This document shows, in pieces, positions 1 to 64,000 of a DNA stretch of 64,000 nt. A model generated the notes under the pieces. That model searched no databases. It saw nothing but the letters and a program-made list of their open reading frames with translations, and was not told the origin of the DNA. Source of the stretch: Motilibacter deserti. Lineage in GTDB: Bacteria; Actinomycetota; Actinomycetes; Motilibacterales; Motilibacteraceae. How positions within the stretch are numbered: position 1 is the stretch's first letter; each line of letters starts with the position of its first letter. The stretch spans positions 1 to 64,000 of the forward strand of contig NZ_JAANNP010000002.1 of the NCBI RefSeq assembly GCF_011250635.1. Reading direction: 5' to 3'. Both the position numbers and the translations under genes were made by a program.

Positions 1-2
1 AG

Positions 3-686
3 CTGATGGAGCGCGTGCGCATCCCGGCCGCCCGCGAGCGCGTGGACGACTACCCGCACCAGTTCTCCGGCGGCATGCGCCAGCGCATCATGATCGCGAT
101 GGCCATCGCGCTCGACCCGGCGGTGCTCATCGCCGACGAGCCGACCACGGCGCTGGACGTCACCGTGCAGGCCCAGATCATGGACCTGCTCAAGGACCTG
201 CAGCGCGAGCGCGACATGGGGCTGATCCTCATCACCCACGACCTCGGCGTCGTCGCCGACGTCGCGGACGAGATCGCGGTGATGTACACCGGGCGCATCG
301 TGGAGCGGGCGTCCGTCTACGACATCTTCTCGGCGCCGGCGCACCCCTACACCAAGGGGCTGCTGCAGTCGATCCCGCGGGTCGACCAGAAGGGCGAAGA
401 GCTCTTCGCCATCAAGGGGCTGCCGCCCAACCTCATGCGCATCCCCTCGGGGTGCCCCTTCCACCCGCGCTGCGCGTTCGCCCGGCAGGGCCCGTGCGTG
501 GAGAAGGTGCCGCCGCTCTACCAGGTGGCGCCGAACCGAGGGAGCGCGTGCCACTACTGGGAGGAGGTCCTCGCCAGCCCGCTGGAGCGGGCGGCGTCCG
601 AGGACCACACCTCCGACCCTGTCCTCGGGCAGGCGCCGGAGGACGACATTGCGCAGGGAGCGGTGCCAGGTGCCGACGCACGGTGA
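3..686 (+). CDS. dppD: dipeptide/oligopeptide ABC importer ATPase (DppD/OppD type), 5' truncated by window edge
   Basis: This is the C-terminal part of one of the two ATPases that drive uptake of di- or oligopeptides at the cytoplasmic membrane. The Walker A end lies outside the window. Visible are the ABC signature FSGGMRQR, Walker [13 protein letters not shown] and the H-loop ITHDLG. They are followed by the family-specific oligopeptide C-terminal domain with the Cys-containing CPFHPRC segment, known in DppD relatives to be cysteine-rich. It overlaps the next ATPase by 17 nt if that gene starts at 670, which implies translational coupling. The transported peptide cannot be told from sequence. 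Confidence 0.93.
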
Positions 687-1689
687 GACTGTTCTGGAGG
701 TGCGGGACCTCGTCAAGCACTTCCCGCTGACGCAGGGCGTCGTCTTCCGCCGACAGATCGGCGCGGTGCGCGCCGTGGACGGCGTGAGCTTCGACCTGCA
801 CAAGGGCGAGACCCTCGGCATCGTGGGCGAGTCCGGCTGCGGCAAGTCGACGCTGGCCAAGCTCATCATGTCGCTGGAGAAGCCCACGTCCGGCACGGTC
901 ACGTGGCGGGGCCAGGACATCTACGGGCTCAAGGGCCGCGACTTCGCCCAGATGCGGCGCAGCATCCAGATGGTGATGCAGGACCCGTACGCCTCGCTGA
1001 ACCCGCGCATGACGGTCGGCGACATCGTCGGCGAGCCGTACGAGATCCACCCCGAGGTGGCGCCGAAGGGCGACCGCCGGCGCCGGGTGCAGGAGCTGCT
1101 GGACCTCGTCGGGCTCAACCCCGAGCACATCAACCGCTATCCGCACCAGTTCTCCGGCGGCCAGCGCCAGCGCATCGGGATCGCCCGCGGCCTGGCGCTG
1201 CGCCCGGAGATCATCGTCTGCGACGAGCCGGTGTCGGCGCTCGACGTGTCGGTCCAGGCGCAGGTGATGAACCTGCTCGACAGCCTCCAACGCGATCTCG
1301 GGCTGTCCTACATCTTCATCGCGCACGACCTGTCCGTCGTCCGCCACATCTCCGACCGCGTCGCCGTGATGTACCTCGGCAGCATGGTCGAGATCGGCAG
1401 CGACGAGGCGATCTACGACCACCCGACGCACCCCTACACCCAGGCGCTGCTGTCGGCGGTGCCGGTGCCGGACCCGACGCGGCGCAACTCCCGGGAGCGG
1501 ATCCTGCTCACGGGCGACGTGCCGAGCCCGGCCAACCCGCCGTCCGGGTGCCGCTTCCGCACCCGGTGCTGGAAGGCGCAGGACATCTGCGCCAAGGAGC
1601 CGCCGCCGCTGGTCGACCGGGCGGCGCACGCCCACCCCAGCGCGTGCCACTTCGCCGAGGAGAAGTCGGCCCAGCAGCTGGCCGGCTGA
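670..1689 (+). CDS. dppF: dipeptide/oligopeptide ABC importer ATPase (DppF/OppF type)
   Basis: This is the second ATPase of the peptide importer, about 339 residues, the usual length for DppF. It carries Walker [10 protein letters not shown], the signature FSGGQRQR, Walker B DEPVSALD, the H-loop AHDLS and the C-terminal oligopeptide domain with GCRFRTRC. I chose GTG 670 because AGGGAG at 655-660 sits 9 nt upstream. A TTG at 649 in the same frame is an alternative. It overlaps dppD, so the two should be made together; permease and binding-protein genes would lie upstream of the window. A strong hairpin follows, so this is probably the end of the operon. Confidence 0.93.
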
Positions 1690-1700
1690 CCCGGCCTCGT

Positions 1701-1738
1701 GCCGCTGCCCCCTCGCCTCCGGCGCAGGGGGCAGCGGC
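1701..1738 (+). terminator. hairpin terminator after dppF
   Basis: A perfect 13-bp inverted repeat, GCCGCTGCCCCCT at 1701-1713 and AGGGGGCAGCGGC at 1726-1738, starts 11 nt after the dppF stop codon. There is no clear T-tract, which is common in high-GC actinobacteria. It probably closes the peptide-importer operon. Confidence 0.75.
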
Positions 1739-1833
1739 GTCTGGTGCCGCCGTCCCGCTGCCCTCCCGGCACCGTTACCGGATCGTGCCCGCTCGGCAAC
1801 ACCGCGGGAACACCCGGCCCGTCCACTCGGTAC

Positions 1834-3006
1834 ATGCGCACTATCGACCTGCGGGACCGGTCCTCGGCACCTGTCGGCGAGCGCCCGCTCCGCATCGCGC
1901 TGGTCACCGGCACGACCCGGGCGCGGCCGCACGTGGTGCACACGCTGGCCCTGGCCGAGGCGCTCGCGCGGCTGGGCCAGGACGTCACGGTGTGGGGGCT
2001 CGGCCGGGGCGCCGGCGCGGGGTTCTTCCGCCACGTCTCGCCGGCGGTCACGCTCCACGTGGTGCCGGTGGCCGAGGACCTGGCCCTGCCCGCGCCCGCG
2101 CGGACGGCCGCTGCCGTGGAGACGCTGCGGGGCGTGTTCCGCCCGCAGGACTACGACATCGTGCACGCCCAGGACGCCGTTGCGGCCGGCGCCGTCGGGC
2201 CGTGCGTCCGCACCGTCCACGACCTCGACGGCGCGCTGCCTGGCCCCGCCGACGCGTACGCCTCGGTGTGCCTGACCGCGACGACGGCGGGGCGCCTGCA
2301 GGGCACCTCCGCGACCTCCGCGACGGTGATCCCGCAGGGCGTCGACGCGGCGCGCTTCGCGGCGGCGGCCGACGAGTCCGACCCGGTCGCGACGGCGGCA
2401 CGCCGGTCCTGGCGCTCGCGGCTGGGGAGGTTCGTCCTGGCCGTCGGGCCGGTGGAGGAGCGGTTCCGGACGCTGGAGCTCGTCGAGGCCTTCGCCGCGC
2501 TGGGGCCGGAGCTCGAGGACGTCCGGCTCGTGCTCGCCTGCCCGTCGCCCGCGCTCGACGACCCGGCCTATCGCACGCTGGTGGACGCGAGGGCCGGCGC
2601 GCTCGGGGTGCGTCCGCTGGTGCTCGCGGCCGTGCCCGAGGACGAGATGCCCGCGCTCGTCGCCGCGGCCTGCGCCTTCGCCGTCGCCTGCGCGGACGAC
2701 TGCACCGGGCCGGCGCTCGAGGCGCTGGCGGCCGGGGTGCCCGTGGTGCTTCCGGACGCCCCGCAGGTGCGGGAGACGTTCGCCGGGTCCGTCGCGTTCG
2801 CCGGGTCGCCCGCTGCCATGGCCTGGGAGCTCGGCGAGCTGGTCCACGCGCCGGACGCCGCGATGCGCCGGGCCGGACGCGCCCTGGCCGCCCGCCACAC
2901 GTGGGAGGCCGCGGCGGCGGCGCACGTCGGGCTCTATCGCCGCTTCGCCGGCCCGTCCGACCGGGTGCTCAGCCTGTCGCAGGGGGCCGGCGCAGCGACT
3001 CCCTGA
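1834..3006 (+). CDS. GT4-type glycosyltransferase, resembles the MSMEG_0565 family
   Basis: A predicted GT-B fold glycosyltransferase of 390 residues. The N-terminal segment LRIALVTGTTRARPHVVHTL and the later YDIVHAQDAVAA and TVHDLDG match the acceptor-domain layout of GT4 enzymes. They look like the actinobacterial MSMEG_0565-type family, from memory. The C-terminal half has the donor-domain pattern EALAAGVPVVLPDAPQVRE, although the usual first Glu of the EX7E motif is weak. ATG 1834 is chosen because homology starts just after it; the open frame upstream to 1699 looks non-coding. No good ribosome site is visible. Its 3' end overlaps the convergent S9 peptidase gene by 38 bp. Donor and acceptor are unknown. 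Confidence 0.75.
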   Translation: MRTIDLRDRSSAPVGERPLRIALVTGTTRARPHVVHTLALAEALARLGQDVTVWGLGRGAGAGFFRHVSPAVTLHVVPVAEDLALPAPARTAAAVETLRGVFRPQDYDIVHAQDAVAAGAVGPCVRTVHDLDGALPGPADAYASVCLTATTAGRLQGTSATSATVIPQGVDAARFAAAADESDPVATAARRSWRSRLGRFVLAVGPVEERFRTLELVEAFAALGPELEDVRLVLACPSPALDDPAYRTLVDARAGALGVRPLVLAAVPEDEMPALVAAACAFAVACADDCTGPALEALAAGVPVVLPDAPQVRETFAGSVAFAGSPAAMAWELGELVHAPDAAMRRAGRALAARHTWEAAAAAHVGLYRRFAGPSDRVLSLSQGAGAATP

Positions 3007-5107
3007 GGAACTCCACCTGCAGCAGGAGGAGGTTCTCGGCGACGGCCTCCTGCGGGGTCATGTGGCTGACGCCCGAGAGCGGCAGGACGGTGTGCGGGCG
3101 GCCCGCGGCCAGCAGGGCCGTCGACAACCGCAGGGTGTGGGCGGAGACGACGTTGTCGTCGGCGAGGCCGTGGATAAGCAGCAGCGGCCGCCGCAGCCGC
3201 GGCGCGTCGTCGAGCAGGCTGTTGGCGGCATAGCGCTCGGGGTGCTCCTGCGGCAGGCCGAGGTAGCGCTCGGTGTAGTGGGTGTCGTAGAGCGCGAAGT
3301 CGGTCACCGGTGCGCCCGCCACCGCGGCATGGAAGACGTCCGGGCGACGCAGGACCGCCAACGCGGCCAGGTAGCCGCCGAACGACCAGCCACGGATCGC
3401 GACCCGGGAGAGGTCGAGCTGCCCGGGGTAGCGCTCGGCGGCCGCGTGCAGCGCGTCGACCTGGTCCTCCAGCACCGCCTCGGCCCAACGGCCCTCGGAG
3501 ATCGCCCGCTCCCAGCGCGGCCCGCGGCCCGGCGTGCCGCGGCCGTCCGCGACGACGACCGCGAAGCCCTGGTCGGCCAGCCACTGCGGCTCCACCCACG
3601 CCCCCTGGGCGGCGACGACCTCGCGGTGCCCCGGCCCGCCGTACGGGTCGAGCAGCACCGGCAGCGGGCCGGGCGCGCCCTCGCGGGGCAGGACGACGGC
3701 CGTCCGCACCTGCCGCGGCCCGGCCGGGAAGACGCTGTCCGGCGCGGCGGGGAAGGGGTACGCCGCCGCGTCGCTGCGGAGCAGCTGCTCGGGGCGGTCG
3801 GGGCGGCAGACCCGCGTCGCCGTCCGCGCGGTCAGCGTCGAGCCGGTGAGGACGACGGTCCCGCCGCCGCGCTGGGCGGAGAAGACGCCGTCGGCAGGGC
3901 TCAACCGCTCCAGGGTGCCGTCGTAGCGCCAGAGCCAGGGGCCGGCCGCGAAGGCGTCCTGCGTCCCGGAGAACACCACGCCGTCGTCGTCCACGGCGGT
4001 GACGGCCTCGACCTGCAGCCCCGGCGGCGTGACGGCGGCGCCGTCCACCGCGAGCCGGCGGGTGTCGCCGTGATCGACCGTGCCGAGCAGCCGGCCGTCG
4101 GGGAGCCAGGCGGGGACGCCGGGGACCAGCTCGAGCCACTGCTCGTCGGCGTCCTCGCGGACGACGCGGGTCGTCCCGGCGACGACGTCCGCGGCGAGCA
4201 CCTGCGCCGACTTCTGGTCACGGGACTGCACGTGGAGCAACGGGTCGCCGTGCGAAGCCCACCACACCGAAGCGAGATACGGGAATCGCTGGTCGTCCCA
4301 CGCGATGTCCGAGCGCGAACCGTCGAGCCCGAGACAGGCGACACGGACTTCTGCGTTGGCGGTCCCGGCCGACGGATAGGCGATCTCGACTGCAGGCTTG
4401 GCCGGGTGCGCAGGGTCGGGGATGTGCCAGCGCTGCACGGGAGACTCGTCCACCCGAGCAGCGAGCAGGCGGTCGCCGGTCGGCGCCCACCAGTAGCCGC
4501 GGTATCTGTGCATCTCCTCGGCGGCGATGAAGTCGGCCAGGCCCCACGTCACGTCGGGCGCGTCCGGCTCGACCAGAGCGCGGTCGTCACCGGTCTCGAG
4601 CGAGACGACCCGGAGGGCGCCGCCGGCGACGTACGCGACGTGCCGGCCGTCGGGGGAGGGCCGGGGGTCGATGGCAGGCGTCGCGGTGTCGAGCAGCCGG
4701 GCGGTGCCGGCGATCAGGTCCGCCACGACGACACGCCCGCCCAGCGCGAGCGCCGCCGTCCGGCAGTCGCGGTCCACGGCGTACGCGGTGACGCCGCCGG
4801 CGCCCTCGCGCAGCCGCTCCCGGCGGGCCCGCTCCTCTGGCGGCAGGTCCTCCTCGCCCGCCGCGAGCAGCGCCGCAGGGTCCACGACGACCCGCTCGGT
4901 GCCGGGCCCGACGTCGAGCACGACCAGGCGGCCGACCCGGTCGTACGCGCCGCTGGAGCGGACGAACACGACCCGGCTGCCGTCGGGGGAGACCGTGAGG
5001 TTGCGCGGCGCCCCCAGCCGGAAGCGCTGGGTCCGCGCCGAGAGCCGGGGGAACGAGAGGCCGCCGTCGGTGCCGGGGGTGCTCGGATCGGTCACCCGGC
5101 CATCCAA
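2969..5107 (-). CDS. S9 family prolyl oligopeptidase / dipeptidyl peptidase IV-like serine peptidase
   Basis: A 712-residue S9-type peptidase. The first ~440 residues form a DPP-IV-like beta-propeller, with repeats such as LTVSPDGSRVVFV and PSPDGRHVAYVAGG. The C-terminal alpha/beta-hydrolase domain carries the nucleophile motif GWSFGGY (Ser near 570), the Asp in HGLADDNV and the His in GVSHM. There is no signal peptide, so it is probably cytosolic and trims short peptides or dipeptides, fitting the neighbouring peptide importer. TTG 5107 is preferred because GAGGTGG lies 4-5 nt upstream. GTG 5095 is an alternative. The ATG at 5103 is out of frame and hits a stop at once. Confidence 0.9.
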   Translation of the reverse strand: MDGRVTDPSTPGTDGGLSFPRLSARTQRFRLGAPRNLTVSPDGSRVVFVRSSGAYDRVGRLVVLDVGPGTERVVVDPAALLAAGEEDLPPEERARRERLREGAGGVTAYAVDRDCRTAALALGGRVVVADLIAGTARLLDTATPAIDPRPSPDGRHVAYVAGGALRVVSLETGDDRALVEPDAPDVTWGLADFIAAEEMHRYRGYWWAPTGDRLLAARVDESPVQRWHIPDPAHPAKPAVEIAYPSAGTANAEVRVACLGLDGSRSDIAWDDQRFPYLASVWWASHGDPLLHVQSRDQKSAQVLAADVVAGTTRVVREDADEQWLELVPGVPAWLPDGRLLGTVDHGDTRRLAVDGAAVTPPGLQVEAVTAVDDDGVVFSGTQDAFAAGPWLWRYDGTLERLSPADGVFSAQRGGGTVVLTGSTLTARTATRVCRPDRPEQLLRSDAAAYPFPAAPDSVFPAGPRQVRTAVVLPREGAPGPLPVLLDPYGGPGHREVVAAQGAWVEPQWLADQGFAVVVADGRGTPGRGPRWERAISEGRWAEAVLEDQVDALHAAAERYPGQLDLSRVAIRGWSFGGYLAALAVLRRPDVFHAAVAGAPVTDFALYDTHYTERYLGLPQEHPERYAANSLLDDAPRLRRPLLLIHGLADDNVVSAHTLRLSTALLAAGRPHTVLPLSGVSHMTPQEAVAENLLLLQVEFLRESLRRPPATG

Positions 5108-5244
5108 GCAGCCACCTCGCGGACGCGTCGCGGCAACCTTTTGGCGGCCTCTTTGCCGGATGTGGCGTCCTCGGGAAACGACCTCGGGTTAGCCTCCGGC
5201 GTCGCCTCAGCAGAGGCGCACATGGCGCGTCGCAGGAGAATGCC

Positions 5245-6678
5245 TTGATCCATTCGCCACGCCGGTCGTCCCGGTTCGTGACCCTGGCCGTCGGGGTCGC
5301 CCTCGCCGCGGGCGGGGCTTCGCTGCCCTCGGCCACGGCGAGCGCGGCCGAGGACGGCCCGCTGCTCAGCTACATCGTCAACACCAAGCCGAACTCCTCG
5401 CACACGCGCGACGCGGCCGAGGCGGTCGCCGAGAACGGCGGCATCGTGGTGGAGACGTACCGCAAGATCGGCGTGATCATCGCCCGGTCCAGCGACCCTG
5501 ACTTCGCGCGGAACCTGCGCGCCCGCGGCACCAAGGGCGACATCTGGTCGGTCGGGCAGGCGCGCACCGCCGGCATCGAGGCGTCAAACGGCGACGCCTC
5601 GGTGGCTCGCGCGGCCGGCGGGAAGGCCGCCACGGCGAGGGCCGCCGCGCTGACGCCGGACCCGATGGAGTCCCGCCAGTGGGACCTCCCGCTGATCAAG
5701 GCGACGCAGGCGCAGGAGATCAACCCGGGCAGCAAGCGCGTGGTGGTCGGCATCCTCGACGACGGCATCGACGACACGCACCAGGACCTCGCCTCGCAGG
5801 TCGACGACTCGCTGTCGACCAACTGCCTCACCGGCAAGCCCGACTCGTCGTCCGGGTCGTGGCGCCCGGCGAGCCCGACGGCCGACTACCACGGCACGCA
5901 CGTCGCGGGCACGGTCGCCGCGGCGCGCAACGGCGTCGGCGTGGTGGGCGTGGCGCCCGGCGTGACGCTGGCGGCGGTCAAGGTCGTCAACCCCGACGGC
6001 TTCATCTACCCCGAGGCCGCGATCTGCGGCTTCATGTGGGCCGCCGAGCACAAGTTCGACGTCACCAACAACAGCTACTACGTCGACCCGTGGCTGTTCT
6101 GGTGCAGGAACGACCTCGACCAGGCCGCGGTCCAGGACGCGGTCCTCAAGGCGATCGCGTACGCCACCAAGCAGGACGTCTTCAACGTCGCCGCCGCGGG
6201 CAACGAGAACTACAACCTCGCCGACAAGAAGACCGACACGGCCAGCCCGGACGACACGACCCCGGTCACCCGTCCGGTCAACAACGACTGCCTGAGCCTC
6301 CCGACCGAGGCCCCGGGCGTGGTCCAGGTCGCGTCGGTGACGCAGGCCAAGGCGAAGTCGAGCTTCTCGAACTACGGCTACGGCAAGATCGACGTCGCAG
6401 CCCCCGGCTCGAGCATCCTGTCCACGTTCCCGGGCAACCGCTACGGCACGATCTCCGGCACCTCGATGGCGTCCCCGCACGTCGCCGGCGTGGCCGCGCT
6501 GCTGAAGTCCACGCACCCGAAGGCCGACCCGGCGCAGCTGCTCCAGCTGCTGCGCGCCCAGGCCGACCCGCTGCCCTGCCCGACCACCGGCGCGGCCGTG
6601 GCCCAGTGCACCGGCACGACCGCGTACAACTCGCTGTTCGGCTACGGCCTCGTCGACGCGCTCGACGCGGTGAGCTGA
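5245..6678 (+). CDS. secreted S8 family subtilisin-like serine protease (copy 1)
   Basis: A secreted subtilase of 477 residues. A signal peptide (about residues 1-35, ending near ATASAAED) is followed by an inhibitor-I9-like propeptide (about 38-105, including LLSYIVNTK and VVETYRKIGVI). The peptidase domain has Asp172 in GILDDGIDD, His216 in YHGTHVAGT and Ser407 in SGTSMASPHVAG. Six cysteines (CLTGK, ICGF, FWC, NDCL, LPCP, QCTG) are shared with copy 2 and probably form three disulfides. TTG 5245 is the start because AGGAG lies 7 nt upstream; the nearer ATG at 5239 is followed at once by a stop. It is divergent from the S9 gene. The natural substrate is unknown. Confidence 0.93.
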   Translation: MIHSPRRSSRFVTLAVGVALAAGGASLPSATASAAEDGPLLSYIVNTKPNSSHTRDAAEAVAENGGIVVETYRKIGVIIARSSDPDFARNLRARGTKGDIWSVGQARTAGIEASNGDASVARAAGGKAATARAAALTPDPMESRQWDLPLIKATQAQEINPGSKRVVVGILDDGIDDTHQDLASQVDDSLSTNCLTGKPDSSSGSWRPASPTADYHGTHVAGTVAAARNGVGVVGVAPGVTLAAVKVVNPDGFIYPEAAICGFMWAAEHKFDVTNNSYYVDPWLFWCRNDLDQAAVQDAVLKAIAYATKQDVFNVAAAGNENYNLADKKTDTASPDDTTPVTRPVNNDCLSLPTEAPGVVQVASVTQAKAKSSFSNYGYGKIDVAAPGSSILSTFPGNRYGTISGTSMASPHVAGVAALLKSTHPKADPAQLLQLLRAQADPLPCPTTGAAVAQCTGTTAYNSLFGYGLVDALDAVS

Positions 6679-6710
6679 CCGCTCGCTGACGCCGGGCCCT
6701 TCCGGTGAGA

Positions 6711-6749
6711 AGAACGGCCGCCATCCGGGCTCCGGGTGGCGGCCGTTCT
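6711..6749 (+). terminator. strong hairpin terminator between the two S8 protease genes
   Basis: AGAACGGCCGCCA (6711-6723) pairs perfectly with TGGCGGCCGTTCT (6737-6749). The loop region contains CCGG-gct-CCGG, which can extend the stem to about 18 bp. It lies 32 nt after the first protease stop, so the two proteases are probably separate transcription units. Confidence 0.85.
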
Positions 6750-6898
6750 GCGTGCAAGGTCGGGCGAAGCGGTTGATAACGCTCCGACAACGGCTGGAGC
6801 CGCGGGACACCAAGCCGTCACACAACCGGGCTATCCTCCCGCGTCGGCCCAAGCCTGGGCATACCCCGACGTGCACAGCTGTCTGCTCAGGAGGAGCG

Positions 6899-8332
6899 TT
6901 GACGAACGGAACCAGCCGGCGATCCCGGCTCGGCGCGGCCGCGGCGGTCGTCGCCCTGTCCACCCTCGGCGCCGTCGCCCCGACCGCCACCGCGTCGGCC
7001 GCGCCGAGTCCGAAGGCCGCGGTCGGCACCGCCGCCGTCGGGCCGCTGCTCAGCTACGTCGTCAACACCAAGGCCAACTCTTCCAGCACCCGCGAGGCGG
7101 CCGAGTGGGTGGAGGCGTTCGGCGGCACCGTCGTCGAGACCTACCGCAAGATCGGCGTCGTCGTCGCCCGCTCGACCGACCCGAGCTTCGCGGCCAACCT
7201 GCGCTCCCTGGGGCCGAAGGTCATCGATTCCGTCGGGCAGACGCGCACCACCGCGGTCGTGCAGTCCGAGGACGAGACCACTGTCGTCGAGGCGCCGGCC
7301 GGGGAGAGCGCCGAGGGCGCCGACCCGCTCGAGCCGCAGCAGTGGGACCTCCCGCTCATCAAGGCCGACCAGGCCCAGGCCGTCGAGGACGGGAGCCGCA
7401 AGGTGCTCGTCGGCATCCTCGACAGCGGCGTCGAGGACACCCACCCCGACCTCGCGCCGAACTTCGACGCGGCCAGCTCCGTCGGCTGCCTCTCCGGCAA
7501 GCCCGACACCTCGCGCGCGGCCTGGCTGCCGACCACGAGCGACCACGGCACGCACGTCGCGGGCACGGTGGCCGCGGCCCGCAACGGCATCGGCATGGTC
7601 GGCGTCGCCCCTGGCGTGCGGATCGCGTCCGTCAAGGTCGTGAGCGACGCCGGCTTCATCTACCCGGAGGCCGCGATCTGCGGCTTCATGTGGGCGGCCG
7701 AGCACAAGATGGACGTCACCAACAACAGCTACTACATCGACCCGTGGCTGTTCTGGTGCGCGAACGACCCCGACCAGGCGGCCTCCTCCGAGGCGATCCG
7801 CCGCGCCATCGCGTACTCCCACGACCGCGAGGTGCTCAACGTCGCCGCCGCGGGCAACCAGAACTACAACCTCGCGAACAAGACGACGGACACCACCAGC
7901 CCCAACGACTCCACGGTCGTGACGCGCCCGGTGAACGCGGACTGCCTGCACCTGCCGGCCGAGGCCGGCGGCGTCGTCAGCGTCGCCTCGGTCACCTCGG
8001 CCAAGGCGAAGTCGAGCTTCTCCAACTACGGCCTCGGCCACATCGACGTGGCGGCCCCCGGCTCCAGCGTCCTGTCCACCGTCCTCAACGGCGGCTACGG
8101 GCTCAAGAGCGGCACGTCCATGGCCTCCCCGCACGTCGCGGGGGTCGCGGCGCTGTACAAGAGCGCGCACCCCAAGGCCGACCAGGCGGAGGTCCTGGCC
8201 GCCCTGCGCGAGCAGGCCGACCCGCTGCCCTGCCCGACGACCGGCGCGGCCGCGGCGCAGTGCACCGGCACCACCGACTACAACTCGCTGTTCGGCCACG
8301 GGCTCGTGGACGCGCTCGACGCCGTGCGCTGA
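6899..8332 (+). CDS. secreted S8 family subtilisin-like serine protease (copy 2)
   Basis: A paralog of the preceding gene with exactly the same length, 477 residues, when the start is placed at TTG 6899. That start has GGAGGAG 5 nt upstream; the open frame extends further but lacks a ribosome site. It has a signal peptide (SRRSRLGAAAAVVALSTLGA and onward), a propeptide (LLSYVVNTK, VVETYRKIGVV), and the triad Asp175 in GILDSGVED, His216 in DHGTHVAGT and Ser407 in SGTSMASPHVAG. The same six cysteines are kept. A TATCCT -10 candidate lies at 6832-6837, after the intergenic terminator, so it has its own promoter. It is almost certainly a tandem duplication. Confidence 0.93.
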   Translation: MTNGTSRRSRLGAAAAVVALSTLGAVAPTATASAAPSPKAAVGTAAVGPLLSYVVNTKANSSSTREAAEWVEAFGGTVVETYRKIGVVVARSTDPSFAANLRSLGPKVIDSVGQTRTTAVVQSEDETTVVEAPAGESAEGADPLEPQQWDLPLIKADQAQAVEDGSRKVLVGILDSGVEDTHPDLAPNFDAASSVGCLSGKPDTSRAAWLPTTSDHGTHVAGTVAAARNGIGMVGVAPGVRIASVKVVSDAGFIYPEAAICGFMWAAEHKMDVTNNSYYIDPWLFWCANDPDQAASSEAIRRAIAYSHDREVLNVAAAGNQNYNLANKTTDTTSPNDSTVVTRPVNADCLHLPAEAGGVVSVASVTSAKAKSSFSNYGLGHIDVAAPGSSVLSTVLNGGYGLKSGTSMASPHVAGVAALYKSAHPKADQAEVLAALREQADPLPCPTTGAAAAQCTGTTDYNSLFGHGLVDALDAVR

Positions 8333-8401
8333 CGCACTCGCAGCACGCGACGGCGCCGTCGGGGAAGATCCCGGCGGCGCCGTCGTCGTACGCTCGGCCG
8401 C

Positions 8402-9406
8402 ATGACGACCGGCACCCCTGAGGACGGCCCCTTCTCCGAGGAGCGCGCGGCGCTCGACGAGGCGGCGGCTGCCGTCGAAGCGACGCCGCTGACCGCCGAG
8501 GCCGAGCGTGAGATGGCGGTCCTCGACATCCCGCGGCGCATCCTGCTCGTCCACGCGCACCCTGACGACGAGACCATCAACAACGGCGTCACGATGGCGC
8601 GCTACGCCGCCGAGGGCGCCCACGTCACCCTGCTCACCTGCACGCTGGGCGAGGAGGGCGAGGTCCTCGTCCCCGAGCTGGCCCACCTCGCGGCCGACCG
8701 GGAGGACCGGCTCGGCGAGCACCGCGTCGAGGAGCTGGCGACGGCGATGGAGGCGCTGGGCGTACGCGACTTCCGCTTCCTCGGCGGCCCCGGCCGCTGG
8801 CGGGACTCCGGGATGATGGGCCTGACCACGAACGACCGGCCGGACTGCTTCTGGCAGGCGGACCTGGAGGAGGCGGCCGGCCTGGTCGCGGAGGTCGTGC
8901 GCGAGGTGCGTCCGCAGGTGCTCGTGACGTACGACGAGAACGGCGGCTACGGCCACCCCGACCACATCCAGGCCCACCGGGCCGCGATGCGTGGGATCGA
9001 GCTGGCGGCCGACCCGGCCTTTGCCGACTCCGAGGGCCGGGAGCCCTGGCAGGTGCTGAAGGTCTACTGGAACGCAATGCCTGAATCCCGGCTCAGGGAA
9101 GGGCTGCGGCGCCTGCGCGAGGCGGGGGACGAGACGACGTTCGAGGGCATGGACCCCGAGGGCGAGCTGCCGACCTTCGTCGTCCCCGACGACCAGATCA
9201 CGGCTGCGGTCGACGGCACCGGCTACGTCGCCGCCAAGCTGGCCGCGATGCGCGCGCACGCGACCCAGATCTCGCTCGACGGGCCGTTCTTCGCGCTGTC
9301 GAACAACCTCGGCGACGAGGTCTGGGCGATCGAGCACTACCGCCAGGTGCGCGGCGAGCGGGCGGTTCCGGGCGGCGTGGAGGACGACCTCTTCACCGGC
9401 GTGTGA
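8402..9406 (+). CDS. mshB: MshB: GlcNAc-inositol deacetylase of mycothiol biosynthesis
   Basis: A zinc deacetylase of the LmbE/PIG-L superfamily that removes the acetyl group from GlcNAc-Ins, the second step of mycothiol synthesis, in the cytoplasm. Zinc ligands are visible in HAHPDDE and GYGHPDH, with the MshB-typical [22 protein letters not shown] and HATQ. The protein is 334 residues, slightly longer than usual because of a 37-residue N-terminal extension; ATG 8513 would remove it. ATG 8402 is supported by a TACGCT -10 box at 8389-8394 ending 7 nt before it, which predicts a leaderless mRNA. The related conjugate amidase Mca is an alternative call, but GRWRDSGM favours MshB. Confidence 0.88.
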
Positions 9407-9515
9407 GGACCCACCGGCCCGCTTGATGGGCCGAACGGGTGGTCCTGCACCCCGGTCGCGTGCTTTGCCGCCGACGCTCTGGCGGATCAGCCGCCCCGGA
9501 CGCAGGATCGGCAGG

Positions 9516-11525
9516 GTGAGCTCCCCAGCACCCGCGCCCGCCGACTCGCCGCTCGACGTCTCGCTGCTGGACGCGTCCGGAGGTGCGGCCGGCCTGCGCG
9601 CCGGGCGCGACCGCGCGGACGTCGCCCGGGAGCGCGAGCGGCAGCGCCAGCGCCGGCTGCGCCGGCTGGCGCTCGGCCTGGCCCCGGTCGCGGCCTGGCT
9701 CTGGTACCGGCTGCTCAGCGGCGACCCCGTGAGCTGGGGCATGCCGCAGCCGGACTGGCTGATCGTCGCCGCCTTCGCCTACCCCGTGGCCCTCATCGGG
9801 CTGCTGCTCTGGCAGATGCGGGCGGGCGGGAAGTCGCCGCACACGGTCGTACGCCCCGAGCAGCTCGACGTCACGCTCGACGAGGTCGTCGGCATCGACG
9901 TCGTCAAGGACGAGGTCGTGCGGTCGCTGCAGCTCTTCCTCGCGCACCGGGAGTTCTCCGAGCAGATGGGCGGGCGCCCGCGCCGCGGCCTGCTCTTCGA
10001 GGGCGGGCCGGGCACCGGCAAGACGCACACCGCGAAGGCGCTCGCCGCCGAGGCGGGCGTGCCGTTCCTCTTCGCCACCGGCACCTCCTTCGTCTCGGGT
10101 CTGCAGGGCGCGTCGCAGCGCAAGGTCCGCCAGTACTTCGGCGCCCTGCGCAAGGCCGCGCGCAAGCACGGCGGGGCCGTCGGCTTCATCGACGAGTTCG
10201 ACGCCATCGCCATGACCCGCAGCGCCATGGCAGCGACCCCCGCGGCCGGAGCCGCCGCGCAGTCGGGCGTCCTGGGCTGCGGCGGGCTCGAAGGCCTGCC
10301 CGCGCTCACGGCTGCTCCGCGCGGCGTGGCCACGACGGCGTTCACGCAGGGCAACGACATGCAGAACATCGTCAACGAGCTGCTCGTGCAGCTGCAGTCG
10401 TTCGACGAGCCGACGGGCGCGGAGAAGCTCGTCGGCAAGCTCGTCGACGCCGTCAACGGGCTGCTGCCGGCCCACCGCCAGCTGCGCGGGCCGGCCGGCC
10501 AGCGCCCGAACCTGCTGCTCATCGCCTCGACCAACCGGGCCGACGCGCTCGACCCGGCGCTGCTGCGGCCCGGGCGGTTCGACGCCCGGCTCTCGTTCGA
10601 GCTGCCCACCAAGGCCGGGCGCCGCGAGCTCGTCGACCACTTCCTGGCCCGCAAGGCCCACGACGCCGAGCTGGACGGGGCCGAGCGGCGCGACGCGCTC
10701 GCCGCGGTCACCACGGGCTACAGCCCGGCGAAGCTGGAGGGGCTGCTCGACGAGGCGCTGGTGCAGGCGCTGCGCGAGGGGCGGCGCTCGATGTCGTGGC
10801 GCGACGTGGAGCGGGCCCGGATGCTGCTCGAGGTCGGCCTCGCGCAGCCGGTGGCGTACACCGAGCACGAGGCCCGGCTCATCGCGACCCACGAGGCCGG
10901 CCACGCCACCGTCGCCTGGCTGGTGGCGCCGCAGCGCCGGTTGGAGATCCTCACGATCGTCAAGCGGCGCGACGCGCTCGGGCTGCTCGCGCACGGGGAC
11001 CGGGAGGACGTCTTCACCCGCTCACGGTCCGAGCTGACCGGCCTGGTGCAGATCGCCATGGGCGGCCAGGTGGCCGAGGAGCTCTTCCTCGGCGACGTGT
11101 CGACCGGCCCGGGCGGCGACCTGCAGTACGCGACGACGGTCGCGGCGCAGATGGTGGGCGGCGTCGGCATGGACGAGTCGCTGGTGTCCTACCTGGCGGT
11201 GCAGGGCGGCGCGCTGTCCGACACGAACCTCGTCGGCCGGGTGGTCGGCGACGTGGAAGGGCGCGGGCGGGTGGAGCGCCTGCTGCAGGCGCAGAAGGCG
11301 GCCGTGCACGAGCTGCTCGCGGCGAACCGGCACCTGGTCGAGGCGCTGCGGGACGCGCTGCTGGAGCGCCACGAGCTCGTGGGGTCCGAGATCACCGAGG
11401 TGCTCGAAGCGGCCGCGGCCCGGGGATCGGGCGAGGGAGCGGCCGTCCCGGGGGACGTGATCGACCTGCGCGAGCTGCCCGCGCCGCGCGCGGCGGGCGG
11501 ACCCGGCGCGGAGGACGCGCCGTAG
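9516..11525 (+). CDS. membrane AAA+ metalloprotease, FtsH-like (M41) with minimal N-terminal domain
   Basis: An ATP-dependent zinc protease related to FtsH, about 669 residues. Two hydrophobic segments (about 48-66 and 77-97) are separated by only ~10 residues, so the periplasmic domain of true FtsH is missing. The AAA+ domain has Walker A GGPGTGKT, Walker B GFIDEFDAI and the SRH segment STNRADALDPALL. It is interrupted by a ~60-residue Ala/Gly-rich insert and a second short insert. The peptidase part has HEAGH and a distal Asp in GPGGDL, the expected zinc ligands. The aromatic pore-loop position (FVGVG in FtsH) reads GLQGA. GTG 9516 is chosen for AGGA ~10 nt upstream; TTG 9423 or ATG 9426 would extend it by ~30 residues. 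Confidence 0.85.
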   Translation: MSSPAPAPADSPLDVSLLDASGGAAGLRAGRDRADVARERERQRQRRLRRLALGLAPVAAWLWYRLLSGDPVSWGMPQPDWLIVAAFAYPVALIGLLLWQMRAGGKSPHTVVRPEQLDVTLDEVVGIDVVKDEVVRSLQLFLAHREFSEQMGGRPRRGLLFEGGPGTGKTHTAKALAAEAGVPFLFATGTSFVSGLQGASQRKVRQYFGALRKAARKHGGAVGFIDEFDAIAMTRSAMAATPAAGAAAQSGVLGCGGLEGLPALTAAPRGVATTAFTQGNDMQNIVNELLVQLQSFDEPTGAEKLVGKLVDAVNGLLPAHRQLRGPAGQRPNLLLIASTNRADALDPALLRPGRFDARLSFELPTKAGRRELVDHFLARKAHDAELDGAERRDALAAVTTGYSPAKLEGLLDEALVQALREGRRSMSWRDVERARMLLEVGLAQPVAYTEHEARLIATHEAGHATVAWLVAPQRRLEILTIVKRRDALGLLAHGDREDVFTRSRSELTGLVQIAMGGQVAEELFLGDVSTGPGGDLQYATTVAAQMVGGVGMDESLVSYLAVQGGALSDTNLVGRVVGDVEGRGRVERLLQAQKAAVHELLAANRHLVEALRDALLERHELVGSEITEVLEAAAARGSGEGAAVPGDVIDLRELPAPRAAGGPGAEDAP

Positions 11526-11535
11526 CATCCGCGGC

Positions 11536-11940
11536 GTGAGCACCCGTGCCGACGTCGCAGCCACGGTCGTCGCCTGCCTGCTCGGCGCCGTGCTCGGCCT
11601 GCTGGCGGGCGTGACCGGGTCCTTCCTGCAGGAGGTCCGGCCGTGGGACGTGCCGGTCGGGCTCGTCGCCGGGCTGGTGGCCAGCGGGGCGGCCGTCTTC
11701 GGCGCCGCGTCGCTCACCCGCTCGCCGGCGCCCGTCGTCGTGACACCGCTGGCCTGGCTCGCGGCGGCGCTGCCGCTGTCCGCGGCCCGCCCGGAGGGCG
11801 ACGTCGTCGTCCCCGGCGACACGGTCGGCTACTGCTGGGCGTACGGCGGCATGCTGGTCGTCGGCGTCTCCGCGGTGGTCTGCGCGTCGGGCCTGCTGCG
11901 GCGCCGCCCGCCGGGCCGACGCGACGCGCCGGTTGCTTAG
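11536..11940 (+). CDS. small membrane protein, DUF6113-like
   Basis: A 134-residue protein with about four hydrophobic helices (ATVVACLLGAVLGLLAGV, VGLVAGLVASGAAVFGAA, a weaker third, and GGMLVVGVSAVVCASGLL) and an Arg/Pro-rich cytoplasmic tail. From memory it matches DUF6113-type proteins often found near mshB and fdxA in actinobacteria; no function is known. A TAGCAT -10 box at 11523-11528 overlaps the stop codon of the upstream protease gene and ends 7 nt before GTG 11536, so it may have its own leaderless transcript. Confidence 0.75.
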   Translation: MSTRADVAATVVACLLGAVLGLLAGVTGSFLQEVRPWDVPVGLVAGLVASGAAVFGAASLTRSPAPVVVTPLAWLAAALPLSAARPEGDVVVPGDTVGYCWAYGGMLVVGVSAVVCASGLLRRRPPGRRDAPVA

Positions 11941-11964
11941 GGCTCACGTAGGCTCGGCAGCGCG

Positions 11965-12486
11965 ATGACCGTCCCTGCCGCCCCGCTGCCGGTGCCCCCG
12001 GCCCCTGACGCCTTCCGCCGCGTCGTGGGGCGCTTCGCCACCGGCGTCACGGTGCTGACGACGTCGTGGGGTGGCAACGACTACGCCATGACGGCGAACG
12101 CCTTCACCTCGGTCTCGCTGGACCCGCTCCTCGTCCTCGTCTGCGTCGACCTGGAGGCGAGGTTCCACGACGCCGCCGTCGCGGCCGGCGTATGGGGCGT
12201 GTCGGTGCTGAGCCAGCACGACCGAGCGACGGCCGGCTGGCTCGCGACCCGCGGCCGCCCGCTGCACGGCCAGCTCGAGCGGGTGCCGGTCAGCCGCGGC
12301 GAGGCCACCGGCGTGCCGCTCCTGTCCACGGCACTGGCCACGCTCGAGTGCGCGACGCACGCGGTCCACGAGGGCGGCGACCACAGCATCCTCGTCGGCG
12401 AGGTGCTGTCCGCCGCCACGCCCACCGACGGCGAGCCGCTGCTCTGGTACCGCGGGCAGTACGGCGCGCACCGGCACATGCACTGA
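11965..12486 (+). CDS. flavin reductase family protein
   Basis: A 173-residue flavin-reductase-like protein of the RutF/HpaC/ActVB group, which uses NAD(P)H to reduce FMN or FAD, usually for a partner monooxygenase. Family features are FRRVVGRFATGVTVLTT at the start, AMTANAFTSVSLDP for flavin binding, and the closing RGQYGAH. No monooxygenase gene is next door, so the partner is unknown, and an FMN-binding redox role is equally possible. ATG 11965 is preceded by TAGGCT (11949-11954) at 10 nt, so the leader is at most a few bases. It lies 24 bp after the membrane protein gene. Confidence 0.85.
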   Translation: MTVPAAPLPVPPAPDAFRRVVGRFATGVTVLTTSWGGNDYAMTANAFTSVSLDPLLVLVCVDLEARFHDAAVAAGVWGVSVLSQHDRATAGWLATRGRPLHGQLERVPVSRGEATGVPLLSTALATLECATHAVHEGGDHSILVGEVLSAATPTDGEPLLWYRGQYGAHRHMH

Positions 12487-12527
12487 CCGGCTCGTAGGAA
12501 GCCGCGGGCCCGGGTAAGGACAGAGCG

Positions 12528-12542
12528 GTCACCTATGGTGAC
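12528..12542. promoter_or_regulatory. palindrome over a -10 box upstream of the PAS/GAF/PP2C gene
   Basis: GTCACC-TAT-GGTGAC is a perfect 6-3-6 inverted repeat. It contains TATGGT (12534-12539), a plausible -10 element for the signalling gene starting at 12603. A repressor-type operator overlapping the promoter is a reasonable inference, but no known regulator motif was recognised. Confidence 0.45.
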
Positions 12543-12602
12543 GGCTTGTGCAAGGAGCGGCAGCGGAACCGCCGTTCACCCGGGCGGGACGGAGGAGCTG
12601 GC

Positions 12603-15600
12603 GTGGTCTTTCGACCGCGGGATCTCGTACGCCGGGCCCCGTCGCTCGCCTCGTCCCTGCGGGCGGGGCTGTTCACGGGGCTGGTGACGGGGGCCGCGCG
12701 CTTCGCGCGGCCCGCCCCCGACATCGAGGACGTCCTCGCCAGCAGCCCGCTCGGGTTCGCGACCTTCGACCGCAAGCTCCGGTTCCAGCGGATCAACCCG
12801 CTGCTCGCCGCGATGAACGGGCATCCCGTCGAGGCCCACCTCGGGCGCACGCCCATGGAGCTGCTGCCGGACATCGACCCGGCGCAGTACCTCCCGATGA
12901 TCGACGCCGCCTTCGCCGGCGAGGTGTCGCCGCCGCTGCGCATCGAGGGCGAGACGCCGGCCGCCCCGGGGCACCGCTACTGGGAGGAGCGGTTCTACCC
13001 GATCTACGACCGCCGGCGCCGCGTCGTCGGCGTCGGCGCCATCGTCGCCGACGTCACGGTGCGCGTGCAGGCCGAGGAGGCGCTGCGCCGCCAGGAGGCG
13101 ACGGCGCAGCTGATCCTGGAGTCGGCGCCCAACGGGATGCTGCTGGTGGATGCCGATGGGACGATCGTCGCGATCAACCCAGCCGCCGAGCGAGTGTTCG
13201 GGTACGCCCACGGCGAGCTCGTCGGCCAGCTGGTCGACGTGCTGCTCCCGAACCCCGACGCGGTCGACCACCCGGCGCTGCGCCGCCAGTTCCTCGTCGA
13301 CCCCGAGACCCGCCTGATGGGCCACGGGCGCGACCTCGCTGCCCGGCGCAAGGACGGCACGCAGTTTCCCGTCGAGGTCGGCCTCGCCGTCGCGGAGGGC
13401 GCGCCGGGCCTGGTGATCTGCGTCGTCACCGACATCTCCGGCCGCAAGCGCGCCGAGGCGGAGGCCGAGCAGTTGCTGGCCTCCGAGCGGGCCGCCCGCG
13501 AGCGCCTCGCCCGGCTGCAGAGCATCACCGAGGCCAGCCTCGCGCAGCTCCCGCTCGACGACCTGCTGCACGAGATGCTCGACCGCGTCGTGCAGGTCCT
13601 CGGCGCCAACAGCGGCTCGGTCCTGCTCGTCGACGACACCGGCGCTCAGCTCGTGGTGCGCGCGACGCACGGCATGCCGGAGCCGGAGGGGGAGGACCGG
13701 TCGATGCCGGTCGGCGTCGGGGTCGGCGGCCGGGTGGCGCGCGACGCCCAGCCCGTGATCGTCCCGGACCTGGGCGCCCCCGGGGACGCGGCGTCACCGA
13801 CCTACCGCCCGACCATGCAGCTCGCCGGCCTGCGCAGCCTGATCGCGGTCCCCCTCGTCGTCGAGGGCAAGGTCGTGGGCGTGCTCACGGTCGCGTCGAG
13901 CGAGCCGGGCAAGTTCGGCTCCGACGACCTGCAGTTGCTGCAGCCTGCCGCCGACCGGGTAGCTCTGGCGGTCGACCGGGCGCGCGCGTTCGAGCGGGAG
14001 CGCGGGATCGCGGAGGCGCTGCAGCGCAGCCTGCTTCCCGAGCGGCTGCCGGCCGTTCCCGGCGGCGCCGTCGCGGCCCGCTACTTCCCCGGCACGAGTG
14101 GGATGCAGGTCGGCGGCGACTGGTACGACGTGCTCGAGCTGCCGGACGGGGAGGTCCTCCTCGTCATCGGCGACGTCATGGGCCGCGGCGTACGGGCGGC
14201 GTCGGTCATGGGCAACCTGCGCAACGCGGTGCGGATCTACGTCCAGATGGGGCTGCCGCTCGCCGAGGTCGCCGCCCGGCTCAACGAGGCCGTGCTCGCG
14301 ATGGGCGAGGACGAGATGGCGACGCTGCTGCTCGCGGCGGTGGACCCCGGCTCCGGGAAGGTGCGCGCGGTGAGCGCCGGGCACGTACCCCCTGTCGTGC
14401 GGGACCCCGGCGGCGGCGCGCGGCTGCTCGGGGTCGAGCCGGGGGTGGTCCTCGGAGCGCAGCCGGACGCCCGCTACGAGGCCACCGAGCTGCAGATCGA
14501 GCTGGGGGCGAGCCTGCTCGTCTACACCGACGGGCTGATCGAGCGGTCCGACGTGCCCATCACGGACGGGCTGGACGACCTGGTGCACGCGATGGCGACT
14601 GCGCCGGGCGACCCCGGCGCCGGCTGCGACGCGCTGGTCGCCCGCTTCCTGCCGCCGGGCAGCTCGACCGACGACGTCGCCATGCTGTGGCTGCAGCTCT
14701 ACCCGGCACCGCTGTGGGCGGCGGTGCAGATGCCGCTGCCCAACGACGCGGACGGCGTCGCCGCGGTGCGGGCGGAGGTGCGGTCCTGGATGCAGCGGTG
14801 GGGAGCCGACGAGGACGAGACGGGCGACATGCTCGTCGCCGTCAGCGAGGCCTGCGCGGTGACCTCGCCTCCACAGGACCCGGCCCTCGGCGAGCTGCGG
14901 CTCTCGCTCTTCGAGGACCGGGTGGAGGCGACGGTCCGCACGGCCGCGCCGGTCGCCCTGCCGCCGGGCAGCACCGACCTCGGGCGCGGGCTCGTCCTGC
15001 TGGCCGCCACCAGCGACTCGTTCACCGTCGAGCGCTCGCCGACCGGCGAGGAGGTCCGCGTCGTACGCCGGCTGGGCGCCCCGCTGTTGCCGCACGCCGC
15101 GGTCGCCGCGGAGCGCGAGCGCGGGCTGCGCGTCGACCCCACGGCGGCGTCGGTGCCGCTGTGCCGGCACTACGTGCGCGAGCGGTTGCGCCACAGCCCG
15201 AGCGACCTCGCCGACCGGGCCGAGCTCTGCGTGTCGGAGCTCGTGACCAACGCGGTCGTGCACGCCGCGACGGCCATCGAGGTCATCGTCGAGCCACTGG
15301 ACTCCCGCGTGCGGCTCGAGGTGCGCGACCACAGCCCGGCGCTGCCGCGCCGCCTCGTGCACAGCGAGCGGGCCGCCACCGGCCGCGGCCTGGACCTGGT
15401 CGCGACGCTGTCCGAGGCCTGGGGCGTGCTCCGCGTCGATCCCCGGACGAAGGCCGTGTGGTGCCAGCTCGGCGCGCAGGCCGAGGAGCCCGAGCTGGAC
15501 GCGGACGCGCTCCTCGCCGCGTGGGCGGACGAGGAGTGGCCCGAGGAGTGGCCGGCCGAGCCGGTGGCGGGCACGGCGGCGGCCGACGGTGAGCTCGTGC

Positions 15601-16031
15601 TGTGCGGCTACCCGGTCGCCCTCGGGGCGCGGCTGCGCGAGCACGTCGAGGCGCTGCTGCGCGAGTGCCTGCTGCTGAGCGGCGACGAGGCGGGCGACGA
15701 CGCCGGCAACGACCCGGGGCTGGGACGGCTGGCGACGGCGCTGCGCAGGTCGCACGAGGACGTCCTGCTCCCGATCGAGGGGCAGCGGCTCGCGGCGGCG
15801 CAGCAGGGCGAGGACGACGTCGACGTGAGGCTGCACGCGGCCCTGCGGTCGTCCCGCTTCGACGAGTGGGAGGGGCAGCTGCGCGAGCTGGACACGCGGG
15901 CGGCGAGCGGCGAGCTGCTCACGCCGGTGGCGCCCGCTGACGTCGCGGCCCTCTTCCGGTGGATCGGGGACGAGCTCGGCGGCCAGGCCGCGGGGCGGAC
16001 CCCGCAGCGATGGCCCGGGCCGGTCGGATGA
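12603..16031 (+). CDS. multidomain PAS-PAS-GAF-PP2C (SpoIIE/RsbU) phosphatase with two GHKL ATPase modules
   Basis: A 1142-residue signalling protein of the partner-switching type that controls anti-anti-sigma factors. In order: PAS-like (about 40-150), PAS (about 165-282, [11 protein letters not shown]), GAF (about 305-463), PP2C/SpoIIE phosphatase (about 470-700, with [33 protein letters not shown]) and two GHKL ATPase modules (about 705-825 and 840-958). The second ATPase is canonical ([18 protein letters not shown]). The first has lost the N-box Asn (SEACAVTSP) but keeps DLGRGL. The last ~150 residues form an unrecognised acidic helical tail. GTG 12603 has GGAGGAG 5 nt upstream. No STAS-domain partner lies nearby. 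Confidence 0.9.
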
Positions 16032-16194
16032 GAAGGCTCGGCGGGCCGGGCAGGCTGTGCGAGCGGGGCCGGACGGGCCCGAGCCACGCCGAAGGTGGGG
16101 GAGGCGTCGCGCGCGCGCAGGGCTGCCGGGATACTGGTCCGGCCGGCACGCGCGCACCCCGCCGCGCGCCGGGCGTCGAGGAGGAGAGCTACCC

Positions 16195-16515
16195 GTGACG
16201 TACGTCATCGCCCAGCCGTGTGTGGACGTGAAGGACAAGGCCTGCATCGAGGAGTGCCCTGTCGACTGCATCTACGAGGGCGAGCGGATGCTCTACATCC
16301 ACCCCGACGAGTGCGTCGACTGCGGTGCGTGCGAGCCGGTCTGCCCCGTCGAGGCGATCTTCTACGAGGACGACGTGCCGGACCAGTGGAAGGACTTCTA
16401 CAAGGCGAACGTCGAGTTCTTCTCCGACCTCGGCTCGCCCGGCGGCGCCTCGAAGATGGGGCTCATCGAGAAGGACCACCCGCTCGTCGTCGCCCTTCCG
16501 CCGCAGGCCGAGTAG
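16195..16515 (+). CDS. fdxA: 7Fe ferredoxin FdxA
   Basis: A 106-residue seven-iron ferredoxin that carries electrons between cytoplasmic redox enzymes. The two cluster motifs are visible: C-x7-C-x3-CP around [17 protein letters not shown] for the [3Fe-4S] site, and [16 protein letters not shown] for the [4Fe-4S] site. A FdxA-type C-terminal extension ends in KDHPLV. GTG 16195 has a strong GGAGGAGAG just upstream. dapC begins at the base after its stop codon, so the two are co-translated; fdxA-dapC adjacency is a common actinobacterial arrangement. Confidence 0.95.
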
Positions 16516-17649
16516 TTGGCCGCCGCCCCGTCCGCCCCGGGGCCGGCAGCGGCACGGCGCGCGCTGCCGGACTTCCCCTGGGACAGGCTGGCGCCGTACC
16601 GCCGGCTGGCCGAGCAGGCGGCGGGGGACGCGGGCATCGTCGACCTCTCGGTCGGCACCCCGGTCGACCCGGTGCCGTCGGTGATCCGCGAGGCGCTGGC
16701 CGCCGCGGCCGACTCCCCGGGCTACCCGACGACCCACGGCACCTCTGCGCTGCGCGACGCGGCAGTCGGCTGGATGGAGCGCTGCCTCGGCGTGACCGGG
16801 GTCGACCCGTCGGCGGTGCTGCCGACGATCGGGAGCAAGGAGCTGGTCGCCTGGCTGCCCACCCTGCTCGGGCTGGGCGCCGGCGACACCGTGGTGCTCC
16901 CTGAGGCGGCGTACCCGACGTACGCCGTGGGCGCCCTGCTCGCCGGGGCGGAGCCGTTCGCGACCGACGCGCTGACCGCGGTCGGGCCGGCCCGGGTCGG
17001 CCTGGTGTGGCTCAACTCGCCGGCCAACCCCACGGGCCGGGTGCTCCCGGTCGAGCACCTGCGCAAGGTGGTCGAGTGGGCGCGCGAGCGCGGCGCGGTC
17101 GTCGCGTCGGACGAGTGCTACATCGAGCTCGGGTGGGAGGGGCCGGAACCGGTCTCCGTCCTGCACCCGGACGTCTGCGGCGGCTCGCACGAAGGGCTGC
17201 TCGCGGTCCACTCGCTGAGCAAGCGGAGCAACTTCGCCGGCTACCGCGCGGGCTTCGTCAGCGGCGACCCGGCGCTGGTCTCGCGGCTGCTCGAGGTCCG
17301 CAAGCACGCCGGGATGATGCTGCCGTCGCCGGTGCAGGCCGCGGCCGCCGCGGCGCTGCGCGACGACGCGCACGTCACCGAGCAGAAGGAGCGCTACCGG
17401 GCGCGCCGTGCGCTGCTCCTCGGCGCGTTGAACGCCGCCGGCTTCCGGGTCGACTCCTCGGAGGCCGGGCTCTACCTCTGGGCCACCCGCGACGAGGACT
17501 GCTGGGAGACGGTCCGCTCGTGCGCCGAGCGCGGCGTGCTCGTGACCCCCGGGGAGTTCTACGGCGCCGCCGGGGCCCGGCACGTGCGGGTCGCCCTCAC
17601 CGCGACCGACGAGGCCGTACGCCGCGGCGCGGAGGCGCTCGCGGTCTGA
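16516..17649 (+). CDS. dapC: succinyldiaminopimelate transaminase DapC
   Basis: A PLP-dependent class I/II aminotransferase of 377 residues. It converts N-succinyl-2-amino-6-ketopimelate to N-succinyl-LL-DAP in lysine and meso-DAP synthesis. The PLP lysine is in SLSKRSNFAGYRAG; other fold-I marks are VGTPVDPVP, YPTTHGTSALR, NSPANPTGR, and the terminal arginine in HVRVALT. The start is TTG 16516 immediately after the fdxA stop, with zero spacing, so expression depends on readthrough from fdxA. The function is supported by dapD and dapE about 10 kb downstream. Other aminotransferase activities cannot be excluded by sequence alone. Confidence 0.9.
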   Translation: MAAAPSAPGPAAARRALPDFPWDRLAPYRRLAEQAAGDAGIVDLSVGTPVDPVPSVIREALAAAADSPGYPTTHGTSALRDAAVGWMERCLGVTGVDPSAVLPTIGSKELVAWLPTLLGLGAGDTVVLPEAAYPTYAVGALLAGAEPFATDALTAVGPARVGLVWLNSPANPTGRVLPVEHLRKVVEWARERGAVVASDECYIELGWEGPEPVSVLHPDVCGGSHEGLLAVHSLSKRSNFAGYRAGFVSGDPALVSRLLEVRKHAGMMLPSPVQAAAAAALRDDAHVTEQKERYRARRALLLGALNAAGFRVDSSEAGLYLWATRDEDCWETVRSCAERGVLVTPGEFYGAAGARHVRVALTATDEAVRRGAEALAV

Positions 17650-17695
17650 GCCGCTCTCGGCGTTCCGCCCGGCCCGTCGCGGGCAGGACGCCGAC

Positions 17696-18253
17696 GTGGC
17701 CGACGAGACGCTGAGCTCCCGCACCGCCCACGAGGGCGAGAAGATCGCTGTGCGGCAGGACGTCGTACGTATCGGCGGTGACGACGCGACGTACGACGTG
17801 GTCGAGCACCCGGGCGGGGTCGCCGTCGTGCCGTTCGACACGTCGGGCGCGGTGCTGCTCGTGCGCCAGTTCCGGCACGCCGTCGGCGAGGACGTGTGGG
17901 GGCTGCCGATGGGCTTCCGGGACCGGCCGGACGAGGACCCCGGGGACGCGGCGGCCCGCGAGCTGGCCGAGGAGACCGGGTGCGTGGCCGGCTCGCTGGA
18001 GCCGTTGCTGGTGCTCTATCCGACGCCGGGGGTGAGCGACGAGCGGTCGTCGGTCTTTCTGGGCAGGGACGTCCGGCAGGTCCGCGCGCCGGAGCGCGAG
18101 CCCACCGAGAAGGACATGGCGATGCGGTGGTGGCCGGTGGACGACGCCGTGGCCGGCATCCTCGACGGGCGGATCCGGTGCGGGATCACCATCGCCGGCC
18201 TGCTCGCGGCCCGAGTCGCGATTGCCCGGGGTTATCCCGCTCTGCGTGGGTAG
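17696..18253 (+). CDS. Nudix hydrolase, ADP-ribose pyrophosphatase-like
   Basis: A 185-residue Nudix hydrolase of the ADP-sugar type. The Nudix helix is recognisable as E-x7-REL-AEETG, but the Gly-to-Glu spacing is one residue longer than the G-x5-E consensus (GFRDRPDE). Flanking features VVPFDTSGAVLLVRQFRHAV and LYPTPGVSDE are typical of ADP-ribose pyrophosphatases. The substrate is inferred, not shown. GTG 17696 has GCAGGA about 7 nt upstream. The last bases of the gene carry a SigB-like promoter for the next gene. Confidence 0.88.
   Translation: MADETLSSRTAHEGEKIAVRQDVVRIGGDDATYDVVEHPGGVAVVPFDTSGAVLLVRQFRHAVGEDVWGLPMGFRDRPDEDPGDAAARELAEETGCVAGSLEPLLVLYPTPGVSDERSSVFLGRDVRQVRAPEREPTEKDMAMRWWPVDDAVAGILDGRIRCGITIAGLLAARVAIARGYPALRG
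18230..18253 (+). promoter_or_regulatory. SigB-like promoter for the stress SDR
   Basis: GGTT (18230-18233), 14 bases, then GGGTAG (18248-18253) resembles the actinobacterial SigB/SigF promoter (GNTT-N14-16-GGGTAY). It overlaps the end of the Nudix gene and lies ~48 nt before the SDR start. The downstream protein belongs to a family with general-stress members, which fits. Confidence 0.5.
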
Positions 18254-18300
18254 GCAGGGGTGCGCTCGAGGGATGCAGAGACGACGAGGAGAGCCCTTCT

Positions 18301-19209
18301 GTGAGCCAGGACCAGCACGCCCCGCAGGACCCCACGCAGCAGTACCAGCAGCCGCAGTCGGGCGGCGAGCAGATCGAGTCGCCGGGCGGCAGCGGCTCGA
18401 CGACCCGAGCGATGGAGGAGAAGCCGGACCACGGCGAGGAGACCTACCGCGGCACCGGCAAGCTCGAGGGCAAGAAGGCGGTCATCACCGGCGGCGACTC
18501 CGGGATCGGACGGGCGGTGGCCCTCGCCTTCGCCCGCGAGGGCGCCGACGTGCTGATCGCGTACCTCGAGACCGAGGAGGAGGACGCGCAGGAGACCGTG
18601 CGCCTCGTCGAGAGCGCCGGGCGCAAGGCCGTGACGTGCCCGGGCGACCTGCGCGAGGAGGCGCAGTGCCAGCGGGTGATCGACACGGCCGTCGAGCAGC
18701 TCGGCGGCATCGACATCCTGGTGAACAACGCCGCGTACCAGATGGCGCAGCCCGGCGGCATCGAGGACATCACCACCGAGCAGTTCGACCGCGTCATGAA
18801 GACGAACCTCTACGCGATGTTCTGGCTGTCGAAGAAGGCCGTTCCTCACCTGAAGCCAGGTTCGGCCATCATCAACACCGCCTCGATCCAGGCGTCTCAG
18901 CCGTCCCCGCCGCTGCTGGACTACGCCACCACCAAGGCCGGCATCGTGAACTTCACCAAGGGGCTCGGCCAGATGCTGGCGGAGAAGGGGATCCGGGTGA
19001 ACGCCGTCGCCCCCGGCCCGATCTGGACCCCGCTCATCCCGGCCACGATGCCGGAGGAGAAGGTCGAGTCGTTCGGTGAGCAGACGCCGATGGGGCGGGC
19101 CGGCCAGCCGGCCGAGCTCGCGCCCGCGTACGTCTTCTTCGCCTCGCAGGAGTCGAGCTACGTCACCGCCGAGGTCCTGGGCGTCACCGGCGGGCAGCCG
19201 CTGAAGTAG
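18301..19209 (+). CDS. SDR family oxidoreductase, general-stress YhdF/YdaD type
   Basis: A 302-residue short-chain dehydrogenase. An N-terminal Gln/Pro-rich tail and MEEKPDHGEETYRGTGKL precede the Rossmann motif TGGDSGIGRA, then NNAAYQ, the catalytic Ser in INTASIQ and YATTK (Y-x3-K). This layout matches Bacillus YhdF/YdaD/YhxC-type general-stress SDRs; the substrate is unknown. GTG 18301 is chosen because a GAGGAGAG ribosome site lies 8-14 nt upstream and the family N-terminus starts here. The upstream SigB-like promoter supports a stress role. Confidence 0.88.
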   Translation: MSQDQHAPQDPTQQYQQPQSGGEQIESPGGSGSTTRAMEEKPDHGEETYRGTGKLEGKKAVITGGDSGIGRAVALAFAREGADVLIAYLETEEEDAQETVRLVESAGRKAVTCPGDLREEAQCQRVIDTAVEQLGGIDILVNNAAYQMAQPGGIEDITTEQFDRVMKTNLYAMFWLSKKAVPHLKPGSAIINTASIQASQPSPPLLDYATTKAGIVNFTKGLGQMLAEKGIRVNAVAPGPIWTPLIPATMPEEKVESFGEQTPMGRAGQPAELAPAYVFFASQESSYVTAEVLGVTGGQPLK

Positions 19210-19273
19210 TAGCGCCGCACCCCCGCGGCCGTCCAGGCTAGCCGGCATCCGCCCGCCCCTGTGAAGGAGCACG

Positions 19274-19645
19274 ATGCCGGCCAGCCGCAACAAGCAGACC
19301 GTCGAGCGCTACCTCGACGGCTTCCGCCGCACCGACCACGCGCAGATCCTGGAGTGCCTGACGGACGACATCGTCTGGACGGTATACGGCCACTTCCGGC
19401 TGCAGGGCAAGGCGGCGTACGACGAGGCCATCGAGGGGCCCGGGTTCGTCGGGTCGCCCGAGCTGGAGGTCGTCCGCATGGTCGAGGAGGGCGACACCGT
19501 CATGGCCGAGATCGTCGGGCGCGCGCCGCTGCAGGACGGGTCGTGGCAGCGCATGTCGATGGCCGAGGTGTTCGTGCTGCGCGGCGGCCTCATCTGCGAG
19601 CGGCGGGCGTGGGTGATCGCGCTGCACGAGGACGACGTCCGGTAG
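19274..19645 (+). CDS. NTF2-like / SnoaL-like small protein
   Basis: A 123-residue protein of the cone-shaped alpha+beta NTF2-like superfamily. It has the typical opening NKQTVERYLDGFRRTDHAQI, a DDIVWTVYG strand and an HFRLQGKAAYDE segment as in SnoaL-like or ketosteroid-isomerase-like proteins. No catalytic Asp/Tyr set can be assigned with confidence, so it may be a ligand-binding protein. GAAGGAG lies 5-10 nt before ATG 19274. A bidirectional hairpin follows. Confidence 0.75.
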   Translation: MPASRNKQTVERYLDGFRRTDHAQILECLTDDIVWTVYGHFRLQGKAAYDEAIEGPGFVGSPELEVVRMVEEGDTVMAEIVGRAPLQDGSWQRMSMAEVFVLRGGLICERRAWVIALHEDDVR

Positions 19646-19653
19646 GCGGCTGA

Positions 19654-19699
19654 ACAACCTGCATCCGGTGTCGTGGGGACAGCACTGGATGCAGGTTGT
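19654..19699. terminator. bidirectional hairpin between convergent genes
   Basis: ACAACCTGCATCC (19654-19666) pairs perfectly with GGATGCAGGTTGT (19687-19699), and GGTG/CACT inside extends the stem imperfectly. It sits between the NTF2-like gene and the convergent SDR gene. A run of T is weak on both strands (GTTGTCTCT downstream on +). Confidence 0.8.
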
Positions 19700-19714
19700 C
19701 TCTGGCTTGTCCGC

Positions 19715-20449
19715 TCACCACGGAATCTGGCCGGCGTCGTCGAAGAACCCGCCGGTCGGGCTGCCGGCGGGGAGCGTGGCGTACGTGATGGCCACCGCTG
19801 CGCCCTCGACGGGGGTGCGGGAGCCGCTGAACCCGGTGAAGTCGGTGGCGACGAAGCCGGGGCAGACGGCGTTGATGAGGATGCCGGGGTCGGTCTCGGC
19901 GAACCGTCGTGCGTATTGCACGGTCATCGCGTTCAGCATCGTCTTCGAGGGCGCGTAGGCCGCCATGACCGGTCCGGTCCGCAGGGCGAGCGAGGCCATG
20001 TTCGTCGAGACGTTCACGATCCGGGGCGAGGGGGAGCGGCGCAGCAACGGCAGCGCGGCGTTGATGACGCGTACTGCGCCGAGGACGTTGGTCTCCACGT
20101 CGGCCCGGACGACGTCGAGGTCGAGCGTGAGCGGGTCCTGCAGCGCGCCGTCGCCCGTCGGCCCCGAGATGCCGGCGTTGTTGACGACCGCGTCGAGGTG
20201 GCCGAGCTCTGCGTCCAGCTCGTCGATCGCCCGCGCCACGCTCTCGTTCGAGTTGACGTCGATGCGTACGCCCACGACGTCCGCCCCGGTGCGCCGCAGC
20301 TGCGCGAGCGCGGCCTCGCGCCGCTCGTCGTCGCGCGCGCCAACGGCCACGCGGTAGCCGCGCTCGGCAAGCCCTGCTGCGATCTGAAAGCCGATGCCCT
20401 TGTTCGCGCCGGTCACCAGCGCGGTCTTCGTGCTCGTCATGATCCTCAT
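19715..20449 (-). CDS. SDR family oxidoreductase (carbonyl reductase-like)
   Basis: A 244-residue classical SDR that probably reduces a carbonyl compound with NADPH. It has the cofactor motif TGANKGIG, an Arg in GARDDERR that suggests NADP(H), NNAG, the catalytic Ser in VNVSTNMAS and YAPSK (Y-x3-K). TGANKGIGFQIA resembles carbonyl-reductase-like SDRs. The start may be ATG 20449 or ATG 20440; both have poorly spaced ribosome sites. It is divergent from a LysR gene across 82 bp that contains a palindrome, so the LysR protein probably controls it. Confidence 0.87.
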   Translation of the reverse strand: MRIMTSTKTALVTGANKGIGFQIAAGLAERGYRVAVGARDDERREAALAQLRRTGADVVGVRIDVNSNESVARAIDELDAELGHLDAVVNNAGISGPTGDGALQDPLTLDLDVVRADVETNVLGAVRVINAALPLLRRSPSPRIVNVSTNMASLALRTGPVMAAYAPSKTMLNAMTVQYARRFAETDPGILINAVCPGFVATDFTGFSGSRTPVEGAAVAITYATLPAGSPTGGFFDDAGQIPW

Positions 20450-20475
20450 GCTCCGGACGCTTCGGCCCGGCGTCC

Positions 20476-20492
20476 AAGACCGATGCGGTCTT
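20476..20492. promoter_or_regulatory. probable LysR operator between SDR and LysR genes
   Basis: AAGACC-GATGC-GGTCTT is a perfect 6-5-6 palindrome in the middle of the divergent SDR/LysR intergenic region. LysR regulators usually bind partly dyadic sites about 15-17 bp long between themselves and their target, so this is the best candidate operator. Confidence 0.65.
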
Positions 20493-20531
20493 CTGTGATG
20501 CCGCCCGGGTATCCCTCAGTAGCGTCGAGGG

Positions 20532-21410
20532 GTGGAGGACATCGAGATCCGCGAGCTCCGCTACTTCGCCGCAGTGGCCGAGGAGCTCCACTTCGGGCGG
20601 GCGGCCGAGCGCCTGCACATGAGCCAACCGCCGCTGTCGCGCGCCGTCCAGCAGCTCGAGCAGCGCCTCGGCGTCGAGCTGTTCGTACGCGACCGGCGGA
20701 ACGTGCGGTTGACCGGGGCCGGCGAGGTGCTGCTCGAGGAGGCGCGCAACGTCTTCGACGCGGTCACGGCGGCGGTCGAGCGGTCGCGGCGTGCTGCGGC
20801 CCCGGACGAGCGGCTGGTCCTCGTCAGCAAGGCCGGCGCCTCGCACGAGCTGCTCCGCGACCTGCTGGACACGTACGCCGCCCGGGCCGACGCGCTTCCG
20901 GTCGAGGTGCTGCTCTGCGAGGTCGGCGAGCAGCGGCACGTGCTCCGGCAGGGGCGTGCGGACGCCGCGGTGATGCACAGCCCGTACGACGTGATCGGCG
21001 GGTTCGAGACGCAGGAGATGCTGACCGAGGGGCAGGTCGCGATCGTGCCGAAGGCGCACCCGCTCGCGCAGCGACCGCGGCTGACCCTCGCCGACGTGGC
21101 CGAGGTGCCCGACCTCCCGCTCGCCCGGTGGCCGCGGCACGACGGGAGCTATCCGCCCGGGCCGGGGCCGGAGGTGCGTACGCAGGCCGAGATCGCGCAG
21201 CTGGTGTCGCTCGGGCGGGCGCTGCTGGTCATCCCGGAGTCGAGCCGGGCGTGGCAGTGGCCGGACCACGTCGCCGTGCCCGTCGTCGACGCGCCGCTCG
21301 TCACGACGCTGCTGGCGTGGCGGGGGACGGGGCGGGATGGGCGGTTGGACGGGCTCGTCGCCGCAGCGGTGGAGGTCGCGGGGCGGGAGGGGGTGCGGGC
21401 GGTGGGGTGA
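20532..21410 (+). CDS. LysR family transcriptional regulator
   Basis: A 292-residue LysR-type regulator. The winged-helix domain covers residues ~5-65 (LRYFAAVAEELHFGRAAERL, SQPPLSRAVQQLE) and the periplasmic-binding-like effector domain covers ~95-285. GTG 20532 is preceded by TAGCGT (20520-20525) with 6 nt between, so it is probably translated from a leaderless mRNA. The divergent SDR gene and the palindrome between them are the likely target. The effector ligand is unknown. Confidence 0.92.
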   Translation: MEDIEIRELRYFAAVAEELHFGRAAERLHMSQPPLSRAVQQLEQRLGVELFVRDRRNVRLTGAGEVLLEEARNVFDAVTAAVERSRRAAAPDERLVLVSKAGASHELLRDLLDTYAARADALPVEVLLCEVGEQRHVLRQGRADAAVMHSPYDVIGGFETQEMLTEGQVAIVPKAHPLAQRPRLTLADVAEVPDLPLARWPRHDGSYPPGPGPEVRTQAEIAQLVSLGRALLVIPESSRAWQWPDHVAVPVVDAPLVTTLLAWRGTGRDGRLDGLVAAAVEVAGREGVRAVG

Positions 21411-21758
21411 GGTGGGGGTCTCTGGCGGCGCAGTGGGTGGGGCGTGCGCTTGGCGCCGGGAAGGCCTGGGCCGGAGGTTACTGGCGTGGGCGGTGTGCTC
21501 GCTGCCGCTGTTGCTGACGGCTGAGCGCGTGTGGCGGTGGAATCGCTGCATGCTTCGGGGGCCTGTTGTTCCGGCGACGTGGAGTAGAGGCTTCAATTCT
21601 CGATGGCCTAGCGGTCGATCTGTCTTTCATGGCGACCGTGATTGTTGGCTGAGTGATTCCAAGGCGTCTTGGCCCAGGCGTCGTACCGCACTGAACGTGG
21701 CCACGTGTTGTTCGGCCGCAGCCGCGCTGCGTACGATGTCCCTGGTCCTGTCGCCGGC

Positions 21759-21795
21759 TTGTCCACAGACGCGATTCCGGCTTCCACTGTCCACA
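21759..21795 (+). promoter_or_regulatory. two DnaA-box-like sequences
   Basis: TTGTCCACA (21759-21767) is an exact match to the preferred actinobacterial DnaA box. CTGTCCACA (21787-21795) fits the relaxed Streptomyces consensus. They lie in the same orientation 28 bp apart (start to start). Nothing else typical of an origin (dnaA, dnaN, a long box array) is present, so this is not called as oriC. Confidence 0.45.
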
Positions 21796-21931
21796 AGTGC
21801 GATGGTGTGAAGCGTGGGAGGGATGTCGATGCGCTAGAGCCAGGGCGTAGCGGCGATCGCTCGTCAGGCCTGCGTCGCGTGACGCCTGAACTAGACTTCA
21901 CAACTTATGAGTGAGAAGCGAGCTTCTTCAA

Positions 21932-21950
21932 TACCCCGGTTTCCGGGGTA
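21932..21950. terminator. perfect hairpin upstream of the 13E12-type gene
   Basis: TACCCCGG-TTT-CCGGGGTA is a perfect 8-bp stem with a 3-nt loop, 20 bp before a TAGGTT -10 candidate. It could be a terminator isolating the HNH gene from upstream transcription, or an operator. Confidence 0.5.
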
Positions 21951-21982
21951 GTTCTGTCAGTGGTGGCGGCTAGGTTGTGGGC

Positions 21983-23517
21983 GTGGGAAACAGCACGGTC
22001 GACGCGCTCGCGGCATTGTCCGCGGCGCTCGACGCGTTGTCCGCCCTCGACCTCGCCGACCTGTCGGCCGAGCACGCGGGGGAGTTCGCCGCCGCCTTGG
22101 TCGTGCAGGAGCAGCGGGTGGCCGCGACCCGGGCGCGCGTTCTGGCCGTGTTCGACGGGTCCGGCGCCGCCCGCGCGGCGGGGGCGACCTCGACCGCGGC
22201 GTGGCTGCGTGGCACGGCGAACCTCTCGCCCGGCGACGCCGCGGCCGCGGTCCGCGCCGCCCGCACAGTGCGCGACCTGCCGCAGACGGCGGAGGCGTTC
22301 GCCGCCGGTGAGATCTCCTGGCGGCACGTGGACCTGATTGGCAAGGCGCTGCGCAAGCACGGAGTCGAGCCCCTGCGCGCCGCCGAGCCCACCCTGCTTC
22401 CGCTGGCCAAGGCCGCCCCGCCCGCCGAGCTGGCCGTCGCGCTCCGGCGCCTGGACGAGGCGCTCGACCCCGACGGCGCCGCCCAGCGCGAGGTGGAGCG
22501 CTGGTCCAAGCGCCGGCTCTCGCTCGTGACGGGGATGGACGGGCTGACGTTCCTCGACGGCATCATGGCCGACGAGGACGCCGAGCTGGTGCGGTCGGTG
22601 CTGCTGCCGCTGGCCAAGCCCACCCGTCTGCCGGACGGGACCCCGGACGACCGGACCGGCGGGCAGCGGATGATGGACGCCCTGCTCGACGCGCTGAAGC
22701 GGGTCGCCGACTCCGGCACCCTGCCCGAGTCCGGCGGGCAGAAGCCGCACGTCACCCTCGTCGTCCCGCTCGACACCCTGCGCGCCGAGACGCGCACGCA
22801 GGCCGGGAGCGCGTTGACCGCGTTGTGGGGCGCGTCGTTCGGACGCGATGAGCTGCGGCGGGTGTGCTGTGACGCCGCCGTGACCACGGTGATCGCCGGC
22901 TCGGACGGAGCAGCGCTCGACCCACAGGACTTGAGGCAGTACCTGGACGCGGAAGGGCGGTTCCTCGGCCTCGGCCAGCCCTTGGCCCTCGGGGAATCGG
23001 CACGCACGGTCAGCGTCGCCCAACGCAAAGCGCTCAACGTGCGTGACGGCGGGTGCGTCTTCCCCGGCTGCGACCGGCCACCGCCGTTCACCGACGCCCA
23101 CCACGTCGTCTTCTGGTCACATTCCGGCCCGACCGACCTCGACAATCTGATCCTGTGTGCCGTCGGCACCACCGCATCGTCCACCACGACCACTGGCGGG
23201 TCGAGCACGACCCGCACCGCCCCGGCCTGTTCCGCTTCCGCCACCCGACGGTCGATCAATGGCTGCGCGGCCAGCACGCCACCGACCGCAACCCCGGAAG
23301 CCGACTACCCCTGTCTTGGTTGGGCCAGGGCCAGGGCCAGGGCCAGGGCCAGGGCCGAGAGCTAGGACGAGACCAGCGCCGAGAACGAGACCAGTTCCGG
23401 GACCAGGACCGGAACGAGGACTCCCGTGACGTGCACAACGCGGGATGCGGTTCCGCCCTCGCCCGCGAGGCCGACGCGGTCATGGACGTTGCCACGTCAC
23501 TCGTGCCGGCGACCTGA
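21983..23517 (+). pseudogene. 13E12/DUF222 family HNH endonuclease, frameshifted inside the HNH motif
   Basis: The first ~390 codons encode a DUF222 domain (AAALVVQEQRVAATRARVLA) followed by the HNH start RDGGCVFPGCDRPP and FTDAHHVVFWSHSG. After DLDNLIL the frame is lost. The expected CRRHHRIVHHDHW continues in another frame to a stop at 23517. Removing one TG from the TGTGTG run at 23154-23159 restores a single frame. As read, the upstream frame runs to 23365 with a nonsense tail that lacks the second half of the nuclease motif. TAGGTT at 21971-21976 ends 6 nt before GTG 21983, suggesting a leaderless mRNA. DUF222 genes are repeat-family genes (REP13E12 in Mycobacterium). Confidence 0.85.
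23322..23356. repeat. GGGCCA hexanucleotide tandem repeat
   Basis: Five perfect GGGCCA units plus a partial one lie in the 3' part of the 13E12-type gene. In the restored frame they encode alternating Gly-Gln; in the shifted frame they encode Arg-Ala. The following 60 bp is a degenerate GACCAG-like Asp/Arg/Gln-rich tail. Confidence 0.9.
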
Positions 23518-24914
23518 ACGGCGCCGCAAGGGGCTCGTTCGGGTCGATCGGCGACAGCGCGCCTCGGGCCGCACCGCACTTGCGGCACCCTCTCCGGGTG
23601 CTGCACCTTCCCGCGCCCGTGCCGCTCGACATCGAAGGGGTCGAGGGGTGGCTGGTCCGTGGGGCGCGCGGCTCCTCCCACAGCGTCGCCGCAGTCGGGA
23701 TGCGCGCAGGCGCCGTCGTCGAGCCCCTCGCAGACATCGGCCTCGGGCACCTGCGCATGCACACGGCAATGGAGCGGGCGGGTTGGGAGGCGACCGAGCT
23801 GGCCTGCCTCGACCGGCCCTGGGCCAACGGCCTGCTCCTCACGGCGTGGCCGGGACGGATGCCGGGCGCCCTTCGTCAGCTCGAGCGCGCGCTGCGCAAG
23901 CCGGGGCGGCTGCGGCTCGAGCGGCTCCGGGCGGAGCTGCGGAACGAGTACGACGAGGGCAGGGACACCCCGCGGACAGGCCTGCAGGCGCGCTTCGGCG
24001 TGCTCGGCCCCGGGCGCTACGGGCTTCCCGAGCTAGGCGTGGAGAGGCTGCGCTCCGTCGCTGGACTGACGCAGGCGGGTGGCGGCGGAGCGGCGCTTCC
24101 GCCGGCGCGGCAGCTGGGGCCGCTGCCGGCCTGGAGACGCGGGCCGGACGGCTGGAGCATGGTGTGCCTCGGCTTCGCCGACGTCCGCACCGCGGAGGCC
24201 GCCGCGTACGCCATCGACACCCAGCTCGACGCGGCGGACGAGGACTGGATCGGCTCGGCGGTCGTCATGACCGGGCTCGCCTCGCCGCCCGTGCTCGTCG
24301 TGTCGGCGGTCGCGGGCGAGGGCAGCGCGGCACGCCTCGCCGGGGCGGTGCAGCGCGTGGCCGCTGGCGCGGCCGACGCCGAGGAGCTGCGCCGGTGGCG
24401 GCGGGCTCACGACCCGCTCGACGAGGTGGAGGCGCTGCAGCTCGAGGCACGCCGCGCGCTGGGATGCAGCCTGCTCGGCCTTCCCGTGCTGAGCGCGTCA
24501 GAGCTGGAGGCGGCTCGCGCCGCCGTGCTGCCGGAAGACGTCGCGGCCGCGGCCGGGCACGCGGTCGCGCACGACGCGGTGTGGGTGCTGCCCGGCCCGC
24601 CGCCGCCGGCGCTGGAGGCGCTGCCGGAGTGGCGGGCGCAGCCCGTGGACGGGCAGAGCTGGTCCCGCCATGGGGGTCAGCGCCTCCGGCTGGGCGAGGC
24701 AGGCGTCACGGTCGAGGCCGAGCGGGGCGAGCGCACCGTGCGGTGGGACGAGTGCGCGGCCGTCGTGCGCACGACGGAGGGGTGGACGTTGGTCGGGGAC
24801 GACGGCGAGCGGGTCGTCGTCGTGCCGCGGGAGTGGCGTGACGGCGACGTATTGGGCCGCCGGCTGGCGCGCGAGGCGCGCGGACGCGAGCAGGTCGAGA
24901 TGCCCGCGCGGTGA
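23445..24914 (+). CDS. M16 (insulinase/pitrilysin)-like protein with lost zinc motif, fused to a C-terminal PH-like domain
   Basis: Not a named family member that I can recall; the following is read from the sequence. Residues ~75-110 (SVAAVGMRAGAVVEP, then GLGHLRMHTAMERAGW) align with the M16 core 'VGAGSRxE...GLAHxLEH'. The catalytic HxxEH reads HLRMH, so Glu is lost. A second M16-like stretch is LRLERLRAELRNEYDEGRD, then FGVLGPGRYGLPELG. The last ~70 residues (GVTVEAERGERTVRWDE, WTLVGDDGERVVVVPRE) look like a bacterial PH domain. It is probably an inactive scaffold or binding protein without a signal peptide. The start is unclear: ATG 23445 overlaps the pseudogene by 73 nt, and GTG 23598 is a likely alternative. 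Confidence 0.6.
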   Translation: MRFRPRPRGRRGHGRCHVTRAGDLNGAARGSFGSIGDSAPRAAPHLRHPLRVLHLPAPVPLDIEGVEGWLVRGARGSSHSVAAVGMRAGAVVEPLADIGLGHLRMHTAMERAGWEATELACLDRPWANGLLLTAWPGRMPGALRQLERALRKPGRLRLERLRAELRNEYDEGRDTPRTGLQARFGVLGPGRYGLPELGVERLRSVAGLTQAGGGGAALPPARQLGPLPAWRRGPDGWSMVCLGFADVRTAEAAAYAIDTQLDAADEDWIGSAVVMTGLASPPVLVVSAVAGEGSAARLAGAVQRVAAGAADAEELRRWRRAHDPLDEVEALQLEARRALGCSLLGLPVLSASELEAARAAVLPEDVAAAAGHAVAHDAVWVLPGPPPPALEALPEWRAQPVDGQSWSRHGGQRLRLGEAGVTVEAERGERTVRWDECAAVVRTTEGWTLVGDDGERVVVVPREWRDGDVLGRRLAREARGREQVEMPAR

Positions 24915-24927
24915 GGACGGGACGGGG

Positions 24928-25770
24928 TCAGCCGGCCGGCGACGGCACCGGAGCCGGCGCCACCGGCCGCTGCCGTGGCGCCCCGACGACCGCCGTGTGG
25001 ACGTGGTCGAGGTGGCGCAGGACCGGGTTGGTCGTGTTGCCGCTCGGGTGGACGTAGTCGCGCCAGCCCATCGACCCGGCCCAGACGGTCCAGATGTGGT
25101 CCGACCAGATCACCGACAGCAGGCTCAGCGGCTCGGCGTGCGCGACGAGCCAGTGGGCGAGCACCCATCCACGGCGGGTCTGCTCGGCGCTGCGCGGGGT
25201 GAGGAAGACGTCGATCGCACGCCCCTCGTAGTGCGCGCTGTTGTCCACGTGGCCGCTCGACACACCGCCGGCCGCGAAGCCGCCCATCGGCAGCGCGCCG
25301 AACGCCGCGCGGATCGCGCGCTGCAGTCGTACGCCCCGCGGGGTGAGGCCGTTGGCGGTCAGCTGCTCGTCGCGTACGCCGTAGTCGCGCTGCGCCGTGC
25401 AGGTGAGCCCGGCAGCGCGGGTGAGCGCGCGGACGACGGCGGGCCCGTCACCGGCCAGCTCGGGCAGGGCGGCCTCGACCGCCCGCTCCGTGGCCCGGGC
25501 GCCCAGCCCGTCGCGCGTCGCGTGCGCCAGCGCGTCGGTGAGCTGCTGCGCCTGCTCCGACTCGAGCATGACGGTCCGTTGCCGGGACAGCGTGAGGGTG
25601 CACGGCGGCGGCGGGGTGTAGGGGCGGGCCGACGCCACAGCGGTCGGTGCCGCCGACGGGGCAGCCGCTGGTGCGGCCGGCGCGTCGTTGCACGCGGTGA
25701 GGAGGGCGACGGCGGCGACGCCGAGCGCGGCGAGACGGACGCGGCGCGAGCGCGAGGCGGTGCGGGTCAT
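24928..25770 (-). CDS. lipoprotein with ARB_07466-like C-terminal (M15/DacB-like) domain
   Basis: A 280-residue predicted lipoprotein. ATG 25770 gives the signal peptide with lipobox LLTAC (Cys ~26), then an Ala/Pro linker. The C-terminal ~130 residues carry SSGHVDNSAHYEGRAIDVF and HLDHVHTAVVG, the His/Asp pattern of a D-Ala-D-Ala-peptidase-like fold (ARB_07466 type). It is thus probably anchored outside the membrane and acts on or binds cell wall. The next gene upstream on this strand encodes a paralogous C-terminal domain; the two probably arose by duplication. Enzyme activity is not proven for this family. Confidence 0.75.
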   Translation of the reverse strand: MTRTASRSRRVRLAALGVAAVALLTACNDAPAAPAAAPSAAPTAVASARPYTPPPPCTLTLSRQRTVMLESEQAQQLTDALAHATRDGLGARATERAVEAALPELAGDGPAVVRALTRAAGLTCTAQRDYGVRDEQLTANGLTPRGVRLQRAIRAAFGALPMGGFAAGGVSSGHVDNSAHYEGRAIDVFLTPRSAEQTRRGWVLAHWLVAHAEPLSLLSVIWSDHIWTVWAGSMGWRDYVHPSGNTTNPVLRHLDHVHTAVVGAPRQRPVAPAPVPSPAG

Positions 25771-25828
25771 CGGCCCGTACAACATCCGGCGGGGTGGCTA
25801 CGTTCCGCCAGTCGGCCCGGACAGCCGG

Positions 25829-26965
25829 TCACGCACCCCGCACGACGTCGACGTGGACGTGGTCGCGGTGCTGGAGGATGTCGTTCGACGGGTTCGACGA
25901 GCGGTAGGGCCGCCACCCCTCGTCGGAGCGGCGGGCGGTCCAGATCTGGTCGTCGTAGATCACCGTGGCGATCGAGAGCCGGTCGGCGTGGGCCACGAGC
26001 CAGTACGACAAGGCCCACCCGTCGCGCTGGTTGGCCGCCGACGCGGGGCGGAAGAACACGTCGACCGCCCGCCCCTCGTAGTGCGCCGAGCCCTCCATGT
26101 GCCCGGACGAGACACCGCCCGGGGCGAAGCCGCCGAGCGACTGCTTGCCGAACACACGCTCGACCTGTGCCCGCACAGCCGCCGCCCGCGCGGTGAGGCC
26201 ACCACGCCCCATCGGCTGCGGGCGTACGTCGGCCGACCCGACCTCGCACGTGAGCGCCCCCTCGGAGGCGCCGGTGAGGGCGAGCGCGAGGGCGGCCGCC
26301 TCGTCCTCGTGCTTGGCGTAGGCGTCGGGGTAGCCGCTGCGCTGCACGGCCTGCGCCGCCTGGGTGAGCGGCATGGCCTGCCAGCCGCCGACCTTGCGCA
26401 GCCCGGCGTAGAACCTGCCGGCGGCGTGCACCGGGTCCCGCACCTGCTTCGCCGTGCCCCATCCCTGGGACGGGCGCTGCTGGAAGAGCCCGAGCGAGTC
26501 CCGGTCCCCGTGGTCGAGGTTGCGCAGGCCGGACTCCTGCATCGCGGTCGCGAGGGCGACCGTGACGGCCCGGCGGTTCATCCCCTGTCGCAGCCCGACC
26601 CCGGCGATCGTCGACGCGTTGGCGGCCTGGTCCACGTCGAGCGACAGGACGGTGTCGCCACCGCGCTGCACCTGGCACGGCTTGTCGCCGGGGACGAGGG
26701 GCAGCTCGTCGGGGAGCAGGTCGAGCACGTTGCGCGCGAGCAGCGTGATGCCGAGCCCGATGCCGAGCAGGACGGCGGCCCAGCCCCAGCGGGTGTCGCG
26801 GCGCGGTGGCCGACGGGCCGGAGGGCGGCGCGGGCGGGCCGGGGGAGCGGCCGGCCGGCGCGTACCGGTCGATGCGGTGCGTTTGGCGGGCGCGCGGCCC
26901 GCCCCGCTCCGCGCGGCAGGCGCAGGACGGGGCGTCCGTTGCGGTCCGCGGGTCGTCGGTGGCAC
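25829..26965 (-). CDS. membrane-anchored protein with lytic-transglycosylase-like and ARB_07466-like domains
   Basis: A 378-residue protein. The first ~57 residues are a basic Pro/Arg-rich cytoplasmic tail. A TM helix follows (WGWAAVLLGIGLGITLLA), then a lysozyme-like module (about 125-200: VALATAMQESGLRNLDHGDR, DSLGLFQQRPSQGWG). The C-terminal domain has GHMEGSAHYEGRAVDVF and QHRDHVHVDVV, matching the neighbouring lipoprotein. The Gln-Glu-Ser and GLFQQR features are those of resuscitation-factor/transglycosylase-like domains, so a peptidoglycan role is likely. GTG 26965 is the start; the ribosome site is weak. It is 58 bp upstream of the lipoprotein gene on the same strand. Confidence 0.75.
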   Translation of the reverse strand: MPPTTRGPQRTPRPAPAARSGAGRAPAKRTASTGTRRPAAPPARPRRPPARRPPRRDTRWGWAAVLLGIGLGITLLARNVLDLLPDELPLVPGDKPCQVQRGGDTVLSLDVDQAANASTIAGVGLRQGMNRRAVTVALATAMQESGLRNLDHGDRDSLGLFQQRPSQGWGTAKQVRDPVHAAGRFYAGLRKVGGWQAMPLTQAAQAVQRSGYPDAYAKHEDEAAALALALTGASEGALTCEVGSADVRPQPMGRGGLTARAAAVRAQVERVFGKQSLGGFAPGGVSSGHMEGSAHYEGRAVDVFFRPASAANQRDGWALSYWLVAHADRLSIATVIYDDQIWTARRSDEGWRPYRSSNPSNDILQHRDHVHVDVVRGA

Positions 26966-27040
26966 GTCGGGACCAACTGTGCCCGATGCGACGGGCGTTC
27001 CCGCGCTGCCACGCGGACGGCGTAATCTGGACCGGGAATG

Positions 27041-27071
27041 GTTGAAAGCTCAACCTCGTTCGGTGTACCGT
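27041..27071 (+). promoter_or_regulatory. promoter with a MarR-type palindrome upstream of yceI
   Basis: GTTGA-AAGC-TCAAC (27041-27054) is a perfect inverted repeat of the TTGA/TCAA kind bound by MarR-family proteins. It covers TTGAAA (27042-27047), a good -35 box; TACCGT at 27066-27071 is an 18-bp-spaced -10. A repressor bound here would block RNA polymerase. Confidence 0.55.
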
Positions 27072-27161
27072 ACGACGTAGTTGCCGGAGCAACGAGCGCG
27101 ACGTAGGCCGTGCCCCGCTCCGGAGAACGGAACCCTCCACCGCTTCCCGAAGGAGCAGGCC

Positions 27162-27740
27162 ATGACCAGCACCGACTTCGACGCCCCCACCTCGGCCATC
27201 GAGGACCTGACCGGCGACTACACGATCGACGTCACGCACAGCCGCGTCGGCTTCGTCGCCCGCCACGCGATGGTCACGAAGGTCCGTGGCCACTTCGGCG
27301 AGTTCGAGGGCTCGGCCCACCTCGACGCCGCGGACCCGGCCAAGTCCAGCGCGAAGCTGTCGATCAAGGTCGCGAGCGTCGACACCAACCAGGCCCAGCG
27401 TGACGAGCACCTTCGCACGGGCGACTTCTTCGAGGCCGAGACCTACCCGGAGATCACCTTCGTCAGCACCTCCACTGAGAAGTTGGACGACGAGAACTTC
27501 CGGCTCAACGGCGACCTGACGATCAAGGGCGTCACCCGCCCGGTCTCGGTCGACTTCGAGTTCACGGGCACCGCGAAGGACCCGTTCGGCAACCTGCGCG
27601 CCGGCTTCGAGGGCAAGACCACGATCAAGCGCTCGGACTGGGGCCTGACCTACAACGCCGCGCTCGAGACCGGTGGCGTGCTCGTCAGCGACAAGATCGT
27701 CCTCGAGTTCGACATCTCGGCGATCAAGAACGCCGCCTGA
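27162..27740 (+). CDS. YceI family protein
   Basis: A 192-residue YceI/lipocalin-like beta-barrel that binds a polyisoprenoid or similar amphiphile in its family. Family marks are YTIDVTHSRVGFVARHAMVTKVRG at the start (the first part of the barrel), SIKVASVDTNQAQRDEHL and the closing W-G-L-T-Y-N segment. There is no signal peptide, so it is a cytoplasmic form as is common in actinobacteria. ATG 27162 has AAGGAG 7 nt upstream. A MarR-like operator lies ~110 bp upstream, so induction by a phenolic or oxidative signal is possible. Confidence 0.92.
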   Translation: MTSTDFDAPTSAIEDLTGDYTIDVTHSRVGFVARHAMVTKVRGHFGEFEGSAHLDAADPAKSSAKLSIKVASVDTNQAQRDEHLRTGDFFEAETYPEITFVSTSTEKLDDENFRLNGDLTIKGVTRPVSVDFEFTGTAKDPFGNLRAGFEGKTTIKRSDWGLTYNAALETGGVLVSDKIVLEFDISAIKNAA

Positions 27741-27782
27741 CGCACTTGCCGCGCTGTTGACGCAGCGTCCTGGACAGCAGGA

Positions 27783-27823
27783 GCGCCCCGGTGCCCACCA
27801 CCTCTGCGGTGGGCACGGGGCGC
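27783..27823. terminator. bidirectional terminator between yceI and dapD
   Basis: GCGCCCC plus GTGCCCACC pair with GGTGGGCAC plus GGGGCGC with a single-base bulge, a 16-bp stem, followed on + by TTTCT. It serves convergent yceI and dapD. Confidence 0.88.
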
Positions 27824-27857
27824 TTTCTGCGTGTGTCTGCGAGTATCCGGGACGCCG

Positions 27858-28838
27858 TCAGTCGTTGGCGTGCAGCGCCTCGTTGAGCCCGCCCCAGCTG
27901 CCGGTGCGGGCGACCGCCTCGACCGTGCCCGTGACGCTGTTGCGGCGGAAGAGCACGCCGGTGCGGCCGGAGAGCTCACGCGCCTTGACCACCGACCCGT
28001 CCGGGAGCGTCACCTTGGTGCCGGCCGTGATGTAGAGCCCTGCCTCGACGACCGACTCGTCGCCGAGCGAGATCCCGAGGCCGGAGTTCGCGCCGAGCAG
28101 GCACCGCTCGCCGATCGTCACCTTCTCCGTCCCGCCGCCGGAGAGCGTGCCCATGATCGACGCGCCGCCACCGACGTCGGAGCCGTCACCGACCACCACG
28201 CCCTGGCTGATGCGGCCCTCGACCATCGAGGCGCCGAGCGTCCCGGCGTTGAAGTTCACGAACCCCTCGTGCATGACCGTCGTGCCCGCGGCCAGATGGG
28301 CGCCGAGGCGGACCCGCGACGCGTCCGCGATGCGTACGCCGGCCGGCAGCACGTAGTCCGTCATCTGGGGGAACTTGTCCACGCCGCGCACGTGGGCCTT
28401 GCGCCCCTCGGCGAGCAGCCGCAGCCGCGTCTCCTCGAACCCTTCAGGGGCGCACGGCCCGGCCTCGGTCCACACGACGTTGGCGAGGATCCCGAAGATC
28501 CCGTCCAGGTTGACGTCGTTGGGACGGACGAGACGGTGCGAGAGCAGGTGCAGCCGGAGGTACGCGTCGGAGGCGTCCGCGGGAGCGGCGTCGAGGTCGA
28601 TGACGCGGCGCACGGTGTCCAGGCGCACGCCGCGGCCGGCGTCGTCGCCCACGAGCCGGCGCAGCTGGTCGGCCGTGTGCCCTCCGTCGTGCTCGTCGGT
28701 CGGCTCGCCCAGCGCGGGCGCGGGGTACCACGTGTCGAGCGTGACCCCTTCGTACGTGGACGTCGCGAGGCCCCAGCCCCACGCCGTACGGGTCGTCTCG
28801 TTCGCATCGATGGCCACGGGGCCAGGTGCCTCGGTCAC
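27858..28838 (-). CDS. dapD: 2,3,4,5-tetrahydropyridine-2,6-dicarboxylate N-succinyltransferase DapD
   Basis: A 326-residue acyltransferase that succinylates tetrahydrodipicolinate from succinyl-CoA, the step before DapC. It has the left-handed beta-helix of hexapeptide repeats in the C-terminal half ([56 protein letters not shown]), matching the long actinobacterial DapD rather than the short E. coli form. GTG 28838 is the start: a TACCGT -10 box on the minus strand ends 6 nt before it, giving a leaderless mRNA from a promoter shared with dapE. A strong terminator follows. Confidence 0.95.
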
Positions 28839-28843
28839 GCGGT

Positions 28844-28850
28844 TACGGTA
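28844..28850. promoter_or_regulatory. overlapping bidirectional -10 element of dapD and dapE
   Basis: TACGGTA reads as TACGGT on + (28844-28849) and TACCGT on - (28850-28845). Each TAnnnT ends exactly 6 nt before its own GTG start (28856 on +, 28838 on -). One near-symmetrical box can thus start both leaderless mRNAs in opposite directions. Confidence 0.75.
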
Positions 28851-28855
28851 TCGCC

Positions 28856-29935
28856 GTGCCGTCCCCCGACCTTCCCAGCCTCGATCTGACCATGGACGTC
28901 GTCGCGCTCACCGCCGCGGTGTGCGACGTCCCTTCGGTGAGCGGCTCCGAGGCGCCGCTGGCCGACGCCGTCGAGGAGGCGCTGCGCAAGGTCCCCGGGC
29001 TGGCCGTCGACCGCGACGGCGACGCGGTGGTTGCCCGGACCATGCTGGGGCGCCCCGAACGGGCGGTCGTCGCCGGCCACCTCGACACCGTGCCGCTCGC
29101 CGCCGGCAGCCTGCCGACCCGGCTCGAGGGCGGCGTGCTCCACGGGCGCGGCGCCGTCGACATGAAGGGCGGCGTCGCGGTGGCGCTGCGGCTCGCCGCC
29201 ACCGTCCCGGCCCCGACGCGCGACGTCACCTACGTGTTCTACGACCACGAGGAGGTCGAGGCCGCGCGCAACGGGCTCGGCCGCATCGCGCGCACGCACC
29301 CCGAGTGGCTCGCGGCGGACTTCGCGATCCTCATGGAGCCCAGCGACGCGCAGGTCGAGGGGGGCTGCAACGGCACGCTGCGCGCCGAGGTCACGACGCG
29401 CGGAGTGGCAGCGCACAGCGCCCGGGCGTGGATGGGGCGCAATGCGATTCACGAAGCCGGGATCCTGCTCGACCGGCTGCGGGCCTACGAGCCGCGCGAG
29501 GTGGAGGTGGACGGGCTCGTCTATCGCGAAGGGCTCAACGCCGTCCTCGTACGCGGCGGAGTCGCCGGCAACGTGATCCCGGACGAGTGCGTGGTGACGG
29601 TCAACTACCGCTTCGCCCCGACGTTGTCCGTCGAGGAGGCCGAGCAGCACGTGCGCCATCTCTTCGAGGGCTACGACGTCCGGGTCGTGGACGCCGCCGC
29701 CGGAGCGCGCCCGGGGTTGAACGTGCCCGCCGCGGCGGCCTTCGTCGCCGCGGTCGGTGCGGAGCCGAAGCCGAAGTACGGCTGGACCGACGTCGCCCGC
29801 TTCTCCGCGCTCGGCGTCCCGGCGGTGAACTACGGGCCCGGGGACCCCTCGCTCGCGCACCGCGACGACGAACGGGTCCCGGTCGCGCAGCTCCTCGCCT
29901 GTGAGGAGCGGCTGCGCGCCTGGCTGACCTCCTGA
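28856..29935 (+). CDS. dapE: succinyl-diaminopimelate desuccinylase DapE
   Basis: An M20-family zinc hydrolase of 359 residues that removes succinate from N-succinyl-LL-DAP, the step after DapC. Metal and catalytic motifs are [26 protein letters not shown] (catalytic Glu-Glu), [14 protein letters not shown] and the late His in SLAHRDDE. The dimerisation insert is present ([20 protein letters not shown]). GTG 28856 is chosen because the shared -10 box ends 6 nt before it; ATG 28892 is a less likely internal start. It faces away from dapD, with only 17 bp between the start codons. Confidence 0.95.
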
Positions 29936-29943
29936 GTGCGGGG

Positions 29944-31797
29944 TCAGCGCGCCCGGGCCTCCGGGCCTGACCTGCGGACCGGGCGCGGCCGGTCCTCCGG
30001 GTGCGCCCGCAGGGCGACGAGGGCGATGTCGTCGTCGGCCCCGGGAGCCAGCTCCGCGAGCAGCGCCTCGCAGAGCAGCTCCAGCGGCAGGGAGTGCAGC
30101 CGGCGTACGGCCTCGGCCAGCCGCTCCAGCCCCACGTCGAGCGCCTCGCCGCGCCGCTCGACGAGCCCGTCGGTGTAGAGGACCACGGTCGACCCGGGCG
30201 CGAGCGTGACCGAGTAGTCCGCCCGTGGCACGTCAGGGGCGAGCCCGAGCAGCAGGTCGGCCGGGCGCTCGAGCACGCTGACCTCGCCCGTCGCCTCCGC
30301 GAGCAGCGGCGGCGGGTGCCCGGCGTTGGACCAGCGCAGCGTACGCAGCCCGGCCCTGCGCTCCTCGAGCGTCTGCTCGACCCGGGCGACCACCGCGGTG
30401 GCGAGCGCGTCGAGCCCGAGCTGGCGGACGGCGCCGTCCAGCGTCGTCAGCAGCCCGGCGGGGGTGTAGCTCCCGGCGAAGGCGATGCCGCGCAGCAGGT
30501 TGCGCAGCTGCCCCATGGCGGCGGCCGCCGTCCGGTCGTGCCCCGTGACGTCACCGATGGCGAGGGTGGTCGTGCCGTCGGGGGAGAGGAACGCGTCGTA
30601 CCAGTCGCCACCGACCTGCGCCTCCTGCGCGGCCGGCAGGTAGCGGACGGCGATCTCGAGGTGGTCCGGCTGCGGCGGGTCGGTGAGCAGCGAGCGCTGC
30701 AGCGTCTCCGCCAGGCTGCGGGTCGCCTTCGCCTGCTGCCGCTCGGCCTGCAGCCGCGTGACGCGGTCGACGGCCTGCGCGCACTGCGCGGCGAAGGCGT
30801 GCAGCAGCCGGACGTCGTCCTGGTCGAAGGCCTGCGGCTGCCGCCACCCGAGCGCCAGCGAGCCGAGCAGCTGGTCGCCGGCGCGCAGCGGCAGCACCGC
30901 CCACGCCTCGAGCTCGGGTGCAGGCGACATGTGCACGGCGTCGTCGCCGTAGCGCTCACGCAGCTCGGCCCGGTCGTGGACGATCACGGCCTCGCCACGG
31001 GCGGCGGTGCCGATGGGCATGTGGGTGTCGAGCGGCAACGGCTCGCCGCGGGAGTACGCCCGGTCGCCCGAGCTGTCCGTCACGGTCAGGTCGAGGGCCT
31101 TCCCACGGCGCAGGGCGACGACCGCCGTGTCCGCCCCCACCGTCGGCCGGCCGTGCTCGAAGAGCCGGGCCAGGACGTCCTCCAGCGTCTCCGCCCCGGC
31201 CAGCGCGGAGGCGGTGAGCGCCAGCCCGGCCAGTCGCAGCGCGGTCTGCCGCTCCCGCTCGTTGGCGGCCCGCAGCGCGGCGTTGGACCCCTCGAGCTCC
31301 CTGGTGCGGGCGAAGAGGTCGGACTCGACCTGCTCCACCCGCTCCCGCCACTGCTGGCCCCGGGCGGCCTCGTCACGCACGCGCACGTAGTCGGTGATGT
31401 CGTCCGACCGGTGCAGCAGCAGCGCGACGTTGCCGTCCTCGTCGAGGATCGGGACGTTGCGCGGGCTCCAGTAGCGCTCCTCGTAGCTCCCGTCCGGCAT
31501 CGGGATGTCGTACTTCTGGATCGGCATCGTCACCGGCTGCTTGGTGTCCCGCGCGCGGGCGAGGGATGCGCTGAGGTTGCGCAGCCCGTCGGCGGCGGGG
31601 TCGTCCGGGTTCATCGGGAAGACGTCGAAGAGGTTGCGGCCGACCGTCCCCTCGAGCGTGGTGGCGGTGGCCTCCAGCCGGGCCCGGTTCGCGTGGACGA
31701 TCACGAAGTCGGGCGTGAGCAGCAGGAAGGGCGCCGGCGCCTCGTCGAACACCTTCGCGAAGTCGGGCGTCGGCAGCGCGCTGGGCTCCTGCCTCAC
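29944..31797 (-). CDS. PAS-GAF-PP2C (SpoIIE/RsbU) serine phosphatase
   Basis: A 617-residue soluble signalling phosphatase of the partner-switching type. It has an N-terminal PAS domain (about 10-125, FAKVFDEAPAPFLLLTPDF), a short coiled linker, GAF (about 165-320) and PP2C/SpoIIE (about 350-600, with [53 protein letters not shown], and DDDIALVALR). Unlike the large protein at 12.6 kb it has no ATPase module. GTG 31797 is the most likely start; the sequence upstream in frame looks non-coding. It ends 8 bp from convergent dapE. The phospho-substrate is presumably an STAS-domain protein elsewhere. Confidence 0.88.
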   Translation of the reverse strand: MRQEPSALPTPDFAKVFDEAPAPFLLLTPDFVIVHANRARLEATATTLEGTVGRNLFDVFPMNPDDPAADGLRNLSASLARARDTKQPVTMPIQKYDIPMPDGSYEERYWSPRNVPILDEDGNVALLLHRSDDITDYVRVRDEAARGQQWRERVEQVESDLFARTRELEGSNAALRAANERERQTALRLAGLALTASALAGAETLEDVLARLFEHGRPTVGADTAVVALRRGKALDLTVTDSSGDRAYSRGEPLPLDTHMPIGTAARGEAVIVHDRAELRERYGDDAVHMSPAPELEAWAVLPLRAGDQLLGSLALGWRQPQAFDQDDVRLLHAFAAQCAQAVDRVTRLQAERQQAKATRSLAETLQRSLLTDPPQPDHLEIAVRYLPAAQEAQVGGDWYDAFLSPDGTTTLAIGDVTGHDRTAAAAMGQLRNLLRGIAFAGSYTPAGLLTTLDGAVRQLGLDALATAVVARVEQTLEERRAGLRTLRWSNAGHPPPLLAEATGEVSVLERPADLLLGLAPDVPRADYSVTLAPGSTVVLYTDGLVERRGEALDVGLERLAEAVRRLHSLPLELLCEALLAELAPGADDDIALVALRAHPEDRPRPVRRSGPEARAR

Positions 31798-31957
31798 GCT
31801 CCGCCTCTCGTCCGGTTGCCGCACGACTGGGGTGCTTACCCCGCGCGCATGCGGTCCAACATCGTTCCCGGCGCCGGCCGGGGTTCCCTTTTGCGTCCGT
31901 CCGGGCCAGTATCGCTGTCCGGCATCACAACGCAGTGACGTCCAGGGAGGACTCTCG

Positions 31958-33277
31958 ATGCGCACGACGCACGCCAGGGCCGCCAGAGGCCTCGTCCCCG
32001 CCGCCGCCGTCGCGCTCGCGGCCGCCACGCTGATGAGCGGCCCGGCCGGCGCCGTCGACCGGACCTGCGCCGCCGCCGACAACCGGCCGACGGTGCGGTT
32101 CCTCGACACCGACAGCGGCGTGCCCAACCGCATGGCCGGCGGCGGCTGCTCTCTCAACGACCTGCTCGACGACGAGCAGGCATGGGAGAACCGCGGTTCC
32201 TTCGTCCACCACGTGCAGACCGTGGCCGAGGAGCTCGTGGGCAAGGGCCTGCTCACCATCGCCGAGCGGAACGCGCTCGTGCGCGCCGCGGCTCACTCGG
32301 AGGTCGGTGACTCCGCCGGCTACACCACCATCCTCGACGGGACGCCGGAGTCGTTCGCGAAGTGGGCGTACGCCGGCCGTGGTGGGTTCAACCGCAACGC
32401 CGACGGCACCGTGACGAGCCGCGTCGGCGCGACCGGCGGCTTCGGCACGCTCTGGTACACCGGCGCGCAGTACGCCGACTTCTCCATGCGCCTGCAGTTC
32501 CGTGACGACGCACCCGGCACGACCCGCGGCAACAGCGGTGTGCAGGTGCGGTTCCCCGCCCTGTCCGCACCGGTCCCGGGGTGCCCGACGACCTTCAACG
32601 GCGCCGAGCAGAACAACCTCTCCTGGATCGCCGTCAACTGCGGCCACGAGATCCAGATCAACGACTCGCCCGAGGTCGGCAACAACGACCCGCGCAAGAC
32701 CGGCTCCGTCTACGGCTTCAAGGACAACAACCTCGCCCAGGCGCGGCCGACGGAGAAGGGCGTCTGGAACGACCTCGAGATCCGCGTGGTCGGCCAGCAC
32801 TACACCGTCATCCGCAACGGCGTCGTCATCAACGAGTACGAGAACGTGCCCGGCGTGCCGCTGCAGGGCCGCCCGCTCGACCCGCTGTCCGACGCCCGCG
32901 GCCTGGTCGGCCACGTCGGCCTGCAGGCCCACGGCTCGGCGCCGGACGTCGTGTCGTTCCGCAACGTGCGCGTGCGCGACCTCGGCGAGGACGCGGAGGA
33001 GGGCACCTGGTTCGACGAGGCCGCGGCGGCGCTCGACGCGTACCAGGCCTCCGGCGACCTGCCCGCCCACGTGCTCGCCAGCCTGCGCGAACGGCTCGTC
33101 CGGGCCCAGGCCGCGGCCGAGAGCGGCAGCGAGGTGCGCGCCATCGGGTTCCTCGGCCAGTACCTCGCCCGGGTGCAGAACCAGGTGAAGGACGCGACGG
33201 TGCGCGCGCCGCTGCTGGCGCAGGGGCTGCAGCTCTCGCAGATCCTGCAGGAGATGGACGAGGCCGAGGGCTTCTAG
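31958..33277 (+). CDS. secreted DUF1080 / 3-keto-disaccharide hydrolase-domain protein
   Basis: A 439-residue exported protein. It has a signal peptide (GLVPAAAVALAAATL, cleavage near SGPAGAVD), a region with Cys-containing GGGCSLNDLLDDEQ, then a jelly-roll DUF1080 domain (about 110-330: YTTILDGTPESFAKWAYAG, GFGTLWYTG, RGNSGVQVRFP, SVYGFKDNN, WNDLEIRVVGQHYTVIRNG). The C-terminal ~110 residues are helical (LRERLVRAQAAAESGSE). DUF1080 proteins bind or cleave sugars; some cut 3-keto-glycosides. The catalytic residues cannot be named here. GGGAGG lies 8-9 nt before ATG 31958. Confidence 0.82.
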   Translation: MRTTHARAARGLVPAAAVALAAATLMSGPAGAVDRTCAAADNRPTVRFLDTDSGVPNRMAGGGCSLNDLLDDEQAWENRGSFVHHVQTVAEELVGKGLLTIAERNALVRAAAHSEVGDSAGYTTILDGTPESFAKWAYAGRGGFNRNADGTVTSRVGATGGFGTLWYTGAQYADFSMRLQFRDDAPGTTRGNSGVQVRFPALSAPVPGCPTTFNGAEQNNLSWIAVNCGHEIQINDSPEVGNNDPRKTGSVYGFKDNNLAQARPTEKGVWNDLEIRVVGQHYTVIRNGVVINEYENVPGVPLQGRPLDPLSDARGLVGHVGLQAHGSAPDVVSFRNVRVRDLGEDAEEGTWFDEAAAALDAYQASGDLPAHVLASLRERLVRAQAAAESGSEVRAIGFLGQYLARVQNQVKDATVRAPLLAQGLQLSQILQEMDEAEGF

Positions 33278-33351
33278 CCCCGGTCGGCGTACGGGCCCGG
33301 GGCCGCGACGGCCCCGGGCCCGTCGCGTCGCGGGCCGTTAGGGTCGGGGGC

Positions 33352-34161
<810 letters not shown>

Positions 34162-34163
34162 CC

Positions 34164-34769
34164 ATGGCGGCGATCTGCGTGTATTGCGCTTCCGGTGAGT
34201 CGATCGACGAGTCCTACAAGCAGCTCGCCTCGGACGTCGGGGCGGAGATCGCCGCCCGGGGCCACTCCCTCGTCAGCGGCGGCGGCCGGGTGTCCATGAT
34301 GGGCGCCGTCGCGCGTGCGGCCCGCGCCGGCGGCGCCCACACGCTCGGGGTGATCCCGCAGGCGCTGCGCGACCTCGAGGTCGCCGACGTCGAGGCCGAC
34401 GAGCTCGTCGTCACCCCCGGCATGCGTGAGCGCAAGGCGCTCATGGACCAGCGGGCGGACGCCTTCCTCACGCTCCCCGGCGGCCTCGGCACGCTCGAGG
34501 AGCTGCTGGAGATCTGGGTCGCCCGCAGCCTGGGGCTGCACGACAAGCCCGTCGTCGTGCTTGACCCGGACGGCGTCTACGCCCCGCTGCGCGAGCAGGT
34601 GCGGCGGTTGGCTGAAGCTCGATTCGTGCGTCCGGCTGCGGTCGAAGCGTGTGTGTGGGCGTCGTCGGTCGACGAGGCGTTCGACGCGTTCGACCGGCTG
34701 TGGGCTGCCGGGCGCGTCGAGCGGCCCGCTCGCGAGGAGGCCGAGGAGCTGCTGGAGTTCGAGCCGTAG
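34164..34769 (+). CDS. LOG family protein (TIGR00730), short form
   Basis: A 201-residue LOG-type protein, closer in length to cytokinin riboside 5'-monophosphate phosphoribohydrolase. It has ICVYCASGESIDESYKQLA, GGGRVSMMGAVA, RERKALMDQRADAFLTL and PGGLGTLEE. ATG 34164 lies 2 bp after the first LOG gene, so it is co-translated. The two proteins differ in length and in the sugar-loop motif, so they are unlikely to be redundant. Physiological substrates in bacteria are not settled. Confidence 0.9.
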   Translation: MAAICVYCASGESIDESYKQLASDVGAEIAARGHSLVSGGGRVSMMGAVARAARAGGAHTLGVIPQALRDLEVADVEADELVVTPGMRERKALMDQRADAFLTLPGGLGTLEELLEIWVARSLGLHDKPVVVLDPDGVYAPLREQVRRLAEARFVRPAAVEACVWASSVDEAFDAFDRLWAAGRVERPAREEAEELLEFEP

Positions 34770-34776
34770 CAGGCGC

Positions 34777-35646
34777 TCACGCCATGCCGCGGCGTACCTC
34801 CGCCGGCTGCCGCGTGCCCCGGATGCACCCGACCATGTCCAGCACCCGCCGGGTGGCCCGCACGTCGTGCGCCCGGAACACCTGCGCCCCCAGCCACGCC
34901 GAGACCGCCGTCGCCGCCAGCGTGCCCTCGAGCCGCTCGTCGGTCGGCAGCCCCAGCGACTCCCCGACGAAGTCCTTGCGCGACATGGCGACGAGCACGG
35001 GCCAGCCGGTGGCGGCCAGCTCAGGCAGCCGCCGGGTCACCTCGAGGGAGTGGCGGGTGGCCTTGCCGAAGTCGTGGGCCGGGTCGATGAGCACCCCGTC
35101 ACGGCGTACGCCCGCGGCCACGGCCTGCTCGGCCAGGCCGGTCACGGTCGACAGCACGTCCGCGACGACGTCGTCGTACGCCGGGCGGTGCGGGTCGGTC
35201 CGCGGCGGCAGCCCCCCGGTGTGGGTGCAGACGTAGCCCGCGCCGAACTCCGCGGCCACCTCGAGGAGCCCCGGGTCGTGGCCCGCCCACGCGTCGTTGA
35301 GCAGGTCGGCGCCGGCCGAGCAGACGGCGCGGCCCACGTCCGCGCGCCAGGTGTCGACGCTGATGACGAGGTCGGCATGGCGGGCGCGCACGCGCTCGAC
35401 GAAGCCGACGACGCGGCGCGCCTCCTCGAGCGCGTCGACGTCCGGGCCGTAGCCCGCCTTCACCCCGCCGATGTCCACGATCTCGGCGCCGTCGGCGACG
35501 GCCCGGTCGACGGCCTCGAGCGCGGCGTCCTCGGCGTAGGTCGCGCCGCGGTCGAAGAACGAGTCCGGCGTGCGGTTGACCACCGCCATCACCAGCAGGT
35601 CGGCGTCGTCGAACGTCCTCGTCCCCAGCCGGAGCGGCACGCGCAT
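34777..35646 (-). CDS. folP: dihydropteroate synthase
   Basis: A 289-residue TIM-barrel enzyme that joins p-aminobenzoate to dihydropterin pyrophosphate in folate synthesis. Signatures are VMAVVNRTPDSFFDRG, IVDIGGVKAGYG, ISVDTWRADV, LNDAWAGHDPG and DPAHDFGK. Loop 1 reads VNRTPDSF, as in canonical enzymes. The actinobacterial FolP2-like paralog, which need not be active, is the other possibility; the DIGGVKAGYG segment differs from the usual DIGGESTRPG, which favours caution. ATG 35646 lies right after GGAGGG; GTG 35640 is better spaced (7 nt) and may be the true start. Confidence 0.85.
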   Translation of the reverse strand: MRVPLRLGTRTFDDADLLVMAVVNRTPDSFFDRGATYAEDAALEAVDRAVADGAEIVDIGGVKAGYGPDVDALEEARRVVGFVERVRARHADLVISVDTWRADVGRAVCSAGADLLNDAWAGHDPGLLEVAAEFGAGYVCTHTGGLPPRTDPHRPAYDDVVADVLSTVTGLAEQAVAAGVRRDGVLIDPAHDFGKATRHSLEVTRRLPELAATGWPVLVAMSRKDFVGESLGLPTDERLEGTLAATAVSAWLGAQVFRAHDVRATRRVLDMVGCIRGTRQPAEVRRGMA

Positions 35647-35706
35647 CCCTCCACAGAACCGGTCTCGCGGTGGCCCCTTGCCGCACCGCGATGGCACGAT
35701 CCTGCC

Positions 35707-36132
35707 GTGCCGATCCTCTTCCTGCTCCTCGCGCTCGGCGTCCTCGCCGCGATCGCGCTCGTGGCCGCCGGCCGTGGCGACGGCCTGTCCGAGGCCGAGC
35801 CCGACGTCGCGCCGGTGGCGCTCCCGTCCGGGGCGCTGACCCCCGTCGACCTCGCGGAGGTCCGCTTCCCGTCGGCGCTGCGCGGCTACCGCATGGCCGA
35901 CGTCGACGCGGTCCTGGACCGGGTGGCCGGCGAGCTGGCCGAGCGGGACGCGCGCATCGCGCTGCTCGAGTCGGCCGCCGGCGCACGGCCGCTCGCCGTG
36001 GGCGACGACGGCTCGATGCTCGACGACGGCGCCGGGCTCGCGGACGGTGCCGGGCTCGATGGCGGGATCGGGGACGGCCCCGGGCTCGCAGATCGCGGCG
36101 GTGCCCGGTCGCCCGAGCCGGGCGTGGGCTGA
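35707..36132 (+). CDS. DivIVA domain-containing membrane protein
   Basis: A 141-residue protein with one N-terminal TM helix (ILFLLLALGVLAAIALVAAG), a DivIVA-type segment (VRFPSALRGYRMADVDAVLD with the short helix AGELAERDARIALLES) and a Gly/Asp-rich tail made of imperfect DGAGLADGAGL repeats. The DivIVA motif suggests a link to the cell pole or septum through curved-membrane or coiled-coil contacts, but the coiled coil is very short. GTG 35707 is the start. The next gene starts 1 bp after its stop codon. Confidence 0.78.
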   Translation: MPILFLLLALGVLAAIALVAAGRGDGLSEAEPDVAPVALPSGALTPVDLAEVRFPSALRGYRMADVDAVLDRVAGELAERDARIALLESAAGARPLAVGDDGSMLDDGAGLADGAGLDGGIGDGPGLADRGGARSPEPGVG

Positions 36133-36133
36133 C

Positions 36134-36613
36134 GTGGCGGGGGTCGCGGCGGCGGTCGAGCTGGCCGCGCCGCCCGAGCGGGTGTGGGCGACGCTCACCG
36201 ACTGGGACCGGCAGGGCGAGTGGATGCTGCTGACGCGCACGCGCGGCACCGTGCACGGCGGCCAGGGGATCGGCGGCGGCATCGAGGGCTGGACCGGGAT
36301 CGGGCCGCTGGGCGTCCTGGACACGATGGTCGTCCGCGGCTGGGAGCCCGGCCGGCGCGTCGCCGTCCGGCACACGGGGCGGGTCGTGCGCGGCAGCGGC
36401 GCGTTCGAGATCGAGGACCTCGGCGGAGGCCGCTCGCGCTTCACCTGGTCCGAGTGGCTCGACCTCCCGCTGGGCCCGCTCGGCCGGTTGGGCTGGCCGC
36501 TCGCCCGCCCGCTCGTGCGCGCCGGCCTGCGCTACTCGCTCGCCCGGTTCCGCACTGTTGTGGAGGGCGGCACCGTCGTCGAGGGCGGCGCCGCCGCGCC
36601 CGCTGCCCGGTGA
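36134..36613 (+). CDS. SRPBCC family (polyketide cyclase/START-like) protein
   Basis: A 159-residue helix-grip protein of the SRPBCC superfamily, which binds hydrophobic ligands. It shows the typical VAAAVELAAPPERVWATLTDWD opening, WEPGRRVAVRHTG, and GRSRFTWSEWLDL. The last residues repeat TVVEGG twice. GTG 36134 follows the DivIVA-domain gene by 1 bp, and its stop overlaps the tag start (GTGA), so three genes are coupled. The ligand is unknown. Confidence 0.82.
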   Translation: MAGVAAAVELAAPPERVWATLTDWDRQGEWMLLTRTRGTVHGGQGIGGGIEGWTGIGPLGVLDTMVVRGWEPGRRVAVRHTGRVVRGSGAFEIEDLGGGRSRFTWSEWLDLPLGPLGRLGWPLARPLVRAGLRYSLARFRTVVEGGTVVEGGAAAPAAR

Positions 36614-37281
36614 CCGACGAGGGCGCCCGGCCCGGCCCCGACGGCCGGCCGCGCTGCCCGTGGGCCGTCACCGGGGGCGAGCTCTACCTCGGCTACCACG
36701 ACGAGGAGTGGGGGAGGCCGGTCCACGGCGCCGCGCCGCTCTACGAGCGGCTCTGCCTCGAGGCGTTCCAGTCCGGCCTGTCCTGGATCACCATCCTGCG
36801 CAAGCGCCCGGCCTTCCGCGCCGCCTTCGCGGGCTTCGACCCGGCCGTCGTCGCCCGGTTCGGCGACGGGGACGTCGAGCGGCTTCTCGCCGACCCCGGC
36901 ATCGTCCGCAACCGGGCCAAGGTCCGCGCCGCCCTCGACAACGCGCACGCCGTGCTCGCGCTGGAGGCGGCGTACCCCGGCGGGCTCGACGCGCTCGTCT
37001 GGTCGCACGCCCCGGCCCCACGCCCCCGCCCGCGCACGGTCGCGGACGTGCCGGCCAGCACGCCGGAGTCGGTGGCGCTCGCCCGGGAGCTCAAGGCGCG
37101 CGGGATCCGCTTCGTGGGGCCCACCACGGCGTACGCGTTGATGCAGGCCTGCGGCCTCGTGGACGACCACCTGGCCGGCTGCGCCGTGCCTGCTCCGGCG
37201 CTCGCTCGGGGGCCTGCCGGGCACCCCTTGGCACCCCTCCCGGGGGAGGAGCGTGACTCGGAGGGGGAAGCCCGACGATAA
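36610..37281 (+). CDS. tag: DNA-3-methyladenine glycosylase I
   Basis: A 223-residue base-excision enzyme that removes 3-methyladenine from alkylated DNA. It has RCPW near the N-terminus (zinc Cys), YHDEEWG, the catalytic-Glu segment EAFQSGLSWITIL, GIVRNRAKV and the C-terminal HLAGC with the other zinc ligands. The helix-hairpin-helix core is intact. GTG 36610 overlaps the stop of the SRPBCC gene by 3 nt, indicating coupling. It ends with a long Arg/Glu-rich tail that differs from the E. coli protein. Confidence 0.93.
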   Translation: MTDEGARPGPDGRPRCPWAVTGGELYLGYHDEEWGRPVHGAAPLYERLCLEAFQSGLSWITILRKRPAFRAAFAGFDPAVVARFGDGDVERLLADPGIVRNRAKVRAALDNAHAVLALEAAYPGGLDALVWSHAPAPRPRPRTVADVPASTPESVALARELKARGIRFVGPTTAYALMQACGLVDDHLAGCAVPAPALARGPAGHPLAPLPGEERDSEGEARR

Positions 37282-37350
37282 TGAACGAGACCGACGACGC
37301 CGGCGGCCCCTCGGGGGCGACCGGCGCCGCCCACGAGGAAGGGGACAAGC

Positions 37351-37518
37351 ATGGCGGCCATGAAGCCGCGAACGGGTGACGGCCCGCTCGAGGTCACCAA
37401 GGAGGGTCGCGGGATCGTCATGCGCGTCCCGCTCGAGGGCGGGGGCCGCCTGGTCGTCGAGCTCTCCGCGGACGAGGCGGGAGCGCTCGGCGACGCGCTC
37501 AAGAACGTGGTCCCCTGA
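37351..37518 (+). CDS. DUF3117 family small protein
   Basis: A 55-residue protein conserved across actinobacteria with no known function. It begins AAMKPRTGDGPLEVTKEGRG and ends LGDALKNVV, both family hallmarks, and is almost entirely beta-strand plus one C-terminal helix. ATG 37351 is preceded by GGAAGGGG about 7 nt away. The tag gene ends 69 bp upstream; a hairpin follows directly, so this closes the operon or is a short independent unit. Confidence 0.92.
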   Translation: MAAMKPRTGDGPLEVTKEGRGIVMRVPLEGGGRLVVELSADEAGALGDALKNVVP

Positions 37519-37535
37519 CCGGGCTCGCGAACTCG

Positions 37536-37557
37536 GCCTTCCGCTGAGGCGGAAGGC
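37536..37557 (+). terminator. hairpin terminator after DUF3117
   Basis: GCCTTCCGC-TGAG-GCGGAAGGC is a perfect 9-bp stem with a 4-nt loop, 17 nt after the DUF3117 stop codon. Confidence 0.8.
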
Positions 37558-37566
37558 AGCGCTTCC

Positions 37567-37611
37567 GGCCCCGGTCGGCGGCCCCTCGTCGGGGCCGTTC
37601 CGGCCGGGGCC
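37567..37611. terminator. second, larger GC hairpin before pepA
   Basis: GGCCCCGG (37567-37574) pairs with CCGGGGCC (37604-37611), and GGCCCC (37580-37585) with GGGGCC (37591-37596). It may back up the preceding terminator or be part of the pepA leader. Confidence 0.55.
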
Positions 37612-37690
37612 GTAGCGTGCCAGCAGCCACTGCCGCGCCGGGCCCCTGACCGGAGGCCCGCCGCAGCCCGCACGTCGAAGAAGGCGCCCG

Positions 37691-39286
37691 ATGCCCCGCT
37701 CCGCCTCTGCCCGCGTCCGCACCCCCGGCTCCAGAGCGTCCAAGGCCTTGCCGCGCGAGCCCGTCGTCCCGCAGGTGACGGTCGCCGCGACGCCGCTGGT
37801 CGACGCGGCAGCCCCGGTCCTGGCGCTGCCCGTGGCGCCGGCCGACGGCGGGGGCGGGTCGCCCCGCCCCGGACCCGGCACCCGCGAGGTCGAGCATGCC
37901 TTCGGGGTCTCCGTCGCCGACGAGATCGCGCTGGCCAAGGCCAAGGGCGAGCCCGGCGAGGTCGTGGAGCTGCCGGTCTCGGACGAGGGCCGCGCCGCCG
38001 AGGTGCTCTTCCTGGTCGGCGTCGGTGACGGCTCCGACCTCGCCCTGCGCCGGGCCGGCGCGGCGCTGGCCCGGCGCGCCCGCGCCCGCGGCGCGGTGGC
38101 GACGACCGTGGCCTCCGACGCGCCGCCCACGGGGCTGCGCGCGTTCGTCGAGGGCCTGGTGGCGGCGGCCTACCGCCAGCCGCGCAGCGGCCTCGCGCCC
38201 GAGGGCGACGGGCTGCACGAGGTGTCCCTGGTGCTCCCCGCGACGCGCCGCGCCCGGGCCGAGGAGGCGCTCGGCCGCGCGGTCGAGACCGGGCGCGCGC
38301 TCTGCCGGGCCCGTGACCTCGCCAACACCCCGGCCGACGTGGCTGGGCCGGTCGAGCTGGCGGCGGAGGCGGCGCGGCTGGCTTCGGTGACGGGCCTCGA
38401 GGCCCGCGTGTGGGACGAGGCGCAGCTGGCCGAGGGCGGGTTCGGAGGCGTGCTCGCCGTCGGCGCCGGCTCCGCGCGCCCGCCGCGGCTCGTGCAGCTG
38501 AGCTACGAGCCGGACGAGGGTGGGGAGCCGGGACGGCGCGGCGGGCGGCGTACCCCGCACGTCGTGCTCGTGGGCAAGGGCATCGCCTTCGACTCCGGCG
38601 GCCTCTCGCTCAAGCCCCGCGAGGCGATGGTGCCGATGAAGACCGACATGGCCGGCGGCGGCGTGGTGCTCGCCGTCATGGCGGCGCTGCGCGGGCTCGG
38701 CGTCCGGGCGCGCGTCACCGGGCTCGTGCCGTTCGCCGAGAACATGATCGGCGGCGCGTCCTACCGCCCGGGCGACGTGATCACGCAGTACGGCGGGACG
38801 ACCGTCGAGGTGCTCAACACCGACGCCGAGGGCCGCCTCGTGCTCGCCGACGCCATGGCGTACGCCGACCGCGAGCTCGCCCCCGACGTGATCGTCGACG
38901 TGGCGACGCTGACCGGGGCGGCCTCGCTCGGGCTGGGCCGCCGCCACGGGGCGCTCTACGCCACCGACGACGCGCTGGCCGACGCCCTGCTCGAGGCAGG
39001 CGACTCCAGCGGGGAGCGGCTGTGGCGCATGCCGCTCGAGCAGGACTACCGGGCCGCGCTGGACTCGCCGGTCGCGGACATCGCCCACGTCTCGCGTGAC
39101 AAGCACGTCGGAGCCGGGTCGATCACGGCCGCGCTCTTCCTGCAGGAGTTCACCGGCGGGCGGCGCTGGGCGCACCTCGACGTGGCCGGGCCCGCACGGG
39201 CCGACGCCGACGAGCACGACGTCACCAAGGGCGGCACCGGCTTCGGCACGCGGCTGCTGCTGCGCTGGCTTGAGGGGGTGCGCTGA
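37691..39286 (+). CDS. pepA: leucyl aminopeptidase (M17)
   Basis: A 531-residue cytosolic aminopeptidase with two metal ions that removes N-terminal residues from peptides. The N-terminal macro-like domain (about 1-190) is followed by the catalytic domain with VGKGIAFDSGGLSLKP, MKTDMAGG, the signature NTDAEGRLVLADAM and the closing WAHLDVAGPA. All metal ligands (Lys, Asp, Asp, Glu) are in place. The start ATG 37691 follows two GC hairpins. It would complete degradation of peptides made by the S9 and other peptidases of the region, an inference. Confidence 0.95.
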   Translation: MPRSASARVRTPGSRASKALPREPVVPQVTVAATPLVDAAAPVLALPVAPADGGGGSPRPGPGTREVEHAFGVSVADEIALAKAKGEPGEVVELPVSDEGRAAEVLFLVGVGDGSDLALRRAGAALARRARARGAVATTVASDAPPTGLRAFVEGLVAAAYRQPRSGLAPEGDGLHEVSLVLPATRRARAEEALGRAVETGRALCRARDLANTPADVAGPVELAAEAARLASVTGLEARVWDEAQLAEGGFGGVLAVGAGSARPPRLVQLSYEPDEGGEPGRRGGRRTPHVVLVGKGIAFDSGGLSLKPREAMVPMKTDMAGGGVVLAVMAALRGLGVRARVTGLVPFAENMIGGASYRPGDVITQYGGTTVEVLNTDAEGRLVLADAMAYADRELAPDVIVDVATLTGAASLGLGRRHGALYATDDALADALLEAGDSSGERLWRMPLEQDYRAALDSPVADIAHVSRDKHVGAGSITAALFLQEFTGGRRWAHLDVAGPARADADEHDVTKGGTGFGTRLLLRWLEGVR

Positions 39287-39287
39287 G

Positions 39288-39635
39288 GTGTACGGGCTGT
39301 CCGTGCGGTGGTCGCTGGAGGGCGTCGACCCGGACGTCGCGCAGCGGCTGCGGGCCTACGTCGTCGGCACCTCGCTCGAGAGGTTCAGCGGCATGCCCGG
39401 GCTGCGCTTCAAGACATGGCGGATGCGGCCGGGGGAGTGGTTCGAGGGCACCTACGTCTGGGCGACGCAGGAGGCCCGGGACGGCTTCGCCGCCACCTTC
39501 ACCGCCGAGGCCGCCGAGTCACCCGGCAGCCGCATCGTCGGCGCCGAGCCGGTGCTGATCGAGCCGTTCGAGGTCGTCGCGGTCGCGGCGGGCGGCGAGG
39601 GGTTCGCCGCGGGGCCGGGGCCCGGGCCGAGGTAG
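39288..39635 (+). CDS. small protein, dimeric alpha-beta barrel (YdhR monooxygenase-like)
   Basis: A 115-residue protein. It has two beta-alpha-beta halves (SVRWSLEGVDPDVAQRLRAY and PGEWFEGTYVWATQEARDGF) and PGLRFKTWRM, the pattern of YdhR-type dimeric alpha-beta barrels, which include heme or quinone mono-oxygenases. No cofactor residue is obvious, so the enzyme role is only possible. GTG 39288 starts 1 bp after the pepA stop, so it is translationally coupled to pepA. The C-terminus is a Gly/Pro-rich tail. Confidence 0.65.
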   Translation: MYGLSVRWSLEGVDPDVAQRLRAYVVGTSLERFSGMPGLRFKTWRMRPGEWFEGTYVWATQEARDGFAATFTAEAAESPGSRIVGAEPVLIEPFEVVAVAAGGEGFAAGPGPGPR

Positions 39636-39706
39636 CGCCTTCCCCGCTGCCGGCGCTCTGCCGCAGCTCCGCCAGGGAAGAGGCGGTCGCAGGCAGCCGC
39701 GCCCGC

Positions 39707-40330
39707 TCAGCGGACGACGGCCACCAGCAGCCCGTCGCCGACGGGCAGCAGGGCCGGCACCAGCCGCTCGTCGTCGCGGACGGCCGTGGCGAGCTGGCGC
39801 AGGGCGACCGTGTCGTCGTCGCGCTGGGCGGAGTCCGGCACGCGGTCGTGCCAGAGCGCGTTGTCGAACGCCACGGCGCCGCCGGGACGCAGCAGCCGCA
39901 GCGCCTCGCGCAGGTAGGAGGAGTACTCCTTCTTGTCCCCGTCGCAGAACACCAGGTCATAGCCGCCGTCGGCGAGCCGGGGGAGGACCTCGAGCGCGCG
40001 GCCGCTGATCACCCGTGCCCGGTTGGCGGCGAAGCCGGCCGCCGAGAACGCCTCGCGCGCGGCGCGCTGGTGCTCGGGCTCGATGTCGACGGTGGTGAGC
40101 ACCCCGTCCGGGCGCATCCCGCGCAGCAGGCTCACCCCGGACACCCCGGTGCCGGTGCCGACCTCGACGACCGAGCGGGCGTCGAGCAGCGCGGCGAGCA
40201 GGCGTAGCGCCGCGGCACCTCCACGGCCGATGGGCGTGCACCCGAGCTCGGCGGCCCGCGCCCGCGCATCGGACAGCACGGCGTCCTCGCCGGCCCAGGA
40301 CTCGGAGTACTCCCACGTCGCCTCGCGCAC
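39707..40330 (-). CDS. SAM-dependent O-methyltransferase (family 3, CCoAOMT-like)
   Basis: A 207-residue methyltransferase of the class I, metal-dependent catechol/caffeoyl-CoA OMT group. It shows [17 protein letters not shown] (SAM site), [26 protein letters not shown] (metal Asp) and [10 protein letters not shown] (Asn near metal). Such genes lie next to sigE in many actinobacteria. GTG 40330 is preceded on the minus strand by TAGGCT ending 7 nt away, so leaderless. It is divergent from sigE over 222 bp. Substrate unknown. Confidence 0.9.
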
Positions 40331-40402
40331 GGCGCGAAGCCTAGTTGGCCCGCGGCGCGACGTAGGCTCAGCCGCGCGGGAGCGGGCTCGGGTCGTGCGC
40401 GG

Positions 40403-40428
40403 GGAACTGTGGCCCGTCGCGGCACGTT
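40403..40428 (+). promoter_or_regulatory. ECF SigE-type promoter upstream of sigE
   Basis: GGAAC (40403-40407), a 17-nt spacer and CGTT (40425-40428) match the actinobacterial extracytoplasmic (SigE-like) consensus GGAAC-N16-17-CGTT. It lies ~125 nt before the sigE start and 73 nt outside the methyltransferase gene, so it probably gives autoregulation. Confidence 0.7.
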
Positions 40429-40552
40429 GCCAACCCTGCCTGCGCTGGGTAGAGACGGGCTACCGGGGCTCGCTGGCCCCGGCGGGCACGGTTGTGGAAC
40501 CGGGACCGAATGCGGGCCGGCAGCGGGCAGATGTGGTGGAACGGGCGAGAGG

Positions 40553-41317
40553 ATGCAGGTGCGCGACGGAGCTGCGGAGATGCAGCCCCTTCCGGGGCAG
40601 GACGCGGTCCTGCCCGAGCCCGGCTGGGTCCCGCCCACCTGGGACGAGATCGTCCGGACCCATTCGGCGCGCGTCTTCCGGCTCGCGCTGCGCCTGACCG
40701 GTGACCGCCACGACGCCGAGGACCTCACCCAGGAGGTCTTCGTCCGCGTCTTCCGCTCACTGTCGAGCTACTCCCCGGGCACGTTCGAGGGCTGGCTGCA
40801 CCGCATCACCACCAACCTCTTCCTCGACCTCGTCCGGCGCAAGCAGCGCATCCGCTTCGACGCGCTGCCCGACGACGCGGGGGACCGGCTCGCCAGCCGC
40901 GAGCCGAGCCCGGAGCACCTGCTCGTGGACTCCGGGCTCGACCCCGACGTCGAGGCGGCCCTGTCCGCGCTACCTCCGGACTTCCGCGCCGCCGTCGTGC
41001 TGTGCGACATCGAGGGGCTCTCCTACGAGGAGATCGCCGCCACGCTCGGGGTCAAGCTGGGGACCGTACGCAGCCGCATCCACCGCGGGCGGGCGCTGCT
41101 GCGCGCCGGGCTCGCCCACCGCGACCCGGCACGGCGCGCTCCGGGGCAGACCGAGGGCACCTCCGAGCGGGACGGTGCCGGGTGGGGCAGCCCCGAGGTT
41201 GACAGGCCGGAGCCGCGGTCCCCCGTCGAGGACCGCGTGCTCGCCGTGCTCGCCGAGCCGGCTGTTGGCAGCCGGTCGGCGGTGCTCGCCGACGCCGCCG
41301 CGGAGCCGCGGCCGTGA
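40553..41317 (+). CDS. sigE: ECF sigma factor SigE
   Basis: A 254-residue extracytoplasmic-function sigma factor. Region 2 ([57 protein letters not shown]) and region 4 ([40 protein letters not shown]) are both complete. A ~50-residue acidic/variable C-terminal tail follows. ATG 40553 is the first plausible start; ATG 40580 is a good alternative. The anti-sigma gene overlaps its stop by 4 nt (GTGA). With htrA and tatB downstream this is the actinobacterial SigE envelope-stress block. Confidence 0.92.
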
Positions 41318-42003
41318 CGCCGCTCGGCGCGCGCAGCCACCTCGGCCAGCGCCTCGACGCCCTCGTCGACGGGGAGCTGGGCCACGACGAGCGCGACCGC
41401 GCACTCGCCCACGTGAGCCACTGCCCGCAGTGCCGGGCCGAGCTGCACGCCGCCCGCCAGGTCAAGGCCCGGCTGACCGCGCTGTCCGCCCCTTCTGTGC
41501 CTGACTCGCTGACGAGCCGGCTGCTCGCGCTCGCCGCGTCGGCGGACGCTGGGCCCGGCTCGCCCACCGGCAGCGTCCCCGCCACCCCGGTGCGCCGCTC
41601 GTCGCTGCCGCTGGCTCGTCCGTTGCCGCACCCGGACGACCCGTCGTTCTCACCGCTCTCGCCCCGGCCGCTGCCGACCGCCCGCCTGGGTGCGCCGTCC
41701 CGCCGGATCGTCGGCGTCGCCCGCGGGCTCCGCCCGGTGTCGGCCTCGGCGATGGGGCTCGCGCTGGGAGCGGTCGTCCTCGTCGTGGCGCCCGTCCCGC
41801 CGCACACCTCCAGCGCCGCCGCGCACCAGCGCCCGTCCTCGGTGGCGGTGCCCCGTTCCAGCGGCCTGCCCCCGGTGCGCGCGCTGCGCGTACCGGTCGT
41901 CAACGGGCTGCGCTCGGCCGCCTTGCCGGGCCGGACCTGGACGACCCCCGCCCGCAGCCGCTCCATCGCCGTGCTGCGTGCGACCGGGCGGTGGGGGCGC
42001 TAG
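41314..42003 (+). CDS. zinc-binding anti-sigma factor (RseA/RsrA-like), membrane anchored
   Basis: A 229-residue regulator that should hold SigE inactive. The N-terminal zinc-binding anti-sigma (ZAS/zf-HC2) domain has H-x3-C-x2-C in HVSHCPQC, with the preceding [12 protein letters not shown] helix. A Pro/Ser-rich linker (about 75-130) precedes one TM helix ([16 protein letters not shown]) and a short Pro/Arg-rich exterior tail. GTG 41314 overlaps the sigE stop, giving coupled synthesis in equal amounts. Release could follow thiol oxidation, phosphorylation or cleavage; nothing in the sequence decides which. Confidence 0.88.
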
Positions 42004-42080
42004 GTGCCCGACGCACCAGCTACATGGGCGCGCACAATGCAAGGGCGGCCCAGCGCTTCGACAAGGACAGGACGCCACGC

Positions 42081-43982
42081 ATGAGCGATTCGCGCGACCA
42101 GCCCGAGGGGGCGTGGTGGGCCCGCGCCGAGCCGGACCCGTGGCCTCCGGCCCCCGAGAACGCGGAGGTGCTGGACAGCCACCAGGCCGAGCACGACGCA
42201 CAGCCCGGGCACGCGGCCCAGCCCGACCAGGGCGGCGGCGCGCCGGTCGAGCAGGGCGGCTACGCCGGCCAGCCCGACCCGGGCGGGCAGGGCTCGTACG
42301 CCGGGTACGGCGGCCACGGCGGGTACGCCGGGCAGCCGGGCCCCTCGGCGCCGACCGAGACAGGCGCTTACGCGGAGCAGGCCGGCCACGACAGGCAGAC
42401 GGGCTACGCGGACCAAGGGGTCTACGGGGAGCAGGTCGGCTACGCGCAGCAGCCGGGCTACGGCCAGCCACAGCCCGAGGCCGAGCCGGCGTGGCCCCGC
42501 CCGTACTCCGCAGGCCCTGACGCTCCAAGCTCCGGCGACGCCGGGGCCACCGAGCCGGTCTGGCCCACCCCGGCCGGCTCGCATGCGCCCGTTGCCCCTG
42601 CCCCCCACTCGTGGGGCGAGCCCGCGCCGGGCTCCGGCCCGGACTGGGGCGCGGGCTACGGCTCGCCCTCGCCGTTCGCGCCGCCCTCGCACGGCGCGGG
42701 CCCGAGCTATCCGGGCGGGATGTCCGCGCTCGGCCCGGGCATCGCGGTCGACCAGCGCCGGCCGGAGGACACCCCGTTCAGCACTCCCTTCGCCCCGCCG
42801 TATGCGTCCGGCGGCTGGAGCGGCGAGCACTACCCGGGCTACCCCGCTCCGCAGCTCGGAGAGCAGCCGCGCCGCCGCGGGCGTACCGGCCTGCTCGTGA
42901 CGCTCGCCCTGCTCGGCGCGCTGGTCGCGGGCGCGACCGGCGGGGTGGTCGGCTGGCGGCTGTCCGAGTGGCAGGACGAGGCGACCATCTCCGGCAGCAC
43001 AAGCCTGCCGTCCACGGCGCGCGGCTCCCAGGAGCGCGACCCGGGCAGCGTCCCCGACATCGCCGCGCAGCTTCTCGAGCGCGTGGTCTCGATCGAGGTG
43101 TCCGGCGGCTCCGGCTCCGGGTTCGTCATTCAGCAGGACGGCTACGTCCTCACGAACAACCACGTCATCGCCAGCGCCGCCTCGGGCGGCGGAGGCGTCC
43201 GCGTCGCGTTCGAGGACGGCCGCACGGCGAGCGCCCGGATCGTGGGACGGGACTCGAGCTACGACCTGGCGGTCCTCAAGGTCGACGCCGACGACCTGCC
43301 TGTCGCCCGCTTCGGCGACTCGGACTCGGTCGTCGTCGGCGACCCGGTCATCGCGGTGGGCTCGCCGCTCGGCCTGTCGGGGACGGTCACGACGGGCATC
43401 GTGAGCGCCCTGAACCGCCCTGTCACGGCGCGCGGGGAGAGCGGCGCGACGAGCGAGGAGTCGTTCTACTCGGCCATCCAGACCGATGCCGCGATCAACC
43501 CGGGCAACTCCGGCGGGCCGCTGGTCAACGCGGCGGGAGACGTCATCGGCGTCAACAGCGCGATCTCCAGTCTGTCGCGGGGGAGCACGGGCCAGTCGGG
43601 CAGCATCGGGCTCGGCTTCGCCATCCCGAGCAACCAGGCCAAGCGCATCGCCGAGGAGATCATCCGCACGGGCAAGGCGACGCACCCGGTCATCAAGGTG
43701 ACGCTCGACCGCTCGTCGCAGCTGGCCGGCGCCCGGATCGGACTGCCCTCCGGCGACACGTCCGGCCAGCCCGCGGTGACGCCGGGCGGGCCGGCCGACC
43801 TGGCCGGGCTGCGCGAGGGCGACGTCATCACCCGGGCCGACGGCCGCAAGATCCTCGACGCCGACGAGCTCATCGTGGCCATCCGCGCCAAGGCCCCCGG
43901 GGACACGATCAAGCTGACGTACGTCCGGGACGGCCGGTCGCAGGAGGTCACCGTGACGCTGGGGTCCGCCGTCGCCGACTGA
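42081..43982 (+). CDS. htrA: HtrA/DegP family membrane serine protease with PDZ domain
   Basis: A 633-residue protein. Residues 1-~265 are cytoplasmic low-complexity sequence rich in Gln, Gly, Tyr and Pro with repeats such as GYAGQP and GYAEQ. Then a TM helix (TGLLVTLALLGALVAGATGG) and the trypsin-like domain with His in TNNHVIA, Asp in SYDLAVLKVD and Ser in NPGNSGGPL, then a PDZ domain (VTPGGPADLAGLREGDVI). It degrades or folds damaged envelope proteins. ATG 42081 is chosen (AAGGA upstream); ATG 42024 would add 19 residues. It directly follows the anti-sigma gene. Confidence 0.9.
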   Translation: MSDSRDQPEGAWWARAEPDPWPPAPENAEVLDSHQAEHDAQPGHAAQPDQGGGAPVEQGGYAGQPDPGGQGSYAGYGGHGGYAGQPGPSAPTETGAYAEQAGHDRQTGYADQGVYGEQVGYAQQPGYGQPQPEAEPAWPRPYSAGPDAPSSGDAGATEPVWPTPAGSHAPVAPAPHSWGEPAPGSGPDWGAGYGSPSPFAPPSHGAGPSYPGGMSALGPGIAVDQRRPEDTPFSTPFAPPYASGGWSGEHYPGYPAPQLGEQPRRRGRTGLLVTLALLGALVAGATGGVVGWRLSEWQDEATISGSTSLPSTARGSQERDPGSVPDIAAQLLERVVSIEVSGGSGSGFVIQQDGYVLTNNHVIASAASGGGGVRVAFEDGRTASARIVGRDSSYDLAVLKVDADDLPVARFGDSDSVVVGDPVIAVGSPLGLSGTVTTGIVSALNRPVTARGESGATSEESFYSAIQTDAAINPGNSGGPLVNAAGDVIGVNSAISSLSRGSTGQSGSIGLGFAIPSNQAKRIAEEIIRTGKATHPVIKVTLDRSSQLAGARIGLPSGDTSGQPAVTPGGPADLAGLREGDVITRADGRKILDADELIVAIRAKAPGDTIKLTYVRDGRSQEVTVTLGSAVAD

Positions 43983-44297
43983 CCGCACCCGCGCTCCGGG
44001 GCTCGGGCTCCGACTCGTACGGCTGCGTCTCGTCCTCGAGGTCGTCGTCGTTGTCGGGTCGTCGTTGTCGGGTCGGTGCCGTCGGGCCCGAGCCGTGGGG
44101 TCGGTGCCGCCGGGCCGGCGGCCGTGGGTCCGTGCCGTCGGCGCCCGCGCCGTCGGGCTCCCGCGGTCGGGTGTCCGGTCGAGGACGATGCGGCTGAGCG
44201 AGCCCCTCCGGGGCACGGGGGAGCTACGCTCGGAGTCACCACGCGAGGGCGCGTTCGAGGACTGCGTCGGGGCGCCCGCTATCGAGCTAGGAGCGCG
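43983..44297. other. 315-bp intergenic region with short tandem repeats
   Basis: No gene seen. GTCGTCGTTGTCGG is repeated twice in tandem (44044-44057 and 44058-44071), followed by degenerate GTCGGTGCCGTCGGGCC-like copies to about 44170. A TACGCT -10 candidate at 44224-44229 could start tatB transcription with a ~60-nt leader. Confidence 0.7.
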
Positions 44298-44720
44298 ATG
44301 TTCGGCATCAACGGCTGGGAGTTCATCATCCTGGCGATCATCGCGCTCGTGGTCATCGGACCGGACAAGCTGCCGAAGTTCGTCTCGGACGCGAGCAAGA
44401 TGGCCCGCCAGGTGCGGCGGATGGCGCGGGACGCCCAGAACGAGGTGCGCGACCAGCTCGGGCCGGAGTTCGCCGACATCGACGTGCGCGACCTCAACCC
44501 GCGCAAGTTCGTCTCCAAGCACCTGCTGGACGACTCCCTCGACGACATCGACGTCAACCTCGGCCTCGATGACGACGACGACGAGCCGCGCCGCCGCCCG
44601 GGCCGCTCTGCCTCGTCCACGCCGGCACCCGCGACGGCCCCGGTCAACGGCTCGTCGTCCGGCAGCGGGATCGACTTCTCCAAGAACGACCGCCCGGCGT
44701 ACGACGACGACGCGACCTGA
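44298..44720 (+). CDS. tatB: Sec-independent protein translocase subunit TatB
   Basis: A 140-residue TatB-type protein. A short N-terminal TM helix (GWEFIILAIIALVVIGPD), the Gly-Pro hinge and an amphipathic helix (KLPKFVSDASKMARQVRRM) match the family. The remaining acidic, Ser/Pro-rich tail is a typical TatB extension and differs from the shorter TatA. It binds twin-arginine precursors with TatC. ATG 44298 has TAGGAGCG 5-8 nt upstream. It follows sigE-antisigma-htrA, a conserved actinobacterial order; no TatC is nearby. Confidence 0.92.
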   Translation: MFGINGWEFIILAIIALVVIGPDKLPKFVSDASKMARQVRRMARDAQNEVRDQLGPEFADIDVRDLNPRKFVSKHLLDDSLDDIDVNLGLDDDDDEPRRRPGRSASSTPAPATAPVNGSSSGSGIDFSKNDRPAYDDDAT

Positions 44721-44771
44721 GGCCGGTGCGGCCCGGCCGGTGTCGAACCCGAGGCTGGCGTGGCCGGGCGA

Positions 44772-44860
44772 AGGCGCGGCGTGAGGCCGGTTCCGCCGGG
44801 CGGCGCCACGGCGTGAGGCAGCCTCTGCGACCGGGTTAGGCGCGGCGTGAGGCCGGTTCC
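44772..44860. repeat. 23-bp direct repeat pair downstream of tatB
   Basis: AGGCGCGGCGTGAGGCCGG followed by TTCC occurs perfectly at 44772-44794 and 44838-44860. A degenerate third copy (ACGGCGTGAGGCAGCC) lies between them, and CTGAGGCCGGTGCGGC just after tatB looks like another relic. It lies wholly within the tatB / DUF2277 intergenic gap and no gene is seen there. Confidence 0.8.
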
Positions 44861-44911
44861 ACCCGTGGTGATTCGCTGGCGGTGCCTCCTCGGTGCGGGA
44901 GTGCCAGCGCT

Positions 44912-45133
44912 TCAGGAGTGGGAGTGGCCGGCGCGCACGCGCAGCGACGCGAGCAGCTCGCGGGTCGCCTCCGTCACGGCCTCGACCGCCGAGTCGAACG
45001 CCTCGGCGTTGTGTGCGGCCGGAGCGCGGAACCCGCTGATCTTGCGGACGTACTGCAGCGCGGCGGCGTGCATGTCCTCGTCGGTGACGCCCTCGGTGAA
45101 GGGGGGCCGGAGAGTCTTGATGCTGCGGCACAT
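44912..45133 (-). CDS. DUF2277 family small protein
   Basis: A 73-residue protein of unknown function in the DUF2277 family. It begins MCRSIKTLRPPF with the family Cys and has AALQYVRKISGFRAP and a helical tail ending RELLASLRVRAGHSHS. ATG 45133 is preceded by TAGCCT on the minus strand ending 7 nt before it, so it is probably leaderless. It lies downstream of the thioredoxin gene on the same strand with a gap of ~110 bp. Confidence 0.88.
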   Translation of the reverse strand: MCRSIKTLRPPFTEGVTDEDMHAAALQYVRKISGFRAPAAHNAEAFDSAVEAVTEATRELLASLRVRAGHSHS

Positions 45134-45246
45134 GGGCGGCAGGCTACGCCGGTAGCCGCCCCTCCGGCGCCCGCTCTCGACCGGTGGCACGCAGGAGATG
45201 AGCGCGCCTCGGGCGGCTGGCCGCCGTGAGCGGAGCGTGAGCGGCC

Positions 45247-45579
45247 TCAGCCCGCAGCAGCCAGATGCGGCTCGAGCGCGCGCAGGATCGCGGTCCGCGG
45301 CCGCGCCCCGACGACGGTAGTCACCAGCTCGCCGCCGACGAACAGGCCCATCGTCGGCATGCCGAGCACGCCGTACGTCGAGCTCGTGATCGGGTTGGCG
45401 TCGACGTCGAGCGCGACGACGCGCAGCCGGCCAGCCTCGTCGGCCGCGATCTGCTCCAGTACCGGCGTGACCATGCGGCACGGCCCGCACCACTCTGCCG
45501 TGAAGTCGACCAGCACCGGCATGGGGCTGGCGAGGACGTCAGCGGCGAACTGCGCGTCGGTGGTCGTGGGTAGCGCCAT
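45247..45579 (-). CDS. thioredoxin
   Basis: A 110-residue thioredoxin for disulfide reduction in the cytoplasm. The active site is FTAEWCGPCRMV (C-x2-C with Gly-Pro), and the cis-Pro segment is GVLGMPTMGLF. There is no signal peptide. ATG 45579 has AGGAGCTCTC just upstream on the minus strand. The HxlR regulator gene lies 65 bp upstream on the same strand, which may tie thioredoxin to a redox or electrophile signal. Confidence 0.92.
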   Translation of the reverse strand: MALPTTTDAQFAADVLASPMPVLVDFTAEWCGPCRMVTPVLEQIAADEAGRLRVVALDVDANPITSSTYGVLGMPTMGLFVGGELVTTVVGARPRTAILRALEPHLAAAG

Positions 45580-45644
45580 GAGAGCTCCTGTCGAGTGCGG
45601 GTATGGCGGCGAGGGGCCTTGCCCGTCGTTTGGTGGTCCTGTGG

Positions 45645-46070
45645 CTAGCGGTTGACCTGGGCGACGAGCCGGTCGTGAGGGGTGGCCTGCTCCCCGCACT
45701 CGCAGACCAGGCGGGCGGTGACCTTCCCGCCGCAGCGGCCGTGGCGGTAGTCCACCGCCGGTGTCGCGTCCGGGTGCAGGTGTCGCTCACCCCAGTCCGA
45801 GAGCGCCGACAGGACGGGCAGCAGGTCGTAGCCCGCCTCGGTCAGCGTGTATTCGAGCCGGGCACGGCTGCCTGGCACCTGGTACGGCCGCGTCCGGAGC
45901 ACGCCGGCTTCCGTGAGCCGGTGGAGCCGGTCGGACAGGGCGGCACGCGGCGCGCCCGTGGCGGCCTGGATCTCGTCGAAGCGCCGCAGGCCCAGTGCGA
46001 CCTCGCGGACGACGAGCAGGGCCCAGCGCTCGCCGATGACGGCGAGCACGTCCGCGACCCGGTCCCTCAT
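45645..46070 (-). CDS. HxlR family transcriptional regulator
   Basis: A 141-residue winged-helix regulator. The family core is IGERWALLVVREV, GLRRFDEIQAATG, RLHRLTEAGVLRTRPYQ and YTLTEAGYDLLPVLSAL. The N-terminal Cys that senses oxidation in many HxlR proteins is absent; instead the C-terminal half has three Cys (GRCGGK, VCECGE), a possible metal- or redox-binding knuckle. ATG 46070 is preceded by TAGACT on the minus strand with 7 nt between, so leaderless. The neighbouring thioredoxin gene is a plausible target. Confidence 0.88.
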   Translation of the reverse strand: MRDRVADVLAVIGERWALLVVREVALGLRRFDEIQAATGAPRAALSDRLHRLTEAGVLRTRPYQVPGSRARLEYTLTEAGYDLLPVLSALSDWGERHLHPDATPAVDYRHGRCGGKVTARLVCECGEQATPHDRLVAQVNR

Positions 46071-46190
46071 AGTTCTGAGTCTAGACCGTGTACCCAGCCG
46101 ACGGAAGGGGTGCTGGAAGGGCGACTGGGGCAGGGGGCGCTCGTGCATGCCCCGCACCTTCGAGCAGCGCCGTGCACCCCCGGTCCGGGG

Positions 46191-46270
46191 TGCGAGGCAG
46201 TGCCGAGGGGTGCAAGGCAGTGCTGAGGGGTGCAAGGCAGTGCCGGCGGGTGCAAGGCAGTGCCGAGGGG
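46191..46270. repeat. 20-bp tandem repeat, four copies
   Basis: Four units of TGCAAGGCAGTGCCGAGGGG with exactly 20-bp spacing (46191, 46211, 46231, 46251) differ at only a few bases. A degenerate fifth unit follows. Twenty is not a multiple of three, and no gene covers it. It fills the gap between the HxlR and mrp genes (46071-46421), which otherwise holds only the mrp terminator. Confidence 0.92.
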
Positions 46271-46370
46271 GGCGAGGCGCGCTGGAAGCGGCAAGGCCGG
46301 GACTGGGAGTGAAGAACGTCGCGACGCGGGCGCGCCGCTGCCGTGACAGCCATCGCGGCGGCAACGACGA

Positions 46371-46402
46371 AGGGCACCCCGACCCAAGGTCGCAGGTGCC
46401 CT
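46371..46402 (-). terminator. hairpin terminator of mrp
   Basis: AGGGCACC (46371-46378) pairs with AGGTGCCCT (46394-46402), and CGACC pairs with GGTCG inside, with a CAA loop. It lies 20 nt beyond the mrp stop codon. Confidence 0.8.
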
Positions 46403-46421
46403 GTCGAAGGCGAGCGGGGCG

Positions 46422-47573
46422 CTACGCGCTGATCGGCGTGATTCCCAGCTGACGCCCGAGCAGCCCGCGCCCACGCGCGGCGAGCCCCTTCGCCACGTCG
46501 CGCAGGGCGGCGGAAGCGGGGGCGGTCGGGTCGGAGAGCACCAGCGGCACGCCGGCGTCGCCTCCCTCGCGTAGGCGGGTGTCGAGCGGCACCTGGCCGA
46601 GCAGCGGCACGGAGGCGCCGAGCTTCAGGGCCAGCGCGTCCGCGACGGCCTGGCCGCCGCCGGAGCCGAAGACGTCGAGCCGGTGGTCGATGCCCTGCTC
46701 GGTGCAGTGCGGGCACGGCAGGTAGGACATGTTCTCCACGACGCCCGCGACCCGCTGGTGGGTCTGGGTCGCGATCGAGCCCGCGCGCTCGGCCACCTCG
46801 GAGGCCGCGAGCTGCGGCGTGGTGACGACGAGTACCTCCGCCGTCGGCAGCAGCTGGGAGAGCGAGATCGCGATGTCGCCGGTGCCGGGCGGCAGGTCGA
46901 GCAGCAGCACGTCGAGGTCGCCCCAGGCGACGTCGACGAGGAACTGCTGCAGTGCGCGGTGGAGCATCGGCCCGCGCCACACCACGGGGGTGTTGTCGGG
47001 CACGAACATGCCGATCGAGATCGTCTTCACGTCGTGCGCGACGGGCGGCAGGATCATGTCGCCGGCCTTGGTGGGCTTGCCCGACACCCCCAGCATGCGC
47101 GGCACCGAGAAGCCGTGGATGTCGGCGTCCACGACGCCGACCGAGAGCCCGTCGGCGGCCATGGCGGCCGCGAGGTTGACGGTCACCGAGGACTTGCCGA
47201 CGCCGCCCTTGCCGCTCGCCACCGCGTACACCCGGGTGAGCGAGCTCGGCGAGGCGAAGGGGACGGCCTTCTCGGGAGCCCCTCCGCGCAGCGAGCTCTT
47301 GAGCGCGGTGAGCTGCTCCTGCGACATCACCCCCATGCGGGTGCCGACGGCGGTCACGCCCGGCACGGCGCCGACCTCGCGCGCCACGTCGGCGTTGATC
47401 CGGTCGCGCAGCGGGCAGCCGGCGGTCGTCAGCAGGATGCCGACCGTCACGGCGCCGTCGGGCGCCACCTCGACGGACTCCACCATGCCGATGTCGGTGA
47501 TGGGACGGCGGATCTCGGGGTCGATCACACGGGCGAGGGCCGCTTCGACGGACGCGACGGTGGGGGCGGGCAT
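46422..47573 (-). CDS. mrp: Mrp/ApbC family iron-sulfur cluster carrier ATPase
   Basis: A 383-residue P-loop ATPase that holds and delivers [4Fe-4S] clusters. The N-terminal MIP18/PaaD-like domain (about 1-90, VIDPEIRRPITDIGMVESV) precedes the deviant Walker A motif GKGGVGKSS and the LLLDLPPGTGD and VENMSYLPCPHC motifs, the last with the bridging C-x2-C. It is full length for an actinobacterial Mrp. ATG 47573 is preceded by TAGCAT on the minus strand with 7 nt between, so leaderless. Confidence 0.94.
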   Translation of the reverse strand: MPAPTVASVEAALARVIDPEIRRPITDIGMVESVEVAPDGAVTVGILLTTAGCPLRDRINADVAREVGAVPGVTAVGTRMGVMSQEQLTALKSSLRGGAPEKAVPFASPSSLTRVYAVASGKGGVGKSSVTVNLAAAMAADGLSVGVVDADIHGFSVPRMLGVSGKPTKAGDMILPPVAHDVKTISIGMFVPDNTPVVWRGPMLHRALQQFLVDVAWGDLDVLLLDLPPGTGDIAISLSQLLPTAEVLVVTTPQLAASEVAERAGSIATQTHQRVAGVVENMSYLPCPHCTEQGIDHRLDVFGSGGGQAVADALALKLGASVPLLGQVPLDTRLREGGDAGVPLVLSDPTAPASAALRDVAKGLAARGRGLLGRQLGITPISA

Positions 47574-47666
47574 GCCGAGAATGCTACGAGCCCCCGCGAC
47601 CGGATCGAACTGGTGAAGGCGCGCGCAAGTTCCCGGATGCCCGTGTCGGTCTAGCATGGGTCCGTT

Positions 47667-48131
47667 ATGACCTCGCTGCCCGCTCCCCGCGTCCCTGTCC
47701 GGCTCGGCGAGCGCGAGATCGCGGTCTGGAAGCGGTTCCTGCGCGCGCACGCCAAGACGATCCGCCGGCTCGAGGCCGACCTGCTCGAGGCCCACTCGCT
47801 GCCGCTCGCGTCCTACGACGTGCTCGTCCAGCTCGTGGAGGCCCCGGAGCGCCGGCTGCGCATGACCGAGCTCGCCGACGCGGTGATGCTCTCGCGCAGC
47901 GGCCTGACCCGGCTGGTCGACCGGCTCGAGCGGGAGGGGCTCGTCACGCGCGAGGCCTGCGAGAGCGACGCCCGCGGGCTGTTCGCCGTCCTCACGGACG
48001 CGGGCTACGAGCGGTTGCGCAGCGCCTCCGGGACCCACCTGCGCGGCGTGAACGACTACGTCATCTCGCGGCTCGACGAGTCGGACCTGGACGCCCTCGA
48101 CGGCGTCCTGCGCAAGCTGCTGGACGACTGA
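47667..48131 (+). CDS. MarR family transcriptional regulator
   Basis: A 154-residue winged-helix MarR regulator. Helices and wing are visible in LPLASYDVLVQLVEAPERRL, RMTELADAVMLSRSGLTRLV and RLEREGLVTREACESDARGL. TAGCAT (47652-47657) lies 9 nt before ATG 47667, so the leader is very short. It is divergent from mrp. No typical MarR palindrome is obvious in the 93-bp gap; the target is unknown, and yceI at 27 kb, with its MarR-like site, is only a speculation. Confidence 0.92.
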   Translation: MTSLPAPRVPVRLGEREIAVWKRFLRAHAKTIRRLEADLLEAHSLPLASYDVLVQLVEAPERRLRMTELADAVMLSRSGLTRLVDRLEREGLVTREACESDARGLFAVLTDAGYERLRSASGTHLRGVNDYVISRLDESDLDALDGVLRKLLDD

Positions 48132-48142
48132 GGAGCGGTTGG

Positions 48143-48523
48143 TCAGGCGGCCCGGCGCCGCATCCGGCGCCGCTGCCCGTCGAGGTACGCCCGGGCGCGG
48201 CGCTGCCCGCCGCGTACCCGGATCGCGGCGTCCAGCGCGTCGAGGGCGCGCTCGAGGACGGGTACGTCGGGGTGCCAGCCGCGGCGCTCGCACTCCTCGA
48301 GCCACTCCACGACCGCCCGGTGGCCGCGCTCGCGGTTGCAGCGCGCGCACGCCGGCAGCTCGTTCTCCAGCCACGACGGCCCGCCCTTGACCCGCGGCAC
48401 CAGGTGCTCGGTGGTCGGGCGCACGAGCGGGCCGAAGCCCCGGCCGCACCACACGCAGCGGGCGCCGTCACGCTCGAGCGCGAGGCCCAGCCGCTCGGCG
48501 CGCCCGGGAGGCCGGCGTTCCAT
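48143..48523 (-). CDS. HNH endonuclease
   Basis: A 126-residue HNH nuclease. The motif is complete: CVWCGRGF, TEHLVPRVKGGPSWLEN and LPACARCNRERG, with two C-x2-C zinc pairs, the catalytic His in EHL and the Asn in EN. It is small and soluble with an Arg-rich C-terminus; such stand-alone HNH proteins are common in actinobacteria and their role is unclear. ATG 48523 has a TACCGT box 8 nt upstream on the minus strand and sits inside a perfect palindrome. It lies 20 bp downstream of the GspE gene on the same strand. Confidence 0.88.
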   Translation of the reverse strand: MERRPPGRAERLGLALERDGARCVWCGRGFGPLVRPTTEHLVPRVKGGPSWLENELPACARCNRERGHRAVVEWLEECERRGWHPDVPVLERALDALDAAIRVRGGQRRARAYLDGQRRRMRRRAA

Positions 48524-48537
48524 ACCGTCCGACGGTA
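48523..48537. promoter_or_regulatory. palindrome covering the HNH gene start
   Basis: TACCGTC-C-GACGGTA is a perfect 7-1-7 inverted repeat. On the minus strand its first bases are a TACCGT -10 box and its last base is the A of the ATG start codon. A protein bound here would block the start of transcription, so it is a candidate operator. Confidence 0.55.
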
Positions 48538-48543
48538 CGTCCG

Positions 48544-50379
48544 TCAGTAGCGCGGCACGACCCGGGCGACCTCGTCGTACGTCGTCTCCCCGCGCGCGGC
48601 CAGCACGAGCGCCGCGTCGCGCAGCGTGCGCCCGCCCTCGGTGGCGACGGCCTCGGCCACGGCCACCTCGGTCTTCTCCCGGATGAGGACGCTGCGGACG
48701 GTCGGGGTGACCTCGATGACCTCGAAGACGCCGACCCGGCCCTTGTAGCCGGTGCCGGAGCAGACGCTGCAGCCCTCGCCGACCAGAGGCCGCGCGTCGA
48801 CGAGCTCGGCAGGGGACAGGCTCAGCGCGGTCGCCACCGCCGGGTCGACCGCGGTGGGGCGGGCACAGCTGGTGCACACGCGCCGGACGAGCCGCTGCGC
48901 GACGACGCAGGACAGCGACGACCCGACGAGGAACGGCTCGACGCCCATGTCGACCAGGCGGGTGAGGGCGGCGACGGCGCTGTTGGTGTGCAGGGTGGAG
49001 AGCACGAGGTGGCCGGTCATCGACGCGGTCAGCGCGAGCTCGGCGGTCTCGGTGTCGCGGACCTCGCCGACGAGCACGACGTCGGGGTCCTGGCGCAGGA
49101 TGGCGCGCAGCCCGCGGCTGAACGTCATGCCGGTGCGCTCGTTGATCTGCACCTGGGTGATGCCGGGCACCTGGACCTCGACGGGGTCCTCGAGCGTGAC
49201 GATGTTGCGCTCCGGGCGCACGATCTCCTGCAGCGCGGCGTACAGCGTGCTCGTCTTGCCCGAGCCGGTCGGGCCGGTGATGAGGACGAGGCCCTGCGGC
49301 TCGCGCATCGCCGAACGCAGCACGGAGAGCTGGTCGGGCGTCATGCCTACGCCGCCGAGGTCGGGCACCTGCTCGGCGCGCATGAGCAGGCGGACCACGA
49401 CCTTCTCGCCGTGGATCGAGGGCATCGTGCTGATGCGGGTGTCGACGGAGGTGCCGTCGACGCTGATGCGGGCGCGCCCGTCCTGCGGAAGGCGGCGCTC
49501 GGCGATGTCGAGGCCGGACGTGATCTTGATGCGGCTGACGACCGCGGGGGCGGCCCGGCGCGGGACCGTCATGACGTCGCGCAGCATGCCGTCGATGCGG
49601 TAGCGGATGCGCAGGACCTCGCGCTGCGGCTCGATGTGCACGTCGCTGGCGCCGGCGCGTACGGCGTCGCTGAAGACCATGTTCACGAGCCGGACCGTCG
49701 GAGCGTCGTCCGGGCTTCCGCCGGAGTCCGCCTCGCTCTCGGTCTCGGCCGAGATGCCCTCGATGACCGTGGCCACGTCGGCGCTGTCCTCGGACAGCGA
49801 CCAGGCGCGGCCGAGGTGCTCGGTGACCTGGGACGCGGTCGCGACGACGACCTCGAGGCGCGGCGCGCTCGTGTAGAGCCGGACGTCGTCGAGGGCGAGG
49901 ACGTTCGTGGGGTCGGAGGTGGCGACGCGCAGGCCGCCGTCGGCCAGCCGCTCGAGCACGAGGACGCCGGTGCGGTCGGCGACGCTGCGCGGCAGCGAGC
50001 GGACGACGTCGGGGCTGACGACGATGCCGCCGAGGTCGACCATGCGCAGCCCGAGCACGCTCGCGAGGGCGTTCGCCACCTGTCGCTCGGAGGCGAGGCC
50101 GAGCTCGGTGATGACCTCGCCGAGGCGGCGGCGCTCGCCCGTGGCGTCCTTCTGCGCCTGGAGCGCGCGGTCCAGGTCGGCCGGGGTGAGCACGCCGGCC
50201 TCGATGAGCACGTCGCCGATGCGCTTGCGCGGCATCGAGCTGAGCCCGCCGTAGGACCCGTAGGACGGGGCGGCAGGCGCGGGGGCCGCGTGCTGCGGGA
50301 CGTAGGAGGTGTCGGCGAAGCCCGGCTCCGAGTAGGACACCGCGTACGGCAGGGGATCCGAGGCGTGCGAAACCGTCAC
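48544..50379 (-). CDS. GspE/PilB family type II secretion / type IV pilus assembly ATPase
   Basis: A 611-residue hexameric ATPase for pilus or secretion assembly. It has an N-terminal MshEN/GspE_N-type domain (about 48-170, IGDVLIEAGVLTPADLDRAL), then ASDVHIEP, Walker A GPTGSGKTS, the Asp box TLEDPVE, Walker B DPDVVLVGEVRD and STLHTN. The zinc-binding tetracysteine segment CTSCARP...CSVCSGTG is present. No pilin, PilC or PilQ gene lies in the window, so partners must be elsewhere. GTG 50379 has GAGGTGG just upstream. Confidence 0.92.
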   Translation of the reverse strand: MTVSHASDPLPYAVSYSEPGFADTSYVPQHAAPAPAAPSYGSYGGLSSMPRKRIGDVLIEAGVLTPADLDRALQAQKDATGERRRLGEVITELGLASERQVANALASVLGLRMVDLGGIVVSPDVVRSLPRSVADRTGVLVLERLADGGLRVATSDPTNVLALDDVRLYTSAPRLEVVVATASQVTEHLGRAWSLSEDSADVATVIEGISAETESEADSGGSPDDAPTVRLVNMVFSDAVRAGASDVHIEPQREVLRIRYRIDGMLRDVMTVPRRAAPAVVSRIKITSGLDIAERRLPQDGRARISVDGTSVDTRISTMPSIHGEKVVVRLLMRAEQVPDLGGVGMTPDQLSVLRSAMREPQGLVLITGPTGSGKTSTLYAALQEIVRPERNIVTLEDPVEVQVPGITQVQINERTGMTFSRGLRAILRQDPDVVLVGEVRDTETAELALTASMTGHLVLSTLHTNSAVAALTRLVDMGVEPFLVGSSLSCVVAQRLVRRVCTSCARPTAVDPAVATALSLSPAELVDARPLVGEGCSVCSGTGYKGRVGVFEVIEVTPTVRSVLIREKTEVAVAEAVATEGGRTLRDAALVLAARGETTYDEVARVVPRY

Positions 50380-50394
50380 ACCACCTCTTCGGCA

Positions 50395-50423
50395 GCCCCC
50401 GCCCGAACCTGAGCGGCGGGGGC
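50395..50423 (-). terminator. hairpin terminator at the end of the ECF importer operon
   Basis: GCCCCCGCC (50395-50403) pairs perfectly with GGCGGGGGC (50415-50423), starting at the base after the ecfT stop codon and ending 15 nt before the GspE start codon. Confidence 0.8.
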
Positions 50424-51179
50424 TCACCCCAGGACCGGCTCCCACGTGCCGAGCGCCACGCTCGTCGCCGTCGCCGCGACGGCGAGCAGCAGCGTCGCGC
50501 CGAGCAGCAGGGCGTCGCGGCGGCCGAACGGCTGCGCGCGGGCGATGGTCCGCGGCCCGGCGGTGTCGAAGCCGCGGGCGTCCATGGCCGTGGCCAGCCG
50601 GGCGGCGCGGCGGACGGCGGCCACGAAGAGCGCGAACGCCTGGCCGGCGAACAGCCGCAGCGCCGCGACCGGGTTGCGCCCCGCGTCGACCCCGCGGGCA
50701 CGGCGCGCGAGCCCGAGCGCCCTCCACTCCGCAGCCAGCAGAGGCATCAGGCGCAGCGCGGCGAGCGTGCCGTACGCGAACCGGGCGGGCGCGTGGAGCC
50801 GCTGCACGAGGGCGTCGGCGAGGTCGGTCGGGTCGACGGTCGTCGCGACGAGCAGCCCGGGCAGCGCGATGACGACGACGCGGAGCACGAGCGGGGCGGC
50901 GTCGGCGACCGCCAGGCCGGGACCCGGCGCGAGCAGCGCGTTGGAGAGGAAGACGCTGAGCGCGCCGAGCAGGACCGGCCATCCGCGTCGCGCCAGCGCG
51001 CGGGGGCCGACGCGGGCGAGCAGCACTCCGCCGGCCACCGGCACCAGGAGCAGCGCCTCGGTCACGGCGTCGCGCGCCGCGAGCGCGGCCGCGGCGAGGA
51101 CCAGGCAGGCGCCGAGGGCGGCCACCGGGTTGAAGCGGGCGAGCGGCGCGGTGCTGCGCGCGTCGCCCGGCGTCGGCAT
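50424..51179 (-). CDS. ECF importer transmembrane subunit (EcfT, YkoC type)
   Basis: A 251-residue CbiQ/EcfT family membrane protein with about five to six helices (for example ALGACLVLAAAALAA and LLGALSVFLSNALLAPG). It links the ATPases to the substrate-binding component. The coupling helix shows ALVQRLHAPARFAYGTLAALR and ARRARGVDAGRNP; A-R-G is the conserved ATPase-contact motif. ATG 51179 overlaps the ATPase gene end by a few bases (GTGACGATG), so it is translationally coupled. It is the third gene of a YkoE-YkoD-YkoC-like operon. Confidence 0.9.
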   Translation of the reverse strand: MPTPGDARSTAPLARFNPVAALGACLVLAAAALAARDAVTEALLLVPVAGGVLLARVGPRALARRGWPVLLGALSVFLSNALLAPGPGLAVADAAPLVLRVVVIALPGLLVATTVDPTDLADALVQRLHAPARFAYGTLAALRLMPLLAAEWRALGLARRARGVDAGRNPVAALRLFAGQAFALFVAAVRRAARLATAMDARGFDTAGPRTIARAQPFGRRDALLLGATLLLAVAATATSVALGTWEPVLG

Positions 51180-51181
51180 CG

Positions 51182-52642
51182 TCACGGCAGCCGCAGCTCT
51201 CGCCCGGCCAGCGCGTCGACGAACGCCCGGTCGTGGGTGACGGCGCAGACGGCGGTGCCGGCGTCGAGCAGTCCGCGCAGGAGGGCGACGAGCTCGGCCC
51301 AGGTGCGCGCGTCCTGGCCGAACGTCGGCTCGTCGAGCACGAGCACGGCGGGCGCCGCGGCCAGCGTGGTCGCCACGGACAGCCGGCGCTGCTCCCCGCC
51401 GGACAGCGTGTGCGGGTTGGCCCGGGCCAGCCGGCCGAGCCCCAGCCGCTCGAGCAGCTCGTCGGCCCGGGCGAGCGCCTCCTGCTCGGGTACGCCCGCC
51501 CGCCGCGGCCCGAGAGCGACCTCGTCGCGGGCCCGGCCGGTGAGGAACTGGCGCTCCGGCTGCTGGAACACCGTCCCCACCCGGGCGGCGAGGGCGGCCG
51601 CCCGCCACCGCCACAGCGGGCGGCGGTCCGGGCCGAGCGCCGCAGTCGCGGTGACGGTCCCGCCGGTCGGGCGCAGCAGCCCACCGAGGGCGAGCGAGAG
51701 CGTCGTCTTGCCCGCGCCGTTGCGCCCGGTGACGCTCACCGCCTCCCCGGCGTGCAGGGTGAGGCTCACGCCGTAGGGCCGGGGCGGCGCGCCCTTGGCG
51801 TGGCGGTGCGTGACGTCCGCGGCCTCGAGCAGGGCAGCGCCCGGCGGGGGAGGCGTACGCGGCGGCGGGGCGGGCTCGCGCCCCGGCACCCACACCCCGT
51901 CGGCCGCGAGCGCGGTGCCGACGCTGCCGGTGAGCACCCGCGACGGCGGGCCGTCGGCGACGACCCCGCCGCCGGGGGCGAGCACGACGACGCGGTCGAC
52001 GAGCGGCAGCCAGGGCGCGACCCGGTGCTCGACGACGAGCAGGGTCGGCCCGGACGCGTCGAGCACCCGGCGCACCCCGGCCAGCACGACGTCCGCGCCC
52101 TCGGGATCGAGGTTCGCCGTCGGCTCGTCGAGCAGCAACAGGCCCGGTGCCATGGCGACGACGCCGGCCAGCGCCAGCCGTTGGGCCTCGCCGCCGGAGA
52201 GCGCGGCCGTGGCCCGGTCGCGGCCGTAGGGGAACCCGACGGTCTCCAGGGCCGCGTCGACGCGTGGCCAGATGCGGTCGGCCGGGACGGCGGTGTTCTC
52301 CAGCCCGAACGCCACGTCGTCGCCGGAGCGGGCCATGACGAGCTGGGACTGCGGGTCCTGCAGCAGCAGCCCGGCCCGCCCGCGCGCGGCCCGGGCCGCC
52401 ACCCCGTCGAGCAGCAGCTCGCCCTCCTGCTCCTCGGCGGCCGCCGGGTCGAGCACGCCGGCGAGCGCGGTGAGCAGCGTGCTCTTGCCGGCGCCGGACG
52501 GGCCGAGGACGAGGACCCGCTCGCCGGGCGCCACGCGCAGGTCCACGCCGCGCAGCGCCCAGGCCCGCCGGCCGGCGTGCCGCCAGCCCCACCCGCGCGC
52601 CTCGACGGCGACGGGCCGGGGCCGGCCGGGCTCTGCCGCCAC
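51182..52642 (-). CDS. ECF importer double ATPase (EcfA1-EcfA2 fusion, YkoD type)
   Basis: A 486-residue protein with two complete ABC domains. Domain 1: Walker A GPSGAGKST, signature LSGGEAQRLALA, Walker B LLLLDEPTANLD. Domain 2: Walker A GRNGAGKTT, signature LSGGEQRRLSVA, Walker B VLVLDEPTFGQD. It powers the thiamine-precursor importer. GTG 52642 starts 2 bp after the S-component stop codon. The fused form is that of B. subtilis YkoD. The open frame continues upstream for ~1000 codons through the antisense of other genes, which is a GC-rich artefact. Confidence 0.93.
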   Translation of the reverse strand: MAAEPGRPRPVAVEARGWGWRHAGRRAWALRGVDLRVAPGERVLVLGPSGAGKSTLLTALAGVLDPAAAEEQEGELLLDGVAARAARGRAGLLLQDPQSQLVMARSGDDVAFGLENTAVPADRIWPRVDAALETVGFPYGRDRATAALSGGEAQRLALAGVVAMAPGLLLLDEPTANLDPEGADVVLAGVRRVLDASGPTLLVVEHRVAPWLPLVDRVVVLAPGGGVVADGPPSRVLTGSVGTALAADGVWVPGREPAPPPRTPPPPGAALLEAADVTHRHAKGAPPRPYGVSLTLHAGEAVSVTGRNGAGKTTLSLALGGLLRPTGGTVTATAALGPDRRPLWRWRAAALAARVGTVFQQPERQFLTGRARDEVALGPRRAGVPEQEALARADELLERLGLGRLARANPHTLSGGEQRRLSVATTLAAAPAVLVLDEPTFGQDARTWAELVALLRGLLDAGTAVCAVTHDRAFVDALAGRELRLP

Positions 52643-52644
52643 GG

Positions 52645-53406
52645 TCAGACGAGCTCGCGCTCGCGGCCGGCCGCGAACGCGCTGAGCGCGCCGGTCGGGG
52701 CGAGGGCCCGCACGGCGTACCACGAGAGCAGCCCGGTCAGCAGCGCGCCGGAGACGACGACGATGCCGAGGTAGGCCAGCTTCCAGGCGACCGACCACAA
52801 CGGGTAGGAGTAGACCCAGTCGAGCGGGGCCGCACCCGCGCCGGCCAGCGCCCCCGCCGCGAGCGCGACGCCGAGCGTCCAGCGCCGGTAGCCGGTGGCG
52901 GCGAAGGCGCACTCGGCCAGCAGCCCCTGCACCAGCCCGTAGACGATGACCGCGGGGCCGAACTGGCTGAAGAGCATCCACTCGACGGTCGCGGCGACCA
53001 GCTCGGCGAAGACGGCGGCGCCGGGCCGGCGCACGATGAGCGGCACGAGCGCGGCGGGCAGGAACCACATGCCGTAGATCAGCGCCTGCCCGGGCGGGAA
53101 GGCGACGAACGCCGGCTTGACGGCGTCCCAGAGGTAGGCCCACGCCCAGAAGACGACGCCGCAGGCCACCGAGAGGACGGCGGCGACGACGATGTCGACG
53201 GTGCGCCAGGGGGCGGCCGATCGGCTGGCCCGGACGCCGCGCGTGACGAGGCCGGCGCCGACGGCCACGACGAGCGCGCCGCCGATCGCCGCCGAGCGGG
53301 GCTGGTCGTAGGCGAGGACGAGCAGCAGCGTGACGGCGCCGAGGACGACGCCGACCGCTGCGTCCAGCGGCCGCAGTGGGCCGCCGTGCGGGATGGTGAG
53401 GCTCAT
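52645..53406 (-). CDS. ECF importer substrate-binding subunit, YkoE type (thiamine/HMP)
   Basis: A 253-residue integral membrane S component. About six hydrophobic segments (VGVVLGAVTLLLVLAY, IVVAAVLSVACGVVFWAWAY, IYGMWFLPAALVPLI, VATVEWMLFSQFGPAVIVYG and others) match the YkoE family. It captures a thiamine-pathway compound, probably HMP or thiamine, as shown by the TPP riboswitch upstream. ATG 53406 is chosen: AGGAGGG lies 9 nt upstream, while TTG 53412 would be too close. It is followed by the ATPase and T-subunit genes. Confidence 0.9.
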   Translation of the reverse strand: MSLTIPHGGPLRPLDAAVGVVLGAVTLLLVLAYDQPRSAAIGGALVVAVGAGLVTRGVRASRSAAPWRTVDIVVAAVLSVACGVVFWAWAYLWDAVKPAFVAFPPGQALIYGMWFLPAALVPLIVRRPGAAVFAELVAATVEWMLFSQFGPAVIVYGLVQGLLAECAFAATGYRRWTLGVALAAGALAGAGAAPLDWVYSYPLWSVAWKLAYLGIVVVSGALLTGLLSWYAVRALAPTGALSAFAAGRERELV

Positions 53407-53414
53407 GAGCAAGT

Positions 53415-53440
53415 CCCTCCTGCGGGTAGTCCGAGGAGGG
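53415..53440 (-). promoter_or_regulatory. ribosome site of ykoE-like gene with anti-Shine-Dalgarno partner
   Basis: On the minus strand CCCTCCT (53440-53434) can pair with the ribosome site AGGAGGG (53421-53415) across a 12-nt loop. A larger hairpin at about 53474-53514 lies between it and the riboswitch. The pair is a natural expression platform that masks the ribosome site. Confidence 0.65.
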
Positions 53441-53525
53441 GAGCGGTTGGCCGAGCATGACGACTGACGAGCCCCGCGACAGCGGGACGCCCGTCGGGGG
53501 CGTCCGCGGTCGCGAGGATGGACCG

Positions 53526-53606
53526 ACTCCCTGCGCCGGCATGATCCGGATCAGGTTCGAGGGTCTGCGGGTCCTTCCCGCACTCTCAGCGCTGCAGCGC
53601 TCCCCT
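53526..53606 (-). ncRNA. TPP (thiamine pyrophosphate) riboswitch
   Basis: The minus-strand RNA has the conserved TPP aptamer parts in order: GGGGAGC near its 5' end (53606), GCTGAGAGTGC, a short P3-side hairpin, ACCC, then GAACCTGATCCGGATCATG and CCGGCGCAGGGA near 53527. The core GCTGAGA and GAACCTGAT elements are unmistakable. It lies ~120 nt before the YkoE-type gene, so it turns off the importer when TPP is plentiful. Confidence 0.96.
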
Positions 53607-53665
53607 GCGGTGTTGCGCCGCGAGACTAGCTCAGGACCCGGCGGCCGCTGCCGATAGGGGCCGTC

Positions 53666-55900
53666 ATGCGTAGGGCGGGCTCCCGGGGGGAGCCACTGGA
53701 CCGGCGGGTCGCGGCGGGGCGGGCGGCCGCCTGCTTCGGCGGCGTCGCGTCGGTGTCGACCGGCATGGCGGCCGCGACGATGCTGCACGGGCCGGCCCGG
53801 GTCTACACCTCGGCGCTGGCGGCGTTCGTCGCCGTGCTCGCCGTGGTGCTGTGGCGGCTGCCGTGGGACCGGTGGCCGCAGCGGGCGCTGCTCGCCATCG
53901 TCCCCGTCGCCAGCGTGCTCATCGGCTTCGGCAACTGGGCCAGCCCCAACCCCTACGACGCCGTCATCTTCTTCGTCGTGCTCACGCTCTGGGTGGGGGC
54001 CACCCAACCGCGCGGCACGAGCGTCGCGGTGCTCCCGGTGCTCGCCGTGGGCTATTGGTGGCCGCTCCACCTGGTCGCGGGCGACGACCGCGAGCGGCAC
54101 CTGCTGAACTCGTCGATGGGCTACTTCGTCCTGATCGTCATCGTGCTCGGCGAGGCGACGGCGTGGGCGATGGGCCGCATGCGTGCGGTCACCGCCGAGC
54201 TGCGCGCGCACGACGAGCGCCGGTTCGCCGCCCTGGTGGAGAACGCCTCCGACGTCACCGTGCTGCTCGACGCCGACGGCCGGATCACGTACGCCAGCCC
54301 GTCGGTCCGCTCGATCCACGGCGTCGACCCCGCCGACCTGCTGGGAGTGGCGTTCGGCGACGCCCTGGCCGAGACCGTGCACCCCGAGGACCGGGACCGT
54401 GCCGTCGCCGCGCTGCGGGCGGCCTTCGAGCACGGGACGGCGACCACCACCCTGCACGTGCGCGCCGTCGACGGCGACGGTGGGTGGCGGGAGATGGAGT
54501 GGGCCGTCGCCGACCACCGCGCGGACGCGGTCCTCGGCGGCGTGGTCGTGACCGCGCGCGACGTCACCGAGCGGCGCCGGCTCGAGCGGGCGCTGCGCGA
54601 GCAGGCGCTGCACGACCAGCTGACCGGGCTGGCGAACCGCGCGCTGCTCGGCGAGCGCATGCAGCACGCGCGCGGCGAGGGCCGGGCCGTCGCCGTCCTC
54701 TACTGCGACGTCGACGGGTTCAAGCCCGTGAACGACAGGTTCGGCCACGAGCACGGTGACCGGGCGCTGCGCGAGACCGCTCGCCGCCTCGTCCTGGCCG
54801 CGGGGCCCGGGGCCACCGTGGCGCGCCTCGGTGGGGACGAGTTCGCGGTGCTGCTGCCCGACGCCGACGAGGAGGAGGGCCTGCGGGTCGGGCGCCGGCT
54901 GGTCGAGCAGATGGCGCTCCCGGTGGAGCTGGCCGGGGCCGGCGTGGCGCGACTGGGCGTCAGCGTCGGGCTCGCCACCGGGCCGGCACCGTTGTCCGCG
55001 CGCCCGGTCCTGCCCGAGGAGGAGGACCTGCTCGTCGCGGCCGACATCGCGATGTACGCCGCCAAGTCCGCCGGCGGCTCCGACGTGCTCGCCTACCGGC
55101 CTTCGATGCGGGAGAGCCGCGACGGGCAGGCGGCCCTGCGCACCGCCCTGCCGTCGGCGATCGACGGGGGCGAGCTGCGGCTGGACTACCAGCCCGTGGT
55201 CGGCCTGGCGACGGGCGAGCTGCTCGGGGTGGAGGCGCTGATCCGCTGGGACCACCCGACGCTCGGGTCGCTCGCGCCCGCCGACTTCCTGCGCGAGGTG
55301 TCCGTCGCCGGGCTCGGCGCGCGGCTGGGGCGGTGGGTCGTCGGCGCGGCCTGCCGGGAGCTGGCTGCGGCGCGCGAGCAGGGGCCGGCGCTGGCGACGG
55401 CGTACGTCAGCGTGAACGTCTGCCGGGCCCACGCGTCGAGCCCGCACTTCGTCGACGACGTCCTGGGCGCGCTGTCGGACGCCGGGCTGCCGCCCGACGC
55501 GCTCGTGGTCGAGCTCCCGGCCTGCGGCGACCTGGGCGCGCCCGACGTGCTCGCGCGGCTCCGGGCGCTGCACGCCGCCGGGGTGAGGTTCGCGCTGGAC
55601 GAGATCGGCACCGGCCGCTGGTCGCTGGCCGACCTGCAGCGGCTGCCGCTCGCGATGCTCAAGACCGAGCCGGGTGTCGGCGGGGCAGGCGCGGCGCCGG
55701 ACGAGCCCGCGCTGCTCCCGCTGGTCACCGGCCTCGCCCGCCAGCTCGGGGTCGAGGTCGTCGCGCTGGGGGTGGAGTCGGCGGCAGCGGCCGCGCGGCT
55801 GCGCGCGCTGGGCGTGGACGCCGGTCAGGGCTACCACTTCGGGGCGCCGGGCGGGTTGCGCGAGCTGGCCGCCGTCGGGGTGGGGGCGCAGGGGGCCTAA
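53666..55900 (+). CDS. membrane PAS-GGDEF-EAL protein, EAL domain degenerate
   Basis: A 744-residue cyclic-di-GMP protein. It has an N-terminal membrane region of about five helices (residues ~20-170), a PAS domain (about 185-305), GGDEF with intact [11 protein letters not shown] (about 315-475) and EAL (about 480-744) with EALIRW. The EAL site is altered: DDFG reads DEIG, and the Glu in the usual AEGVE is Leu (ALGVE). It thus may make c-di-GMP but probably not cleave it. The start ATG 53666 has no strong ribosome site. It is divergent from the riboswitch-controlled operon. Confidence 0.9.
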
Positions 55901-56006
55901 GCCTTCTTGGTCACGCGTGGGGCAAGGCGCTCAGCTCCGCCGCGGCCCGGCCGAATGGGAGGGAAGCGACACGTCGGGTGGCGCACGAGACCTGAAGGAG
56001 TCCGTG

Positions 56007-57566
56007 ATGTCGTTGTTCCGTGGGGGGCGAGGCGATGTGGCTGCGGCCGCGGCCTTTCCCCAGCCGCGTGACGTCGAGGCGATCGAGGAGGTCCTCTCCG
56101 CGCTGGACAGCGGCGTCACCGACGACGTGGACGCCCACCGCAAGGTGACCGACGGGTTCGTGCGCGCGCTGGGCTTCGAGTACGGCGCGGTGTGGCTGCC
56201 CGCCGACGGCAACGGCTACTGGCTGGCGGGGGAGTCGGGCACCCTCGTCGCCGAGCTCACGGCGGCCGGCGCCGGAGACCGCACCGACGCGGCAGCCAAG
56301 GGCCTGGTGGCCGAGGCGATCCGCACCCGGCGCCCCGTCATGGTCCACGGCGACGAGTCGGCGCCGGCCTGCCTGCGGTGGACGGCGGCCCGTGCCGCCG
56401 GCATGGTGACCGGCTGCGCGATGCCGGTCATCGAGGACGGCAAGGTCATCTCCGTCAAGGAGTTCTACACGCGCGGCGAGCTGCCGTTCTTCGGCCCCCG
56501 CGCGGAGAAGTGGGAGGCGCTCGAGCGCCTGGTGTCGCGCGCCCGTCACGGCGCGGTAGCGACCGCCCAGCTGCGCGAGACGCTGAGCGACCGGGCCGCG
56601 GTCACCGAGGTGGTCAGCAAGGTCTCCGCAGCCAAGGACGAGCAGTCGGCCCTGCGGATCGCGCTCGACACCGTGCGCAGCGCCTTCGGCTGGCAGTACG
56701 GCTCGTTCTGGGCACTCGACGAGGAGGCGGGCGTGCTGCGCTTCGCCGTCGAGTCCGGCACCGCCGGTGACGAGTTCCGCAAGGTGACCCTCGCCGCTTC
56801 GTTCGCCGAGGGCGTCGGCCTGTCCGGGCGCGCCTGGCGCTCCCGCGACCTCGTCTTCGTCCGCGACCTCGCCGAGGTGACCGACTGCGTCCGGGCGCCC
56901 AGCGCCCAGCGTGCCGGGGTGAAGTCCGGCGTCTGCTTCCCGATCATGTCGGGCGACCGCGTGGTCGGCACGATGGACTTCTTCGTCACCCGGACGATCG
57001 AGCTGTCCGAGACGCGGGCGTCGGCGCTGCGCAACGTCCAGCAGCTCGTCTCGCAGCGGCTGGACATCCTGCGCCGGGCCGAGGACGACCAGCGCAACGC
57101 CGCGTCGCTCCTCGAGACGGTCAGCCAGCTGCGCGAGGCGGGCGAGGACGCCGGCCGTGTCGCCGCCGAGGCGGTCGGTCGCGCGTCGGTGATGACCACC
57201 GAGGTCGACGCGCTGGGCCAGGCGTCCGCCGCGATCGGCGACGTCATCAAGATCATCTCGAACATCGCCGACCAGACGAACCTGCTGGCGCTCAACGCGA
57301 CGATCGAGGCCGCGCGCGCCGGCGAGGTCGGGCGCGGCTTCGCGGTCGTGGCCGGTGAGGTCAAGGACCTCGCGCGCGAGACCGCGTCCGCGACGCAGCG
57401 GGTGACGGACCAGATCGCGGGCATCCAGGCCAGCAGCCAGTCCGTGTCCGCCGGCATCCATGCCACGAGCGAGATCATCGGCCAGCTCGACGCCGTGCAG
57501 GCCCGGATCGTCGAGGCCCTGGAGGCGCAGGCCCTGATGGCGCAGGCCTTCGAGACCCAGCACTGA
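56007..57566 (+). CDS. soluble GAF-GAF-MCP signalling protein
   Basis: A 519-residue chemotaxis-receptor-like protein without TM helices. Two GAF domains (about 25-175 and 200-345, [20 protein letters not shown]) are followed by a short MCP signalling helix bundle (about 365-519). The conserved tip is [20 protein letters not shown] and [21 protein letters not shown] and most of the methylation helices are missing. GAAGGAG lies 7-13 nt before ATG 56007. No che genes lie in the window, so the partner CheA/CheW is elsewhere. Confidence 0.9.
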
Positions 57567-57580
57567 CGCTCGGACACCTC

Positions 57581-57615
57581 GGAGCGGAAGGCCTGCCCGG
57601 CAGGCCTTCCGCTCC
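57581..57615 (+). terminator. very strong terminator after the MCP-like gene
   Basis: GGAGCGGAAGGCCTGCC and GGCAGGCCTTCCGCTCC are perfect complements (17 bp) around a central C. It begins 14 nt after the stop codon. Confidence 0.9.
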
Positions 57616-57772
57616 GCTGCGTTGGCGGGCGCGCAGGCCAGCGGCCTTCTTGCCCTGCCGGTGAAGCTGCTTCCCGCGGCGGACCGCGGCGGTCGCGGGC
57701 GGCGCTGGCCCACCTGTTGCCACGGCGAAGGAGTTGGCCCTACTCTCCAGCTGTCCAACATTTGGGAGTCTG

Positions 57773-58462
57773 ATGTCCCTCGTCGCCCCGCAGCGCTCCG
57801 CGCCGCTGTCCGCGCAGGTCGCGGACCAGCTGCGCGCGCTGATCGCCGACGGCAGCTGGCCGCTCGGCTCGCGGATCCCCGCGGAGCACCGGCTCACCGA
57901 GCAGCTCGGTGTCAGCCGCGGCACGGTCCGCGAGGCGCTGCGCGCGCTCGTCCACACCGGCCTGCTCGAGGCGCGGCCGGGCGACGGCACCTACGTGCGC
58001 GCCGACAGCGAGCTGCGCGTGTCGCTCGGGCGGCGAGTGGCGGCGGGCGACCTGCGCGACGCCTTCGAGGTCCGCGCGCTGCTCGAGCGGGCCGGCGCGC
58101 GCCACGCGGCCGAGCGGGCGACCGCCGACGACATCGCACACCTGCGCGCGCTGCTGGACGCCCGCCACGAGGCCAAGACGGCCGGGGCGCTGGAGCGGTT
58201 CGCCGAAGCGGACTTCGCCTTCCACCGTGCGGTCGTCGCGGCCGGGGGCAACGTCCTGCTCACCGAGCTCTACGAGTACCTCACGTCGCCGATCACCCGC
58301 ACGATCAGCGAGAGCGCGGCGCTGCACGAGGACGGGGGCGTCCACGCTCGCCACTCCGAGCTGCTCGACGCCGTCGCCGGGCACGACCCCGACGCCGCCG
58401 AGGCGTGCGCCGCCGCGCTGCTGGCCGAGGGCCAGGCCGCGCTCCCGACGCCCGACCGGTAG
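57773..58462 (+). CDS. GntR/FadR family transcriptional regulator
   Basis: A 229-residue regulator with an N-terminal winged helix (LSAQVADQLRALIADGSWPL, LTEQLGVSRGTVREALRAL) and a C-terminal FCD effector domain (FEVRALLERAGARHAAER, DFAFHRAVVAAGGN, HSELLDAVAGHD). Metal-binding Asp/His pattern of FCD is visible. ATG 57773 has GGGAG close upstream; CCAACATTTGG at 57756-57766 is a possible operator over the ribosome region. It precedes the MFS carrier by ~88 bp on the same strand and probably controls it. Confidence 0.92.
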   Translation: MSLVAPQRSAPLSAQVADQLRALIADGSWPLGSRIPAEHRLTEQLGVSRGTVREALRALVHTGLLEARPGDGTYVRADSELRVSLGRRVAAGDLRDAFEVRALLERAGARHAAERATADDIAHLRALLDARHEAKTAGALERFAEADFAFHRAVVAAGGNVLLTELYEYLTSPITRTISESAALHEDGGVHARHSELLDAVAGHDPDAAEACAAALLAEGQAALPTPDR

Positions 58463-58550
58463 CGCTGCCACACGCGTACCCCGGCCGACCGCACCTCCAC
58501 CCGCCGCACCAGCCCGCCGCCCTCAGCCGACCGCAGGAGACGACGCCCCG

Positions 58551-59765
58551 ATGACCGCCACCGCCCCGACCGCCCCGGCGCTGCCGGCGCGCAGCACCCG
58601 CACCGTGCTGCTGGTGGTCGGGATCCTCCTCATCGGCGCCAACATGCGCGCCTCGCTCACGAGCGTCGGCCCGCTCCTCGACGACCTGCGGCTGGACACC
58701 GGGCTCTCGAGCGCCGCGGGTGGCCTGCTCACCGCGCTTCCGCTGCTCGCCTTCGCCCTGCTCTCTCCGGTCGCCCCGGTCGTCGCCTCCAAGGTGGGGA
58801 TGGAGCGCACGCTCTGGGGCGCGCTGCTGCTGCTGACCGCCGGCATCGTGCTGCGCTCGGTCCCGGTGACGGGGGCGATCTGGGTGGGCACGGCGCTGCT
58901 CGGCTGTGCGATCTCCTTCTTCAACGTGCTGCTGCCGAGCCTGGTCAAGCGCGACTTCGCCGGCAAGGCCGCGCTGGTGATCGGGTCCTACGCCGCCACC
59001 CAGACCGTCGTGGGCGCGATCGCCTCGGGCATCGCCGTGCCCATGGCGGGCGACGAGCCCGACGGGTGGCGGCTCGCGCTGGGCTTCTGGGCGGGCGCGA
59101 GTGCGATCGCCGCGGCGTTCTGGGTGCCGCAGCTGCGCTCGACGACGCGGCCGATGCACGCGCGGGCGGCCGCCCTCGACCCGAGCCCGGACTACCGCTC
59201 GCCGTGGCGCAGCGCGCTCGGGTGGCAGGTCACCGCGTTCATGGGCCTGCACTCGCTGGTGTTCTACGACGTCATCGCGTGGCTGCCCTCGATCGTGCAC
59301 GACGAGGGGATCTCCGAGACGACGGCCGGCTGGTACCTCTTCGTCTACCAGGTCGTCGCCGTGCTCTCGAACCTCAGCACCCCGTTCCTGATGCGGCGCT
59401 TCCCCGACCAGCGGACGCTCGGCGCGCTGTGCTCGACGCTGATCCTGATCGGCACGGCCGGGCTGCTCGTCGCACCGGGCGCGGCGCTGCTCTGGGTCGT
59501 CTTCGCCGGGCTCGGCGCCGGTGTCGCGCTCGTGCTGACACTGACGCTGTTCGGCCTGCGCACGGTGCACCACGGGCAGGCCGCCGCGCTCTCGGGCATG
59601 GCCCAGTGCGTGGGCTACACGCTCGCGGCCGCCGGCCCGGTGGTCATCGGCGCGCTCCACGACGCCAGCGACGGCTGGACCGTCCCGCTGTCGCTCCTGA
59701 CCGCCCTGGCCGCGGTACAGGTCGTGTTCGCGGTGCTGTCCGGGCGTCAGCGCGTCATCGGCTGA
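58551..59765 (+). CDS. MFS transporter, CynX/NimT family
   Basis: A 404-residue 12-helix carrier of the CynX/NimT family (cyanate or 2-nitroimidazole type). Family markers are the start GILLIGANMRASLTSVGPLL, LLSPVAPVVASKVGMERT and the middle RSPWRSALGWQVTAFMGLHS. Substrate is inferred only from family and could be an organic anion or drug. ATG 58551 has AGGAGA ~12 nt upstream. It is preceded by the GntR regulator; its end overlaps the convergent PRC-barrel gene by 11 bp. Confidence 0.9.
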   Translation: MTATAPTAPALPARSTRTVLLVVGILLIGANMRASLTSVGPLLDDLRLDTGLSSAAGGLLTALPLLAFALLSPVAPVVASKVGMERTLWGALLLLTAGIVLRSVPVTGAIWVGTALLGCAISFFNVLLPSLVKRDFAGKAALVIGSYAATQTVVGAIASGIAVPMAGDEPDGWRLALGFWAGASAIAAAFWVPQLRSTTRPMHARAAALDPSPDYRSPWRSALGWQVTAFMGLHSLVFYDVIAWLPSIVHDEGISETTAGWYLFVYQVVAVLSNLSTPFLMRRFPDQRTLGALCSTLILIGTAGLLVAPGAALLWVVFAGLGAGVALVLTLTLFGLRTVHHGQAAALSGMAQCVGYTLAAAGPVVIGALHDASDGWTVPLSLLTALAAVQVVFAVLSGRQRVIG

Positions 59766-60486
59766 CCCGCTCCTCCTCCGTCGTCAGCTCGATCCGCTCC
59801 TTGCGGACGGGGGCGGTGACGGTGGCGTCCGTCGTCTCGGGCTCGACGACGACGCGCACCCGCTCGACCGGCACGGTCTCGAGGGTGACGACCGGGCGCT
59901 CGGCGTAGAGCACGAGGACCTGCTCACGGGGCTGGAACTCGGTGCCGTCGGCGGGCGCGCGGAGGGTGTCGGACTCCTCGACGGGCTCGCTCACCAGGCG
60001 GACCTTCTCCCGGCGGACCTGGACCGTCACCGTCTCGGTCTCCGTGACGACGTACTTCTCGACCCGGGCGCGGGCGCCGACGACCGTCTCGACGCCGGTC
60101 ACGAGCCGCTCCTCCGAGCGGGTCATGGCGTCATCGGTGGCCTCGAGGCCCGACTCGGCGGAGCGCGCCTGCGCGCCGGTGCCGTAGTACGCGTAGAGCG
60201 CATCCTCCTCCTCGGGCGCGATGTGCCCGCTGTCGACGCTCACGTCGGGGCTCTCGCGCACGAGGTCGCGGGGGTAGGGCAGCGCCAGCCCCTCGGGCGT
60301 GACCTCGGCCCCCGCGAGCGGGACCACCCGGTCGCGGGCGCCGAGGAGCCCGGTGCGGACAGTCGCCCACTTCGGCTCCCCGGAGCTGTCGTCGAGGAAG
60401 GCCTGCACGACCTCGCCGATCCGCTCGCCTTCGGCGGAGTACGCGTCGTGGCCCAGCAGGGCCTGCGCCTGGTCGCGAGAGATCAT
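59755..60486 (-). CDS. PRC-barrel and DUF2382 domain protein
   Basis: A 243-residue soluble protein. The N-terminal PRC-barrel (about 1-110, AEGERIGEVVQAFLDDSSGE) precedes DUF2382 (about 125-235, RSEERLVTGVETVVGARARV, LYAERPVVTLETVPVERVRV). DUF2382 proteins are stress-linked, with no known activity. ATG 60486 has AAGGAGG 6-12 nt upstream. A GGTT-N16-GGGAAG motif on the minus strand (60565-60540) resembles a weak SigB-like promoter. Confidence 0.88.
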   Translation of the reverse strand: MISRDQAQALLGHDAYSAEGERIGEVVQAFLDDSSGEPKWATVRTGLLGARDRVVPLAGAEVTPEGLALPYPRDLVRESPDVSVDSGHIAPEEEDALYAYYGTGAQARSAESGLEATDDAMTRSEERLVTGVETVVGARARVEKYVVTETETVTVQVRREKVRLVSEPVEESDTLRAPADGTEFQPREQVLVLYAERPVVTLETVPVERVRVVVEPETTDATVTAPVRKERIELTTEEERVSR

Positions 60487-60588
60487 CGCCGTTCCTCCTT
60501 GATGGGCGGGCGGGCCGTGCCCGCGCTGCGCCATCCGGCCTTCCCGGTGGCGCGCGAGCGCAACCGTCGGCGCAGGAGCCTGCGGCGG

Positions 60589-61182
60589 TCAGCGCAGCCG
60601 GTCGTCGGGCGCCGTCCCCGGGCGCCCGGAGCCGTCAGCCGCGCTGTCCGCGGCCGCCGGCTCGCGGGCGGCGAGCGCCCGGCGCTCGTCCTTCTCCTCG
60701 AGCTCCTCGAGCATCGCCCGCAGCTCACTGCGCAGGAAGTCGCGGGTGGCGACCTCGCCGAGCGCGATGCGCAGCGCCGCGACCTCGCGGGTGAGGTACT
60801 CGGTGTCGGCGATGTTGCGCTCACTGCGCGCCCGGTCCTGCTCCCACTGGACGCGGTCGCGGTCGGTCTGCCGGTTCTGGGCGAGCAGGATCAGCGGCGC
60901 GGCGTACGACGCCTGCAGCGAGAGCATCAGCGTGAGGAAGATGAAGGGGTACTCGTCGAAGCGCAGGCTCTCCGGGGCGACGGCGTTCCACACCACCCAG
61001 GTGAGGACGATCGCCGTCATGTAGCCGATGAAGGTCCACGTGCCGAGGAAGCGCGCGACCCGCTCGGACAAGGCTCCGAAGGCGTCCGGGTCGTACGTCG
61101 GGCGCGGCACCCCGCGCCGGCGGGACTCGCGCGGGACGTCCAGCCCGGGCCGCGCGTGCGCCGTACGCCGCTCACGAGCCAC
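60589..61182 (-). CDS. DUF1003 family membrane protein
   Basis: A 197-residue protein with two TM helices (TFIGYMTAIVLTWVVWNAVA and EYPFIFLTLMLSLQASYAAPLILLA) separated by a short loop, then a helical QNRQTDRDRVQWEQDRARSE tail that is the DUF1003 signature. Function is unknown. GTG 61182 overlaps the end of the MgtE-like gene by 11 bp, so they are co-translated. The C-terminus is a variable acidic/Arg-rich region. Confidence 0.9.
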   Translation of the reverse strand: MARERRTAHARPGLDVPRESRRRGVPRPTYDPDAFGALSERVARFLGTWTFIGYMTAIVLTWVVWNAVAPESLRFDEYPFIFLTLMLSLQASYAAPLILLAQNRQTDRDRVQWEQDRARSERNIADTEYLTREVAALRIALGEVATRDFLRSELRAMLEELEEKDERRALAAREPAAADSAADGSGRPGTAPDDRLR

Positions 61183-62428
61183 GGGGCACCTCGACGTCGG
61201 CCGGGCGGTCGCGCCAGTCCTCGGGGAGCAGGTGGTCGAGCACGTCGTCGACGGTGACGGCCCCGACGAGGTGGTCGTTCTCGTCGACGACGGCGACCGA
61301 GACGAGGTTGTAGGTCGCGAGGTAGTGCGTCACGGCGGGCAGCGCGGTGTGCGGCAGCAGCGGCTCGATGCCGCTGTCGACGATGCCGGAGACGAGCGCC
61401 GACGGCGGCTCGCGCAGCAGCCGCTGGATGTGGCATGTGCCGAGGTACTTGCCGGTCGGCGTCTCCAGCGGCGGGCGGCACACGTAGACCGCCGACGCGA
61501 GCGCGGGGGAGAGGTCGGGGTTGCGGACGCGGGCGAGCGCCTCGGCGACGGTGGCCGACGGCGGCAGGATCACCGGCTCGGTCGTCATCATGCCGCCCGC
61601 GGTGAGCTCGCCGTAGGTCAGCAGCCGGCGCAGGTCCGCCGCCTCCGCCGGCTCCATGAGGCCGAGCAGCTTCTCCGCCTCGTTCGTCGGCAGCTCCGCG
61701 AGCAGGTCGGCCGCGTCGTCCGGGCCCATCGCCTCGAGGACGTCTGCGGCGCGCTCCTCCTCGAGCTTGCCGAGGATCTCCACCTGGTCGTCCTCCGGCA
61801 GCTCCTCGAGCACGTCGGCCAGGCGCTCGTCGTCCAGGGCGGCGGCGACCTCGGCACGACGCTTGGGCGACAGGTCGTGCAGCACAGCGGCGAGGTCCGG
61901 GGCGCGCATCTCCTCGAAGGCGGCGAGCAGGTTCGTCGCGCCCTGGCCCTGCTCCTCGAGGGTGAAGCCGGTCACCGAGTCCCAGTCGACGGTGAACGTC
62001 TCCCCGCGTCGGCGCAGCCCCTTCGCCGGCCGCGACACGTGCACCTTCTGCAGCACCCAGTCGCGGGCACGGGTCTGCTCGAGGGCCACGTCCTCGACCG
62101 TCACCGTCGTCTTGTCATCGAGCAGCGTGACCTTGCGGTCGAGCAGCTCGCCGATGACCAGCGTCTCGGTCGGCCGCTGGGAGAAGCGGCGCATGTTGAC
62201 CAGCCCGGTGGTGATGACCTGGCCCACGTCGACCGCGGTCACGCGGGTCATGGGCAGGAAGACGGCCCGCCGGCCGAGCACCTCGACGACCAGGCCGAGG
62301 ACGCGCGGCGGGCGGTGCCCGGGGCGGAGCACGCAGACGACGTCGCGCACCTTGCCGACCTGGTCACCGGTCGGGTCGAAGACCCCGGTGCCGGCCAGGC
62401 GCGCGGCGAAGACGCGGGAACCGCTCAT
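61172..62428 (-). CDS. PRC-barrel plus MgtE N-terminal plus CBS protein without channel
   Basis: A 418-residue soluble protein. An N-terminal PRC-barrel-like region (about 10-160, TGDQVGKVRDVVCVLRPGHR) precedes the MgtE intracellular N domain (about 165-270, LLAAFEEMRAPDLAAVLHDL, LPEDDQVEILGKLEEERAA) and tandem CBS domains (about 280-405, YLGTCHIQRLL, TVDDVLDHLLPEDW). The MgtE membrane channel is missing. It may sense Mg2+ or nucleotides. ATG 62428 is preceded by TAGCCT on the minus strand with 6 nt between, thus leaderless. Confidence 0.9.
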   Translation of the reverse strand: MSGSRVFAARLAGTGVFDPTGDQVGKVRDVVCVLRPGHRPPRVLGLVVEVLGRRAVFLPMTRVTAVDVGQVITTGLVNMRRFSQRPTETLVIGELLDRKVTLLDDKTTVTVEDVALEQTRARDWVLQKVHVSRPAKGLRRRGETFTVDWDSVTGFTLEEQGQGATNLLAAFEEMRAPDLAAVLHDLSPKRRAEVAAALDDERLADVLEELPEDDQVEILGKLEEERAADVLEAMGPDDAADLLAELPTNEAEKLLGLMEPAEAADLRRLLTYGELTAGGMMTTEPVILPPSATVAEALARVRNPDLSPALASAVYVCRPPLETPTGKYLGTCHIQRLLREPPSALVSGIVDSGIEPLLPHTALPAVTHYLATYNLVSVAVVDENDHLVGAVTVDDVLDHLLPEDWRDRPADVEVPRGS

Positions 62429-62497
62429 GGGCGCAGGCTAGCCGTTGCGGCGCGCGCGCAGCCCGGCCCGTCCGCCGGCACCGGCTACCGTCAGGGC

Positions 62498-63391
62498 GTG
62501 ATGCCGACGCTGCGCTACGAGATTGTCGACGTGTTCACCGACGAGCCGTTCGGTGGCAACCCGCTGGCCGTGGTGCTGGACGCCGAGGAGCTCTCGACCG
62601 AGCAGATGCAGCTGCTCGCCCGCGAGTTCAACCTGTCGGAGACGGCGTTCCCGCTGCGGCTCGGCCCCGCCGACGGACCCGGCGCGGACTACCGCATCCG
62701 GATCTTCAGCCCGACTGTCGAGCTGCCCTTCGCCGGCCACCCGTCGGTCGGCACGGCCTGGCTCATGGCGGCACTCGGCCGCATCGAGCCGGGGCAGGTG
62801 GTGCAGCGCTGTGCCGCCGGGGACATGCCGCTGCGGATCGACCCCGGCGAGGCCGAGGGCATCGGGCCGGGGCTGGTCACGCTGACCGGCGGGACGCCGC
62901 GGGTGTCCGGGCCGCTGGACGCGGCTGCCTACGCGGCGGCGGTCGGGGTGGCCGTCGACGGGCTCGCCGGCACGGTGCGGGCGGCCGGCGCCGGGATCGA
63001 CTGGGCGTACGTCCCGCTGCCCGACGAAGCCGCCGTGGCCGCCTCGCTCGGCGACGACGCCGCGCTCCTGCGGCTCGAGCACGGCGAGGCCTACGCGTTC
63101 TCCTGGGACGCCGCCACCTCCACCGCGTACGCCCGCGGCTGGGCGGGCGGGGTCGGCATCCACGAGGACCCGGCCACCGGCTCCGCCGCGCTCGGGCTCG
63201 GCGCGTACCTCGTCGCCGAGGGGCTGCTGCCGGGCGAGGGCACCAGTGCGTACACGGTGCGGCAGGGCGTGGACATGGGGCGGCCGTCGACGCTGGCGTG
63301 CACCGTGGCCGCCGAGGCCGGTGCCGCGGTGCAGGTGACGGTCGCGGGCACCGCTGCGCCGATGGCGCGTGGCGAGATCCTTGTCCCGTGA
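62498..63391 (+). CDS. PhzF family isomerase
   Basis: A 297-residue two-domain protein of the diaminopimelate-epimerase-like fold, PhzF family. It has the FGGNPLAVVLD opening, catalytic Glu in NLSETAF, IFSPTVELPFAGHPSVGTA and EDPATGSAA. Its role is probably isomerisation of a small aromatic or amino acid; phenazine genes are absent. GTG 62498 is chosen because TACCGT (62486-62491) ends 6 nt before it, giving a leaderless mRNA; ATG 62501 follows directly. Divergent from the MgtE-like gene by ~69 bp. Confidence 0.92.
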   Translation: MMPTLRYEIVDVFTDEPFGGNPLAVVLDAEELSTEQMQLLAREFNLSETAFPLRLGPADGPGADYRIRIFSPTVELPFAGHPSVGTAWLMAALGRIEPGQVVQRCAAGDMPLRIDPGEAEGIGPGLVTLTGGTPRVSGPLDAAAYAAAVGVAVDGLAGTVRAAGAGIDWAYVPLPDEAAVAASLGDDAALLRLEHGEAYAFSWDAATSTAYARGWAGGVGIHEDPATGSAALGLGAYLVAEGLLPGEGTSAYTVRQGVDMGRPSTLACTVAAEAGAAVQVTVAGTAAPMARGEILVP

Positions 63392-64000
63392 GCACCAGCG
63401 CGCACTGACGCCGGCCCGGGCCGACCTCCTCCTGCTCGCCGTCGGTCTGGTCGGGGTCTCCACCTCGGGGCCGGTCATCGCGGCCACGGCGGCGCCTGCG
63501 CTCGCCATCGCGTTCTGGCGCAACGCACTGGGCACCGCGGTGGTCGGCGCGGTGGCCGTGGCGACGCAGTGGGACCGGCTGCGTACGGCCCGGCGGGGCG
63601 TGCTGGGGCTGTCGGCCGGCGCGGGGCTGTTGCTGGCCGGTCACTTCGCGCTCTGGATCCCGTCGCTGCGCTACACCTCGGTGGCGTCGTCCACCGCGAT
63701 CGTGAGCCTGCAGGCGGTGTGGACGGCCGTCCTCGGACGGCTCGCGGGCGAGCGGCTCGGGCCGCGGGCATGGGCGGGGATCGGGCTGTCGCTGGTCGGC
63801 GTTCTCGTCGTGACGGGGGTCGATCTCTCGCTCTCGACGCGGGCGCTCGTCGGCGACGCGATGGCGCTCGGCGGCGGCCTGTTCGCGGCGTTCTACGTCG
63901 TCGCGGGCGCGCGGGTGCGGCGCGAGCTGCCGACGGCGTCCTACACGGCGGTCTGCTACGGCGTGTGCGCGCTGGCCCTGCTGGCCGGCTGCCTCGCGGG
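63369..64000 (+). CDS. EamA/DMT family transporter, 3' truncated by window edge
   Basis: The first ~210 residues of an EamA-type drug/metabolite exporter. Hydrophobic helices include LLLLAVGLVGVSTSGPVIAA and LSAGAGLLLAGHFALWIPSL, followed by the family stretch TSVASSTAIVSLQAVWTAVL and the loop AGERLGPRAWAGIGLSLVG. GTG 63369 is the first start in frame and overlaps the end of the PhzF gene by 23 nt; TTG 63381 is an alternative. The open frame continues past 64000. Substrate is unknown. Confidence 0.88.
   Translation, partial: MARSLSREHQRALTPARADLLLLAVGLVGVSTSGPVIAATAAPALAIAFWRNALGTAVVGAVAVATQWDRLRTARRGVLGLSAGAGLLLAGHFALWIPSLRYTSVASSTAIVSLQAVWTAVLGRLAGERLGPRAWAGIGLSLVGVLVVTGVDLSLSTRALVGDAMALGGGLFAAFYVVAGARVRRELPTASYTAVCYGVCALALLAGCLA

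Follow-up and report, generated by a model that had tools for sequence, protein, structure and literature searches.

A degenerate, conserved RsbW-type module between the phosphatase and a second, intact ATPase module of a putative stress-sigma regulator

The gene at positions 12603 to 16031 (+ strand) of the window, the whole 64,000-nucleotide stretch of Motilibacter deserti DNA analysed here, encodes a chain of 1142 aa with the order PAS–PAS–GAF–PP2C–GHKL1–GHKL2–CTD, in which GHKL1 retains an RsbW-type fold and has lost much of its nucleotide-binding motifs. The protein is most likely a new variant of the Rv1364c-like partner-switching regulators, found so far in one genus. We favour, with moderate confidence, a stress-sigma regulator acting on a substrate in trans, in which GHKL1 would be a non-catalytic binding or signalling module and GHKL2-CTD would be nucleotide-dependent.

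The open frame of 1142 codons runs uninterrupted from the GTG at 12603 to the stop at 16031, and its product scores above the Pfam cut-offs for PAS_4, PAS, GAF, SpoIIE/PP2C and HATPase_c_2. The features are as follows.

12591..12595, + strand: GGAGG, a likely ribosome-binding site 7 nt upstream of the GTG at 12603 (sequence read)
12603..16031, + strand: gene for PAS-PAS-GAF-PP2C-GHKL1(degenerate)-GHKL2-CTD (open frame, translation, Pfam)
12735..13067, + strand: PAS domain 1, residues 45-155 (Pfam PAS_4)
13107..13436, + strand: PAS domain 2, residues 169-278 (Pfam PAS)
13548..13976, + strand: GAF domain, residues 316-458 (Pfam GAF_2/GAF)
14142..14696, + strand: SpoIIE-type PP2C phosphatase domain, residues 514-698 (Pfam SpoIIE, 8.4e-45)
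14715..15077, + strand: GHKL1, RsbW-type with nucleotide motifs lost, residues 705-825 (Pfam, AF2/Foldseek, alignment, dN/dS)
14844..14861, + strand: degenerate N-box SEACAV, residues 748-753, with Glu749 but no Asn (alignments)
14937..14951, + strand: degenerate G1 box RTAAP, residues 779-783 (alignments)
14976..14993, + strand: kept G2 box DLGRGL, residues 792-797 (alignments)
15123..15482, + strand: GHKL2, motifs intact, residues 841-960 (Pfam, fold model, sequence)
15237-15251, + strand: GHKL2 N-box ELVTN (sequence read)
15588..16028, + strand: CTD, residues 996-1142 (recurrence, no Pfam or NCBIfam match, structure prediction)

The top PDB sequence matches of the PAS domain 2 region are FixL PAS domains. 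The translated PP2C domain carries GGDWYD, GDVMGRG, YTDGL and STDD, which we take to be the acidic metal-site motifs, and by profile and motifs it fits a SpoIIE/RsbU-type phosphatase of predicted activity.

When residues 702-831 were scanned alone, GHKL1 scored 44.3 bits against the curated Pfam HATPase_c_2 cut-off of 27.4. Its AlphaFold2 model displays a mean pLDDT of 86 and the element order E-H-H-E-E-H-E-E, with a short lid region of low confidence, and the best PDB matches of this model in Foldseek are RsbW, anti-SigF, SpoIIAB and the RsbW domain of Rv1364c. By profile and predicted structure, GHKL1 is thus a true RsbW/SpoIIAB-type GHKL fold, in agreement with an earlier note, made from the DNA letters, that placed two GHKL-like modules after the PP2C domain; the outcome that this note named as counting against it, no GHKL fold predicted in residues 705-825, did not materialise.

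The N-box Asn of GHKL kinases chelates Mg. In alignments, GHKL1 lacks this Asn, its position being occupied by Val753 or a gap depending on the alignment, together with the N-box His, the G1 Asp and Gly (Thr780 and Ala782) and the G3 Thr (Glu816). The degeneration is therefore broader than the N-box change in SEACAVTSP that the earlier note had pointed out, as it extends to G1 and G3; the same note's DLGRGL G-box holds up, the G2 glycines being kept. The Asn, the G1 Asp, the G1 Gly and the G3 Thr are each conserved in all 28 other GHKL1 homologues, which were found by a GHKL1 profile search that does not require the Asn. All 30 homologues of a second set, from contigs, also have the Asn, a count that is uninformative because TNA was built into the scan pattern. 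GHKL1 keeps the catalytic-base Glu (E749) and the partner-site Arg (R723), both with equivalents in 28/28 and 30/30 homologues; R723 matches the partner-site Arg20 of SpoIIAB (PMC10345196). The sigma-contact Lys41 of SpoIIAB is Leu in GHKL1, and Lys is likewise found in 0/28 of the homologues. Mg-ATP binding by GHKL1 has most likely been lost, and the earlier label of probable pseudo-kinase is consistent with this pattern, inactivity being judged from the motifs.

The sole orthologue found with the same architecture belongs to the same genus and is 82% identical; the orthologous group is represented by two sequences only. Both species have changes at four positions, namely N-box Asn, N-box His, G1 Asp and G3 Thr; at the G1/G3 positions the orthologue has Thr, Gly and Glu, so that it retains the G1 Gly and the two species do not share its loss. 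The two proteins have the same letters in the stretches EACAVTSPP and [12 protein letters not shown], but not in the G1 stretch RTAAPVA. A frameshift or sequencing error behind the unusual N-box was rejected, since the frame is continuous and the sister species has the identical EACAVTSPP. Because the orthologue lacks the Asn and the homologous domains elsewhere carry it, its loss probably took place within this lineage. The earlier note had regarded homologues with an intact N-box as evidence against its reading; these exist in other proteins (28/28 have the Asn), and the orthologue agrees with the note in lacking it. Between the two species GHKL1 displays a dN/dS of 0.21 (0.12-0.35), compared with 0.24 for PP2C and 0.27 for GHKL2, and an identity of 81%, equal to that of GHKL2. 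GHKL1 is under purifying selection, and the loss of ATP residues together with this retained selection suggests a docking or control piece and not an enzyme.

The second module is intact, as the earlier note had read it. Its region (window 15084-15480, scanned alone) scored 40.4 bits against the cut-off of 27.4, it carries [10 protein letters not shown] and TGRGLDLV, with ELVTN as its N-box, and its model matches UsfX (8ih8_C; Z 15.6, rmsd 2.2, 113 aligned) and SpoIIAB (1th8_A; Z 15.3, rmsd 3.0, 119 aligned). These motifs predict a nucleotide-dependent activity. An origin of GHKL1 as a recent duplicate of GHKL2 found no support, given that pairwise BLASTP gave nothing significant (best E 2.2) and a tree splits the two. 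The last ~150 residues, in which the earlier note recognised no match, recur in 44 of the 197 sampled genomes of the class; this CTD is without a Pfam or NCBIfam match and has a predicted secondary structure of beta-alpha-alpha-beta-alpha-alpha. Proteins elsewhere, such as L003 from the same genome, combine the same ATPase type with the CTD at 40% identity over both, but those read, whether stand-alone or fused, have no degenerate GHKL before GHKL2.

The proposal that the chain forms a self-contained switch had to be abandoned, since a STAS domain is missing both from the chain, among Pfam matches up to E 1, and from the 64-kb window, which also gave no match to the SigBFG profile. The search for STAS domains, which the earlier note had suggested, gave 13 hits in the whole genome, which also has one SigB/F/G sigma over the cut-off. 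The gene neighbours, a flavin reductase and a ferredoxin, belong to a housekeeping stretch with no adjoining STAS or SigBFG gene. Elsewhere in the genome, the RsbW that adjoins a SigB/F-type sigma gene also lacks the N-box Asn. That RsbW made a placement of GHKL1 in the anti-SigF clade attractive; on the tree GHKL1 lies among other RsbW domains, outside this clade (branch 99/87), although the AU test does not reject a clade uniting them (p 0.104).

Among described regulators, the PAS-PP2C-RsbW-STAS protein Rv1364c from Mycobacterium tuberculosis shares the order of PAS sensor, PP2C and RsbW-type module. A sequence search of the PDB gave its PP2C-RsbW structure (3ke6) as the top match (E 2.7e-28), and residues 482-750, which cover PP2C and the first part of GHKL1, form one uninterrupted alignment with it. 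The differences are that no STAS domain was found here, GHKL2 and the CTD standing in its place, and that the nucleotide motifs of GHKL1 are lost. Rv1364c itself has reportedly been the subject of a study on loss of kinase activity. Papers citing that study describe Rv1364c as phosphorylating its own STAS domain, and this C-terminal domain is identified as its own substrate (PMC9138534).

Proteins with PP2C and a C-terminal RsbW-type ATPase are common in Actinomycetota, and the order sensors-PP2C-GHKL was found in two sets of 18 and 14 proteins. These carry a single GHKL after PP2C, with the N-box Asn in 18/18 and 14/14; three of the 18 (L005, L033 and L035) have an extra histidine-kinase-type ATPase, but before PP2C. 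Candidate tandem modules in Nocardioides (L144, L156 and L169, with matches that begin near query residue 68-76) were dismissed, as the profile finds one domain in each. By eye, the region before the GHKL in L156 and L169 looks GAF-like. Among the matches listed, no literature title dealt with a PP2C protein having two GHKL modules.

A further parallel is found in the mycobacterial anti-SigF proteins UsfX and RsbW1, which have the RsbW fold and form partner complexes; UsfX, like GHKL1, lacks the N-box Asn (DEVCTRL, 8ih8 alignment). Structures have been solved for UsfX with RsfB (8ih8) and for a SigF/anti-sigma complex (8jzt), and M. smegmatis RsbW1 is described, in passages of one report, as binding SigF and not phosphorylating RsfB (PMC7693655). 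UsfX/RsbW1 are stand-alone proteins adjoining a sigma gene, whereas GHKL1 is fused and has no such neighbour in the window. In the related actinobacterial proteins read here the G2 box is gone as well, whereas GHKL1 still has it.

From the observed architecture, fold, motif loss, its sharing in large part by the orthologue, and selection, we infer every binding and catalytic step of the mechanism that we prefer. The two PAS domains and the GAF domain would control the SpoIIE-type phosphatase, which would dephosphorylate a STAS anti-anti-sigma protein encoded by another gene. GHKL1, most likely free of Mg-ATP, would bind the STAS protein or the sigma factor beside the phosphatase, like UsfX, and/or pass a conformational signal to the phosphatase, and GHKL2 with the CTD would form the nucleotide-dependent kinase or anti-sigma-type part at the chain end. 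RsbW-type proteins work as dimers. A doubtful extension of this mechanism is that the chain forms a built-in asymmetric pseudo-dimer, in which a dead GHKL1 half would hold the sigma or STAS protein at the phosphatase and be paired with a live, nucleotide-dependent GHKL2-CTD half, with PAS and GAF setting the state; if so, kinase, phosphatase and partner-binding surface would be fixed in one assembly.

RsbT is itself a GHKL protein. A somewhat unlikely alternative to partner binding is that GHKL1 serves purely for intramolecular control, packing on PP2C and switching it with no contact to sigma or STAS proteins. It directly follows PP2C, as in Rv1364c, and its purifying selection is compatible with a structural role; furthermore, passages of one study describe the separate partner RsbT as activating the phosphatase RsbU through the RsbU linker, although acting on the N-terminal domain and the linker before PP2C and not from the C-terminal side (PMC12143880). 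The retained partner-site Arg and the Glu also speak against it, as a purely structural role needs neither.

An unorthodox mode of nucleotide binding that persists in GHKL1, which would then be no pseudo-enzyme, is unlikely. The G2 glycines and the catalytic Glu are kept, as is the G1 Gly in the orthologue, and UsfX, also without the Asn, reportedly shows novel nucleotide binding and hydrolysis, as the title of one study has it; against this, four nucleotide-site positions (Asn, His, G1 Asp and G3 Thr) have been replaced in each of the two species and one more in the present protein, and the lid region is short and poorly modelled. That GHKL1 is a functionless vestige of a kinase in the process of being lost would account for the missing catalytic positions, but is highly improbable given that the upper bound of its dN/dS is 0.35, that it fares no worse than the neighbouring domains, and that its identity between species and its shared N-box stretch are as high as reported above.

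PP2C regulators with many domains were already known, as were RsbW proteins without kinase activity. In the present protein, an RsbW-type module that is under constraint and probably ATP-dead sits in the same chain as a phosphatase and a second, intact ATPase, so that partner binding may be separable from catalysis within one protein, and it draws attention to an unnamed C-terminal domain that occurs with anti-sigma-like ATPases of Actinomycetota.

The open frame of the phosphatase gene begins at TTG 12546 on the forward strand, and GTG 12603, with a GGAGG 7 nt 5' of it, is its likely start codon. The product has 1142 residues, in which Pfam places the following domains above cut-off:
residues 45-155, PAS_4
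residues 169-278, PAS
residues 316-458, GAF
residues 514-698, SpoIIE/PP2C
residues 705-825, HATPase_c_2, the first ATPase module (GHKL1)
residues 841-960, HATPase_c_2, the second ATPase module (GHKL2)
Searched as separate pieces against a cut-off of 27.4 bits, GHKL1 scored 44.3 bits (E 2.2e-11), GHKL2 40.4 bits, and the GHKL1 of the sister protein from another genome of the genus (G001) 41.2 bits.

The earlier note had expected a GHKL fold at residues 705-825, and structure prediction bears this out. Given residues 702-831 and 30 other sequences, AlphaFold2 returned a model with a mean pLDDT of 86, a pTM of 0.80 and the order E-H-H-E-E-H-E-E, the weak spot being piece residues 81-90 around G1 and the lid (pLDDT 60). 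Its best Foldseek match in the PDB is RsbW (6m37, E 6.9e-9), with a SigF/anti-sigma complex (8jzt), SpoIIAB, UsfX (8ih8) and the RsbW domain of Rv1364c (3ke6) among the further top matches. A longer model (residues 695-1142) reached a mean pLDDT of 76.6 and a pTM of 0.53, at which the domain arrangement is not interpretable.

In SpoIIAB, according to passages of PMC10345196, Asn50 chelates the Mg and Glu46 is the catalytic base, His54, Gly55, Thr99, Gly107, Gly109 and Thr130 surround the nucleotide, and Arg20 lies close to the SpoIIAA site and also touches sigma. GHKL1 was aligned with SpoIIAB, RsbW and 28 other homologues found with the GHKL1 profile (L099-L126), which are the best-scoring ones, so that degenerate members could be under-represented in the counts that follow. 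The equivalents of Arg20 (R723), Glu46 (E749) and the G2 glycines (G794/G796) are kept in GHKL1, each being present in 28/28 homologues. Lost are the N-box Asn (28/28), which becomes a gap or Val753 by the alignment used, the His at the His54 position (25/28), the G1 Asp (Thr780; 28/28), the G1 Gly (Ala782; 28/28) and the G3 Thr (Glu816; 28/28). Val753 comes from alignment A4, with 30 genome_contigs homologues (the best of 79 matched domains); His and the G1 Asp are present in all 30, and the scan pattern itself dictates the Asn count there. The absence of the N-box Asn beside a retained G2 box, as first noticed from the sequence, therefore stands. Homologues with an intact N-box, which the earlier note had named as a point against it, do occur among the homologous domains, but the orthologue shares the residues of GHKL1 at the Asn, His, G1 Asp and G3 Thr positions. 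Since the Mg- and adenine-site residues are gone and the partner-face Arg and Glu are kept, GHKL1 is best read from its sequence as a module for docking or control without catalytic activity.

The orthologue was found in one of the four other family genomes compared, is 82% identical overall and adjoins the same ferredoxin gene. Its GHKL1 contains the stretches [10 protein letters not shown] and [12 protein letters not shown]; unlike ours, it retains the Gly of the G1 box. Nei-Gojobori dN/dS between the two genes is 0.21 for GHKL1 (bootstrap 0.12-0.35), compared with 0.20 for PAS1, 0.12 for PAS2, 0.11 for GAF, 0.24 for PP2C, 0.27 for GHKL2 and 0.31 for the C-terminal domain (CTD); the absolute values are rough because they rest on a single species pair and the gene has 97% G+C at third positions, and what counts is how the domains compare.

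Among the candidates scored in 393 sampled class genomes, at most 10 from each, only this gene and its orthologue match the GHKL1 profile strongly (E below 1e-80; next best 2.5e-11). With a GHKL1-GHKL2-CTD profile on 396 phylum genomes (E 1e-15; at most 4 candidates scored in each, G001 not being among the genomes with a listed match), all matches besides this gene begin at model position 130 or later, which corresponds to GHKL2 with or without the CTD. The tandem occurs in 2 of 37 related ORFs, again this gene and the orthologue. Eighteen others have a GHKL domain after PP2C, with the N-box Asn in 18/18; one lacks PP2C, one has a GHKL fragment before PP2C only, and 15 have no GHKL match, some perhaps due to the end of the locus. 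A chain with two GHKL domains is in itself nothing unique, because in three of the 18 (L005, L033, L035) PP2C stands between a histidine-kinase-type ATPase and a following RsbW-type one; the post-PP2C tandem was not seen elsewhere in the ORFs compared. Half of the 28 GHKL1 homologues (14) end long ORFs with PP2C motifs, the ORF ending 118-142 residues past the match start, which leaves no second module in those 14. Within the M. deserti genome, GHKL1 and GHKL2 are the only ones of 43 HATPase_c_2 matches to share a frame.

A 57-row tree places GHKL1 with other RsbW-type domains and leaves it out of a 17-row anti-SigF clade (branch 99/87). Its nearest neighbours by tree path are three PP2C-fused RsbW domains, its exact position being loose and its stem long (2.08). 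A joint GHKL1/anti-SigF clade is not rejected (AU p 0.104). We take this tree, with moderate confidence, to point to a probable independent loss in a PP2C-fused RsbW.

The Asn is absent from 3 of 26 matches read in the same genome: GHKL1, L232 (ELVSD) and L207 (EACSR), the last of which has a STAS gene next to it on contig C8; L230 (NLLSNA) and L231 (NLVVNA) have it. In L249:519-1034 (contig C8) an RsbW-type protein with the Asn-less N-box EACSR is encoded 57 nt from a STAS match and is possibly BldG/ApgA-like. On contig C6, L248:58-2342 encodes a PP2C-RsbW protein (N-box EAVAN) with a STAS gene directly next in another frame, a set that, judged by the C-terminal half of the protein, is like that of Rv1364c but split over two genes. 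The RsbW adjoining the SigB/F/G gene of this genome (L247:439-984, contig C232) has the Asn-less N-box DEACAMLLP. Motifs of this type occur in 17 of 21 loci, L247 and 20 others, hand-chosen from the GHKL1-profile matches mainly where the match stayed within the first 90 positions, and hence no random sample; a crude motif flag puts a sigma gene downstream of 16 of the 17. These Asn-less loci (L247, L250-L264, L266) have lost the G2 box too. UsfX aligns as DEVCTRL at the N-box. Passages of PMC7693655 report that RsbW1 binds SigF, that RsfB is phosphorylated by RsbW2 only, that RsbW1 and RsbW3 group with anti-sigma factors without kinase activity and that RsbW3 counters RsbW1 through binding. 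An Asn-less RsbW fold can thus be a functional partner-binding protein.

The following features surround the gene in the window:
8402, PIG-L deacetylase
9423, FtsH-like protease
11536, DUF6113
11965, flavin reductase, directly before the gene
16195, ferredoxin, directly after it
16516, aminotransferase
In G003, another of the genomes compared, a frame that by eye resembles flavin reductase stops 90 nt short of the ferredoxin gene (L239), with no phosphatase gene between them. This is likely the empty site, and thus probably either this genus gained the gene or G003 lost it; the sequence at this place is a different one in G002 and G004. A second PP2C-type protein, encoded at 29992-31281 on the minus strand, shares 34% identity with the one described here across residues 289-703. 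Neither a STAS match nor a SigBFG-profile match was found within the 64-kb window.

RsbU, RsbV and RsbW are generally known to act by partner switching. The scheme is also described in passages of PMC7340262 and PMC12143880. On this basis the PP2C domain is expected to act on a phosphorylated STAS protein. GHKL2 is best read as the nucleotide-dependent partner; binding, catalysis and signal flow in this protein are what we infer.

The last ~150 residues had been described as matching nothing recognisable. Pfam gave no match up to E 1 for the C-terminal piece 15480-16028, and neither Pfam nor NCBIfam matched the CTD itself (15588-16028). That description is nevertheless overturned by the recurrence of residues 992-1142 in 44 of 197 class genomes, M. 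deserti included (E 1e-3 or better). In the family proteins read, from which the pairing is known, the CTD follows a GHKL2-type ATPase, either stand-alone (L003, L040, L043), after a PP2C-like part (L047, L048; PP2C by eye) or before GAF-PP2C (L045, L058, L062; both by eye); several other CTD matches sit in ORFs below 210 aa. Seven genomes of the phylum sample outside the class (G638, G643, G628, G521, G404, G418 and G742) also have matches that extend from GHKL2 into the CTD. AlphaFold2 predicts a beta-alpha-alpha-beta-alpha-alpha order, with block pLDDT values of 83-94 and one block at 61. The CTD of GHKL2-type ATPases merits a family model of its own.

Follow-up and report, generated by a model that had tools for sequence, protein, structure and literature searches.

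An active M16 peptidase carries an HxxEH motif, whose glutamate is catalytic, and a distal glutamate that serves as the third zinc ligand; the roles of the zinc ligands and of the catalytic glutamate have been described (PMC12731061). The substrate-binding half of these enzymes needs an R/Y motif as well (PMC8960859). M16 enzymes mutated at the glutamate (1hr8, 6b05) have been crystallised, as the titles of the two structures put it, with substrate bound. In Streptomyces, M16 clusters have been mentioned without a tie to the fusion considered here (PMC13118837).

The gene described below lies in a 64,000-nucleotide stretch of Motilibacter deserti DNA (the window) and encodes an M16 part and a PH-like module in a single chain. 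We favour the reading, at a probability of roughly 0.55, that it is an inactive, fast-diverging orphan of an M16B-PH family and that its product is likely a non-catalytic binding protein. The building blocks of the chain are already known, and the fusion is common and apparently without a name: for neither the fusion nor the TPR-like partner described below did we find a Pfam-level name, an NCBIfam model, a PADLOC model or, in the open-access literature searched, a paper. NCBIfam and PADLOC likewise had no match to the window protein or to those relatives that were run against them.

The Reading Frame and Its Limits

The frame occupies 23445-24914 of the forward strand and encodes 489 amino acids, as the initial annotation had it. 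Its likely coding part is shorter (23598-24914, +; residues 52-489 and the stop), as indicated by codon bias and by the match to the family profile (E 3.6e-18). From about 23595 onwards, the in-frame codon log-odds, measured against the window's other genes, exceeds that of the other two forward frames in each 150-bp block, and positions 23445-23594 show no codon bias (frame-0 log-odds -0.29). The in-frame 5′ extension (23445-23597, +) is Arg-rich and has no counterpart in relatives. Because codon bias begins only near 23595, translation probably starts near the GTG at 23598, the exact start codon being provisional, and the first ~51 codons probably stay untranslated.

The frame is open and codon-biased across 438 codons, over which about 4.9 stops would be expected in a random sequence of the same G+C. 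Openness alone is weak evidence, since the DNA is G+C-rich and another forward frame is open over the same stretch for 471 codons. The indels that separate the window copy from its relatives are all in frame, and no frameshift is seen. It is the in-frame indels, along with the some five stops expected by chance, that lead us to regard the gene as having been kept as a coding sequence.

M16 Identity of the Window Protein

Homology was tested with a profile of 49 relatives, the window protein being left out of the profile to avoid circularity. The profile matches the window protein at 75.5 bits (E 3.6e-18 at Z = 2e7, or 20 million sequences), the best of 200 shuffles reaching 2.0 bits, which is not significant. 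At the same Z, the PH part alone scores E 5.3e-10 and the M16 part alone E 0.0012, a value that becomes 1.2e-8 when the database is taken as the 204 test sequences. The match falls in two collinear blocks, residues 62-203 and 299-489. The predicted structure (pLDDT 68 overall) shows the M16 fold in outline; its structural matches include M16 chains throughout the list, the best with Z 12.3 over 282 residues, and the best Foldseek match is 3ami (E 3.5e-6). With a profile match and two M16 half-domains, the second poorly modelled, the protein belongs to the M16 superfamily. It is an M16 homologue beyond chance resemblance, and the degenerate M16 peptidase first proposed from the sequence holds up.

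Searched alone, the window protein finds no sequence match in the PDB and no Pfam family above cut-off, the one Pfam match, to YcxB in the tail, being sub-threshold. The missing Pfam match and the weakness of the tail match are what one would see if the frame were spurious, or if its resemblance to M16 and PH domains were fortuitous. The profile E-value with its collinear domains, the fold match and the codon bias refute that idea, to which we give a negligible probability.

Zinc Site and Erosion of the M16 Part

At the place of HxxEH the window protein reads HLRMH (residues 102-106; 23748-23762, +). The initial annotation had taken the catalytic base for lost, and the catalytic glutamate is indeed replaced, by Met105; the motif as a whole is not gone, since both histidines stay. 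The Met105 codon is ATG (23757-23759), and since going from Glu to Met here takes two base changes, it is not a one-base read error. Glu168 (23946-23948, +), at the position of the third zinc ligand, aligns with a family glutamate found in 96% of the 49 relatives, so that all three zinc-ligand residues (H102, H106, E168) are present. R248 and Y255 are paired with the R/Y motif by MAFFT in two alignments, with the right spacing, and lie outside the blocks aligned by HMMER. Retention of at least five of six active-site positions is weakly beyond chance, with P about 0.05 given 42% retention overall. The kept ligand residues are suggestive of retained metal binding, short of proof.

Among 99 near-invariant positions of the family, 42 are kept and 57 lost; by region, 19/45 are kept in the first M16 half, 9/32 in the second and 14/22 in the PH-like part. 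The first M16 domain (23628-24053, +; residues 62-203, profile positions 5-144) is modelled with pLDDT about 55-89 over most of its length. The second begins with an eroded segment (24054-24338, +; residues 204-298) that HMMER leaves unaligned, that contains R248 and Y255, and in which, as alignment gaps show, two helices of the relatives, one of them long, and a strand are missing. Its pLDDT is mostly below 50, as it is around residues 182-290 generally, and about 95 residues of the second half are unalignable to the family. The remainder of this domain (24339-24614, +; residues 299-390) aligns from profile position 277 onward.

The PH-like Tail

The PH-like module (24654-24878, +; residues 404-478) is the best kept part of the protein and follows the M16 part directly, as in the rest of the family (E 5.3e-10, Z = 2e7). 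Its predicted topology is seven strands and a C-terminal helix, with pLDDT mostly 85-96 over residues 404-478, and fits the helix-capped, seven-stranded barrel of PH domains. The model of an intact Sporichthyaceae relative (locus L048) shows the same seven-strand and helix tail, also at high confidence. YcxB (PF14317, E 0.0011) and bPH_6 (PF10756, E 0.1) are like the tail in strand order and length, both matches lying below the curated cut-offs. A profile comparison of the tail with bPH_6 gave no support (probability 5%), and a PDB search with the profile of the PH part returned nothing significant. The tail is best called PH-like, on its modelled topology and the sub-threshold Pfam matches; a PH-like C-terminal domain, as originally suggested, agrees with both.

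A Widespread Actinobacterial Family

A single-chain fusion of this kind had at first been put forward as a candidate for an undescribed architecture. The same chain is in fact encoded at no fewer than 325 loci of sequenced species, nearly all of them Actinomycetia (Micromonospora, Actinoplanes, Streptomyces and Actinomadura are among the genera), and normally with an intact HLxEH in the same place. These hundreds of relatives remove the case for a new architecture, and leave that for degeneracy of the window copy standing. The loci come from a family-alignment scan of one-genome-per-species contigs, 79 of them fetched for detail. The scan pattern demands an intact HLxEHL, which biases the ratio of intact to broken copies, and broken tandem copies turned up only as neighbours of loci with this pattern.

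The same contigs scanned with the window protein alone gave nothing. In a tblastn-type search with it, a few Actinomycetia showed weak matches, most of them C-terminal; the proteins behind these combine the same tail with an M16 part whose HLxEH is intact. Short matches at L006 (a LysR-type protein), L008 and L009 are read as chance. Profile searches found about 18 members among 394 Actinomycetia genomes, the motif being intact in 15 of the 17 that are full-length, and one member outside Actinomycetia in the phylum sample; the plasmids and viral contigs searched held no relative. The zinc motif of the relatives reads HLVEH, HLLEH or HLIEH. The intact Sporichthyaceae relative is modelled at pLDDT 95 and superposes on M16B peptidases with Z up to 32.2 over 356 residues; by sequence, the family profile matches M16 chains in the PDB, best 4nnz (E 5e-15).

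A TPR-like gene of ~317 aa adjoins the M16-PH gene in 64 of the 79 loci, usually directly upstream and with overlapping stop and start codons. In five of the 15 other loci, four from Actinomadura and one from Actinocorallia, the TPR region is fused to the C-terminus of the M16-PH protein (hmmsearch E 1e-60 to 2e-71). Neighbourhood and fusion together make a physical or functional link between M16-PH protein and TPR-like partner likely. The partner is usual and not universal, some intact members, the Sporichthyaceae one among them, being without it too. The single-chain M16-PH-TPR proteins (L049, L050, L051, L061 and L079; 8.0-10.5 kb) belong to Actinomadura and Actinocorallia, and other genera have the separate, overlapping gene. 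One further locus (L030, genome G390) has an open frame of 749 aa, in which a family member is extended at its C-terminus by ~250 residues of unassigned nature.

A hydrophobic segment near the C-terminus is found in 71 of 92 family sequences. The members with an intact site are presumably zinc peptidases that work in the cytoplasm, tethered to the membrane.

Loss of the active site recurs in the family. In five Actinoplanes loci (L065, L068, L071, L110, L119) a broken copy, reading RLVEH or RLVER and usually without the distal Glu, stands directly beside an intact one; such tandem pairs are candidates for active/inactive heterodimers. Genome G043 has a member with HLAGH. Inactivation has therefore happened more than once.

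An Orphan in Its Genome

The window protein has no membrane segment. Its genome (G000) encodes no TPR partner, the same search being positive in two control genomes, and no second M16-PH family member; the M16-PH gene is absent, too, from the four other genomes examined of the same bacterial family. The terminal branch of the window copy is the longest by far: it measures 4.5 changes per column, where the median is 0.41. The placement of the copy in the tree is uncertain.

In the same-genus genome G001, whose flanking genes are 74-94% identical, the M16-PH gene is absent. No stretch there (L139 10400-11450) matches window positions of about 19200-24930, the flanks being kept; in its place stand a remnant of HNH sequence, 127 bp long, and another ORF, which is small and membrane-protein-like. 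Judged from the two sequences, the difference is an insertion or deletion between the species.

The gene upstream in the window, of the DUF222/HNH type (21977-23517), has a frameshift inside the HNH motif, so that its first part lies in ORF 21977-23365 and the HNH tail in ORF 23053-23517. Downstream, 24931-25785 and 25832-26965 (-) encode neighbouring paralogous proteins with no Pfam match at E 0.01; relatives of the latter stand near dapD in G001, G003 and G004.

Much of this could also describe a relic: a once-active M16-PH gene, parted from its operon partner and now drifting under relaxed constraint, with no present function. The extreme branch length (4.5 vs. 0.41) fits, and so do the missing catalytic Glu, the 57 near-invariant positions lost out of 99 and the absence of core structural segments; the eroded state of the second M16 half is equally compatible with decay. 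The gene is an orphan, adjoins a frameshifted gene, and is missing from a same-genus genome whose flanking genes are 74-94% identical. However, the protein has diverged to saturation without a stop or frameshift in 438 codons, codon bias persists in each block from 23595, and the indels are all in frame. So diverged a decaying gene should have broken its frame, and the kept frame and codon bias argue against simple neutral decay. Decay is nevertheless a serious rival, if a less probable one, because there is no close orthologue for measuring selection and another frame is open by chance.

M16B enzymes often form active/inactive pairs, the inactive chain keeping the R/Y pair (PMC8960859, PMC12731061), and the window protein could be such a chain. 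The spacing of R248 and Y255 is right for it, and the Actinoplanes tandem pairs supply examples within the family. The active subunit would have to be the sole other M16 gene of the genome, on contig C234 at about 496-497 kb, with HxxEH intact. This only canonical M16 gene lies about 470 kb away, so no active partner is encoded nearby; it is, moreover, the ordinary M16 gene of all relatives, including those that lack the window gene. The R/Y stretch falls outside the HMMER alignment, and the second half-domain is eroded. A heterodimer is thus very unlikely here. The initial annotation had proposed looking for the fusion beside an active M16 protein: the five Actinoplanes loci provide this arrangement, and the window's genome does not.

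We return to the orphan reading. Members of the family are single chains in which a PH-like module follows two M16 half-domains; a membrane segment is often present, and a TPR-like partner is normal. In the window copy, the general base is lost, the second half-domain is eroded, and the anchor and partner are missing; peptide cleavage would have been lost with them, and a soluble binding role, through the PH-like module and the remaining first M16 domain, may have been left. Such a role appears most likely because these two parts are the best kept. Of the peptide-binding or membrane-docking function first suggested, a candidate non-catalytic binding protein thus survives. A narrower version is a natural substrate trap, a pseudo-peptidase that binds peptides uncut and whose PH-like module ties the captured peptide to membrane or partner. 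A site that keeps its zinc ligands and differs in the general base alone might bind peptide without cleaving it; we consider this unlikely. If true, the window copy, HLAGH in G043 and RLVEH in Actinoplanes would make up no fewer than three independent inactivations in an M16-PH/TPR system that is otherwise active. A link to anti-phage or conflict systems was also considered; no evidence was found, and PADLOC had no match.

Significance and Comparison with Known Systems

With a fusion so common and hundreds of intact relatives, the window copy is not a new kind of protein; it is an odd, possibly fading or repurposed relative, and taken alone a curiosity. It points to a widespread, unnamed actinobacterial module, in which a TPR-like partner accompanies an M16 peptidase with a PH-like tail, and which is useful for asking about the cytoplasmic role of M16 enzymes in multicellular Actinomycetia. 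Because its active site has been lost repeatedly, and because active and inactive copies occur as tandem pairs, the family is a test bed for how peptidases become non-catalytic partners.

Three described systems bear comparison. In engineered yeast MPP beta-E73Q (1hr8) and FusC E83A (6b05) only the catalytic Glu is replaced and the metal ligands are kept, as in the window copy, whereas the latter has a natural Met replacement and further erosion, trapping being a candidate reading only. The inactive M16B subunits and the mitochondrial core proteins I/II share with it an M16 fold without a working HxxEH (PMC12731061); their place is next to an active subunit or within complex III, whereas the window's genome has no family partner. 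The bacterial M16B metallopeptidases (BHP of Bacillus halodurans, 3hdi; Sph2681/Sph2682, 3amj; TTHA1264/TTHA1265, 7v4y; PA0371/PA0372, 4nnz) have, like the family, two M16 half-domains of ~370 residues, on which the intact relative superposes with Z 30-32. Compared with these enzymes, the window copy lacks the catalytic Glu as well as a portion of the second half, and the family as a whole adds the PH-like C-terminal module, often a membrane segment, and the TPR-like partner.
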